From positions 1-44,806 of the forward strand of contig JAAYJT010000057.1 in the NCBI GenBank assembly GCA_012522795.1: 44,806 bases of DNA. Direction: 5' to 3'. Shown one piece after another: positions 1-44,806 of the stretch (positions are counted from its first letter, which is position 1; the number at the start of each line of letters is the position of its first letter). The notes below the pieces were generated by a model. It was not told the origin of the DNA. It ran no database searches and worked only from the letters and a program-made list of their open reading frames with translations. The DNA comes from Bacteroidales bacterium (GTDB lineage Bacteria; Bacteroidota; Bacteroidia; Bacteroidales; JAAYJT01). The position numbers were made by a program, and so were the translations under genes.

Positions 1-21
1 CTTCATCTCGCTTTTTTTGAG

Positions 22-66
22 AAACCCCGATTTTGAGACTTTATGCTCGTTTTCGGGGTTTTGTTT
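22..66 (+). terminator. Intrinsic terminator of a gene left of the window
   Basis: A 9-bp perfect stem (AAACCCCGA at 22-30 with TCGGGGTTT at 53-61) is followed by a short T-rich stretch on the plus strand. It faces the ribosomal operon, so it probably ends a plus-strand transcript entering from the left. Confidence 0.6.
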
Positions 67-150
67 CCGCAAAGATACAACTTAATTATTTATAAATCAA
101 ATATTTAAGCCTTTTCTGAAAGTGCCTCATTATATTTCCTGACTCAGGAC

Positions 151-184
151 AAAAAAAGCCGCTCATCGAAGAACAGACGGCGGC
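151..184 (-). terminator. Terminator of the rplM-rpsI-rpsB-tsf operon
   Basis: Read on the minus strand, GCCGC (180-184) pairs with GCGGC (158-162) and runs into seven T residues (151-157). It lies just past the tsf stop codon, as expected for the end of this operon. Confidence 0.7.
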
Positions 185-220
185 CACTTATATATAGTGA
201 TTCTTTTAATGATACTTTGA

Positions 221-1057
221 TCAGGTTCCCAGCATAAGTCGTTTCATTGCAGTAACCTTCAAATCTTTACCCGAACGGACAATGTATTCTTTTACGGTAA
301 TGCCAGAATCTTTTATAAATTCCTGATTGAGCAGAGTGTTTTCCTTAAAGAATTTTTCGAGTTTTCCTCTGGCAATTTTTTCAGCCAATTCTTCGGGTTT
401 TCCTTCCTGAATCGCAATATCCTTACCGATTTCAATTTCCTTATCAACAACTTCTTTAGAAACATCACCCCTGTCAATGGCAATTGGGTTCATTGCAGCG
501 ATCTGCATTACCACATCACGACCAACATTATCAATATCGGCTGCATTTTTTGTATTGAATCCGGCCATGCTCGAAAGACGGTTACCATGATGATTATAAG
601 CAAAAACAATGGGTGCCTGAATAGTTTCGTAGTTATTCAAACCTATTTTTTCACCTGTTTTGCCGGTCATTTCCATAACCTTATCGGCAACGGTAATATT
701 ACCTAATTTTAATGTATTAAGTGCTTCAAGATCAGCTGGCTTTTCACTAACTGCAAGATCGAGAATTGATTTTGCAGCGTCAATAAATTCCTGTGTTTTA
801 CCAACAAAATCGGTTTCACAATTAAGCATTATCATTGCACCAAATTCTTTTCCTTCATTCACTTTTGCCAGAACAATTCCTTCATTGGCACTACGATCAG
901 CACGTTTAGTAGCAACTTTTTGTCCTTTTTTACGCAGATATTCTATTGCTTTTTCACTATCTCCACCCGATTCAATAAGGGCTTGTTTGCAATCCATTAT
1001 TCCAGCACCTGTTATTTGTCGTAGTTTATTAACTTCTGCAGCAGTTATATTTGTCAT
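221..1057 (-). CDS. tsf: Elongation factor Ts
   Basis: EF-Ts is the cytoplasmic guanine-nucleotide exchange factor that regenerates EF-Tu-GTP. The 278-residue length is normal. The N-terminal UBA-like region carries the family motif TGAGIMDCKQAL, and the core has the conserved stretch LNCETDFVGK near residue 80. The ATG at 1057 gives the standard N-terminus (MTNITAAEVNKLR). It is the last gene of the ribosomal operon, 34 nt after rpsB, and is followed by an intrinsic terminator. The rpsB-tsf pairing is nearly universal in bacteria, which supports the call. Confidence 0.98.
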   Translation of the reverse strand: MTNITAAEVNKLRQITGAGIMDCKQALIESGGDSEKAIEYLRKKGQKVATKRADRSANEGIVLAKVNEGKEFGAMIMLNCETDFVGKTQEFIDAAKSILDLAVSEKPADLEALNTLKLGNITVADKVMEMTGKTGEKIGLNNYETIQAPIVFAYNHHGNRLSSMAGFNTKNAADIDNVGRDVVMQIAAMNPIAIDRGDVSKEVVDKEIEIGKDIAIQEGKPEELAEKIARGKLEKFFKENTLLNQEFIKDSGITVKEYIVRSGKDLKVTAMKRLMLGT

Positions 1058-1091
1058 ATTAGTTTGTAATTAAAAAATGAATATTTCTGAA

Positions 1092-2006
1092 TTATTTGTT
1101 TGACGAGCCTTTTCTTGGCGATGATTTTGATAAAGCTTTACGTGGTCGGCGGGGCCGCTCTTCATCTTCTTCATCCTTAGGTTTCTGATGTATTCTCTCA
1201 CCTTTCTCACGTGACGCTATCACTTTTTCATCTTCATCATCAGTATAGATCCTTTTGCCTTTTTCGTCTACTTCATAATCATCATGTTCGTCTTCTTCAG
1301 CACGTTTATCACGATCAAGTTTACGTTCTTCAAGTCCTTCTGCAATAGCTTCGGTAAGTTTTGACAAAATCAGTTGAATTGATTTAGCTGCATCGTCGTT
1401 AGCCGGAATTGGGAAATCAACTTCCTTTGGATTTGAGTTTGTATCAACAATGGCAATGGTGGGAATATTCAGCTTACGTGCTTCAGCTACTGCAATATGT
1501 TCTTTCATAATATCCACAATGAACAGGGCTGATGGTAGTCTGTTAAGGTCAGCTATGCTACCAAGCTGTTTTTCAAGCTTAGCTCTTTCACGTGTGATCT
1601 GCAATCTTTCGCGCTTTGAAAACCTGTTAAAATTTTCGTTTGTCATCAGCTTATCAATTGATGACATCTTACGAACAGCTTTGCGAATAGTAGCAAAATT
1701 AGTAAGCAAGCCACCGGGCCAACGCTCAGTAACATAAGGCATTCCAACGCTGGCAGCCAGATTGGCGACAATATCCTTAGCCTGTTTTTTTGTAGCCACT
1801 AACAGGATTTTCTTTCCCGACTTGGCTATCTGTTTTGCTGCTGCGGCAGCTTCATCAAGTTTAGCCTGAGTTTTGTAAAGGTCAATAATATGAATCCCGT
1901 TGCGCTCCATAAAAATATAAGGAGCCATGTTAGGATTCCATTTTCTTTTTAAATGTCCGAAATGCACACCGGCATCCAGAAGTTCTTCAAATGTTGCTCT
2001 TGTCAT
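1092..2006 (-). CDS. rpsB: 30S ribosomal protein S2 with a long charged C-terminal tail
   Basis: Ribosomal protein uS2 of the small subunit. Residues 1-228 match the S2 core: N-terminal LLDAGVHFGH, the NMAPYIF segment, and ERWPGGLLTNF. From about residue 229 to 304 the protein is a low-complexity mixture of Glu/Asp and Lys/Arg ending in a Ser/Lys-rich tail. This makes it clearly longer than typical S2 proteins (about 230-260 residues). Tails on S2 occur in Bacteroidota, but the function of this one is unknown. It lies between rpsI and tsf, with a 107-nt spacer before it that holds a stem-loop. Confidence 0.97.
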   Translation of the reverse strand: MTRATFEELLDAGVHFGHLKRKWNPNMAPYIFMERNGIHIIDLYKTQAKLDEAAAAAKQIAKSGKKILLVATKKQAKDIVANLAASVGMPYVTERWPGGLLTNFATIRKAVRKMSSIDKLMTNENFNRFSKRERLQITRERAKLEKQLGSIADLNRLPSALFIVDIMKEHIAVAEARKLNIPTIAIVDTNSNPKEVDFPIPANDDAAKSIQLILSKLTEAIAEGLEERKLDRDKRAEEDEHDDYEVDEKGKRIYTDDEDEKVIASREKGERIHQKPKDEEDEERPRRPRKALSKSSPRKGSSNK

Positions 2007-2043
2007 AATGATAAATTAAAAAAGTTTACATTCCTTAAAAATC

Positions 2044-2084
2044 AATTGCCAGGTAGTCCGTAAAAGATAGGAGTCCCGGCAATT
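2044..2084 (-). promoter_or_regulatory. Possible RNA hairpin in the rpsI-rpsB spacer
   Basis: A 7-bp perfect inverted repeat (AATTGCC at 2044-2050 with GGCAATT at 2078-2084) encloses 27 nt in the only long spacer of the ribosomal operon. The minus-strand loop contains GGACT twice. It would lie 38 nt or more upstream of the rpsB start in the mRNA. It could be an S2-responsive leader, an attenuator or a processing site. No T-run follows, so it is not a classical terminator. Confidence 0.35.
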
Positions 2085-2113
2085 TGGATACTAAACAGAT
2101 AATTATTTTGAAA

Positions 2114-2500
2114 TTAACGTTTGCTAAACTGGAACTTCTTACGGGCTTTCCTTTGTCCTGGCTTTTTACGTTCCACCATTCTTGGGTCACGACGCATAAG
2201 TCCTTTTGCTTTTAAAGGTGTTCTGAACTCAGGATTTATTTCACATAATGCTCTGCTTATGGCAAGTCTTAATGCCTCAGCCTGACCACTGATCCCACCT
2301 CCTTCAATATTTGTAGCAATATCGAGTTTTCCTCTCATTTCTGAAATTTCCAACGGTTGATTAATAATGTACTGATGAGTGGAAATAGGAAAATATTCTT
2401 TGTAGTCTCTTCCGTTAACTGTAATTAATCCATTGCCCTCCTTAACATATATACGGGCAATAGCAGTTTTTCTTCTTCCTATTGTGTTTATAGTTTCCAT
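2114..2500 (-). CDS. rpsI: 30S ribosomal protein S9
   Basis: Ribosomal protein uS9, a small-subunit head protein whose C-terminal tail reaches the P-site tRNA. The 128 residues are full length: N-terminal GRRKTAIARIY, central GGGISGQAEALR, and the basic C-terminus KKPGQRKARKKFQFSKR with the conserved final Lys-Arg. The ATG at 2500 is 5 nt after the rplM stop, so the two are translated from the same message, the usual arrangement. Confidence 0.98.
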   Translation of the reverse strand: METINTIGRRKTAIARIYVKEGNGLITVNGRDYKEYFPISTHQYIINQPLEISEMRGKLDIATNIEGGGISGQAEALRLAISRALCEINPEFRTPLKAKGLMRRDPRMVERKKPGQRKARKKFQFSKR

Positions 2501-2505
2501 TTTGG

Positions 2506-2961
2506 CTATTTGATTGTGTTAAGGTCAATTAATCTGGGTTTCTGAGCTCCGTGCGGATGGTCTGGACCTGCATATACAGCAAGATTACGGAATAATTCCC
2601 TGCCTAAACGATTTTTGGGCAACATTCCTTTGATTGCATGCTCAACAATTCTTGTAGGGTGTTTCTTCATAACCTCAGTGGCAGTTAATGAACGCTGTCC
2701 GCTCGGATATCCAGTATAGCGGATGTATTCCTTCTGATCCCATTTTTGGCCGGTAAGTAACACCTTGTCAGCGTTAATAATTATTACATTATCACCACAA
2801 TCAACATGGGGTGTAAAATATGGTTTATGTTTACCCCTGAGCAGCACAGCTACCTTTGAAGCCATACGTCCTAGTACCATGTTTTCTGCATCTACAAGCA
2901 GCCATTCTTTCTGAACAGTAGCATTATTGGCAGAAATGGTTTTATAACTTGTTGTGTTCAT
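2506..2961 (-). CDS. rplM: 50S ribosomal protein L13
   Basis: Ribosomal protein uL13, an early-assembling large-subunit protein. The frame is open upstream to 3054, but the ATG at 2961 is preferred. It gives a normal 151-residue protein with the expected N-terminal region (WLLVDAENMVLGRMAS), and the upstream extension would contain the promoter. Conserved segments include GDNVIIINADKV, YIRYTGYPSG and the C-terminal KNRLGRELFRNLAVYAG-PHPHGAQKP region. It is the first gene of the operon. Confidence 0.97.
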   Translation of the reverse strand: MNTTSYKTISANNATVQKEWLLVDAENMVLGRMASKVAVLLRGKHKPYFTPHVDCGDNVIIINADKVLLTGQKWDQKEYIRYTGYPSGQRSLTATEVMKKHPTRIVEHAIKGMLPKNRLGRELFRNLAVYAGPDHPHGAQKPRLIDLNTIK

Positions 2962-3011
2962 TTTATTTTTTAAATCTACATAACACATTAATTCCCTTAA
3001 AAAAAGGGGTG

Positions 3012-3041
3012 CAAAGGTAGGATTAAATTTTATTTGGACAA
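3012..3041 (-). promoter_or_regulatory. Bacteroidota-type promoter of the ribosomal operon
   Basis: On the minus strand, TTG (3039-3041) is followed after exactly 19 nt by TACCTTTG (3012-3019). This fits the Bacteroidota sigma consensus TTG-N19-21-TAnnTTTG. The predicted start lies near 3005, giving a leader of about 45 nt before rplM. It is the best promoter match in the window. Confidence 0.75.
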
Positions 3042-3246
3042 TACAATGTGACAATGTTTTTTTATCTGATAAATTCGAATTTATTATAAAATCCTGATAT
3101 TCATTGTGTTAGATATTCTTGCAACAAAAATTATTTTATTCATTTTAGAAGTGTACATCTGATCCCGAAGTAACAAATTCAAATTCCTTTATGTTTAGCG
3201 ATAATGGTTCAAAAAATAACAATTAAAAACACATTGCAACAATCAT

Positions 3247-3254
3247 TATCTTTG
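3247..3254 (+). promoter_or_regulatory. -7 box upstream of the GldA-like gene
   Basis: TATCTTTG matches the TAnnTTTG consensus 22 nt before the ATG. No convincing TTG element is seen at the right spacing. The 2962-3276 spacer otherwise holds only the divergent rplM promoter and AT-rich sequence. Confidence 0.45.
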
Positions 3255-3276
3255 CCACTGAAAACAACCAATAAAT

Positions 3277-4188
3277 ATGTCAGTAGAAGCAAAGCAGATC
3301 ACAAAGCTATACGGGTTGCAAAAAGCACTGAATGATGTCAGTTTTTCAATCAAAGCAGGTGAAGTTGTAGGATTTCTTGGCCCAAACGGTGCCGGTAAAT
3401 CAACAATGATGAAAATACTTACCTGTTTTATACCTCCGAGTTCAGGAGAAGCCAGAGTTTGTGGCTTTGATGTTCAGGAAGAATCTCACGAAGTTAAAAA
3501 ACGTGTTGGCTATCTGCCTGAAACCAACCCTTTGTACCTGGATATGTACATTAGGGAATATCTTAATTTTATTGCCGGTATTCACAAGCTGGGAACCAAA
3601 AGCAGGCAGCGCATTGAAGAGATGATAAGGATTACAGGATTGGAAACAGAAATAGGCAAAAAACTGAGGCAGTTATCAAAGGGTTATCGCCAACGTGTAG
3701 GATTGGCTGGCGCACTGATGCATGATCCTGAAGTGTTAATACTGGATGAACCAACTTCGGGGCTTGATCCTAATCAGCTGGAAGAGATCAGAATACTGAT
3801 ACGACAGATTGGGAAGGAAAAAACTGTAATGCTTTCAACACATATTATGCAGGAAGTGGAAGCGGTTTGTAACCGAGTGATAATAATTGACCAGGGAATA
3901 CTTGTTGCCGACAGCTCAGTAGCCGAAATTTCAACTCAGAGCAGTAATAATGCAATAATAACTGTTGAATTCGACAAAAGCTTTGATCTCACTGTTCTGG
4001 GTACAATTCCGCAAATCATTGATGTAAAAGAAATTTCAAAGAACTCATATCAGTTTATCTCAAATGCAGATACTGATATACGTCAGGAAATCTTTCGTTT
4101 TGCAGTGGAAAATAATGCCACCGTGCTTACTATGCAAAAAGAACAGCAACGTCTGGAAAAAATATTCCAGACATTGACTAAAAAGTAA
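3277..4188 (+). CDS. gldA: GldA-like ABC transporter ATP-binding protein
   Basis: The ATPase subunit of an ABC transporter, cytoplasmic and expected to pair with membrane permeases. Visible motifs are Walker A GPNGAGKST (about residues 35-43), the signature LSKGYRQRVGLA, Walker B VLILDEPTSGLDP and the switch His in MLSTHIMQEVEA. The 303-residue length and sequence style fit GldA, which with GldF and GldG is needed for gliding in Flavobacterium. Homologues are common in non-gliding Bacteroidota. No gldF or gldG permease lies beside it, so its partner must be elsewhere and gliding should not be inferred. The symbol is by family resemblance. Confidence 0.8.
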   Translation: MSVEAKQITKLYGLQKALNDVSFSIKAGEVVGFLGPNGAGKSTMMKILTCFIPPSSGEARVCGFDVQEESHEVKKRVGYLPETNPLYLDMYIREYLNFIAGIHKLGTKSRQRIEEMIRITGLETEIGKKLRQLSKGYRQRVGLAGALMHDPEVLILDEPTSGLDPNQLEEIRILIRQIGKEKTVMLSTHIMQEVEAVCNRVIIIDQGILVADSSVAEISTQSSNNAIITVEFDKSFDLTVLGTIPQIIDVKEISKNSYQFISNADTDIRQEIFRFAVENNATVLTMQKEQQRLEKIFQTLTKK

Positions 4189-4229
4189 TGTATCAACCTG
4201 AATAATTAAGCGGTAATTAAAGCTTCAGC

Positions 4230-5732
4230 TTATTTTTCTGGCCTCATCTGAGGGAAAAATATCACATCCTGAATTGAAGCTGTATTAGTCATGATCATTG
4301 TTAAACGATCAATACCTACGCCTAATCCTGCTGTTGGCGGCATACCATATTCAAGTGCCCTCAAAAAATCTTCGTCAAGCACCATACTTTCTTCATCGCC
4401 TCTACGGCCAAGCTCAAGCTGAGCTTCAAATCTTTCGCGCTGGTCAATAGGATCATTCAATTCAGAAAAAGAATTACACAATTCTTTTCCGTTCACAATA
4501 GCTTCAAAACGCTCTACTAATCCGGGCTTTGAAACATGTTTCTTTGCCAGCGGCGACATCTCAATAGGATAATCTGTAATGAATGTTGGCTGGATCAGAT
4601 TTGGTTCGCAATACTCGCCAAAGATCTCATCAATGATTTTACCTTTAGCCATGGCAGGAGTGAGAGGAACCTTCAGAGTTTGAGCAGTATTGCGTAGCTC
4701 TTCTTCATCCATATTACTAATATCAACACCTGTAAAATGCTGAATAACTTCGTACATGGTATAGCGTTTCCAGGGGCGCTTGAAATCAATTATATATTCA
4801 CCAACCTGAACTTTAGCACTTCCATTAAGGTCAATAGCGATCTTTTCTATCATTTCCTCAACAAGTTCCATCATCCAGTTATAATCCTTGAAAGCTACAT
4901 AAAGTTCCATCTGAGTAAATTCAGGGTTATGAAAACGGCTCATACCCTCATTTCTAAAATCCTTGGCAAATTCGAACACACCATCAAAACCGCCAACAAT
5001 AAGTCTTTTCAGATATAGTTCATTTGCAATACGCAGATATAATGTAGTGTCAAGCGTATTATGATAGGTTTTAAAAGGTCTGGCTGATGCACCTCCATAT
5101 AAAGGCTGTAAAATAGGGGTTTCTACCTCAAGATAACCTTTACTGTTCAAAAAATTACGCATTGAACCTATAAGCTGGGCACGACGGATAAATGTATCTT
5201 TAATCCACGGATTTACAATCAAATCAACATAGCGTTGGCGATAACGTTGTTCAGGATCAGTAAATGCATCATAAATCTGATCTTCCTTTTCTTTAACTAT
5301 AGGCAGCGGATGCAGCGACTTAGCAAGTAACTTCAATTCTTTTACATGGATTGTGATCTCACCCATTTTCGTGATAAAGACAAAGCCGCGAACTCCTATA
5401 ATATCGCCAATATCGAGAAGTTTCTTAAAAACGGTATTATAACAGGTTTTGTCTTCGCCGGGGCAAATATCATCGCGCTTGATATATAACTGAATACGTC
5501 CGACAGAATCCTGCAATTCAACAAACGAAGCAGCACCCATAATTCTCCGGCTCATAATCCTGCCAGCAATACTCACATCCTGAAAAAGAGTTTCGTCAGT
5601 TGGGAATTTTTCAAGAATCTCGCTAGTATTAACATTAACTTCGTAGGTATTGCTTGGAAAAGGGTTTATCCCAAGTTCATAAAGCTGCTGCAGTGATTCT
5701 CTGCGTATAATTTCCTGTTCGCTGAGTGTCAT
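4230..5732 (-). CDS. lysS: Lysyl-tRNA synthetase (class II)
   Basis: Charges tRNA-Lys with lysine in the cytosol. The 500-residue protein has an N-terminal OB-fold anticodon-binding domain (about residues 50-150, with the [10 protein letters not shown] strand) and a class II catalytic domain. Motif 2 ([20 protein letters not shown]) and motif 3 ([12 protein letters not shown]) are intact. Length is normal for bacterial LysS. It stands alone, convergent with the GldA-like gene, and has a TAACTTTG -7 box upstream. Confidence 0.98.
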
Positions 5733-5759
5733 GAAGTATAATTTTTTTTAAAAGTGGCG

Positions 5760-5767
5760 CAAAGTTA
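5760..5767 (-). promoter_or_regulatory. -7 box of lysS
   Basis: TAACTTTG on the minus strand fits TAnnTTTG and lies 27 nt upstream of the lysS ATG. No clear -33 TTG is present. Confidence 0.45.
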
Positions 5768-5790
5768 GACAAAAACACAAAAGCACAGCT

Positions 5791-5825
5791 CCGGACAAAG
5801 CCTGATTTATAAAAATCATGTCCGG
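5791..5825. terminator. Hairpin after tnaA (possible terminator)
   Basis: CCGGAC (5791-5796) pairs with GTCCGG (5820-5825), and the loop holds a nested TGATTT/AAATCA stem (5803-5808, 5813-5818). It lies between the tnaA stop and the lysS promoter. There is no strong T-run, so it may be a weak terminator or an mRNA 3'-end stabiliser. Confidence 0.4.
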
Positions 5826-5856
5826 TACCGGTTAATTCTATATAATTAAAACAGTT

Positions 5857-7233
5857 TTAAAGCCTTTCCAGTTCAACTGTAAAATGGCGAAGAATAGGTG
5901 CTTCTTTTACTATTCGAACACCTCTTTTAATATTATTACGCCGCTCATAAACATTAGCAAGAGCAACTGCAACATAATCCATATGATTATTTGTATAAAC
6001 CCTTCGTGGAATAGCAAGCCTTATCATTTCCAGCTTTGGGAAACGGTTTTCACGGGTAACGGGATCACGATCGGCAAGCAGTGTTCCTATTTCTACCGAT
6101 CTGACACCTCCTTCAAGATAAAGTTCAATAGCCAGTGTTTGGGCAGGAAATTCCTCGCGAGGAACATGAGGTAAAAATTTCAGTGAATCAACAAAAATAG
6201 CATGTCCTCCACTGGGTTTGATAACAGGAATATTGTACGAACTAAGCTTATCACCTAAATAGGCAACCTGAAGTATTCTTGTATCAAGGTATTCAAATTC
6301 AGTACCTTCATACAGTCCCTGAGCCAAAGCGTTCATATCGCGCCCCGACATCCCTCCGTAGGTAATAAAACCTTCAAACATAATATTGAACAAACTTGCC
6401 TGCCTGAAAATCTCTTCGTTCCGCATTGCAATAAAACCACCCATATTAACTATAGCATCCTTTTTACTGCTCATGGTCATTGCATCACCATAACTGAATA
6501 TTTCCCTGACAATTTCGCGTATTGATCTACCGGCATAGCCTTGCTCACGAACTTTGATGAAATATGCATTTTCAGCAAAACGTGCTGAATCAAAAACCAC
6601 CGGTATATCATATTTTTTGGCAAGCTGCGAAACCTCACGGATATTTTGCATCGAAACGGGTTGCCCGCCTGAAGTATTACAGGTAATAGTGAGTAGGATA
6701 AAAGGAATTTTCTCTTTTGGGTTCGAACTCAAAACCTTTTCTAGTTTGTTCAAATCAATATTACCCTTAAAAGGATATATCAGTTCCGGGTCTGAAGCTT
6801 CATCAACAGTGCAATCAACAGCAAAAGCCTTGCGAAGCTCAATATGCCCCTTAGTGGTATCGAAATGAGCATTGCCGGGAATGAAATCGCCGGGCTTTAC
6901 CAATACGCTGAAAAGAACGTTTTCAGCAGCTCTTCCCTGATGTGTGGGCAGAAAATATTCAAATCCGGTAATATCTTTTACCGCATCTTTTAATTTGTAA
7001 TACGATGAAGCACCTGCATAACTTTCGTCACCAAGCATCATTTGCGACCATTGACGATCACTCATGGCTCCTGTGCCACTGTCAGTGATCAAATCAATGA
7101 ATACCTGCTCGCTTTTGAGATTAAAAAGATTGTAATGAGCTTCTTTTATCCATTTTTCACGATCGGATAATGAACTTCTTGAGATGGTTTCCACCATCTT
7201 GATTTTGTAACTTTCAGCAAATGGAAATTCCAT
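5857..7233 (-). CDS. tnaA: Tryptophanase (tryptophan indole-lyase)
   Basis: A PLP-dependent beta-eliminating lyase that converts tryptophan to indole, pyruvate and ammonia. The 458-residue protein is close in sequence to both tryptophanase and tyrosine phenol-lyase. Three positions point to tryptophanase: HFDTT (Asp where TPL has Thr124), GVRSVEIG (Ile where TPL has Arg381), and LRHFT near the C-terminus (His where TPL has Phe448). The PLP lysine lies in MSSKKDAI, and DSARFAENAYF is conserved. No amino-acid permease is adjacent. A 142-nt leader with a 20-codon reading frame may regulate it. Confidence 0.93.
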   Translation of the reverse strand: MEFPFAESYKIKMVETISRSSLSDREKWIKEAHYNLFNLKSEQVFIDLITDSGTGAMSDRQWSQMMLGDESYAGASSYYKLKDAVKDITGFEYFLPTHQGRAAENVLFSVLVKPGDFIPGNAHFDTTKGHIELRKAFAVDCTVDEASDPELIYPFKGNIDLNKLEKVLSSNPKEKIPFILLTITCNTSGGQPVSMQNIREVSQLAKKYDIPVVFDSARFAENAYFIKVREQGYAGRSIREIVREIFSYGDAMTMSSKKDAIVNMGGFIAMRNEEIFRQASLFNIMFEGFITYGGMSGRDMNALAQGLYEGTEFEYLDTRILQVAYLGDKLSSYNIPVIKPSGGHAIFVDSLKFLPHVPREEFPAQTLAIELYLEGGVRSVEIGTLLADRDPVTRENRFPKLEMIRLAIPRRVYTNNHMDYVAVALANVYERRNNIKRGVRIVKEAPILRHFTVELERL

Positions 7234-7286
7234 GGTTAAAGTATTTAATATTTGACAAAAAGATTGAATTATAAAGGCTGATAATG

Positions 7287-7349
7287 CTATTTGCCAAATC
7301 CATCCCTTTCTTTTATGTATCTATAAATACTCTTTTTTGAAGATTCCAT
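7287..7349 (-). CDS. Putative 20-codon leader ORF upstream of tnaA
   Basis: A short ATG-to-TAG frame (MESSKKSIYRYIKERDGFGK) lies between a candidate promoter and tnaA, ending 53 nt before the tnaA ATG. Its position recalls the TnaC leader peptide of E. coli, but it has no tryptophan codon and does not resemble TnaC. A frame of this length could easily be chance. Listed because of its location only. Confidence 0.25.
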   Translation of the reverse strand: MESSKKSIYRYIKERDGFGK

Positions 7350-7382
7350 GGTGTTTTAATTAACTGATGGGTTTTATGGGGT

Positions 7383-7390
7383 CAAAAGTA
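7383..7390 (-). promoter_or_regulatory. Candidate -7 box of tnaA
   Basis: TACTTTTG on the minus strand fits TAnnTTTG. Transcription would start near 7377 and give a leader of about 140 nt. The rest of the 302-nt spacer (7234-7535) shows no other structure that I can support. Confidence 0.4.
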
Positions 7391-7535
7391 ATAAAAAAAC
7401 AATAATTGGTCTGGACTTTCGGGGAAATTAATAAACCAAATTTAACAAATGCCTGTCCAAAGTATTGATTACATACATATTACAGATCTTTGAAAAAATC
7501 TGCAAGGATGTTGAACGATAAATAAAACAGTGAAT

Positions 7536-10208
7536 TTATTTTTTTAGATAGTTTTTCTCAAAAAACTTCACATAAATATCTATTTCCTTGTCACGGTATA
7601 GTACAGGATAATTACCCGAGGAGATCATAAAATAGTAGGAATCTTTACGAACCTGCGGAGAAAGGACATAATCGCTCTTAACAATTGTATTGTAATAAGC
7701 CATGGCATGCTCCATTCCCATAAAATTACCAACTGAGATCATATTGTGCTCGTTATCGAGCATCACCGTGTTAAGTGTCAGATTAGCAAGTTTATAATTA
7801 TTACTGTTGAAATCAGAGATTCTTATTTTGCTTGCATCAGGGTCAGATTTTGAGAGGTTCAGAATAAGAATGAAAAGATGATTGTCGTCAGGTGCTAAGG
7901 AATAAATAGAAAGCTTTTCATCCTCCTTTTTTGTTTCTTCCTCTTCCGGTGTTAATTCCACCTCTTCCTCAAATCCTTCAATTCCAAATGAGGCAAGCAT
8001 ATCCTGCGCCAAAGGAACCAAATCGCTTGACGAATAAGACCCTATATATCGTTTCAGATATGTAATAAGTGTGTCCTGATTATGCAGCCCTCCCATTGCC
8101 AGAGTTCTTAAAAAGGCAAATTTAGGGAGCAGTTCTGAATTAGGATAGGCACTCTCGGCTTCATTGCTGTATAATACAACCATACGGTGCTGGTTGTTCT
8201 TATATGCCATATAAGTATCCTGGTAAAGCGATTCAGCCCTTCTTTTCTTTTCATCTTTTTTCGAATAATAATCAGGATCAGAAAGTGCCTTAGTATATTC
8301 ACTGTCAGGATACTTACTGATAATCAGACTTTTGTATTCATCAGCATTAGTGTGGTTATTTCCAATAACATTAAGTGTATAAAGATGAAAAAGAGCACTA
8401 AGTTCCTGTTCATAAAGCGGGAAACGACTTAGTAATGCTTCAAATGTCTCAATTGATCTTGGATAATCTCTTAATTCCTCTCTAAAAACATAGGCTGCCT
8501 TAAACATTGCATCTGCTACTAACTCGTTTGAAGCAGCAATATCTTCGGGGGTCAAAGGAATATCCTCCAGGTAAGTTTCTCTTTTCAATGGGTCGCCGGC
8601 CAATTTTCCATCTTTTCCTCCGGCTATCGAATCGCCTTCCATCTCCTCCTGATCGTTGCTATCAAAGCTACTATAAACACGTTTATCGCTAACTCTCCAA
8701 TTATCTTCCAATTTTCTCCTGCCCCACTTTCTTGCAAAATCAGATGCACCATAGGCTATAGACTGAGGATTATAAAAATACCATCCTCCTCCGCCTGTAA
8801 CCTGTTGCAACATTCCACGGCTCGGGTCCCTACCCGGCATGGTTGGCATCATAGGACGATCCAGTAAAGCTTCTGCTTCTTCAAGTTTTTTAATGCGCTC
8901 CTGTTCAGCTTTATAATCAGAAATGATTTTATCAATGATTTTATTTCTTTCGGCTTCAGGCATAGCAGCCAGTTTTTGCAAACTATCCTGATGCTGTATT
9001 ATATCCAAATGCTCAACAAGGTGTTTTAAAGCATCAGTACGCTCCTCAATAATTGAAAAATCAGGGTGGTCATATTGCAATACCTGCATAGTAGTGTCGT
9101 AATATCTGTAAGCATCCTGAAATTTAGGGATATCAAAATACAGATCGGCAAGTTTTCGTGCCGAAAGCACTTTCTGGAAATCGTTTGAAACACTTACTGC
9201 AACAGACTGACGCAGATAAGTATATGCTGTGGTATCTTTATTTTCGCGCAAAGCCACCAATGCCAGAGCATAATAGATCTGATCTTCAAACTCTTTGTTT
9301 TTCTTATCTTTCAGAAGTTTATTCAAATCATCCACAATTCCCTTACTGCTACCTCTCCCGGCATCAAAACATTCAGCCCTTCGTATAGTTGCGCTGAATT
9401 TCATTTCATACGGAGGATTTAATTTGATCACACTTGCATAATACTTGTTGGCTTCAGAGTAATTACCTTCCATTTGGTTGATCTGACCAAGAATATAATA
9501 CATGCGTGCCCGTATTTTCTTATCTCTGTTAATATCTGCCGCTTTGCGCAGATAGGGTTTTGCAGCTTTATAGTCTTGTTGTTCAGTATAATGCAAGGCA
9601 TATACTATAGGTATTTCAGGCAAAATATCTTTCGGGAAATCGCCTCTTCTTACCTGAGTCTGAAGCTTATCAAGTATAGTTACAGAGCGTTCATATTCTC
9701 TGAGTTTTATAGCAGTGCGTGCCTGCCAAAGATGCGACCAGAACCTGATAGGCTGTCGTTCGTAGCGTTGTGCGACATATTCAAATGTTTGACGGGCAAG
9801 GAAATAATCCTGTTTATAAAAATACGACTTCCCTAGCAACATATAACTATCAGGTACCCTGCGAACCAATTCTTTGCGTTCAAAAAACATTGAATGTTTC
9901 TGTACGACCTTAGAAGCTTTTTCAATAGCTCTGTCCAAATGACTGTTAATAGCCTGAGCCTGTTGCAGATTACCGAAATTTTCGACAGGAAGGATTTCAG
10001 TGTAATTGGTTTTAATTTGATTATCCAGCTCTTTCATTCCGGCATCAAAAGATTCAAGACCATTCCAATACGGATTATAATGTGATGTAAGGTTATGAAA
10101 AGCCCTGCGGGTAACCGTATTTTTCTTGGTGGAACACGATATACTTGTTATACTAAGAAAAAGTAACAATAATGATAAGGGTATAATATTCCGGACTCTT
10201 GCGCTCAA
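7536..10208 (-). CDS. porW: PorW/SprE-type TPR lipoprotein of the type IX secretion system
   Basis: An 890-residue predicted lipoprotein: hydrophobic N-terminus with lipobox SITSISC (Cys near residue 25), then many TPR-like helical repeats (about residues 40-420) and further repeats in the C-terminal half. The hallmark central segment GGGGWYFYNPQ followed by KWGRRKLEDNWR (about residues 465-500) is characteristic of PorW (Porphyromonas) and SprE (Flavobacterium). These are required for T9SS secretion and link outer-membrane and periplasmic parts of the machine. The start codon is TTG (no in-frame ATG or GTG upstream before a stop), which is unusual. A T9SS cargo protein occurs at 38871. Confidence 0.9.
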   Translation of the reverse strand: MSARVRNIIPLSLLLLFLSITSISCSTKKNTVTRRAFHNLTSHYNPYWNGLESFDAGMKELDNQIKTNYTEILPVENFGNLQQAQAINSHLDRAIEKASKVVQKHSMFFERKELVRRVPDSYMLLGKSYFYKQDYFLARQTFEYVAQRYERQPIRFWSHLWQARTAIKLREYERSVTILDKLQTQVRRGDFPKDILPEIPIVYALHYTEQQDYKAAKPYLRKAADINRDKKIRARMYYILGQINQMEGNYSEANKYYASVIKLNPPYEMKFSATIRRAECFDAGRGSSKGIVDDLNKLLKDKKNKEFEDQIYYALALVALRENKDTTAYTYLRQSVAVSVSNDFQKVLSARKLADLYFDIPKFQDAYRYYDTTMQVLQYDHPDFSIIEERTDALKHLVEHLDIIQHQDSLQKLAAMPEAERNKIIDKIISDYKAEQERIKKLEEAEALLDRPMMPTMPGRDPSRGMLQQVTGGGGWYFYNPQSIAYGASDFARKWGRRKLEDNWRVSDKRVYSSFDSNDQEEMEGDSIAGGKDGKLAGDPLKRETYLEDIPLTPEDIAASNELVADAMFKAAYVFREELRDYPRSIETFEALLSRFPLYEQELSALFHLYTLNVIGNNHTNADEYKSLIISKYPDSEYTKALSDPDYYSKKDEKKRRAESLYQDTYMAYKNNQHRMVVLYSNEAESAYPNSELLPKFAFLRTLAMGGLHNQDTLITYLKRYIGSYSSSDLVPLAQDMLASFGIEGFEEEVELTPEEEETKKEDEKLSIYSLAPDDNHLFILILNLSKSDPDASKIRISDFNSNNYKLANLTLNTVMLDNEHNMISVGNFMGMEHAMAYYNTIVKSDYVLSPQVRKDSYYFMISSGNYPVLYRDKEIDIYVKFFEKNYLKK

Positions 10209-10634
10209 AGATGAATATGTTGATAGTAATTAATAATTTTTTATAAGCTACTTAAAATTATCAGTTCTGATAACTGTAATAACTAATTAGCTGCAAAAAT
10301 ATTATTTTTAAGTCCAAAAATCCCAAATCTATCAATTCTTTATTATCAGCTACTGAAGATATTTAAAGGTTCATGACCGAAACAATGGAAACAGCCTGCT
10401 TAATCTACTTTATTTAAAATTCTTTTATTATCGCACTATTACAATGAATCAGGAGCTATGAAAGTTCAATTCCTATGTTTCAGCAATAAAATAATTTTAA
10501 AGCGTTTATTTTTTACTAAACTTATGATCTTTAAATATTTCATAAAAACAACACATAAATTTTGCATTTGCTCAAAAGTCTGGTAGTGCAATTTTTAACG
10601 ATATTTGCACCTCGTTTTATTCATTAATCATAAC
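10209..10634. other. 426-nt divergent spacer between porW and an M23 peptidase gene
   Basis: AT-rich spacer with no supported gene. On the minus strand TATTTTTG (10294-10301) is a candidate -7 box for porW, leaving a leader of about 80 nt. On the plus strand GATATTTG (10600-10607), one mismatch from consensus, could serve the M23 gene. I see no terminator or convincing repeat. Confidence 0.4.
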
Positions 10635-11528
10635 ATGAACTCTAGGATCCAGGAATCGGAAAAATCCAAAAAAAAACGCTGGTACAGGCGCTTGATGGTT
10701 AAATATCGCCTGATAATCAGAGATGAAGAAACCTATGAGGAAAAATTATCCATAAAACTTTCAAGGATCATGGTGTTTGTAGTAATCAGCTCACTGGCAA
10801 TTTTTCTGATTTTCATTACCACTTATATTATTGCGTTTACGCCACTGCGAGAATATATTCCGGGCTATACTGATGTGAACCTTCAAAAAGACCTTTACGA
10901 TCTGCATATGAGAACTGATAGTCTTGAACAGGTTCTTGCTTTTAATGAACGGTATCTGGCAAATCTTAAACTTGTACTTTCAGGTGAAGAACCAGAAAAT
11001 ATTGAATATCAAAAAAGTGATACTATAAAACGTCAATACTCAAATATAACTCTAAACCGTAATAAGGATGATTCATTGTTGCGTCAGGAGATTGAAAACC
11101 AGATTCAGAGTTATTCCATTACCGGAACTCAGGAAATAATACCAACCAAGAAAACAACAGGTATTAAATTTTTCACTCCTTTACAAGGGATTGTTACAAA
11201 TGAATTTAACCCTGTTGAAAATCATTTTGGGATAGATATTGTTGCACCTAAAAATGAAGTGGTGAACGCTACAATGGAAGGCATAGTACTATTTTCGGGC
11301 TGGACTATTGAAACCGGACATGTTATTATAATTCAGCATCCTAAGAGTTATGTAAGCATTTACATGCACAATGCTGTATTGCTAAAAAAGGGTGGTGTAC
11401 ATGTAGATTCAGGAGAACCCATAGCAATTATTGGTGAATCCGGTGAGTTTTCTACCGGACCTCATCTGCATTTTGAACTGTGGCATAATGGAAATCCTGT
11501 AAATCCACGAGATTATATGGTGTTTTAA
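10635..11528 (+). CDS. Membrane-anchored M23 (LytM-type) peptidoglycan endopeptidase
   Basis: Start chosen at the ATG 10635; the frame opens earlier at a TTG (10605) but that lies next to the likely promoter. Of 297 residues, the first ~44 are basic and cytoplasmic. A transmembrane helix follows (about 45-69), then a periplasmic helical stretch, and a C-terminal M23 domain (about 190-297). The zinc ligands and catalytic His are present: HFGIDI, YMHN and GPHLHFEL. It should therefore be an active peptidoglycan hydrolase. It is divergent from porW and 48 nt upstream of dxr. Confidence 0.9.
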   Translation: MNSRIQESEKSKKKRWYRRLMVKYRLIIRDEETYEEKLSIKLSRIMVFVVISSLAIFLIFITTYIIAFTPLREYIPGYTDVNLQKDLYDLHMRTDSLEQVLAFNERYLANLKLVLSGEEPENIEYQKSDTIKRQYSNITLNRNKDDSLLRQEIENQIQSYSITGTQEIIPTKKTTGIKFFTPLQGIVTNEFNPVENHFGIDIVAPKNEVVNATMEGIVLFSGWTIETGHVIIIQHPKSYVSIYMHNAVLLKKGGVHVDSGEPIAIIGESGEFSTGPHLHFELWHNGNPVNPRDYMVF

Positions 11529-11576
11529 GAAAAATCATTCAGGCATGCTGAAAATCAATTCCCCATCAATAGACTA

Positions 11577-12728
11577 ATGAAAAAAAGGATAGCCATTTTA
11601 GGATCAACCGGATCAATTGGAACACAGACTTTGGAAGTAATACGACAGTTCCCTGATCGTTTCAGCGTTGAGGTTTTAACAGCCGGTTCACAGGCTGACC
11701 TACTTATACAGCAGGCTCTTGAATTCAAGCCCAACACAGTGGTTATCAGAGATAAAGAATATTATGAAGAAGTTAAAAATGCTCTTCTCCCTCATTATAT
11801 TAAAGTCTTTGCCGGTGAAGAATCATTGAGCCAGATAGTTCAAATGGATTCCATTGATGTGGTTTTGCTGGCTCTTGTTGGTTTTCTGGGATTAAAACCT
11901 GCATTAAGTGCAATTGAAGCCGGAAAGCATATAGCATTGGCAAATAAAGAAACTCTGGTGGTAGCCGGAGAGTTGGTAACAAAACTTGCAGTAAAAAAAC
12001 GAGTTGCAATTTTGCCGGTTGATTCAGAACATTCAGCAATTTTTCAATGTCTGCAGGGTGAGAATTTAAATTCAGTAGAAAAAATTTTTCTCACAGCATC
12101 CGGCGGTCCTTTCAGAGGTTTTAACAAAAAACAGCTCAGTAAAGTAACCAGTAAAGAAGCACTTAACCATCCCAATTGGAAAATGGGTCATAAAATCACT
12201 ATTGACTCAGCAACTCTGATGAATAAGGGTCTTGAAGTAATAGAAGCAAAATGGTTATTCGGTCTTGAACCTTCCCAGATTGAAGTAATAGTGCATCCTC
12301 AGTCAGTTATTCACTCCATGGTACAGTTTACTGACGGTTCAATAAAAGCTCAAATGGGTATGCCCGATATGCGGATACCAATTCAATATGCTTTATCATA
12401 TCCGGAAAGATTTTTCTCAAATTTTCCCCGTTTCAGCTTTGCCGAATGCACTATGCTAAATTTTGAGCAAGTTGATCAGGAAAATTTTCCGAATCTGACT
12501 ATTGCTTACAAAGCATTATCAGCAGGAGGGAATATGCCCTGTATTTTAAATGCTGCCAACGAAATTGCTGTGGATGCATTCCTGAATAATAAAACAGGAT
12601 TTTTAAAAATGAGCGATGTGATTGAACAATGTATGGAGCTGATTCCTTTTATTTCAAACCCAACATTTGAAGATTATTTGTCAACAGATCATGAAGCCAG
12701 GATAAAAGCCCTGGAACTTATTAATTAA
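11577..12728 (+). CDS. dxr: 1-deoxy-D-xylulose 5-phosphate reductoisomerase
   Basis: Converts DXP to 2-C-methyl-D-erythritol 4-phosphate with NADPH, the committed step of the MEP isoprenoid pathway. The 383 residues are full length. The NADPH-binding GSTGSIGTQTL motif is at the N-terminus. ALANKETLV, PVDSEHSAIFQ and the SGGPFRG loop (substrate and metal contacts) are present, followed by HPNWKMGHKITIDSATLMNKGLE in the catalytic domain. It is followed by rseP after only 16 nt, suggesting co-transcription, a common pairing in bacteria. Confidence 0.98.
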   Translation: MKKRIAILGSTGSIGTQTLEVIRQFPDRFSVEVLTAGSQADLLIQQALEFKPNTVVIRDKEYYEEVKNALLPHYIKVFAGEESLSQIVQMDSIDVVLLALVGFLGLKPALSAIEAGKHIALANKETLVVAGELVTKLAVKKRVAILPVDSEHSAIFQCLQGENLNSVEKIFLTASGGPFRGFNKKQLSKVTSKEALNHPNWKMGHKITIDSATLMNKGLEVIEAKWLFGLEPSQIEVIVHPQSVIHSMVQFTDGSIKAQMGMPDMRIPIQYALSYPERFFSNFPRFSFAECTMLNFEQVDQENFPNLTIAYKALSAGGNMPCILNAANEIAVDAFLNNKTGFLKMSDVIEQCMELIPFISNPTFEDYLSTDHEARIKALELIN

Positions 12729-12744
12729 ATTATTTTAATAGCAG

Positions 12745-14070
12745 ATGGTAATACTTACTAAAGCCGCACAACTTATACTCAGCCTTTCAATTTTAGTTGT
12801 TTTTCATGAGCTTGGGCATTATATTGCAGCAAGGATATTTAAAGTACGGGTCGAAAGCTTTTATCTTTTCTTTAATCCGTGGTTCTCAATCTATAAATTC
12901 AAATATGGTGAAACCACATACGGAATAGGATGGCTTCCTCTTGGAGGTTATGTTAAAATTGCCGGCATGATTGATGAATCACTTGACCGCGAGCAAATGA
13001 AACAACCACCACAACCGTATGAGTTCAGATCAAAACCCGCATGGCAGAGACTAATTATAATGATAGGTGGAGTAACTGTTAATATTATCCTTGCTTTCTT
13101 GATCTATATTGCTGTATTAACAACCTGGGGCGAGCAATATCTGCCCGCCGAGGAAGTAAAATACGGTATCGCTGCCAGCCCGCTTGCACAGGAAATGGGA
13201 TTGATGAATGGCGACCGTATTATGGCTCTAGATGGTAAACCCGCCGGCGATTTTTATAAAATACCGGTAAGGATTATTCTGGATGAGGTTAAAACAATTA
13301 CTGTTATACGTGATGAAAAAGAAATGGATGTAAATATTCCTGATGATTTTATCACCAAAATTTTACAGTATCGGCAACCAGATTTTATTGGTGTACGTAT
13401 CCCATTCCAGATAAACGATTTTACTCCAGAATCTTCTGCAAAGGAAGCAGGGCTACAAAAGGGAGATATCATTATTTCATTGAATGAGCAACATCTGCCA
13501 TATTTTGATGAATTCAGAAATGCAATTCAGCGATATAAAAGCCAGACTGTCAATATAGGTGTATTACGTCAATCTGATACGCTTTCATATTCTGTACCGG
13601 TATCTGCGGAGGGTTTCATAGGAGTTGCCCCTGTAAGTCAGCTTGATAAACTATTCACACTTAAAACTAAACAATATAATATCATTCAGGCTATTCCTGC
13701 TGGAATATCAAAAGGTTATTATCAATTAGGAAATTATCTGAAACAGCTCAAACTGCTTTTCTCACCTAAAACCAAGGCTTATGAGTCGGTTGGAGGTTTC
13801 ATAACTATTGGAAGCATTTTCCCTTCAGTATGGATTTGGCAGGCTTTCTGGGAGCTGACAGCTTTTTTGTCCATTATGCTTGCTGTGATTAATATTCTGC
13901 CAATTCCTGCACTTGATGGAGGTCATGTGCTGTTTTTAATGTACGAAGTCATCACCGGTCGTAAACCTCATGATAAAGTTCTTGAATTTGCTCAGATTAT
14001 CGGAATGATGTTGCTGTTGCTTATTCTTATATTAGCAAACGCTAATGATATAAGAAACCTGTTCAGATAA
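12745..14070 (+). CDS. rseP: RseP-type site-2 zinc metalloprotease
   Basis: An inner-membrane intramembrane protease that cleaves transmembrane segments, for example anti-sigma factors and signal-peptide remnants. The zinc motif HELGH is in the first transmembrane helix (about residues 22-26). The third ligand lies in the C-terminal NILPIPALDGGH segment. Two PDZ-like regions lie between (about 130-200 and 215-290), marked by GDRIMALDG and GDIISLNEQ. The 441-residue length is normal. It is likely co-transcribed with dxr. No anti-sigma substrate is encoded nearby. Confidence 0.95.
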   Translation: MVILTKAAQLILSLSILVVFHELGHYIAARIFKVRVESFYLFFNPWFSIYKFKYGETTYGIGWLPLGGYVKIAGMIDESLDREQMKQPPQPYEFRSKPAWQRLIIMIGGVTVNIILAFLIYIAVLTTWGEQYLPAEEVKYGIAASPLAQEMGLMNGDRIMALDGKPAGDFYKIPVRIILDEVKTITVIRDEKEMDVNIPDDFITKILQYRQPDFIGVRIPFQINDFTPESSAKEAGLQKGDIIISLNEQHLPYFDEFRNAIQRYKSQTVNIGVLRQSDTLSYSVPVSAEGFIGVAPVSQLDKLFTLKTKQYNIIQAIPAGISKGYYQLGNYLKQLKLLFSPKTKAYESVGGFITIGSIFPSVWIWQAFWELTAFLSIMLAVINILPIPALDGGHVLFLMYEVITGRKPHDKVLEFAQIIGMMLLLLILILANANDIRNLFR

Positions 14071-14117
14071 TGGCAGGGATAAAATAACGTGATCTCGTTT
14101 TAAATTTTAGTAAAATT

Positions 14118-15083
14118 TTACCTGTAATATGCCAATAAAAAGTTTCTGATATTGTGTTCAACTCTCTGTAACACATTGTTTGTATCAGACTTTTCAAATT
14201 TACGTCCTGTAATGTTTTCGTACAACTCAATATAGCGTTCGGACACTGAATTAATGAGCTTTTCGTCCATTTCGGGAACTGTTTGATTTTCTTTTCCCTG
14301 AAAACCATGTTCCATTAACCATTCACGAACAAATTCCTTTGAGAGCTGACGCTGTGGTTCGCCTTTTTCCTGACGCTCTTCATAGCCTTCCTTGTAAAAA
14401 TATCGTGAAGAATCTGGAGTATGAATTTCGTCAATCAGAAATATCTCGTTATTAGTTTTTCCAAATTCGTATTTGGTATCAACAAGGATTAATCCTTTTG
14501 TAGCTGCTATTTCGGTGCCGCGCTTAAATAATGCAATCGTATATTGCTCCAGCTTCTCATAATCATTTTTGTCAACCAATCCTGTATTTATGATTTCATT
14601 ACTAGAAATATCTTCGTCGTGACCTACCAAAGCTTTGGTAGTAGGTGTAATGATCGGTGATGGGAATTTGTCGTTTTCTTTCATTCCATCGGGCATTGTA
14701 ACACCACATATACTACGCTTCCCATTTTTATATTCACGCCATGCATGACCTGAAAGATAACCCCTTATTACCATTTCTACCTTGAACGGTTCGCAATAAC
14801 GTCCAATCATAACCATTGGATCAGGAACTACAATTTTCCAGTTGGGAACAATATCTTCAGTAGCATCCAGAAACTCAGAGGCTATCTGGTTTAAAACCTG
14901 ACCTTTATATGGAATAGCTTCAGGAAGTACTACATCGAAAGCCGAAATCCTGTCGCTGGTAACCATCACCAGCAATTCATCATTTATTGTATAAACATCG
15001 CGGACTTTCCCCCTATAAAAATTTGTAAGGGCAGGAAGCCGGAAATTGCTATCTAAAATAGCATTTTTCATTTTATGAACCAT
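14118..15083 (-). CDS. purC: Phosphoribosylaminoimidazole-succinocarboxamide synthase (SAICAR synthetase)
   Basis: Purine biosynthesis step joining CAIR and aspartate with ATP. The 321-residue protein matches the longer PurC type. Motifs seen are YRGKVRDVY, the [19 protein letters not shown] segment, [13 protein letters not shown], and [11 protein letters not shown] with the following [16 protein letters not shown]. The start could be the ATG at 15083 or the Met four codons later. It follows phoH by 25 nt, an arrangement I associate with Bacteroidales, so the two are probably one operon. Confidence 0.96.
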
Positions 15084-15108
15084 TTTTTATTATTCAAATT
15101 TGTAAAAT

Positions 15109-16056
15109 CTAATCTTTTTTGCCGGAATAAGCACGTAAAATGCGGCTCACAAGTTTATGACGTATCACATCTGTTTCGTTAAGATAAACAAAGGCAAGAC
15201 CCTGGACATCCTTTAACAACGACATTACCTGTAATAATCCGGACGACTGTGAACGAGGCAGGTCAATTTGAGTAACATCGCCGGTAACTATAAATTTAGC
15301 TGTGCGCCCCATACGGGTAAGAAACATTTTTAATTGTGCTTCTGTAGCGTTCTGAGCCTCATCGAGAATAGCAAAAACATTATCAAGAGTTCGCCCGCGC
15401 ATAAATGCCAAAGGAGCAATCTCAATAGTTCCATCTTCAAGATAGCTAAGCAGTTTTTGTGTTGGGATCATATCACGCAAGGCATCATAAAGTGGCTGAA
15501 GATAAGGATCGAGCTTATCCTTGAGATCGCCCGGTAGAAAACCTAAATTTTCGCCTGCTTCTACTGCCGGACGGGTAAGAATGATGCGCTTGATCTCTTT
15601 GTTTTTCAATGCCCTGACTGCCAATGCAACCGCTGTATATGTTTTACCGGTTCCGGCAGGACCTATTGCAAAAACAAGATCATTTTTTTCTGAAAACTCA
15701 ACCATTTTTTGCTGATTTGCTGTTCTTGCCTTTACAATCAGCCCATTACGCCCGTGAACAAGAACATCGCCTGCAGCAGATATGATTTGTGGTGCTTCAA
15801 TTTCTTCACTACCCATTATCTGAGAAATATCGGCTTCGGTGATCCTGCCAAAAGTATCATAACTCAGGAGCAACAAAGAAAATTTTTCTTTAAACGTAGC
15901 AGTTTCTGATTGCTCGCCAATTAGGCGTAGTTCATCACCGCGGGCAATAAATTTAAGCTTTGGAAAATAATTTTTAATTTTGTTAAGATACTGATCGTTA
16001 ACGCCATAAATATCAATCAGATTATAAGACTCAAGTTGAATCACGGTTTCATTCAT
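15109..16056 (-). CDS. phoH: PhoH family ATPase
   Basis: A cytoplasmic ATPase of the PhoH/PhoL family, linked to RNA metabolism, with a poorly defined role. The 315 residues comprise an N-terminal KH-like region and a C-terminal P-loop domain. The latter has Walker A GPAGTGKTYTA (about residues 132-142), Walker B region NVFAILDEAQNATEAQLKMF and the downstream TGDVTQIDLPRSQSSGL motif. It is divergent from the SAM hydrolase gene and upstream of purC. Confidence 0.94.
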   Translation of the reverse strand: MNETVIQLESYNLIDIYGVNDQYLNKIKNYFPKLKFIARGDELRLIGEQSETATFKEKFSLLLLSYDTFGRITEADISQIMGSEEIEAPQIISAAGDVLVHGRNGLIVKARTANQQKMVEFSEKNDLVFAIGPAGTGKTYTAVALAVRALKNKEIKRIILTRPAVEAGENLGFLPGDLKDKLDPYLQPLYDALRDMIPTQKLLSYLEDGTIEIAPLAFMRGRTLDNVFAILDEAQNATEAQLKMFLTRMGRTAKFIVTGDVTQIDLPRSQSSGLLQVMSLLKDVQGLAFVYLNETDVIRHKLVSRILRAYSGKKD

Positions 16057-16087
16057 GCAGTAAAATATATTTATTGGTTTAAGTCTT

Positions 16088-16095
16088 CAAAATTA
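16088..16095 (-). promoter_or_regulatory. Candidate -7 box of phoH-purC
   Basis: TAATTTTG on the minus strand fits TAnnTTTG, 31 nt before the phoH ATG. No good -33 element is seen. Confidence 0.4.
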
Positions 16096-16130
16096 GTAGA
16101 ATTTTGCAGAAGTTTGCATAAAAATTTATT

Positions 16131-16913
16131 GTGGCTATTATTACTTTGATTTCTGACTGGGGTTTGAAAGATCATTATGCAGGAGCAGTTAAAGGCACCA
16201 TCCTAAAATATGATCCTCTGATTAGTATTGTTGATATCACTCATATGGTTGATCCTTTCAATCTGTTACAGGCTTCATTTGTGTTAAGGAATTCATATCC
16301 TGATTTCCCTGATGGAACAATTCATATTGTAAGTGTTAACACTGATGAATCAACAAAAACCCCTCATGTAGCCATATTTCATAAAAACCATTATTTTATC
16401 GGTGCTGACAATGGTGTTTTTTCACTCGCTTTTGATGAAACCCCCGAAAAAATTGTTGTTATTGAAATAATACAGGATAATAATTTCTTTACCTTCTCCA
16501 CCCGTGATCGCTTTGTAAAAGCTGCTATTCATCTTGCTTCGGGAAAGCCTATTGAATCTCTGGGTTATAAAACAAATGAAGTTACAAGAATGCTCCATTT
16601 TAACCCTGTGGTTGAACAGACAGTAATTAAAGGCAAGGTGATTTACATTGACAGATATGAAAACATATATGTAAACATTACAAGAGAGGTTTTCGAAAAA
16701 GCCCATCAACAAAGGGAATTCACAATTAAGCTCAGAAATTCGGAATATAATATTAATACAATCAGCAAATCATATAAAGACGTTCCTCCGGGTGATATTC
16801 TTGCATTATTCAGTTCAACGGGATTTCTTGAAATTGCTATTAATGAAGGCAATGCTTCTGGATTGTTAGGAATAAATATTGACGATCAGGTGAGAATTGA
16901 ATTTAATGATTAA
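16131..16913 (+). CDS. SAM hydroxide adenosyltransferase (DUF62 family S-adenosylmethionine hydrolase)
   Basis: The family uses water to split S-adenosylmethionine into methionine and adenosine. The 260-residue protein begins with the signature ISDWGLKDHYAGAVKG. Other conserved pieces are VDITHMVDPFNLLQASFVL and the FIGADNGVFSLAF segment of the active-site region. The start codon is GTG at 16131; no ATG gives the conserved N-terminus. ppnP follows after 63 nt on the same strand. PpnP could then phosphorolyse the adenosine produced here. Confidence 0.92.
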   Translation: MAIITLISDWGLKDHYAGAVKGTILKYDPLISIVDITHMVDPFNLLQASFVLRNSYPDFPDGTIHIVSVNTDESTKTPHVAIFHKNHYFIGADNGVFSLAFDETPEKIVVIEIIQDNNFFTFSTRDRFVKAAIHLASGKPIESLGYKTNEVTRMLHFNPVVEQTVIKGKVIYIDRYENIYVNITREVFEKAHQQREFTIKLRNSEYNINTISKSYKDVPPGDILALFSSTGFLEIAINEGNASGLLGINIDDQVRIEFND

Positions 16914-16976
16914 TACATTGATTATCTATACATTAAAACAATAAATCATTATAAATCTTAATTAAAAAATATTGAT

Positions 16977-17258
16977 ATGTTCAACGTAAATGAATACTTT
17001 GACGGAAAGGTAAAATCGCTGGGATTTACAGCTAACAACGCAAAAGCTACAATAGGTGTAATGGCTGCCGGTGAGTATGAGTTTGGAACCAGTACTGTGG
17101 AATATATGACCGTGATTTCGGGAGTTATGCAGGTAATGCTTCCGGACGAAGATACATGGTCTGAATACAAACCATTTGAAACTTTTGTAATACCAAAGGA
17201 TATACGTTTCAAGGTAAAAATGACTGAAGATACTGCTTATCTCTGTCGTTACGAGTAA
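16977..17258 (+). CDS. ppnP: Pyrimidine/purine nucleoside phosphorylase (PpnP, DUF1255 family)
   Basis: A small cupin-fold enzyme (93 residues, full length). The E. coli homologue phosphorolyses several nucleosides, including adenosine and uridine, to base plus ribose 1-phosphate. Family motifs are YFDGKVKSLGF at the N-terminus, IGVMAAGEYEFGT, VISGVMQVMLP and YKPFETFVIPKDI, and the C-terminal AYLCRYE. It lies just downstream of the SAM hydrolase gene, and the two are probably one transcript ending at the hairpin near 17312-17378. Confidence 0.95.
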   Translation: MFNVNEYFDGKVKSLGFTANNAKATIGVMAAGEYEFGTSTVEYMTVISGVMQVMLPDEDTWSEYKPFETFVIPKDIRFKVKMTEDTAYLCRYE

Positions 17259-17311
17259 ACAAGATCATTGTCGCAAATACTGGTAAGCAAGGCTATTACT
17301 ATCTTTCCTAT

Positions 17312-17378
17312 GCCCGAAAAGTTTTCAATGATAAAAACAGGAAGCATAATAATTTTTGAAATCCTGTTTGGGCTTTTA
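17312..17378 (+). terminator. Terminator after ppnP (shared with the convergent GNAT gene)
   Basis: Nested inverted repeats: GCCC (17312-17315) with GGGC (17370-17373), and inside them AAACAGGA (17335-17342) with TCCTGTTT (17362-17369). TTTT follows on the plus strand. It lies between convergent genes. Confidence 0.5.
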
Positions 17379-17391
17379 ATTGTAAAAATAG

Positions 17392-18510
17392 CTAAAGTGT
17401 CTTTTGAAAAATCCTGAATCGTTTGTGAGGGTCGGCATTAAGTTGTAAAACCTCAGCTAGCATTTTATAGTTTGTTTCAAGGATCAAATGGACTTCTATT
17501 TGTTCGAATCCGGTGGTTTTAGCTGAATCAACCAATTTAAACCCCATTAACAAATCCAGTCCAAGTCCCTGATATCCAGGTTTTACACCACCAAGCATCA
17601 GGTCGATTTGTTTGGTTTTTTTCATAGCCCTCAAAATATGAAAAATACCCAAAGGCCAAAGATATCCACCTGATTTTTGTAATCCACGGCTAATATTCGG
17701 CAACCCCACAACAAACCCGATAACTTCTTCCTGTAAAGTGGCAATTTTAACAAATTTGGGATTAAGGATAGGAAGATAGCGGTTGGCAAATTCTTTCATT
17801 TCTTTTTCTTCCATTGGTATGAAGCCGTAAATATCCTGATAGCACTCATTCATTACCCTTAATATAGGTACTATATATGGTTTAAGCTGCCATCGGCTGG
17901 TGAACTCAAGGATTTTATAGCGTGTGCTTTTTTGAACTCTTTCGTATATAAGCCGGTGTTTTTCAGGCAGTTTAAAATCCATTGGAAGTCGAAATGCAAA
18001 GCAATCAATCTCTTTTGAGTAACCTTCATTCTCCACCAGTTTTACCAGATAAGGATAATTACAGTTTGAAGCAATCATAGCCAGATGCTCAAAACCTTCA
18101 ACAAGCAAACCCTGTGGATCTTTATCGGAAAAGCCATATGGACCTACTATCCGCGTCATGCTTTTGCTCCTGCCCCAGTTTTCAACAGCCTGTAACAGAG
18201 CATGCGCAGTTTTCTGATCATCATAACATTCAAGAAATCCAAAACGAGCATTCGATTCATTGTGTAACTGATTATAAGACCTATGAATGATTCCCATAAT
18301 CCTGCCAACAACTTCTGAATTACGGCGGGCTAATAATAAGATTGTATCGCATTGCTGAAAAGCAATATTCTTTGATGAGTTGAAAAAAGCACGTTCATCG
18401 TTCCAAATCGGAGGAACCCATTGTTTGTGTCCACGATGGATCTTTTCAGGCAAGTGAATGAATTCACTGTAATCACGCCGAGATTTAACCTCACTGACAA
18501 TAACTGTCAT
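17392..18510 (-). CDS. YghO-like GNAT-fold protein of unknown function
   Basis: A 372-residue soluble protein. The N-terminal region (HRGHKQWVPPIWNDERAFF) and the pattern of a short GNAT-like fold in the C-terminal half (FVKIATLQEEVIGFVVGLPN, then a GGVKPGYQGLGLDLLM acyl-CoA-loop-like segment) resemble the YghO family of putative acetyltransferases. Substrate and pathway are unknown. It lies 139 nt downstream of the butyrate-kinase-like gene on the same strand. Length is typical for this family in Bacteroidota as I know it. I am fairly confident of the fold, not of any activity. Confidence 0.7.
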   Translation of the reverse strand: MTVIVSEVKSRRDYSEFIHLPEKIHRGHKQWVPPIWNDERAFFNSSKNIAFQQCDTILLLARRNSEVVGRIMGIIHRSYNQLHNESNARFGFLECYDDQKTAHALLQAVENWGRSKSMTRIVGPYGFSDKDPQGLLVEGFEHLAMIASNCNYPYLVKLVENEGYSKEIDCFAFRLPMDFKLPEKHRLIYERVQKSTRYKILEFTSRWQLKPYIVPILRVMNECYQDIYGFIPMEEKEMKEFANRYLPILNPKFVKIATLQEEVIGFVVGLPNISRGLQKSGGYLWPLGIFHILRAMKKTKQIDLMLGGVKPGYQGLGLDLLMGFKLVDSAKTTGFEQIEVHLILETNYKMLAEVLQLNADPHKRFRIFQKTL

Positions 18511-18649
18511 GAAAATGATGTAAAATAATTACTGACAATCCTTATGTGCTCAAATCAACTGTTTATCAAACACCTAAAAACAAGAGCAATTAGCTTATTA
18601 CACTAATGGCAAAAATAGGAAAAAGAACAATCCTCTATTTACACACCAA

Positions 18650-19726
18650 TCAATACTCAATCAATTCGGCTTTCCCGCTAAGAATAAGCATTCCGTTTGC
18701 TGCCAGAGAATCAAGATCGTTGACCACCGGATAAACCGATATTGGTGCAATATGACTAATCCGACGAGTAATTTCGTCAGTGAATTTCTTGTTATTCAGA
18801 ATATTTCCTGTAAGCAAAGTTGCATCAACCTGTCCTTCAAGCACTGACGACATTGCACCAATTTCCTTTGAAATCTGATATGCCATAGCATTAACATAAA
18901 ACCATGCTTTTTCATCATTTGCTGCCAGCAACATTTCAATTTCTGTAAGGCTCGAAGTTCCAAGATAGGCTGATAATCCTCCTTCGTCAGTGATCATTTT
19001 ACGAATATGTTCTTTGGTATATTTTCCGCTATAACACAATTCAATTAATTCACCAACTGGTAGTGAACCGGAACGCATAACAGCAAAAGGACCATCACCA
19101 TCAAAAGCCTGATTAACATCCACAACTCTACCTTTCAAATGAGCACCTATTGATACTCCACCACCTCCGATATGTGCAACGATCAAATTAAGGCTTTCGT
19201 AAGGTTTATTAACCGATTTGGCAAATTTGCGAGCTACATATTTATGATTCAGACAGTGAAAAACTGATTTTCGATCAATAAGCGGATGTCCGCTTACCCG
19301 TGCCATATCGCTTAGTTCATCAACCACCACAGGATCACCAAGATAGGCTTTTGCATCAGGAAGACGTCTGGCAATTTCATCAGCAATAAGCCCTCCCAGA
19401 TTTGTAGCATGACGACCTAAAATCCCTATTCTGAGATCTTTTTTCATTTGCTCATTTACTTCGTAGATACCACTCTTTAATGGCCTGATCAAACCTCCGC
19501 GAGCCATAATCACATTAATATTTTCAAGATCCAATTCATTGTCTTTCAGTTCACTCATAATTGCATCAACACGAAATATGAGCTGATCAATTACATCTTT
19601 AAATCCTTCCAAAACATCCACTTTATGTCGTATGGTTTTTAAAAACGTTATCTCTTCGTTTTGATAAATGGCCATTTTAGTTTTGGTAACTTCGGGATAA
19701 ATAACAAGAATCTTTTTGTTAAGCAT
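18650..19726 (-). CDS. Butyrate kinase homologue with altered catalytic motifs
   Basis: Full-length (358 residues) member of the acetate/butyrate kinase family by overall sequence: ARGGLIRPL, HATNLGGLIADEIA, DPVVVDEL, HCLNHKYVARK, FDGDGPF and RSGSLPVGELIELC. The phosphate-binding segment, normally NPGSTSTK in butyrate kinases, reads YPEVTKTK (residues 10-17). The glycine loop has four Gly (HIGGGG, 185-190) where three are usual. LTGG becomes LTGN (305-308), and the C-terminal GGEDE segment reads PVVND (333-337). Activity is therefore doubtful. No phosphate butyryltransferase gene is adjacent. It may be a pseudo-enzyme or have a new substrate. Confidence 0.75.
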   Translation of the reverse strand: MLNKKILVIYPEVTKTKMAIYQNEEITFLKTIRHKVDVLEGFKDVIDQLIFRVDAIMSELKDNELDLENINVIMARGGLIRPLKSGIYEVNEQMKKDLRIGILGRHATNLGGLIADEIARRLPDAKAYLGDPVVVDELSDMARVSGHPLIDRKSVFHCLNHKYVARKFAKSVNKPYESLNLIVAHIGGGGVSIGAHLKGRVVDVNQAFDGDGPFAVMRSGSLPVGELIELCYSGKYTKEHIRKMITDEGGLSAYLGTSSLTEIEMLLAANDEKAWFYVNAMAYQISKEIGAMSSVLEGQVDATLLTGNILNNKKFTDEITRRISHIAPISVYPVVNDLDSLAANGMLILSGKAELIEY

Positions 19727-19759
19727 AGCAAAGGGTGTAAAAATTTATATTAAAACGTT

Positions 19760-19767
19760 CAAAATTA
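19760..19767 (-). promoter_or_regulatory. Candidate -7 box of the butyrate-kinase-like gene
   Basis: TAATTTTG on the minus strand, 33 nt before the ATG, fits TAnnTTTG. Together with the hairpin upstream it suggests this gene has its own transcript. Confidence 0.4.
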
Positions 19768-19829
19768 CATAAGTGTTTGATATAATAGACTCAAAACCAC
19801 AAAATATAAACAATTTTCCATGCCTGCAA

Positions 19830-19874
19830 ATAAAAGGGTAGAACCCCAAAACAGTAATTTCTGCAGGGTTTTAC
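19830..19874 (-). terminator. Terminator after rubrerythrin
   Basis: A 9-bp stem (19838-19846 with 19866-19874, one G-U pair) followed on the minus strand by CCCTTTTATTT. It lies between rubrerythrin and the butyrate-kinase-like gene. Confidence 0.5.
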
Positions 19875-19924
19875 ATAATTAATGTTAGCAAACAACTTGC
19901 TTATTAAATCATAAAAACAGGCTG

Positions 19925-20509
19925 CTAATAATTTTCTTCACGTATTTGCATATAGGATTTCGGATGCAAACAAGCCGGACAAACTTCCAGAGCTTTTGCC
20001 GATTCGTAAACATAACCGCAATTCAAACATTTCCACCATACTTTGCCGTCTTTTACAAAAACTTTATCTTCTGAAATATTCTGTAACAACTTCAAATATC
20101 TACGCTCGTGTTCCATCTCTACTTTGGCAATCATTTTGAATGCAGTGGCAATTTCCTTAAATCCTTCCTCATTGGCAATTTCAGCAAATTTTGGATAGAG
20201 CACTGTGTATTCTTCATTTTCGCCTTCGGCAGCAGCTTTTAAATTTTCCAAAGTATTGCCAATCCTGCCTGCTGGATATGTTGCTGTTATCTCAACACAA
20301 CCACCTTCTTCCAGGAATTTAAAGAATCGTTTGGCATGTTCTTTTTCTTGGCTCGCAGTTTCCATAAAAATAGCTGCAATCTGCTCATAGCCTTCTTTTT
20401 TTTTTGCCACACTTGCAAAAAATTCATAACGATTGCGTGCCTGCGATTCGCCAGCAAATGATTTTAATAGGTTTTGTTCAGTTTGTGTTCCTTTTAATGA
20501 TTTCGTCAT
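19925..20509 (-). CDS. rbr: Rubrerythrin
   Basis: A cytoplasmic non-haem diiron peroxidase that detoxifies hydrogen peroxide in anaerobes. Of 194 residues, the N-terminal four-helix ferritin-like domain (about 1-145) has the diiron ligands in FAGESQARNRYEFF, SQEKEHAKRFF, IANEEGF and VEMEHERRYL. The C-terminal rubredoxin-like domain (about 155-194) has both knuckles, CLNCGYVYE and VCPACLHPKSY. It lies 19 nt after the flavin reductase/half-rubredoxin gene, a likely electron donor, so the two form an operon. Confidence 0.97.
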   Translation of the reverse strand: MTKSLKGTQTEQNLLKSFAGESQARNRYEFFASVAKKKEGYEQIAAIFMETASQEKEHAKRFFKFLEEGGCVEITATYPAGRIGNTLENLKAAAEGENEEYTVLYPKFAEIANEEGFKEIATAFKMIAKVEMEHERRYLKLLQNISEDKVFVKDGKVWWKCLNCGYVYESAKALEVCPACLHPKSYMQIREENY

Positions 20510-20528
20510 AATTTTTTAAATTTATTGG

Positions 20529-21044
20529 TTAAATTTCAATAAAATCTTCTTTTTCTGCCCCACACATCGGACATGTCCAGTCTTCAGGCAAATCAGAGAG
20601 TTTTACATCTTCTTTTTCGTCATCAATTATTTCTGCCTGAATTAATTCGCCAATGAATATCATATGAGTTCCGACATCAAACTTCTGAACCACTTCGCAT
20701 TCAATAAAAGCTATGCTGTCGTTCATAATTATGGGAACCCCGGTTTCACAATATTTCAGGGTTATCCCCTCAAGTTTATTAAAGTCTCTTCCGCTTTTAT
20801 TACCAAAACGACCAAATATTTCAGAATCGGTATTCTGATGTAAAGCTGATACATCAAAACTGCCATATTTCTCAATAAATTCACAGGTGTAATTATTTTT
20901 ATTCACACATGCTGCAAATTGAGCTGGCTCGGCTGTTACTTGAAATATGGTGTTGGATATAAACCCGTTTCTCCGTTTATCATCTCCTGAACTTATAATG
21001 TGAAGACCGTAAGAAGTTTTGAATAAAGTGTTAAAATCAATCAC
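20529..21044 (-). CDS. Flavin reductase domain protein with a one-knuckle rubredoxin tail
   Basis: Residues 1-140 form a flavin-reductase-like (split-barrel FMN-binding) domain, as in high-molecular-weight rubredoxin (Hrb). The last 23 residues match only the second half of a rubredoxin: DLPEDWTCPMCGAEKEDF. The first CxxCG knuckle and the intervening ~30 residues are absent, so only two of the four iron-binding cysteines remain. The start is GTG at 21044. It is 19 nt upstream of rubrerythrin and presumably feeds it electrons. The tail may have lost iron binding, or may assemble a site between two subunits. Confidence 0.85.
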   Translation of the reverse strand: MIDFNTLFKTSYGLHIISSGDDKRRNGFISNTIFQVTAEPAQFAACVNKNNYTCEFIEKYGSFDVSALHQNTDSEIFGRFGNKSGRDFNKLEGITLKYCETGVPIIMNDSIAFIECEVVQKFDVGTHMIFIGELIQAEIIDDEKEDVKLSDLPEDWTCPMCGAEKEDFIEI

Positions 21045-21242
21045 AAGCTATTTGTTGAGTTTGAAATTATAGAGTTATTAGGTTCTGACTTTTTAAACTA
21101 TTGAATAAATCAATTGTGTCATCTATGTCTTATTAAAAATCTGCTTACAAATATATCGGAAAAAGTAAACCTCAAATAGCTTTTGAGAATGTTTTCGATA
21201 AATATTAATTATGAATACCGCGTTAAACTTATTCATTAAAGA

Positions 21243-22436
21243 TTATTGCTGTAGCTCCTTTATTGTAATCCAGGCCATTAAAGCCGAGCCTGTAAGCAAT
21301 GCCCTCTCATCAATATCAAATTCAGGAGTATGCAGATTTGCAGTAATACCCTTAACAGATTTCCTAATTCCAAGACGATAAAAACACGCCGGAATAATAT
21401 GGGAATAAAAAGCAAAATCCTCAGCAGTCATCCTTTGAGGGATTTCCACACTATTTTCTTCACCTATAAGCTCAGCAGCATAATGCATAGCTCTTTCTGT
21501 CAATAATTTATCATTCAATAGGCTGGGATAACCATGTGCAATATGAATATCGGCAGTAACACCACAGGCTTCAGCAGTTTTTCCGGCTATTTCATTTATT
21601 AAAACATGAGCTTTTCTTCTCCAGTTTTCATCATAGGTTCTAATAGTGCCTTCCAGTTTTACTTCATTTGGTATTATGTTCATTTTACCATCGGCTATAA
21701 AGCGTCCGAATGATAATACTGTCGGTATTAAAGGAGGTGCCTTGCGGCTGACAATCTGTTGTAAAGCTATTAAAACATGAGCTGCTGCAACCACAGGATC
21801 AGCATTTAGCTCAGGAGTTGCACCATGACCACCTTTACCTTTTATCGTTATATATATCTCATCAGTTGAAGCCATTGAAAGTCCGGCTCTGAACCCAACT
21901 TTGCCTGCCGGAAGCTCAGGACATACATGTTGACCTATTATGCAATCCGGTTTTGGATTCTCAAGAACTCCTTCCTTGATCATTAATGAAGCTCCTCCGG
22001 GATAAGTTTCTTCTGATGGCTGAAATATCAGACGCACACTTCCCTCCAATTTATCTTTTAACCGATTAAGGATCATAGTGGTACCAAGCAGAGAAGCCAT
22101 ATGTGCATCATGACCACAGGCATGCATTACACCGGGATTTTGCGATTTGTAGATCGCATCGTTGATTTCATGTATTGGGAGAGCATCCATATCAGCGCGG
22201 AGAACAACAAGCTTTTTATCTGGATTTATTCCCTCAATGGTGGCAATAATGCCCGTTTTTGCAACACCGCTTCTATATTTTATGCCCATAAGCTGTAACT
22301 GTTTGGCAATGAACCGGGCTGTTTCAAATTCCTGCATTGACAATTCAGGAAAAGCATGAAAATGTCGCCGGAACTCAACAATTTGAGGATATATTTCATG
22401 AGCAATAGCTAATACTCTTTGTTTTAAATCTTCCAT
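21243..22436 (-). CDS. M20 family amidohydrolase (aminoacylase/hippurate hydrolase type)
   Basis: A cytoplasmic metal-dependent hydrolase of N-acyl amino acids, peptidase subfamily M20D. The 397-residue protein has the metal-binding motifs HACGHDAHMA (about residues 101-110), FQPSEETYPGGA with the catalytic Glu pair, GQHVCPEL, and the C-terminal NLHTPEF His. The dimerisation (lid) domain sits at about 185-295. Exact substrate cannot be told from sequence. It is divergent from rbfA, with a TAAATTTG -7 box in the shared spacer. A 198-nt gap separates it from the flavin reductase gene. Confidence 0.9.
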   Translation of the reverse strand: MEDLKQRVLAIAHEIYPQIVEFRRHFHAFPELSMQEFETARFIAKQLQLMGIKYRSGVAKTGIIATIEGINPDKKLVVLRADMDALPIHEINDAIYKSQNPGVMHACGHDAHMASLLGTTMILNRLKDKLEGSVRLIFQPSEETYPGGASLMIKEGVLENPKPDCIIGQHVCPELPAGKVGFRAGLSMASTDEIYITIKGKGGHGATPELNADPVVAAAHVLIALQQIVSRKAPPLIPTVLSFGRFIADGKMNIIPNEVKLEGTIRTYDENWRRKAHVLINEIAGKTAEACGVTADIHIAHGYPSLLNDKLLTERAMHYAAELIGEENSVEIPQRMTAEDFAFYSHIIPACFYRLGIRKSVKGITANLHTPEFDIDERALLTGSALMAWITIKELQQ

Positions 22437-22480
22437 AAAGAAAGGGGATAATTTTTTTGACTCTTAATTTTGAACAGGCA

Positions 22481-22488
22481 CAAATTTA
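22481..22488 (-). promoter_or_regulatory. Candidate -7 box of the amidohydrolase gene
   Basis: TAAATTTG on the minus strand fits TAnnTTTG, 44 nt before the ATG. A TGG replaces TTG at the 19-nt spacing. Confidence 0.4.
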
Positions 22489-22555
22489 TGAATTAATATA
22501 AAGCTCGCCAATTATGAAAATACTCAAACAAAAATAGGCAACATTGAATAAATAG

Positions 22556-22563
22556 TATCTTTG
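22556..22563 (+). promoter_or_regulatory. -7 box directly before rbfA
   Basis: TATCTTTG ends only 4 nt before the rbfA ATG (22568). If used, the transcript would begin at or within the start codon, i.e. be leaderless. Confidence 0.4.
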
Positions 22564-22567
22564 CCAT

Positions 22568-22906
22568 ATGGAAACATTAAGACAAAGCAAAGTATCCCGT
22601 ATGCTACAACGCGAGTTGGGTGATATTTTTCTGAAAGAAAAGCGTCATTTGCTCGAAGGTGCAATGGTTACAGTTACTATAGTACGCATCAGCCGCGATT
22701 TTTCAGTAGCAAAAGTTTATCTGAGTGTTTTTGGAATTAACAATAAGAAAACATTGCTAAGTAAAATATCGGCACAAAGCAAGGAAATTCGCCATGCATT
22801 GGGTTCGAAAATAAAAAATCAGGTGCGAGTAATACCCGAATTACATTTTCACCTTGACGATTCCCTGGATTACATTGATCATATTGACAAATTGTTAAAT
22901 GATTAA
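22568..22906 (+). CDS. rbfA: Ribosome-binding factor A
   Basis: A small KH-fold factor (112 residues) that assists late maturation of the 30S subunit. The N-terminus METLRQSKVSRMLQRELGDI and the central VRISRDFSVAKVYLSVFG match the family, as does the C-terminal VIPELHFHLDDSLDYIDHID. The ATG at 22568 is needed for the conserved N-terminus even though it sits directly after a promoter box. It leads a run of tightly spaced genes: the methyltransferase begins 24 nt later. Confidence 0.96.
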   Translation: METLRQSKVSRMLQRELGDIFLKEKRHLLEGAMVTVTIVRISRDFSVAKVYLSVFGINNKKTLLSKISAQSKEIRHALGSKIKNQVRVIPELHFHLDDSLDYIDHIDKLLND

Positions 22907-22930
22907 TATTCAGCTTTTTATCAAACAATT

Positions 22931-23737
22931 ATGCAATACGATCCAATAAAAAAAGCTATCGGTAATGTAGTCGGGCAAAAGGTGTTTGCACGCACTATGT
23001 TTTATCGCCTGCTTGATCTTCTTTTATTGCGAACCTGGCATGTAAAACGTGAATTAAGAAAATATGCTTCTGGCAAATCACAGCCACTGCATGTTCTGGA
23101 TGCCGGATTTGGTTTCGGGCAGTATGCTTACTGGATGGCAAAAAAGAATCCAAATTGGAAAATTACCGGTATTGATATTAAAAGTGAACAGGTAACTGAC
23201 TGCACTTCGTTTTTTGCAAAAGCAGGCATACCAAATGCGCTCTTTAAAACTGCCGATCTCACAAAATACAATCAGCCCAATACTTTCGATCTGATAATTT
23301 CAGTAGATGTGATGGAACACATAGCCGATGATGACGCTGTGTTCAGAAATTTTCATAATTCACTGAAAACCGGTGGTATGATGTTGATATCAACACCTTC
23401 TGATCAGGGTGGTTCAGATGTTCACAACGATCACCAAACTTCATTTATTGAGGAACACGTAAGGGATGGCTATAATATTGATGATATCCGACAAAAGCTC
23501 TTAAATGCAGGGTTCATCCGAACCGAAGGACGGTATCAGTATGGGAAACCAGGCAAACTGTCGTGGAAATTATCAATGAAATACCCAATAAAAATCCTTG
23601 GAGTCTCAAAACTATTCTTCATAATACTTCCGTTTTATTATCTCCTGGTTTTTCCTTTTTGTATGATCCTAAATTATGCTGACATAAGAATTATACATAG
23701 AAGCGGAACCGGATTGATAGTGAAAGCCTGGAAATAA
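22931..23737 (+). CDS. Class I SAM-dependent methyltransferase
   Basis: A 268-residue protein. The Rossmann SAM-binding motif I is VLDAGFGFGQYAYWMA (about residues 55-70), acidic motif II is TGIDIK, and DLIISVDVMEHI is the motif IV-like segment. The C-terminal 50 residues are hydrophobic (ILPFYYLLVFPFCMIL), suggesting membrane association. The acceptor is unknown; ubiE/Coq5-like and lipid or glycan methyltransferases share this pattern. It sits between rbfA and a LolC/E-like permease, spaced 24 and 26 nt, a grouping I recall from Bacteroidales. Confidence 0.85.
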   Translation: MQYDPIKKAIGNVVGQKVFARTMFYRLLDLLLLRTWHVKRELRKYASGKSQPLHVLDAGFGFGQYAYWMAKKNPNWKITGIDIKSEQVTDCTSFFAKAGIPNALFKTADLTKYNQPNTFDLIISVDVMEHIADDDAVFRNFHNSLKTGGMMLISTPSDQGGSDVHNDHQTSFIEEHVRDGYNIDDIRQKLLNAGFIRTEGRYQYGKPGKLSWKLSMKYPIKILGVSKLFFIILPFYYLLVFPFCMILNYADIRIIHRSGTGLIVKAWK

Positions 23738-23763
23738 AACTTCGGATATTCAAAACCAGTCTC

Positions 23764-24996
23764 GTGAACCTCAGCATTTTCATAGCAAAACGATATCTGA
23801 TATCAAAAAAGAAACATAATATCATCAATATTATTTCGGCTATATCTGTGATTGGAGTATCTGTTGGAACCATGGCACTGGTAATAGTATTGTCAGTTTT
23901 TAACGGATTTGAAAGCCTGATAAAATCTCTTTTTAACACTTTTGATCCTGACCTGAAAATAACCCTTACCGAAGGAAAAACTTTTTCACCTGACCAAATC
24001 TCTGAAAACGAGATCATGAATAATTCTGATATCATTCGTTTTACCGAGGTTCTGGAAGAAACGGCTTTATTAAAATATCAGAACCGTCAGGCTTTGGTAA
24101 CTGTAAAAGGAGTTGGAAAAGATTTTGAGCTAACAAGTGGGCTTGATTCAATGATAATATATGGCAACATGTTTCTTCAAAACGAAGAAACGAACTTCAT
24201 GGTCCTGGGCTATGGAGTGGCTGACATACTTAGCGCCAATATCAATGATTATGTAAATCCCATAATGGTGTATGCACCCAAACGAAGCGGGATTATTGGA
24301 GTACTTCCTGAGCAGGCATTTACATTTAAAACAATATTCCCTTCAGGGATATTTTCAATTCAACAGGATTTTGATAATCAATACGTTATTGTTCCAGTCA
24401 GGTTTGCAAGAGATCTTTTTGGCTACGAAAACGAAGTGTCTGCTATTGAAATTGGCTTGAAATCTGAAGCTAAAATTGAGAAAATAAAGAACGAAATAAA
24501 AACTATTGTTGGCGATGATTTCATTGTTAAAGACCGTTTTGAGCAACAGGAACTATTATATAAAATCATGAAATCAGAAAAGCTGGCTATCTTCCTTATT
24601 CTGGGATTCATTCTTTTCATTGCCACTTTTAACATCATAGGAACTCTATCAATGTTAATCCTTGACAAGAAAAAAGATATTGCAGTACTGCACAGTCTTG
24701 GCGCTAGTGATAAATTAATAAGACGTATATTTTTTGTTGAGGGCATGCTTATATCCTTTTCAGGTGCTGTTTTAGGAATGATTCTTGGCACACTTATTTG
24801 TCTTATTCAGATCGTTTTCAAGGTAGTACCTCTTCATGCCGGCGGAGGTTCATTTATTATTGATGCCTACCCTGTTAAACTACAACTCATTGATTTTGTT
24901 TATGTTTTTCTGCTCGTCATCGGAATCGGGATGCCTACAGTGTGGTATCCTGTCAGGCAGATTAAGAAAAAATATTTTGAACAGAAACTGGCTTAA
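23764..24996 (+). CDS. LolC/LolE-like ABC transporter permease (FtsX/MacB family)
   Basis: An inner-membrane permease (410 residues) of the lipoprotein-releasing type. One N-terminal transmembrane helix (about residues 20-45, after the RYLISKKKHNIINIIS segment) is followed by a large periplasmic domain (about 50-270) and three C-terminal helices in an FtsX domain (about 275-400, with DIAVLHSLGASDKLI). The start codon is GTG at 23764. No LolD ATPase is adjacent. It probably works in moving lipoproteins out of the inner membrane; a macrolide or other exporter role is less likely. Confidence 0.88.
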   Translation: MNLSIFIAKRYLISKKKHNIINIISAISVIGVSVGTMALVIVLSVFNGFESLIKSLFNTFDPDLKITLTEGKTFSPDQISENEIMNNSDIIRFTEVLEETALLKYQNRQALVTVKGVGKDFELTSGLDSMIIYGNMFLQNEETNFMVLGYGVADILSANINDYVNPIMVYAPKRSGIIGVLPEQAFTFKTIFPSGIFSIQQDFDNQYVIVPVRFARDLFGYENEVSAIEIGLKSEAKIEKIKNEIKTIVGDDFIVKDRFEQQELLYKIMKSEKLAIFLILGFILFIATFNIIGTLSMLILDKKKDIAVLHSLGASDKLIRRIFFVEGMLISFSGAVLGMILGTLICLIQIVFKVVPLHAGGGSFIIDAYPVKLQLIDFVYVFLLVIGIGMPTVWYPVRQIKKKYFEQKLA

Positions 24997-25114
24997 AAAC
25001 TCTTGTTTTTGATTCCTGACTTTTAGGAAATTAAAAAGAAAACTCCATTTTATATTACCAATCCAACATTCATTACCATTCAGTATCAGCATCCTGACAT
25101 TTGTACATTTTAAG

Positions 25115-25122
25115 TAATTTTG
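25115..25122 (+). promoter_or_regulatory. Candidate -7 box of dut
   Basis: TAATTTTG fits TAnnTTTG and lies 16 nt before the dut ATG (25139), in the 142-nt gap after the permease gene. No -33 TTG is seen at the proper distance. Confidence 0.4.
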
Positions 25123-25138
25123 GCGCAAATCATTGCTT

Positions 25139-25573
25139 ATGAACATCAAAATAGTAAATCATTCTCATCATCCGTTGCCGACATACGAAACAGAATTTTC
25201 GGCAGGTATGGACTTAAGAGCATTCCTTTCAGAACCAATAGTTTTGAAAACTCTTGAACGGGCTTTGATCCCAACGGGCTTGTTTATTGAACTTCCTCAT
25301 GGACTTGAAGCACAGGTAAGACCACGCAGCGGACTAGCAATAAAAAAAGGAATTACCGTGCTTAATACTCCAGGAACTATTGATAGTGATTACCGTGGCG
25401 AAATAAAAGTGATTGTCATAAACCTTTCGGATACCGAAGTTGAAATATCTGACGGCGACAGAATAGCACAGATGATTATTTCAAAACACGAAAGAGCAGT
25501 TTGGACACCTGTAGTTCAACTTGAGGAAACCACCCGCGGGAGTGGAGGATTTGGTCATACAGGAGTAAAATAA
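25139..25573 (+). CDS. dut: Deoxyuridine 5'-triphosphate nucleotidohydrolase (dUTPase)
   Basis: Hydrolyses dUTP to dUMP and pyrophosphate, keeping uracil out of DNA and supplying thymidylate synthesis. All five trimeric-dUTPase motifs are present in order: [40 protein letters not shown] and [10 protein letters not shown]. The ATG at 25139 gives 144 residues, the usual size; an upstream TTG in frame is not needed. Confidence 0.98.
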
Positions 25574-25687
25574 TGTGTTTACCCTTGTTAAAAATAATAA
25601 AAACTCCAACAAAAAGAATGGTTTTACGTTTCTCAGTGAGTTGAAGCTCAAAAATATGTTCGTCATAACAAACCAATAAAAAACTAT

Positions 25688-27433
25688 ATGAAATTTAAAT
25701 ATTATATCATTTCCCTTCTCTTTATTACAGCTCTCTCATCCTGTAAAACTTCGAAAAAGATCACTGATAATGAGGAAACTAAGACGCCTGTTAAAGTAAA
25801 AACATTAAAACGCACTGATAATGTTTCATCAGTGTTCATTGATGCTAATAAAGAGAAAATTCTTGGGAATTATAAGCAGGCTATTGATTTATTTCAGCAA
25901 TGTTTGAGCAAAGACCCCGCTCATGATGCTTCGATGTATGAGCTGGCAAGGCTTTATCAGATGCAGGGCAATATTCATGATGCTCTGGCTCTTGCAGAAA
26001 AAGCTGCCGAAATTGATACGGAAAACAAATGGTATAATATGCTGCTGTCTTCATTATATGAACAAACAGGAGAAATTAAAAACGCGATACTAATCTTTGA
26101 TAAATTGCAGAACCTCTACCCAAAAGAAATAGAGTTCCTTTATCATGCAGCAATGCTGTATATAAGAGATGGTAAGCCCAATAAAGCCATTGATATATAT
26201 GATAAAATTGAAAGGATCAATGGTCCGGAAGAGGAGATCATTGTTCAAAAACACCGGCTTTATTTGTTGAATGGACAAGTTGACGAAGCTGTGGCTGAGA
26301 TTGAAAGGCTTATTAAAACAAACCCCGACGAAACCCGGTATTACGCCATGTTATCAGAGTTATATCTTAGTCTTGACAATTTTCCGAAGGCAATAGAGAA
26401 TCTAGAGAAGATCAAAGAGTTAGACCCGGAGAATCCTTATATTCACATAACTCTGGCTGAATATTATTTCAGGATTGATGATATTAATATGGCTATTCAG
26501 GAATTAAAACAGGGATTTGCAGCGCCTAATCTTGAAATTGAAATCAAACTTCAGGTATTGTTCAACTATTTCAGCGATGAAGATTTTGAAGGAGAATATT
26601 TTGATCAGGTTCTTGAACTATCAAACATTCTGGCTGCTTCACATCCTACAGATATCAGACCTTATTCGCTTTTAACCGACCTGTATCTCAGAAAATCGAA
26701 ATATCAGGAAGCTTCAGATGTTTTGCGCAAAGCCATAAAAATTGATAACAGCAATTTTATGATGTGGGAAACTCTGCTAAGACTTGAGATCTCATTATCT
26801 GACACTTTAAATCTGAAAAATGATGCAGTAGCAGCTATTGAGCTTTTTCCATTACACCCCTTGCTATATTTTTTCTCCGGAATAGCCTGTTATATGCTGG
26901 AGGATTATCAGCAAGCCATAAAAAAACTAGAAAGCGGAATTGACCTTGTAGTTGATGACGATAAATTATTGGGTGATTTTTATTCTTATCTGGGCGATAT
27001 CTATAATAAAACCAAACAATACGAAAAATCTGATTACTCCTTTGATCAGGCATTAAATGCAGATCCTGATAATCCGTATATTCTGAACAATTACAGTTAT
27101 TATCTTTCGCTAAGAAAAGTAAGGCTTGATGATGCCGAAAAGATGTCGGCCAAGTCCATTGAACTTACTCCCAACAGTCCACATTATCTTGATACCTATG
27201 GATGGATAATGTATCAGATGGGCAAATATGAAGAAGCTAAAAAGTGGATTGAGAAATCAATGGAAAACAGTGGAACGGAGAGTTCGGCAGTGCTGGAACA
27301 CTATGGTGATGTACTTTACAAGCTTGGCAGAACTGAAGAAGCCATCATATACTGGAAAAAAGCACTGGAGCTGGCTGATGAAATCAGCGATTTTCTCCGG
27401 GAAAAAGTGAAAGACGGCATACTTTATGAATAA
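25688..27433 (+). CDS. TPR-repeat lipoprotein
   Basis: A 581-residue protein with a lipoprotein signal (lipobox ITALSSC, Cys near residue 19) followed by tandem tetratricopeptide repeats along most of its length (from about residue 55 to 575, for example YKQAIDLFQQCLSKDP and KPNKAIDIYDKI). It should be periplasmic or outer-membrane-attached and act as a scaffold. The specific partner is unknown. It is followed after 28 nt by the DUF4292 lipoprotein gene and then the EnvC-like gene. This order, dut-TPR-DUF4292-EnvC, is familiar in Bacteroidales, so a shared envelope role is likely. Confidence 0.88.
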   Translation: MKFKYYIISLLFITALSSCKTSKKITDNEETKTPVKVKTLKRTDNVSSVFIDANKEKILGNYKQAIDLFQQCLSKDPAHDASMYELARLYQMQGNIHDALALAEKAAEIDTENKWYNMLLSSLYEQTGEIKNAILIFDKLQNLYPKEIEFLYHAAMLYIRDGKPNKAIDIYDKIERINGPEEEIIVQKHRLYLLNGQVDEAVAEIERLIKTNPDETRYYAMLSELYLSLDNFPKAIENLEKIKELDPENPYIHITLAEYYFRIDDINMAIQELKQGFAAPNLEIEIKLQVLFNYFSDEDFEGEYFDQVLELSNILAASHPTDIRPYSLLTDLYLRKSKYQEASDVLRKAIKIDNSNFMMWETLLRLEISLSDTLNLKNDAVAAIELFPLHPLLYFFSGIACYMLEDYQQAIKKLESGIDLVVDDDKLLGDFYSYLGDIYNKTKQYEKSDYSFDQALNADPDNPYILNNYSYYLSLRKVRLDDAEKMSAKSIELTPNSPHYLDTYGWIMYQMGKYEEAKKWIEKSMENSGTESSAVLEHYGDVLYKLGRTEEAIIYWKKALELADEISDFLREKVKDGILYE

Positions 27434-27461
27434 ACCGAACCTAAAAACAGCATAAATATTC

Positions 27462-28307
27462 ATGAAGCCTTGTAAAACATATATTTCAAAACTGATCCTC
27501 TACCCCTTAATTTTTGTTCTCTTTTCCATCCTACTGGCTTCGTGCGGTTCGTACAGAAAAGTTATAAAAGAACCCCTGAAATTGTACGGATCAGAATATT
27601 TGCTTGAGCAAATGAAAGAAAATGAGGTAAGGCCTGACTTTTTAACATCCAGATTTTCAGCCGAAATTCGAAAAGAGAACAAACAAATGTCCTTTAACGG
27701 GCAATTACGCTTAAAGACTGACAGCATTATATGGCTTACCATGTCGCCGGCACTAGGTCTGGAAATCGGAAGGCTGATAATTACTACCGATTCAGTAAAA
27801 TGGCTTAGCCGGCTTGAATCAAATTATATGATAAATGATATAAACTGGCTGAACGAAGTAATCCATCCTTTTATTGATTTTGATCTGATTCAGGCGTTGA
27901 TATTGGGAAATGATCTTAGCTATTATGAGAATTCTATGTTTCGCGGAAGCATTGAAAATCATGAATATAAATTAACAATAAACCAAAGACGCAAGCTTAA
28001 GAAAAAGGCAAGAAGCGATGATGGAAGTGATATTATCCCCTTGCAGCAAATATGGCTTGATCCTGAAACATACAGAATTAAGAAGGTAATGATAAAAGAC
28101 CTTAAAGATAAAGGAGCAAGAATTGAAGCTGTATATGATAATTTTGTTGAATCAGGCAATTATCTTTTTTCAACAAAAAGAATTTATGAATTGCAGGAAA
28201 AAAGTACGAACCTGACACTTAAGCTATCTTTTACACGTATCGAAATACCCGAATCAAATAATTTTCCGTTTACTATACCCGAAAAATACAGACCAGTAAG
28301 AAATTAA
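27462..28307 (+). CDS. DUF4292 family lipoprotein (possible LolA/LolB-like fold)
   Basis: A 281-residue lipoprotein (signal ILLASC, Cys near residue 28). The body has the DUF4292 pattern: FSAEIRKENKQMSFNGQLRLK, then DSIIWLTMSPALGLEIGRLIITTDSVKWLSR in sequence. Alternating beta strands carrying 'no more than a wall' of hydrophobics resemble the half-barrel of LolA/LolB-like proteins, but that is my inference. It overlaps neither neighbour, being 28 nt after the TPR gene and 14 nt before the EnvC-like gene, so all three are probably one operon. Role unknown; lipoprotein handling in the outer membrane is one possibility. Confidence 0.82.
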   Translation: MKPCKTYISKLILYPLIFVLFSILLASCGSYRKVIKEPLKLYGSEYLLEQMKENEVRPDFLTSRFSAEIRKENKQMSFNGQLRLKTDSIIWLTMSPALGLEIGRLIITTDSVKWLSRLESNYMINDINWLNEVIHPFIDFDLIQALILGNDLSYYENSMFRGSIENHEYKLTINQRRKLKKKARSDDGSDIIPLQQIWLDPETYRIKKVMIKDLKDKGARIEAVYDNFVESGNYLFSTKRIYELQEKSTNLTLKLSFTRIEIPESNNFPFTIPEKYRPVRN

Positions 28308-28321
28308 GGCTAAAAGAGCAA

Positions 28322-29569
28322 ATGAAGGTTCGAAATAAAAATATTCTAATCGTTTTACTGATCTCTCATTTTTTGAGTATACCATACTTTATTGAAGCCC
28401 AGCAAAGCGAAAAAGAAAAATTACAAAAAGACAAACAACGGATTGAAAATGAAATTGACTACACAAACAAATTATTAACCGAAACACAACGCACCCGTCA
28501 AACATCATTGAATCAGCTTACATTGCTGAATCGTCAGGTAAAACAAAGAGAAGAACTGTTAAAGAACATCAATTCTATAATTAATGCTATTGACGGGCAA
28601 ATTAAATTGAGTTCTGACAGCATTATGATGCTTCAAAACGAATTGCAACGATATAAAGACGAGTATGCAAGGCTTATAGTTGCTGCAAGTAAACATCGCA
28701 GTTCATACGAAAAGTTGATGTTTGTTTTTTCAGCCGATGATTTTAACCAGGCTTATAAACGCATTAAATATCTTCAGCAATACAGTGAATATCGTAAATC
28801 GCAGGCTGAAAGAATACGTTCAACCGAAGCTGAGTTATCAAAAAAGATCATAGCGCTTGAACTTCAGCGAGCCGGCAAGGTAGCTCTTAGAAACGATCAT
28901 GAACGTGAAAAACAACAACTTGCCAAAGAACGTAATAAACAAAATGAAAGCGTTCAGAATCTTTCAAAAAAAGAAAAAGAACTACTTGCAAAATTGCGTG
29001 AAAACGAGCGCGCTTTAAACCGTTTACAAAAAGCAATTGAAAAAATAATTGCTGAAGAGATTCGCCTGGCACGCGAAACTGCTAAGAAAACCGGGACAGT
29101 CCATACAGGCGATTTTGCACTTACTCCTGAAGAAAAACTTGTTTCAAGCAATATGGAAGCCAATAAAGGCAAACTACCCTGGCCAACAGAGCGGGGAGTT
29201 ATTGGAGCTTCGTTTGGCGCAAATCCGCATCCTGTACTTAAAGGCATTAAAACACAAAACAATGGCATTGACATAATTACACACAAAGGTGCTGAAGCCA
29301 GGGCTGTGTTTGAAGGCGAAGTTGCCAACGTACTTACAATTCCCAGTTTAAATAATGTTGTTATAGTGAAACATGGTAATTTTCTGACGGTTTACTCCAA
29401 TCTTAATCAGGTTTTTGTGAAGCGCGGTGATAAAGTAACAACAAGACAAAATCTGGGAGTTATTCATACCGACAATGAAGAAGTAAATACCAAACTTCAT
29501 TTTGAGATATGGAAAGGTAAAGAATTACAAAATCCTGAACATTGGATAGCCCGTGGCAAAGCCATGTAA
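28322..29569 (+). CDS. EnvC-like murein hydrolase activator with a degenerate LytM domain
   Basis: A secreted 415-residue protein with a signal peptide (cleavage after about residue 26), a long coiled coil (about 28-265) and a C-terminal LytM/M23 domain (about 290-410). The catalytic zinc site is broken: the usual HxGxD reads NNGID (Asn for His), the central catalytic His is replaced (VYSNLNQ), and HxH reads KLH. This fits EnvC, which activates amidases instead of cutting peptidoglycan itself. A candidate partner amidase is not in the window. Confidence 0.88.
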   Translation: MKVRNKNILIVLLISHFLSIPYFIEAQQSEKEKLQKDKQRIENEIDYTNKLLTETQRTRQTSLNQLTLLNRQVKQREELLKNINSIINAIDGQIKLSSDSIMMLQNELQRYKDEYARLIVAASKHRSSYEKLMFVFSADDFNQAYKRIKYLQQYSEYRKSQAERIRSTEAELSKKIIALELQRAGKVALRNDHEREKQQLAKERNKQNESVQNLSKKEKELLAKLRENERALNRLQKAIEKIIAEEIRLARETAKKTGTVHTGDFALTPEEKLVSSNMEANKGKLPWPTERGVIGASFGANPHPVLKGIKTQNNGIDIITHKGAEARAVFEGEVANVLTIPSLNNVVIVKHGNFLTVYSNLNQVFVKRGDKVTTRQNLGVIHTDNEEVNTKLHFEIWKGKELQNPEHWIARGKAM

Positions 29570-29648
29570 AATCAGGCTTTCTGACCGGTTGAATGTCGTC
29601 CTTCCCTATTTAATTTAGAAATAAATCCTGGTGTGGTAATCTTTTTCC

Positions 29649-29656
29649 TAATTTTG
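29649..29656 (+). promoter_or_regulatory. Candidate -7 box of tatA
   Basis: TAATTTTG fits TAnnTTTG, 21 nt before the tatA ATG at 29678. The upstream element is weak. Confidence 0.4.
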
Positions 29657-29677
29657 CTAAAAATAAATCTGATTTTT

Positions 29678-29869
29678 ATGAACGCAATGATGTTTTTGGG
29701 AATTATTGGACCCTGGCAGGTAATTCTTATTCTTGCTGTTGTTCTATTATTATTTGGTGGCAAAAAAGTTCCGGAACTTATGAAGGGGCTTGGCAAAGGA
29801 ATCCGTAATTTCAAAGAAGGTATGAACGAGCCCGATGAGGATGAAAAAAGCCAAAAATCAAAAGAGTAA
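29678..29869 (+). CDS. tatA: Twin-arginine translocase subunit TatA/TatE family protein
   Basis: A 63-residue inner-membrane protein: one N-terminal transmembrane helix (about residues 6-24, [19 protein letters not shown]), the conserved [23 protein letters not shown] amphipathic helix, and an acidic tail. It forms the protein-conducting part of the Tat pathway for folded proteins. The frame is open from 29633, but the ATG at 29678 gives the normal TatA N-terminus and lies after the promoter box. No tatC or tatB lies in the window. Confidence 0.93.
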
Positions 29870-30162
29870 AACCAGCTTTCTTCGCTTTGCTTTATTTCTA
29901 TCCATTTAAGCTGCAAAGGCTTTTTTGTAAGGATATTAGTTATACAGGACAAAGGAGAACAAGAATTGAAAATTCACAAAACAGCTTTTGAAATGCCTTC
30001 CTTAATACAGAAAGCCGGTTTAAAAACCATATTTGAAAACATTCTCACAGTATGATTAAAAATTACGTTGATGATAATATCCGGTTCCGGCATTTTGGAA
30101 CAATTAAATAAAGCAGAGTTCTTTACCGGTGTTTTATACTATGTGGATCTAAATATCTGATT

Positions 30163-30837
30163 ATGAAACATTTCTTACTCTTTGTATTTCTTTTATTTTT
30201 CCTGATGTTTGACTCCAGTGCACAGCTTTTTACCGGAGGAGTGAAAGCCGGGATTGTCGGCAGTCAGGTTGACGGCGATACATACAGCGGGTTTAATAAG
30301 GCAGGCATTTTTGGTGGTGGATATATAAATCTGCGAATTGCCGATATTGAAGATTCTCCGGTTGAAAACCTTATTCAGGATGATAGTATTAAATTTCACA
30401 GTTTTTGGGATCTGAGCGCATTCCAGATGGAACTGGCATACATGCAGAAAGGTTCACGAAAAAATCCGAACTACGAAAAAGAAGATTTTGAGCAATATCT
30501 GCTTCGAACTGATTATGTGGAACTTGCAATCCTATACCAGTTTTTGTATTCTGAAAAACTCGCTTTTGAATTAGGACCAGCATTCGGGTATCTGATGCAT
30601 ACTTATGAGGAACGCGATCAGCAAATTGCTGCTTCAGTTCCTTTCAGAAAAACTGTGGTGAATTATATTGGAGGTATTTATTACTTTTTAAACGACCGTA
30701 CAGGAGTTAATTTAAGAGTGAATAATTCAATTTTAAGCCTGCGCGATGCCGATCGCAAGCCTTACGATAAAAGACGGTTCTTCCATTACGGTCAGTTTCA
30801 TGTTGCCCTGGTTCTCTCAGTTCAGTTCAGGCTGTAG
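30163..30837 (+). CDS. Outer-membrane beta-barrel protein (PorT-like family)
   Basis: A 224-residue protein with a clear signal peptide (cleavage after SSAQ, about residue 21). Its body of alternating beta strands ends in an aromatic or hydrophobic strand (VALVLSVQFRL), typical of small 8-stranded outer-membrane barrels of the OMP_b-brl_2/PorT group. It is not the T9SS protein PorT itself as far as I can judge. The family is functionally poorly defined. It stands alone after a 293-nt gap past tatA, in which I see no gene or strong signal. Confidence 0.72.
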   Translation: MKHFLLFVFLLFFLMFDSSAQLFTGGVKAGIVGSQVDGDTYSGFNKAGIFGGGYINLRIADIEDSPVENLIQDDSIKFHSFWDLSAFQMELAYMQKGSRKNPNYEKEDFEQYLLRTDYVELAILYQFLYSEKLAFELGPAFGYLMHTYEERDQQIAASVPFRKTVVNYIGGIYYFLNDRTGVNLRVNNSILSLRDADRKPYDKRRFFHYGQFHVALVLSVQFRL

Positions 30838-30882
30838 GTCAATAGCTTGCAAGCAGCACTTGAAATATTTAATTACGTTTTA

Positions 30883-30909
30883 AGCTTTGCGGGTAATAAC
30901 CTCAAAGCT
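30883..30909. terminator. Hairpin between convergent genes (possible weak terminator)
   Basis: AGCTTTG (30883-30889) pairs with CAAAGCT (30903-30909), and GGT/ACC extends the stem inward. It overlaps the queG stop codon. There is no long T-run, so activity is uncertain. Confidence 0.35.
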
Positions 30910-31840
30910 ATTCATCGCTATCAAGAAATTCCATATTGCGCATTACTCCTTCATATTTTGCTCGTTTTAATGCTGATTTCTTAAATAAGGAATTAAAAGT
31001 TTCTTTTGAAAGATCTTTCCAATCTTCGGCTTTAAAACCCTGAACCTGAGCAGGTAATTCAAATGATGATTCATTGTGAGGGATTGAAAAACGATTCCAG
31101 GGGCATACTTCCTGACAAATATCACAACCAAAAATCCACTTTTTATATTTGCCTTTTAACTCTTCCGGCAGTTCACCTTTTTTCTCAATAGTAAGGTAAG
31201 ATATGCATTTTCTGGAATCAATCATTCGATCCTGCCCAATGGCTTGTGTAGGGCATGCATCAATACAACGCCGGCAATCGCCGCAAAAATTCCCGCCATA
31301 AGAATTGTCATATGCAAGCTCCAGATCAGTAATTATTTCAGCAATAAAAAAATATGATCCATTTCGGGGAGTTATCAATAATGAATTTTTACCTATCCAG
31401 CCCAATCCGGCTTTCACAGCCCATGCTCTTTCAAGCACAGGCGCAGAGTCAGTAAATACCCGAGACTGATTTGCCGCTATTTCGTTATTAATGAACGTCT
31501 GTAACTTTCTTAATTTATCTTTGATCACAAAATGATAATCTTCGCCGTAAGCATAGCGTGAAATCAAATAATCAGAATCAGGATGTAATTGTTTTTCAGG
31601 ATAATAATTCTGCAACACTACAATAACGGAACGGGAGTTCTCAACCAAAAGAGCGGGATCAAGCCGCATCTCAAAATTATTAGACATATAGCCCATTTCA
31701 CCATGCCGGTTTTCATTCAGCCATTTTTGCAAACGAGGTCTATGATCGCTTAAAAAGCTAACTTCGGCAATTCCACAGGCTGAAAAACCAAGCTTAAGTG
31801 CCTGATCCTTGATTTTCTTTGAACTAAGCTCTTTATCCAC
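30908..31840 (-). CDS. queG: Epoxyqueuosine reductase
   Basis: Reduces epoxyqueuosine to queuosine in tRNA, the last step of queuosine synthesis; uses cobalamin and two [4Fe-4S] clusters. The 310-residue protein has the ferredoxin motifs CGDCRRCIDACP (about residues 186-197) and CDICQEVCPWN (about 235-245). Upstream segments typical of QueG are ISRYAYGEDYHFVIKDKL and DSAPVLERAWAVKAGLGWIG. The start is GTG at 31840, 20 nt after the ruvB stop. The two genes are probably one operon. Confidence 0.97.
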   Translation of the reverse strand: MDKELSSKKIKDQALKLGFSACGIAEVSFLSDHRPRLQKWLNENRHGEMGYMSNNFEMRLDPALLVENSRSVIVVLQNYYPEKQLHPDSDYLISRYAYGEDYHFVIKDKLRKLQTFINNEIAANQSRVFTDSAPVLERAWAVKAGLGWIGKNSLLITPRNGSYFFIAEIITDLELAYDNSYGGNFCGDCRRCIDACPTQAIGQDRMIDSRKCISYLTIEKKGELPEELKGKYKKWIFGCDICQEVCPWNRFSIPHNESSFELPAQVQGFKAEDWKDLSKETFNSLFKKSALKRAKYEGVMRNMEFLDSDE

Positions 31841-31860
31841 AAAAGTAATGTTAACAAATA

Positions 31861-32889
31861 TTAATCAAACAAATCGGGCTGGCGCAACTGAGATTTACCT
31901 AGATGAGCATAAGCTCTTTCAGTAACCTCTCTGCCACGTGGTGTACGACTTAAAAAACCTTCCATGATTAAAAATGGTTCATACACCTCTTCAATTGTAC
32001 CTGAATCCTCACCTACAGCAGTTGCAATCGTATTTAAACCTACAGGACCACCCTTAAATTTTTCAATAATCGTAGTCAGGATTTTATTATCCATTTCGTC
32101 AAGACCGAACCTGTCAACATTAAGCGATTGTAGAGCATATTGAGTTATTGCAAGATCAATCTTCCCATCTCCTTTAATTTGAGCAAAATCTCTGACCCTT
32201 CTCAGCAAAAGATTAGCAATACGAGGAGTACCACGACTCCGGCTGGCTATTTCCATTGAAGCTTTGTTATCAACAGGAACTTTTAATATTGAAGCTGAAC
32301 GTTTAATTATCTGATCCAAAACCTGCGAATCGTAATACGACAATCGCAAATTAATTCCAAAACGAGAACGTAAAGGCGATGTAAGTAAGCCTGAACGGGT
32401 AGTAGCTCCGATTAAAGTAAAATGGTTCAGAGAAATTTGAACACTACGAGCATTTGGTCCGGTTTCTATCATAATATCAATCCTGTAATCTTCCATTGCC
32501 GAATAAAGATATTCTTCCACCAATGGACTTAAGCGATGTATCTCATCAATAAACAGCACATCATTATTTTCAAGATTGGTAAGTAGACCTGCAAGGTCGC
32601 CGGGCTTATCAAGCACTGGTCCTGAAGTAAGCTTTAGTTTAACTCCAAGTTCATTGGCTATTATATGTGACAGCGTTGTTTTACCTAAACCCGGAGGTCC
32701 ATGCAGCAGTACATGATCCAAAGCTTCGCCGCGCTGCCTTGCTGCTTCAACAAATATTTTCAGATTATCAACAACATTATACTGTCCAAAAAAATCGCTA
32801 AAATCAGCAGGTCTAAGCACTTTTTCCATTTCGCGTTCCTGACGACTCAGGTTTTCCGGCGAAGGATCAAGATTGTGAGATTTAGCCAT
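31861..32889 (-). CDS. ruvB: Holliday junction branch migration DNA helicase RuvB
   Basis: The hexameric AAA+ motor that drives branch migration with RuvA during recombination repair. The 342 residues are full length. Walker A is [16 protein letters not shown] (about 57-72), Walker [13 protein letters not shown], sensor 1 [18 protein letters not shown] and the sensor 2 arginine in [17 protein letters not shown]. The C-terminal winged helix ends with the [12 protein letters not shown] segment. ruvA is not adjacent. queG follows in the same transcript. Confidence 0.98.
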
Positions 32890-32922
32890 AAAACCAAATT
32901 TTTAATTCCTTGTTTCAAATGA

Positions 32923-32930
32923 CAAAGATA
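32923..32930 (-). promoter_or_regulatory. Candidate -7 box of ruvB-queG
   Basis: TATCTTTG on the minus strand fits TAnnTTTG, 33 nt before the ruvB ATG. Confidence 0.4.
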
Positions 32931-33093
32931 CAAATCAATTAAAATCTTATCGTTTATTAATGGTTTTAAACTTTTGTTTTATTGACATTAACGTAACCAT
33001 TCAAAATTAGAGTTGAATTATATTTATCGTGGAACATGCTGAAATGAAAAAAAATTATATCTTAGCGCCATAAAATAATTGTTTTATATTCCT

Positions 33094-33939
33094 ATGAAAA
33101 ACATTCTGGTAGCTGTTGATTTTTCAAAAGGGTCAATTCAAGCATATAGATATGCTTTAAAGCTTGCTGTACTGATAAAAAGCAATTTAAACATTATCTG
33201 GGTTGATAACGAATCAACTATTGATTCAGCATTGTCTTTTGATGATACCAGTTACAGAAATGAAGCCATTACAAACCTCAATGAACTAATTAATACCTAT
33301 GCAAGCGATTTTCCAGGCAGCGTTTCTTACAAAATACGCCGTGGCAAGGTATATCAGGAAGTTGCAGCGATGGCCAAAATTTCTGAATCAAACATAATAG
33401 TCGCCGGTACTCATGGGGTTACAGGATTTGAGCAATATTGGATTGGAAGCAATGCTTACCGTATTGTTTCATATGCTCCATGCCCTGTTATAACTGTGAG
33501 ATTTGATTATGGCCTTGAACGCGACATTAAAAACATAGTTCTTCCTATTGACAGTACTCCCGACACAAGGGAAAAAGTGGCTTTTACCTGCGATCTTGCT
33601 AGGCTTTTAGGTGCCAGACTACATATCATAGGGCTACTTACCACAAATTTAAAATCTCTACATCGCAAAACGATCAGCAATGTAGAACAGGTTAAAAAAT
33701 ATTGCAAAAGCAAAGAGATTGATTTTAGCGTTGCTGAAATTGAATCTGCTAATGTTACAAAAGAAATAGTTGCTTACGCAGTGGAACAAAATACTGATTT
33801 AATTGCAATTATGACTGAACAACAACGTTCTGCTTCAGGGTTATTGCTTGGTCCTCAGGCCCAGCAACTTGTAAACTATTCGCCTGTACCTGTTTTAAGT
33901 GTGCAGCCTCAGGAAATGCATAACCTCACATTACGTTAA
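33094..33939 (+). CDS. Tandem-domain universal stress protein (first copy)
   Basis: A soluble 281-residue protein of two UspA domains (about 1-140 and 145-281). The first has the ATP-binding pattern VAGTHGVTGFEQYWIGSNAY. In the second the corresponding segment (MTEQQRSASGLLLGPQAQQ) has lost the first glycines, so nucleotide binding there is doubtful. The ATG at 33094 (MKNILVAVDF) is chosen over a TTG five codons upstream. A paralogue lies at 34541, with a SPOR-domain gene between them. Usp proteins usually answer to starvation or redox stress; the exact role is unknown. Confidence 0.9.
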   Translation: MKNILVAVDFSKGSIQAYRYALKLAVLIKSNLNIIWVDNESTIDSALSFDDTSYRNEAITNLNELINTYASDFPGSVSYKIRRGKVYQEVAAMAKISESNIIVAGTHGVTGFEQYWIGSNAYRIVSYAPCPVITVRFDYGLERDIKNIVLPIDSTPDTREKVAFTCDLARLLGARLHIIGLLTTNLKSLHRKTISNVEQVKKYCKSKEIDFSVAEIESANVTKEIVAYAVEQNTDLIAIMTEQQRSASGLLLGPQAQQLVNYSPVPVLSVQPQEMHNLTLR

Positions 33940-33992
33940 TAAATTATATTTTGAACTATAATTATTTTATTAGTCAAGCATTGTAACTCAAT

Positions 33993-34418
33993 ATGTTATC
34001 TTTTTTTCATAAAGCCCTTATCTTTATTTTATTTTCCTTAATAAGTATATCTGGCTTTACTCAACACATTAATATTCATGATAACATAATTATCATTGCC
34101 GATCCAAAAATAAACGAGCTGGCCGAAGAATATCCATCAATTGCCGGAGAGATTCATCCTTTGGAAGGATACAGAATACAAATATTCTTTGATTCCGGAA
34201 ATTTATCAAAACGTAATGCTTCAAAAGTCAGAGAAGAATTTATAAAACTCTTTCCAGATGTTGAAGCTTATATTACTTTTAAGGAACCATATTATAGAGT
34301 GAGGGTTGGAGATTTCAGAACCAACCTGGAAGCCAATGGTTTCAGAAAAAAAATCTTACAATATTATCCACATGCTTTCACTGTAAATGATCAGATAAAT
34401 GCCCCATCTATAAAATAA
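33993..34418 (+). CDS. Secreted SPOR-domain protein
   Basis: A 141-residue protein with an N-terminal signal peptide (about residues 1-23, ending SGFTQ) and a C-terminal SPOR fold (about 60-130), which in this family binds denuded septal peptidoglycan glycans. Characteristic segments are GYRIQIFFDSG and YRVRVGDFRTNLEA. No transmembrane anchor remains after cleavage, so it would be periplasmic. It lies between two UspA genes on the same strand, 53 nt after the first and 122 nt before the second. Confidence 0.85.
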   Translation: MLSFFHKALIFILFSLISISGFTQHINIHDNIIIIADPKINELAEEYPSIAGEIHPLEGYRIQIFFDSGNLSKRNASKVREEFIKLFPDVEAYITFKEPYYRVRVGDFRTNLEANGFRKKILQYYPHAFTVNDQINAPSIK

Positions 34419-34443
34419 AACTATTAAAAATAATATAAAGACA

Positions 34444-34474
34444 TTGATTATTCATTGAAAATGTAGTAATTTAG
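34444..34474 (+). promoter_or_regulatory. Promoter of the second UspA gene
   Basis: TTG (34444-34446), 20 nt, then TAATTTAG (34467-34474): the Bacteroidota promoter pattern with one mismatch in the -7 box. It gives a leader of about 60 nt. Confidence 0.5.
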
Positions 34475-34540
34475 CAATCGTGTTTTATTACCATATTTCA
34501 GGCTCATGTTTTAGATATAACCTTTAAAACTCATTGCATT

Positions 34541-35392
34541 ATGAAAAATATTGTTGTCGCCCTTGATTTTTCTGATTGCTCGGTAAATGCGTTGGAACAT
34601 GCAATTACCATTGCACAGAAAGGAAATTACGATATTAATCTGGTTTGGGTAAATAATCCAACTTTTACTAAAATTACGCTGTCGTCAGATAAAGCTGAAG
34701 AAATGCTTTCCGAAGTTAAATCCCAGTTTGATAAGCTTATTATTAAATACGGCAAGCTTTTGCCTAACAACAGTATTTTCTACAATATTCGTGAGGGTAA
34801 GGTTTATCATCAGGTGGCACTTGAAGCCAAAGAGAAAAGTGCAGTACTAATAGTTGCCGGCACTCATGGAACTTCGGGTTTTGAAGAGTTCTGGATTGGT
34901 AGTAATGCATATAGAATTGTAAGCCTGGCTCCTTGTCCAGTAATAACAATACGAGGAGGAGTATCAGTAAGCCGTGAACTTACCAAAATTGTTTTCCCTG
35001 TTGATTCAACACCTGAAACAAGGCAAAAAGCATTGTTCACATCTGATGTTGCCCATTTATTCAATGCAAAAGTACATATATTGGCACTTTATACTTCCGG
35101 CATATCATCTTTGCAGGAAAGTGTAAACGTGTTTGCTAATCAGATAAAAAAATTCTTTGATGATGAAAAAATTGAAAGTCAGCTTGAAAGTATGCGCACA
35201 GGGAATATTGCTAAAAGTACAATAGAATACGCAATGAGTATTGAGGCCAATCTTATTTCAATTATGACAGAACAGGAAACTTCAACAGCAAACCTGTGGC
35301 TTGGCACCTACGCACAACAAATCATCAATCATTCACCGATTCCGGTTTTAAGTATTCATCCAAAAGACCTCAACATAATATTAGGTCCTTGA
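34541..35392 (+). CDS. Tandem-domain universal stress protein (second copy)
   Basis: A 283-residue paralogue of the gene at 33094, with the same two-UspA-domain build. The first domain keeps VAGTHGTSGFEEFWIGSNAY. The second domain again has a degenerate nucleotide loop (MTEQETSTANLWLGTYAQQ). Near-identical blocks shared by the two proteins (IGSNAYRIVS, APCPVIT, FPVDSTPETR/LPIDSTPDTR) show a local duplication. It has its own promoter, so the two copies could be regulated separately. Confidence 0.9.
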   Translation: MKNIVVALDFSDCSVNALEHAITIAQKGNYDINLVWVNNPTFTKITLSSDKAEEMLSEVKSQFDKLIIKYGKLLPNNSIFYNIREGKVYHQVALEAKEKSAVLIVAGTHGTSGFEEFWIGSNAYRIVSLAPCPVITIRGGVSVSRELTKIVFPVDSTPETRQKALFTSDVAHLFNAKVHILALYTSGISSLQESVNVFANQIKKFFDDEKIESQLESMRTGNIAKSTIEYAMSIEANLISIMTEQETSTANLWLGTYAQQIINHSPIPVLSIHPKDLNIILGP

Positions 35393-35463
35393 TCGGAGAA
35401 TAGTTCTGATTATTTTAAAATCAAATTATTACCCCGATTTTTATAGCCAGGGATCATAATAGT

Positions 35464-36543
35464 TTAATAACGATCAATACAGTTTAAATCTTCAAAAGCT
35501 GTTTTTAGGCGCGCGACCATTGTTTTTTCACCTTCGCGCAACCAGGAACGGGGATCATAATATTTTTTATTAGGTTTATCGTCCCCCTCAGGATTTCCTA
35601 TCTGCCCCTGTAAATAATCATGATTTTTTGAATAATAGTTCTTAACGCCTTCCCAATATGCCCATTGAGTATCGGTATCTATATTCATTTTAATTACTCC
35701 ATACGAAATTGCTTCCCTTATTTCTTCACGGCTTGAACCGGAACCACCATGAAACACAAAATCAACCGGTTTCTCAGATGTATTAAATTTCTGACGAATA
35801 TATTCCTGGGAATTTTTCAGGATAATTGGCTCTAATCTTACATTTCCGGGTTTATAAACACCATGTACATTACCAAAAGAAGCAGCTATTGTGAAATTAT
35901 CGCTGATTGAGCTCAAAATTTTATAAGCTTCCGCTACTTCCGAAGGTTGTGTATATAGCCTTGAACTATCCACACCCGTATTGTCAACTCCATCTTCTTC
36001 GCCACCGGTAATTCCCAGTTCAATTTCAATTGAAATACCGATCTTATTCATTTTTTCAAAATATTCTTTACTGGTTTTAAGATTATCATGTAAATGGTCC
36101 TCTGATAAATCCAGCATATGACTGCTAAATAACGGGAAACCATTTTTATTGAAATGTTCCTGATTTGAAGCCAATAAACCATCTATCCATGGTAATAATT
36201 TTCGGGCGGCATGGTCAGTATGAAGAATAACAGGAATACCATAATATTTGGCAATATTATGAACATGTAATGCACCTGAAACGGCTCCTGCAATAGCAGC
36301 TTTTTGTCCGTCATTTGAAAGTGATTTACCACCAAAAAAATGCGCGCCTCCATTTGAAAACTGAATGATTACCGGAGAATTTACTTCACAGGCAGCTTCC
36401 AGAACAGCGTTTACTGAGTTAGTTCCCACTACATTAACTGCCGGTATTGCAAACTGATTTTCTTTTGCAATACGGTAAATAGTTTTAACATCTTTACCGG
36501 TAATAACTCCGGGAGCTATTTTACTACTGATTTTTTCTGACAT
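35464..36543 (-). CDS. fbaA: Class II fructose-bisphosphate aldolase
   Basis: Glycolytic and gluconeogenic enzyme splitting fructose 1,6-bisphosphate into two triose phosphates, zinc-dependent and cytoplasmic. The 359-residue length fits the class IIA (E. coli FbaA) type. Metal and active-site motifs are VILHTDHAARK, the ASFGNVHGVYKPGN segment and FVFHGGSGSSREEI, with MNIDTDTQWAYW near the C-terminus. It stands alone with a TAATTTTG box upstream. Confidence 0.97.
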   Translation of the reverse strand: MSEKISSKIAPGVITGKDVKTIYRIAKENQFAIPAVNVVGTNSVNAVLEAACEVNSPVIIQFSNGGAHFFGGKSLSNDGQKAAIAGAVSGALHVHNIAKYYGIPVILHTDHAARKLLPWIDGLLASNQEHFNKNGFPLFSSHMLDLSEDHLHDNLKTSKEYFEKMNKIGISIEIELGITGGEEDGVDNTGVDSSRLYTQPSEVAEAYKILSSISDNFTIAASFGNVHGVYKPGNVRLEPIILKNSQEYIRQKFNTSEKPVDFVFHGGSGSSREEIREAISYGVIKMNIDTDTQWAYWEGVKNYYSKNHDYLQGQIGNPEGDDKPNKKYYDPRSWLREGEKTMVARLKTAFEDLNCIDRY

Positions 36544-36590
36544 AGTTTTAATATTTTTTAAAAGTTTAAATATCTATTTTTTTGGTTCGA

Positions 36591-36598
36591 CAAAATTA
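36591..36598 (-). promoter_or_regulatory. Candidate -7 box of the aldolase gene
   Basis: TAATTTTG on the minus strand fits TAnnTTTG, 47 nt before the ATG. Confidence 0.4.
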
Positions 36599-36639
36599 CT
36601 ACTTTTTACCTGTTCATAATTGTTTTTATATGAACTCTG

Positions 36640-36861
36640 ATGATTCTCAATAAAATACTTACTGATAATAAATCCGATTCATCGGAAATTGTTAGAAAAA
36701 TATGTAACAGAAAAACTGTAAAAAGTGATATTTATCAGAATTTCACCGAAATACAAAAACCGGCTAACGAGATCCTTATCAATGTACCGGAAGATATAAA
36801 ACCGAAAAATTTTTATTTTGAACCGGTTCCAATTTATCTTACAAACAGGATATTCATTTAA
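36640..36861 (+). CDS. Small hypothetical protein (73 residues)
   Basis: I do not recognise it. It is a clean ATG-to-TAA frame in a gap between the aldolase gene and tRNA-Arg, with codon choice like its neighbours (GAA, CCG, AAA). The product is lysine/asparagine-rich in the first half and has a strand-like end (NFYFEPVPIYLTNRIFI). There is no signal peptide, membrane helix or cysteine cluster. No clear promoter is seen. It could be a real orphan gene or a chance frame. Confidence 0.4.
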   Translation: MILNKILTDNKSDSSEIVRKICNRKTVKSDIYQNFTEIQKPANEILINVPEDIKPKNFYFEPVPIYLTNRIFI

Positions 36862-36953
36862 TTAAGCTAATTTTCAAAAATCAATACTTTATAAAAAGAG
36901 AATAGGGGTTAAAATTAGGATGGCAAAAAAACCTGATATTTTCATAACCTTCT

Positions 36954-36961
36954 TATCTTTG
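36954..36961 (+). promoter_or_regulatory. -7 box of tRNA-Arg
   Basis: TATCTTTG fits TAnnTTTG and ends 10 nt before the mature tRNA 5' end. Confidence 0.5.
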
Positions 36962-36971
36962 TACCTTGTTT

Positions 36972-37045
36972 GGCCCCGTAGTTCAGTTGAATAGAACGTC
37001 AGATTCCGGTTCTGAAAGTCGGGGGTTTGAATCCCTCCGGGGTCA
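36972..37045 (+). tRNA. tRNA-Arg (anticodon CCG)
   Basis: A complete 74-nt cloverleaf: acceptor GGCCCCG with CGGGGTC (one G-U), D stem GTTC/GAAC, anticodon stem TCAGA/TCTGA around the loop TTCCGGT (anticodon CCG, reading CGG), and T stem GGGGG/CCCTC around TTTGAAT. The discriminator base is A, and CCA is not encoded. A promoter box precedes it and a terminator follows. Confidence 0.95.
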
Positions 37046-37050
37046 CAAAA

Positions 37051-37086
37051 AAGGGCAGCAAACTTGTGCTGTCCTTTGGTTTTTAA
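37051..37086 (+). terminator. Terminator after tRNA-Arg
   Basis: AAGGGCAGCA (37051-37060) pairs with TGCTGTCCTT (37067-37076), one G-U pair, followed by a T-rich tail on the plus strand. Confidence 0.75.
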
Positions 37087-37151
37087 GATTATCACTTCAA
37101 ACTTAAGTAATTTTGAATTGTTTATACGGTAGTAAACAAAAAATAAACGAA

Positions 37152-37355
37152 ATGAAAAAGAATGTTGGAACCATTGATGCAGTTATCAGATATATAATTG
37201 CTGTTGTACTTGCTGCTTTAATCTACATGAAGATACTTACCGGCACTTTAGCCATTATTGCAGGGATCGTTGCTGCGGCAATGCTATTGACCGGATTGTT
37301 CGGCTGGTGTGGGTTATATGCGCTTTTGGGAATTAATACATGCCGCAAAAAATAA
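37152..37355 (+). CDS. DUF2892 family small membrane protein
   Basis: A 67-residue protein starting MKKNVGTIDAVIRYII, with two hydrophobic helices (about residues 10-27 and 31-50) and the GWCGLYALLGINTC end typical of DUF2892 (the YgaP-like transmembrane domain). In some proteins this domain is fused to a rhodanese; here it stands alone. Function unknown. The ATG at 37152 is chosen over an upstream TTG. Confidence 0.88.
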   Translation: MKKNVGTIDAVIRYIIAVVLAALIYMKILTGTLAIIAGIVAAAMLLTGLFGWCGLYALLGINTCRKK

Positions 37356-37546
37356 TTCAAACTATTTGTGTTTAACTGTATATCATTGTCAGCAAACAAA
37401 TTAAACACATGTTTTTCATCCGAAAACAAAAAAGTTGTTCTATTTTATTGTTCTGGCATAAAATTAGTGAATAGATTATTCTTAAATAAAACTTTGTTTT
37501 TAACATTTTTTCTTAAAATTAATTAACGGATTTTATTTTCTTGTAT

Positions 37547-37554
37547 TAATTTTG
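37547..37554 (+). promoter_or_regulatory. -7 box of the first DUF1573 gene
   Basis: TAATTTTG fits TAnnTTTG. It lies 7 nt before the ATG at 37562 and 19 nt before the in-frame ATG at 37574, which favours the second start. Confidence 0.45.
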
Positions 37555-37573
37555 CGTTCTAATGACTTCTTAT

Positions 37574-38035
37574 ATGAAGAAATTTATTCCATACATAATC
37601 AACCTTCTGGTCTTTGTTCAATTCTCAGCCGGATCATTAGCGGGTCAAACACCTGACTCCGTGGATGGACCAAAAATTAAGTTCGACAAGGAAATCCATG
37701 ATTATGGGGATATTTATATGTATGGTGACGGAAATTGTATTTTCAAGTACACTAATACAGGAACCGAACCATTACTTTTAAATAATGTAAAAGCCGGATG
37801 TGGCTGCACAGTTCCTGACTGGTCGCGCAAGCCACTAATGCCGGGAGAAACAGCAAGTATTAAGGTGAGATATACAACCCTTAACCGTCCTCACAAAATA
37901 TACAGAAGTATAGTTGTTACATCAAATGCAGTAAACAAACCATCAGTAATTCTTAAACTGAAAGGAAAAGTAATAGAGCCACCTCCAGATAATTCACGAG
38001 GGGAGAATATTAATAAAAGCGATGGTTCTATTTAA
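37574..38035 (+). CDS. DUF1573 family secreted protein (first copy)
   Basis: A 153-residue protein with a signal peptide (MKKFIPYIINLLVFVQFSAG, cleavage after about residue 25), then one Ig-like DUF1573 domain. The hallmark GCGCTVPDW lies in the first half and VRYTTLNRPH follows. The frame can start at 37562, but the ATG at 37574 gives a better signal sequence and a normal leader. A close paralogue follows 88 nt downstream. The biological role of DUF1573 proteins is not settled. Confidence 0.85.
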   Translation: MKKFIPYIINLLVFVQFSAGSLAGQTPDSVDGPKIKFDKEIHDYGDIYMYGDGNCIFKYTNTGTEPLLLNNVKAGCGCTVPDWSRKPLMPGETASIKVRYTTLNRPHKIYRSIVVTSNAVNKPSVILKLKGKVIEPPPDNSRGENINKSDGSI

Positions 38036-38123
38036 AAATAGTTAATAAAAATTATCGTTATTCAAAATATAAACTTTAAACATTTAACAAATTTATCAAT
38101 TCATTAAATTAAACTCTACTACT

Positions 38124-38591
38124 ATGAAAAAGAAGCTTTTATTATTAGCCGGCACGCTTTTTATTATGTTCTCTTTTAGCACTTCAGGGTTCAGCCAAGA
38201 AGAGCCAAAAGTAAACGGTCCTCAGATATCTTTTGATAAGGAAACTCACGATTACGGTTCAATTCCTCTTAATGGAGATGGCAATTGTGTTTTCACATTC
38301 ACCAATATAGGAAATGAACCCCTTGTACTTTCAAATGTAAGAGCTGGATGCGGATGTACGGTTCCACAATGGCCACGTGAACCGGTTTTACCAGGCGAAA
38401 GTGCTGAAATCAAAGTGAGATATACAACCTTGAACAGACCCCATACCATCAACAAAACAATTGTTGTTACATCAAATTCTTTAAAAAAAGAAACAATCGT
38501 TTTAAGAATCAAAGGGCAGGTTGTTAACAATACACCAAAGACAACACCTGAAAAAGATCAGACTCCACTTTCAGCACCTACTCCAAAATAA
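38124..38591 (+). CDS. DUF1573 family secreted protein (second copy)
   Basis: A 155-residue paralogue of the preceding gene: signal peptide (residues 1 to about 25, ending SGFSQ), then a DUF1573 domain with GCGCTVPQW and the identical block VRYTTLNRPH. Its tail is a Thr/Pro/Lys-rich linker (TPKTTPEKDQTPLSAPTPK). The two genes are a tandem duplication. An intrinsic terminator follows at 38668-38702. Confidence 0.88.
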   Translation: MKKKLLLLAGTLFIMFSFSTSGFSQEEPKVNGPQISFDKETHDYGSIPLNGDGNCVFTFTNIGNEPLVLSNVRAGCGCTVPQWPREPVLPGESAEIKVRYTTLNRPHTINKTIVVTSNSLKKETIVLRIKGQVVNNTPKTTPEKDQTPLSAPTPK

Positions 38592-38667
38592 TATTGAAAA
38601 TTAAACTATCAAATAATTGATTTGGTAACTGATTTCCTATCATAGTGGACTTAATTGTAAATAATTA

Positions 38668-38702
38668 GGAAGCCACCTGGAAAGATACGGGTGGCTTTTC
38701 CT
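38668..38702 (+). terminator. Terminator after the DUF1573 pair
   Basis: GCCACC (38672-38677) pairs with GGTGGC (38690-38695), followed by TTTTC. It separates the DUF1573 genes from the T9SS cargo gene; the rest of the 279-nt gap shows nothing else that I can support. Confidence 0.7.
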
Positions 38703-38870
38703 ATTTGGAAAACTTGCAAACCCTAAAATTAAAAATACTAAAATTCTAAAACAACCCCCGATTAATTATTAATTTTGATGTTTAATTAAAAGCCTGGATG
38801 ACAATTCATCTATATTTATGAGCACATATCTTTTAACGATTTTTTTATTATTCAATTAAAATTTATAACC

Positions 38871-41800
38871 ATGAAGAAAAAAGTTTTACCCACTAAAGCA
38901 ATCAGTTTCATTCTGGTTTTATTATTACTTGGCTTAACATCTTACTCTCAGGAATTAATTGCTTACTGGAATTTTAATACCGGTGCCAACGGTACGCCCT
39001 GGAATGCACCAATACCAGCAAGTACCGGTGATGGTACAATAACCGCCGGAACATGGATATGGGGAAGTCTGGATTTCACGGATGGTTTTGGCGGAAGCAC
39101 ACAAAATGTCTTATTTGGCGATCCTGCCGGTGCATCTCTTAGTTTGCGAAGTAATGATATGAATGGCAACTATATTCAGTTTGAATTCAGTATGTCAGGA
39201 TTTGAAAATTTGGTTTTAAGTTACTGGACTCAAAAAACTGCAACAGGATTTAACAATAACCAATGGGCATGGAGTACTGATGGAGTTAATTTTACCAACT
39301 TTGGAGAAATAATCAGCCCTTCGTCAAGTCCCGGCACAGTAGTTACACTGGAGCTTTCAAATCTTAACTTGGCATCTATGGCCTATCTGCGATACACACT
39401 GGATGGTGCTACAGGAGCAACGGGCAATAACCGGATTGACAATGTTCAGATAAGCGCAACACAAATTGGAGGAATTTTGCCTCCTGCAAATCTCACAGCA
39501 CTTACAGTAAGCACATCTCAAATCAACCTTAATTGGGATAAAAACAGCAATCAGGATAATGTTTTAATAGCCTGGTCAAATAATGAAAACTTTGGTATCC
39601 CTACAGGTAATTATTCTGCAGGAGATCCCATCACTGGCGGAGGTACAGTATTGTATTTTGGTTCTGATGTTACGTTCAATCACACCGGGTTAACTCCTTA
39701 CACCAGATATTATTACAAAGCCTGGTCGAAAAGCGATGATAATTATTCTACAGGAATTACATCAAATGCCATCACCCATCGTGAGTCCGTTTATACTACA
39801 TTACCTTATTCTGAACCCTTCGACGGCGATCTCGGAGATTGTTACCCCTATACTGTATCCGGAATTAAACCATGGTATTTTTACTCTAATTCTGCTGCAG
39901 CTAATGGACATAGTGGACAAAGTCCTGAAGAACAATGGCTTATTCTCCCTGGGATTAATTTCGATAATTATTCAAATGAAGTTATGAACTTCAAAACCTT
40001 TGCACAGTATGGAATAAATAATGAGTCAAATTATCTAAAACTCTTTTATTCAACAGATTATCCCGGAACCGGAAATCCTGAGAATTCATCATGGACTCAA
40101 TTAAACTTTCAACAACCCATAGGAATTAATAATACCACAGAAGTAAGTGCATTTTCCGGAAACATTGATGTTTCAGGAATAATCGGGAATCAGGTTTTCA
40201 TTGCTTTTAAATATTATTCAACCACTGACCCAACACGATGGAGAGTTGATGACATTCATATTTATGAATCCGACTCACCAATGATCAACGTTGACCCAAT
40301 AAGTTTATATGGATTTACATATGAAATTGGCGAAGGACCTTCAAACGAACTGAGTTTTACAGTAAGCGGAGCAAATCTTACAGATAATATTACAATCACT
40401 CCCCCTGAGTATTACGAAATCTCAACTGTTAGCGGAACAGGTTTTACTCCGGCAAATCCTGTTGTTCTTCAGCAAATTAACGGAGTTATTGAAGGAATTC
40501 CGGTTTATGTACGTTTAATGGCAGATCTGGAAATTGGAAGTTATGATAACGAAACAATTGTAATAAGCTCACCGGAAGCTGCTTCAGTGAATGTTGTTTG
40601 CAATGGAACAGTCACTCCTCACATTGAGCTTCCATTAGTGATTAATGATCTGGATTTTGTTTATAATCAGGATTTCAATACACTCGCCTCTAGTGGCACA
40701 GGCAATCCATGGACTGACAACCAAACAATTAAAGGTTGGTATTGGCAAAGTCCGGGTGACAGAGATCCAAATGTAGCAGGTTATACCACTAACGATGGAA
40801 CTTCAAATTCAGCTTTTGCAACCAGTTTTGGAACTGTTGAAAGCAGCGACAGAGCTATGGGTGCAATTTCAGGTTCAAGCAACAGAAACTATTATCAGGG
40901 AGTTCAGTTTAAGAATAACACTGGATTTCCTATAAATCTATCAACTATTTATTTAAGCTATACCGGAGAACAATGGCGTCAAAATACTGATGCGCATGAG
41001 TTAAATTTCAGTTATGCTGTTTCGCCAACAATTATCACAGATATTAAAACAGGAAATTGGACAGAGAATTCAAACCTGACTTTTGTTGCTCCCCAAGCCG
41101 GTACTGAAGGGGCTTTGAACGGGAATCTGCCAGAAAATCGTACTGAATTTGTCAATATTCCTCTTGCAAATACAGGAGTATTGGGTGCAGGAGAATTTTT
41201 AATGTTAAGATGGGCAAAAACACAATCTTTCTCGCCCGGGCTTGCTATAGATGACTTCATGCTGAGCCTTTCTGAAATAACTGTGATAGCCAATCCATCA
41301 AACTTTAATGCTTCAACAGTCAGTATGTCAGAAATAAATCTGAGCTGGGAACTCAATTCAAATTCAAATACTGTAGTTCTTGCCTGGAGCAGTGATGGAA
41401 TCTTCGGTTCTGAGCCTGATACTCATATTCCGGGGCAAACTATTACCGGTGGAGGGACCGTAATGTATTTTGGTGCTAATACCTCAGCCGACCATGAAGA
41501 CCTGGAAGCAGGAACTACTTATTATTATAAAATATGGTCGTATAACGGAAGTAGTTATTCCACAGGGGTTACTGCACAGGCAACAACCTATGCTCTGCCG
41601 GCAATGACCGAACTTCCTTATAATGAAGTATTTGACAACGATCTTGGAGATTGCTATGTTTACAGTGTGTCAGGAGATACAAAAACCTGGAATTACAATA
41701 GTGCCAATAAAACAGCACAAATTAACGGACATAATTCAGGTGAAACCGAAGAAGACTGGCTGATTTTACCGGGGATTAATTTCAACAATTATCAAAATGA

Positions 41801-42350
41801 GGTGATGACTTTTGATTTATGGTGGAATTATGGTTCAGACGATGATGATAACTACCTTAAATTATTATACTCTACTGACTATCCCGGCACAGGTGATCCG
41901 TCATCAGCCAATTGGACAAGCATAGATTTTGAGAAACCTGCTGAAAGCAGTATATGGGATTCATCAGGAGAAATTGATCTTTCATCAGTGTCAGGATCAG
42001 CAGTTTACATTGGATTTAAATATCGCTACGAAGCAGGTAATTATAAATGGTGGCAGATAGATAATATTTTAATTACGGGCGAAGCTAATGGGACGGGTGA
42101 TATTATAAAAAAGCAAAGAATATTGAATATCAGTCCGAACCCCAGCTCAGGTATTGCCGTGCTAAATCTGCCGGATAAACCATGTGTAGTAAAGGTGTTC
42201 GATACAAAAGGGGTTCTTATGGTTCAAACCGAAACTACTGAACAAAAAACTACTCTCAACTTTGAGCTTTTGAAGAAAGGATTGTATTTAATTGATGTTG
42301 TTTCAATAGATGGGGAATTTCATGAAACAGTAAAACTAATTTTGAATTAA
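38871..42350 (+). CDS. Large multidomain T9SS-secreted protein with duplicated Fn3/adhesin modules
   Basis: A 1159-residue cell-surface or secreted protein. Order: signal peptide (1 to about 26, ending LTSYSQ); a jelly-roll-like N-terminal region; Fn3-like plus choice-of-anchor/cleaved-adhesin-type module (about 205-470); an Ig-like region (about 475-590); a second jelly-roll-like region (about 595-800); a second copy of the Fn3/adhesin module (about 807-1070); and a C-terminal type A T9SS sorting domain (about 1083-1159, beginning ILNISPNPSSG and containing VKVFDTKGVLM). The two modules share DLGDCYxYxVSG, EEQWLILPGINF and YSTDYPGTG-type blocks. The sorting domain is cleaved after export. 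Ligand unknown. Confidence 0.9.
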   Translation: MKKKVLPTKAISFILVLLLLGLTSYSQELIAYWNFNTGANGTPWNAPIPASTGDGTITAGTWIWGSLDFTDGFGGSTQNVLFGDPAGASLSLRSNDMNGNYIQFEFSMSGFENLVLSYWTQKTATGFNNNQWAWSTDGVNFTNFGEIISPSSSPGTVVTLELSNLNLASMAYLRYTLDGATGATGNNRIDNVQISATQIGGILPPANLTALTVSTSQINLNWDKNSNQDNVLIAWSNNENFGIPTGNYSAGDPITGGGTVLYFGSDVTFNHTGLTPYTRYYYKAWSKSDDNYSTGITSNAITHRESVYTTLPYSEPFDGDLGDCYPYTVSGIKPWYFYSNSAAANGHSGQSPEEQWLILPGINFDNYSNEVMNFKTFAQYGINNESNYLKLFYSTDYPGTGNPENSSWTQLNFQQPIGINNTTEVSAFSGNIDVSGIIGNQVFIAFKYYSTTDPTRWRVDDIHIYESDSPMINVDPISLYGFTYEIGEGPSNELSFTVSGANLTDNITITPPEYYEISTVSGTGFTPANPVVLQQINGVIEGIPVYVRLMADLEIGSYDNETIVISSPEAASVNVVCNGTVTPHIELPLVINDLDFVYNQDFNTLASSGTGNPWTDNQTIKGWYWQSPGDRDPNVAGYTTNDGTSNSAFATSFGTVESSDRAMGAISGSSNRNYYQGVQFKNNTGFPINLSTIYLSYTGEQWRQNTDAHELNFSYAVSPTIITDIKTGNWTENSNLTFVAPQAGTEGALNGNLPENRTEFVNIPLANTGVLGAGEFLMLRWAKTQSFSPGLAIDDFMLSLSEITVIANPSNFNASTVSMSEINLSWELNSNSNTVVLAWSSDGIFGSEPDTHIPGQTITGGGTVMYFGANTSADHEDLEAGTTYYYKIWSYNGSSYSTGVTAQATTYALPAMTELPYNEVFDNDLGDCYVYSVSGDTKTWNYNSANKTAQINGHNSGETEEDWLILPGINFNNYQNEVMTFDLWWNYGSDDDDNYLKLLYSTDYPGTGDPSSANWTSIDFEKPAESSIWDSSGEIDLSSVSGSAVYIGFKYRYEAGNYKWWQIDNILITGEANGTGDIIKKQRILNISPNPSSGIAVLNLPDKPCVVKVFDTKGVLMVQTETTEQKTTLNFELLKKGLYLIDVVSIDGEFHETVKLILN
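39481..40270 (+). repeat. Internal protein repeat, first copy (Fn3 + adhesin module)
   Basis: Encodes the module repeated at 41289-42080. Shared blocks include ITGGGTVLYFG, the YYYKAWS strand and WLILPGINFDNY. The copies are diverged at the DNA level, so the duplication is old. Confidence 0.8.
41289..42080 (+). repeat. Internal protein repeat, second copy (Fn3 + adhesin module)
   Basis: Second copy of the module at 39481-40270, with ITGGGTVMYFG, YYYKIWS and WLILPGINFNNY. It ends shortly before the sorting domain. Confidence 0.8.
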
Positions 42351-42371
42351 TACAGGGTACATTTTTAAATT

Positions 42372-42404
42372 AAAAAATCCGGCTTTCATGCCGGATTTTT
42401 TTTT
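42372..42404. terminator. Bidirectional terminator between convergent genes
   Basis: AATCCGGC (42376-42383) pairs with GCCGGATT (42390-42397) around a 6-nt loop, with A-runs before and a nine-T run after. It serves the T9SS cargo gene and probably the convergent coiled-coil gene. Confidence 0.85.
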
Positions 42405-42438
42405 GTACTTCATATATCAAAGTGCTCGAGGCGATCTT

Positions 42439-43350
42439 TTACTTTAAAGTGAATGATGTTTGCCCTATTTCATTATCACCATGGAAAATATTAACAACAT
42501 AAACACCTGTTTGCATAGGTTCAGCCTTGTTTCGGTTTATCCAGTCGGCGCAAACTTTCAATTCAGCATTCTGATAATCAACCTGACGCATTGCTGAATA
42601 CTGCAAAACATTATCATTAAATACAAAAGAATAGTCATCACCTAATCCTGCAACAAGGATTATATTATCAGGGCGTGCTATTCTCAGATACACATCTTTC
42701 ATACCCGAAGGAGCTATATTATTCTCAGCCAGTGAGAAACACACCCTTATAAGATCGGTGCGCCGTGCACGATCAGTTTCCGACTCTTTATTATGAACAC
42801 CCTTTAAATTAAGAGGGGTAGCCTTGATATTATAGGCTCTCAGTATTGCAGCTTCCTCAACTTTTTCAATTAGTGTTTCTTTGTCTTTCTGCAATTCCTT
42901 TGTCAAAGACCGCTCGTGTTCATATTTTGCCTTAACCTGCTCATTTTCAGCCTGAAGCTCCCTATTCAATGTATATAATGAATCCATCTGATGAAGATAT
43001 CCCTGAGAAATGACACGCAGTCGCTCAAGTTTACGCTGAACCTTAACATACTCCCATTGAGTATCCAGCAATTGCTTGATCTCTACTGCATTAACCTGAA
43101 TAATGCTATCTTTCTCTGCTAATAATTCAGTCAGATTCCCATATTCAGTTTTAATAGCTTCATGCTCGGTAAGCAATGAATCAAGCTCATATTGAAAAGC
43201 AAGCCGTTGAGCTTCTTTCTCAGCCTGGAGGTCACGAACCTTATTTGAGTTTTTAACAAGAAAAAAGACAAGAATAATAGCTAATAAAGCCAGTGCTGCA
43301 ATCACTATAATATTTAACAACGATGGCTTTTTATTTTCCTGTGCATTCAT
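42439..43350 (-). CDS. Coiled-coil inner-membrane protein of unknown function
   Basis: A 303-residue protein, not recognised by name. Residues 1-16 are polar, about 17-36 form one transmembrane helix (IIVIAALALLAIILVFFLVK), and about 40-185 are a long heptad-rich coiled coil. About 200-303 form a compact conserved-looking domain with strands (RTDLIRVCFSLAENNIAPSG, then TGVYVVNIFHGDNEIGQTSFTLK). The topology suggests a periplasmic coil and C-terminal head. It lies 68 nt downstream of the C69 dipeptidase gene on the same strand. A functional link between the two is only a guess. Confidence 0.7.
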   Translation of the reverse strand: MNAQENKKPSLLNIIVIAALALLAIILVFFLVKNSNKVRDLQAEKEAQRLAFQYELDSLLTEHEAIKTEYGNLTELLAEKDSIIQVNAVEIKQLLDTQWEYVKVQRKLERLRVISQGYLHQMDSLYTLNRELQAENEQVKAKYEHERSLTKELQKDKETLIEKVEEAAILRAYNIKATPLNLKGVHNKESETDRARRTDLIRVCFSLAENNIAPSGMKDVYLRIARPDNIILVAGLGDDYSFVFNDNVLQYSAMRQVDYQNAELKVCADWINRNKAEPMQTGVYVVNIFHGDNEIGQTSFTLK

Positions 43351-43418
43351 ATTTAAATGATGTAATTGATACTCCGGTAATTTATTAAGTTTTACTTAAA
43401 TCCTATATTCTATAAAAA

Positions 43419-44806
43419 TTACTCTACTACTTTCAAATGATCTCCGGTTTCTTTAGCAATGCGGCGGTACCATTCCTCGCTGTAACCGGCAAATTTAACT
43501 GTTGGATTCTTTTTGTCCGGCTCCTGATATTTTATATTTCCATCAAGATATTTCATAAAAAGAAATTTATATAATTCCTTCCAACGATCAACAGTATAAT
43601 TACCTTGTTTAACTGAATACTCAGTAAGGAACTGAACAGCCAGATCTTTGTCATTATCATAAAGTTCTTTGGCAGCCTTATCAATTGCAGGTGTATAAGC
43701 AACAAATTTATTTTCAAGTTCCTGCTGCACTTTTTGAATATCAAGAATTATTGAATCGTATCTTGTATATGCCCAGTTTGCAACCTGATTAAACACCCAG
43801 AAAGCTGAATTATCTGACCACTCCATCATAGCACCATTGCCTTGCATATAAGGAATGGGGATCTCAGTAATTGAGCAATACATAGGAACAAAGACAGTGC
43901 TTTTAGCATCGTCAACGCCAAACCAATGGATTCCTCCAATTGGATCGGGCAGCCATGAGCGCGATTGAGTAACAAATAAAAAGCCGGTTTGCTGAGTAGC
44001 TACAGCACGCTCGTTACAATATTCTACTCCATCCACCTCCCATGTAAGCGGACGCCAGCGATATGGTTTACTGAAAGGGCCGGCACCTATATCGCTTGTC
44101 ATATTCAATGGAGTACCTTCAAAAGCATCGCGCATAAACTCCATCATATCTTTAACTGAAATTTTGCGGTTAGGCAATATCCATAATGGCATCCTGTTCT
44201 TATGATTATGACCCATAGCATAATCAAGATACTGATCCATATTATCATTTACCTTTCTGAACACAGTCCAGACGCGTGCTTCACAAAAACGTGCACCGCC
44301 AAAATCAACCGGAGCATAAATATCTGAGAAACTGAAATCAGCGTCCCTGCCATCAAAATATCCCATATCTCGTGCAAAGCTTATTACATCATGAGAATGA
44401 ACAACCTCAATACCGGGCTGATAAAGCCTGTCGAACTGCTTGCTTGTTATTGATGTTTGTTTATTTGCCAAAGTAAAATTTGTAATTCTGGCCTGATTTG
44501 CATGACCTGAGATATATCCGTCAGGAATGCGTAAGGCTACCCACACAGCACCTTTTTCCTTACTTCCTTTTCCAATGATCTCCATGATCCAAACCTCATT
44601 TGCATCAGAAATGGAAAATGTTTCACCGGAACTATAATAGCCATATTCCTCAACTAGTTCAGCTATTATTTTAATAGCTTCCCGGGCACTTTTTGCACGC
44701 TGAAGAGTAACGTAGATCAAGCTTCCATAATCCATTATAGCTCCGGGCTGTGTGCTTAGTTCTCTTCTGCCCCCGTATGTGGTTTCACCTATTGCTACCT
44801 GAAATT
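43419..44806 (-). CDS. C69 family dipeptidase (partial, N-terminus beyond the window)
   Basis: A dipeptidase of the C69/U34 family (PepD-like). The frame stays open to the window edge, so the N-terminus with the catalytic Cys is outside. The first visible residues read FQVAIGETTYGGRRELS, and further family pieces are GAIMDYGSLIYVTLQRAKSA, GETFSISDANEVWIMEIIG and DMMEFMRDAFEGTPLNMT. Visible length is about 462 residues, near the usual total, so only a short N-terminal part is missing. An internal Met at 44735 is not the true start. Cellular location (secreted or cytoplasmic) cannot be judged without the N-terminus. Confidence 0.9.
   Translation of the reverse strand, partial: FQVAIGETTYGGRRELSTQPGAIMDYGSLIYVTLQRAKSAREAIKIIAELVEEYGYYSSGETFSISDANEVWIMEIIGKGSKEKGAVWVALRIPDGYISGHANQARITNFTLANKQTSITSKQFDRLYQPGIEVVHSHDVISFARDMGYFDGRDADFSFSDIYAPVDFGGARFCEARVWTVFRKVNDNMDQYLDYAMGHNHKNRMPLWILPNRKISVKDMMEFMRDAFEGTPLNMTSDIGAGPFSKPYRWRPLTWEVDGVEYCNERAVATQQTGFLFVTQSRSWLPDPIGGIHWFGVDDAKSTVFVPMYCSITEIPIPYMQGNGAMMEWSDNSAFWVFNQVANWAYTRYDSIILDIQKVQQELENKFVAYTPAIDKAAKELYDNDKDLAVQFLTEYSVKQGNYTVDRWKELYKFLFMKYLDGNIKYQEPDKKNPTVKFAGYSEEWYRRIAKETGDHLKVVE

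Follow-up and report, generated by a model that had tools for sequence, protein, structure and literature searches.

Does a gene that scores as a butyrate kinase still encode one once the motifs of its nucleotide site have been rewritten? The question is raised by a single gene in a 44,806-nucleotide contig of a Bacteroidales bacterium (JAAYJT010000057.1, here called the window) and by its relatives, which together we call BukX. A preliminary description of this DNA had reported a full-length butyrate kinase homologue with altered catalytic motifs and had proposed that selection favours a new substrate or a role other than that of a kinase. By sequence family and fold BukX belongs with butyrate kinase (Buk) but, to judge from its residues, it is probably not a butyrate kinase. 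The main clue to its function, absent from the preliminary description, is linkage to icmF, the gene for a fused B12-dependent isobutyryl-CoA mutase.

A butyrate kinase paralogue in a genome with a canonical ptb-buk pair

The window gene runs from 19726 to 18650 on the minus strand as a single intact frame with an ATG start and a product of 358 amino acids. Its assignment as BukX, a butyrate-kinase-like paralogue with rewritten nucleotide-site motifs (18650..19726), draws on a profile match, a comparison of residue classes and a tree. Against TIGR02707, the NCBIfam equivalog for butyrate kinase, the product scores 431.5 bits over residues 5-353, where the cut-off is 289.1 bits, and other BukX copies likewise score above this cut-off.

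A search of the same genome returned one other Buk, which is 50% identical to the window copy, carries NPGSTSTK, ITGG and PGEDE, and is encoded directly downstream of ptb (phosphate butyryltransferase) on contig C46; this is the second, canonical buk next to ptb that the preliminary description had suggested looking for. Since a canonical Buk is encoded elsewhere in the genome, which also has an ordinary acetate kinase, the window gene is a paralogue. The ptb-buk pair sits on C46 and, as had been stated, there is no ptb beside the window gene. Among the collected loci, ptb never lies within 400 bp of BukX on the same strand, and 48 of the 61 canonical buk genes come after ptb. A canonical buk is also carried by nearly all BukX genomes, with two incomplete genomes (G052 and G187) showing one match only.

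Upstream of the window gene, on the same strand, lie genes for a rubrerythrin and a flavin reductase-rubredoxin fusion (19925-21044). This neighbourhood is not common to same-genus relatives, which fits a relocation of BukX.

The rewritten motifs are conserved across many Bacteroidales genomes

Buk-family proteins were collected from 295 genomes of the order, from GTDB contigs (with titles that are mostly Bacteroidales or Bacteroidetes MAGs) and from follow-up loci. Together these yielded 163 distinct proteins, of which 61 are canonical, 81 are YP-type, like the window copy, and 21 are intermediate. Canonical copies are invariant (61/61) at N10, G12, S13, T14, K17, G307, G333, E334 and E336. 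The window copy departs from this pattern at four places, all of which the preliminary description had correctly read from the sequence.

At PHOSPHATE1 (residues 10-17; 19676..19699, minus strand, as for all features below) the window copy reads YPEVTKTK in place of the canonical NPGSTSTK, so that the pattern N-x-G-S-x-S-x-K is lost and only the P, two T and the K survive. The replacements are themselves conserved in class frequencies, YP-type copies having Y10 in 80/81 and E12 in 69/81, with K or R at position 17 in most. At PHOSPHATE2 (residues 185-190; 19157..19174) the alignment places HIGGGG against a canonical HLGGG that is one residue shorter, and the same one-residue insertion is found in the glycine loop of YP-type copies. 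At ADENOSINE (residues 305-308; 18803..18814) the canonical LTGG is LTGN, that is, TGN instead of T-G-G, and the equivalent of Gly331 of acetate kinase is gone; G is present here in 61/61 canonical copies, whereas N, S, Q or M are commonest in the YP-type.

The C-terminal acidic motif (residues 333-337; 18716..18730) is PVVND, with N336 in 74/81 and D337 in 78/81 YP-type copies, as against E336 in 61/61 canonical ones. The preliminary description was right about PVVND but had given the consensus as GGEDE; it is (Y)PGEDE in the canonical copy of the window genome and, with few exceptions, throughout the 61 canonical Bacteroidales copies. In the region of Glu384 of acetate kinase, window residues N336-D337 stand against canonical D335-E336 in an alignment that is ambiguous by one position, and the change to PVVND is, as read from this alignment, milder than it first looked, since the acid in the last position becomes Asp.

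The acid side of the site is retained. The window copy has equivalents of all three acetate kinase residues Arg91, His180 and Arg241 (Methanosarcina thermophila numbering), namely Arg76 (19499..19501; R in 78/81 YP-type and 61/61 canonical copies), His157 (19256..19258; 81/81 and 61/61) and Arg218 (19073..19075; 80/81 and 61/61). His185 is present too, so that the substrate-binding residues which the preliminary description had listed as kept are indeed in place, as is Lys17, the counterpart of Lys14 of Methanosarcina acetate kinase. Position 131 is Asp in 62/81 and Asn in 19/81 YP-type copies.

As the same replacements recur in 81 distinct sequences of the YP-type, spread over many Bacteroidales genomes, the pattern in the window is not a matter of chance, and the preliminary question of whether the YPEVTKTK form is conserved in a clade is answered in the affirmative. 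The YPE form is absent from the canonical Bacteroidales copies, from those of Bacteroidota beyond the order and from the Buk crystal structures. Outside the BukX clade, the 61 Bacteroidales and six other Bacteroidota copies have NPGS, LTGG and GEDE or nearly so, and a search of Bacteroidota outside the order gave canonical Buk alone above E 1e-100.

BukX is one clade with graded motif loss and purifying selection

In a FastTree phylogeny all non-canonical copies except one (L237) form a single clade (support 0.97). An IQ-TREE analysis of 66 sequences again recovered BukX as one group, with strong support for a core of YP, NPKNTST and LKPE forms and weaker support at the BukX base; rerooting may have shifted the support labels by one node. 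The window copy groups with those of two same-genus relatives (L117 and L118) inside the YP-type clade. A definition of BukX as exclusively YP-type was rejected, because intermediate and LKPE forms fall in the same clade.

Members that branch near the base retain more of the ancestral motifs: VNPRSLFTK with LTGG and GGDE in L220, VNPKDKFTQ with LTGE in L221, LKPExxxTK with LTGM in L190-L192, and NPKNTSTK or NPKNTSSK with LSGD in L020 and L083. Since these early-branching members retain part of the motifs, the loss was graded and members may differ from one another.

Two further observations concern atypical loci. Four BukX genes with NPKNTSSK (L083, L089, L093 and L099) are flanked by a gene for a GAF-domain protein (~160 aa) and a CNNM/CorC-type transporter gene, not by icmF. 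The exception in the tree, L237 (contig C31 of G027), is a separate degenerate buk with LKTVSKTTK, near icmF on the opposite strand; it lies outside the BukX clade, is sister to a canonical copy from that same stretch and looks like a second case of independent origin, and it was left out of the BukX set.

Pairwise dN/dS is 0.013-0.099 among BukX copies versus 0.014-0.072 among canonical ones. Between the window copy and that of the same-genus genome G048, differences at first, second and third codon positions number 53/26/203, such that third positions are saturated and second positions have hardly changed. Read from the coding sequences, the altered form is maintained and is not decaying. 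A pseudogene or assembly error is ruled out by intact frames, purifying selection and the recurrence of the motif in independent genomes. A recent tandem duplication at the locus was also rejected, as the canonical copies in three loci with both genes (L192, L220 and L221) group apart from their BukX neighbours.

A predicted butyrate kinase fold with a remodelled ATP side

The AlphaFold model of the window BukX (pLDDT 92.6) has what is predicted to be a plain two-domain ASKHA butyrate kinase fold, superimposing on Thermotoga maritima Buk2 (PDB 1x9j) with Z 47.6 and an rmsd of 1.5 Å over 354 residues. The canonical copy of the window genome gives the same fold (Z 50.2, 1.4 Å, 355 residues). The structural alignment of BukX to Thermotoga Buk2 has 45% identity, and the sequence match is whole-length. 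Thermotoga Buk2 (PDB 1saz/1x9j) thus shares with BukX its whole-length homology, its fold and its carboxylate and transfer residues, whereas BukX differs from Buk in PHOSPHATE1, in PHOSPHATE2 length, in the ADENOSINE glycine and in the C-terminal acidic motif (PGSNEE in the Thermotoga protein), and stands beside icmF instead of ptb.

The likely consequences can be read from acetate kinase. In the Methanosarcina enzyme the PHOSPHATE1 residues Asn7, Ser10, Ser11, Ser12 and Lys14 are hallmarks important for activity, Gly331Gln brings specific activity down by a factor of more than 100, and substitutions at Asn211 and Gly239 lead to losses of 6- to 200-fold (PMC4390882). BukX is without the equivalents of Asn7, Ser10 and usually Ser12, and that of Gly331 is also gone, while the acid-side transfer residues are kept. 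The preliminary description had the N-terminal Asn and Ser contacting the phosphates directly, which goes too far: the structures of acetate kinase show the PHOSPHATE1 residues, important as they are for activity, beyond direct contact distance of ATP (PMC4390882). The loss of the PHOSPHATE1 and Gly331 equivalents, together with the longer PHOSPHATE2, would be expected to remove efficient ATP-dependent kinase activity, and we infer from these residues that BukX no longer carries out efficient ATP-dependent phosphorylation of butyrate.

Members of the ASKHA superfamily offer two precedents for other uses of such a fold. TsaB is a degenerate ASKHA paralogue that partners TsaD, and by functional analogy BukX may resemble it as an inactive-looking copy kept beside an active paralogue, here Buk. 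TsaBD complexes are among the fold matches to BukX (Z about 16); they belong to a different family and pathway, and a BukX-Buk complex is hypothetical. The ROK repressors Mlc and Lmo0178, with a fold match to BukX of Z about 15, use the ASKHA fold for regulation and not as kinases, but they carry DNA-binding domains, whereas BukX consists of the Buk domains only.

BukX is linked to the isobutyryl-CoA mutase gene icmF

The best PDB match of the icmF product is 4xc6. Phe and Gln at the two IcmF positions that determine isobutyryl-CoA specificity are present in 100/104 and 104/104 copies, respectively (copies not de-duplicated), matching the isobutyryl-CoA type. Of the 23 buk-icmF pairs that share a contig in the order sample, 21 place icmF upstream in the same orientation at up to 7 kb, most at less than 300 bp. 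Later searches added eight further cases with icmF upstream, and 29 sampled genomes have BukX downstream of icmF in this way, mostly within 400 bp. The first same-strand buk-family gene after icmF is always BukX, and in four loci (L115, L192, L220 and L221) the order is icmF-bukX-buk.

In the two same-genus relatives (G048 and G158; loci L117 and L118), BukX lies 1.4 and 4.6 kb downstream of icmF. One of these loci (L118:272-9273) has the order icmF, mutA (methylmalonyl-CoA mutase small subunit), mutB (large subunit), bukX on one strand, with three B12 mutase genes. The window genome (G000) has its icmF on another contig (C49), unlinked to BukX and 83% identical to that of G048; as its relatives keep the linkage, the link was probably broken recently in this genome.

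Co-occurrence follows the same pattern. Among the matches listed, 44 of the 295 genomes have BukX, though some BukX genomes may be missed; icmF is present in 40/44 of them versus 68/251 others (Fisher p 6e-16, with genomes that are not independent samples), and by family in 22/23 versus 33/97 (p 3e-8). Three of the 44 (G094, G100 and G200) were recognised from icmF flanks, and without them icmF is present in 37/41. No icmF was detectable in four BukX genomes (G058, G164, G177 and G256), three of which have the intermediate DPKNTST type, so that icmF is not strictly required.

Other genes recur around BukX. In 32 loci (L049, L050, L054, L066, L070, L095 and others) an ~800-aa gene with an apparent signal peptide lies directly downstream (e.g. 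L054:3968-6388), starting on the BukX stop codon or a few bases ahead of it, which suggests translational coupling. About ten other loci have an ~200-aa gene after BukX (among them L124:8083-8685, L127:10222-10827, L067:7090-7713 and L133:4473-5081), several in the order icmF-bukX-~200-aa gene. A Pfam search gave no match for either family. Downstream of icmF-bukX in L124 (8761-17000) are genes resembling an AMP-binding acyl-CoA ligase, an acyl-CoA dehydrogenase and an enoyl-CoA hydratase, a set that resembles a leucine/isovalerate degradation cluster.

What BukX may do

BukX forms a clade with conserved replacements, is under purifying selection, coexists with canonical Buk and is linked to icmF both physically and phylogenetically. 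The earlier proposal that selection favours either a role other than kinase or a different substrate finds good support in the conserved altered motifs, the clade they form, dN/dS of about 0.01-0.1 and the coexisting ptb-buk.

We give about an even chance to BukX being a non-ATP-kinase, acyl-ligand-binding paralogue at the isobutyryl-/butyryl-CoA node that acts as partner or regulator of Buk, IcmF or both. Such a protein would keep the ASKHA fold and the residues for the carboxylate and the transferring phosphoryl group (Arg76, His157, Arg218 and mostly Asp131), with its ATP side rebuilt in a new conserved form at PHOSPHATE1, the PHOSPHATE2 loop, the ADENOSINE glycine and the C-terminal acidic motif. 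Less certainly, its ligand may be a (branched) short-chain acid or an acyl phosphate of this node, and BukX could, with similar reserve, be a partner or sensor without catalysis of its own, either joining canonical Buk in a hetero-oligomer (compare TsaB-TsaD) or acting on IcmF; BukX would then match mutase flux to acyl-CoA/acid interconversion. More tentatively, and at somewhat less than even confidence, we suggest a dedicated role for BukX as non-kinase partner to the B12-dependent isobutyryl-CoA mutase system, with its butyrate kinase label in Bacteroidales genomes a misannotation: it would be an acid or acyl-phosphate sensor, or a hetero-oligomeric subunit, controlling IcmF or canonical Buk.

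The main rival, a serious one although we consider it unlikely, is that BukX is an active acyl kinase or acyl-phosphate consumer with another donor or acceptor (PPi/Pi) or another acid (isobutyrate, isovalerate or pivalate) supplied by IcmF. Lys17, Arg76, His157 and Arg218 remain, so that some phosphoryl chemistry is possible, and the icmF linkage, together with genes in some loci that look like parts of leucine or branched-chain acyl-CoA degradation (AMP-binding ligase and HMGL-like lyase), fits a branched-acid substrate. The precedent for a donor switch is the acetate kinase of Entamoeba histolytica, whose ADENOSINE glycine, like that of BukX, is naturally replaced (Gln at the position of Gly331) and which works with PPi/Pi in place of ATP (PMC4390882). 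Unlike BukX, however, this eukaryotic enzyme is reported to keep the PHOSPHATE1 hallmarks and is not mutase-linked, and the PHOSPHATE1 residues lost in BukX are conserved in prokaryotic and even in eukaryotic acetate kinases (PMC4390882). The PHOSPHATE2 insertion, the altered acidic motif and the missing same-strand ptb neighbour also speak against a kinase of this sort.

The tight same-strand linkage and the co-occurrence with icmF across many families, as well as the icmF-mutA-mutB-bukX order, all B12 mutase genes, in one same-genus relative, would also suit an accessory or reactivation factor for IcmF, an ASKHA-fold chaperone and fold analogue of diol-dehydratase reactivase. This we regard as improbable, given that IcmF has its own G-protein chaperone domain for loading and removing cobalamin (PMC10481361), that BukX has lost the nucleotide motifs needed by a reactivase ATPase, and that the three intermediate-type genomes and G177 have BukX without icmF.

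More doubtful still is an ordinary ATP-dependent butyrate kinase with tolerated motif changes: a score far above the equivalog cut-off and a retained Buk fold are what such an enzyme would have, but the 61 Bacteroidales and six other Bacteroidota copies outside the BukX clade all keep the canonical motifs or nearly so, L237 being the only other exception, the genome already has ptb-buk, and single changes at these sites carry the 6- to 200-fold costs measured in acetate kinase (PMC4390882). A decaying duplicate heading for loss, to which the gradual disappearance of ancestral motifs within the clade might point, is scarcely credible against intact frames in every member, dN/dS well under 1 and replacement residues that are conserved in their own right.

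Implications for butyrate metabolism in Bacteroidales

The family itself is not new, and curated models give its members the name butyrate kinase; in the open-access literature on butyrate and acetate kinase paralogues, pseudoenzymes and IcmF we found no description of an icmF-linked, motif-rewritten clade. Because curated models, including the NCBIfam equivalog, call BukX a butyrate kinase, predictions of butyrate or isobutyrate output and of energy yield in Bacteroidales count an enzyme that is probably not doing the reaction. The clade also provides a natural series, from a nearly intact to a fully replaced active site beside a B12 mutase, in which the conversion of a metabolic kinase to a different function is directly testable, and BukX is a candidate for a missing component of branched-chain acyl-CoA metabolism via IcmF.
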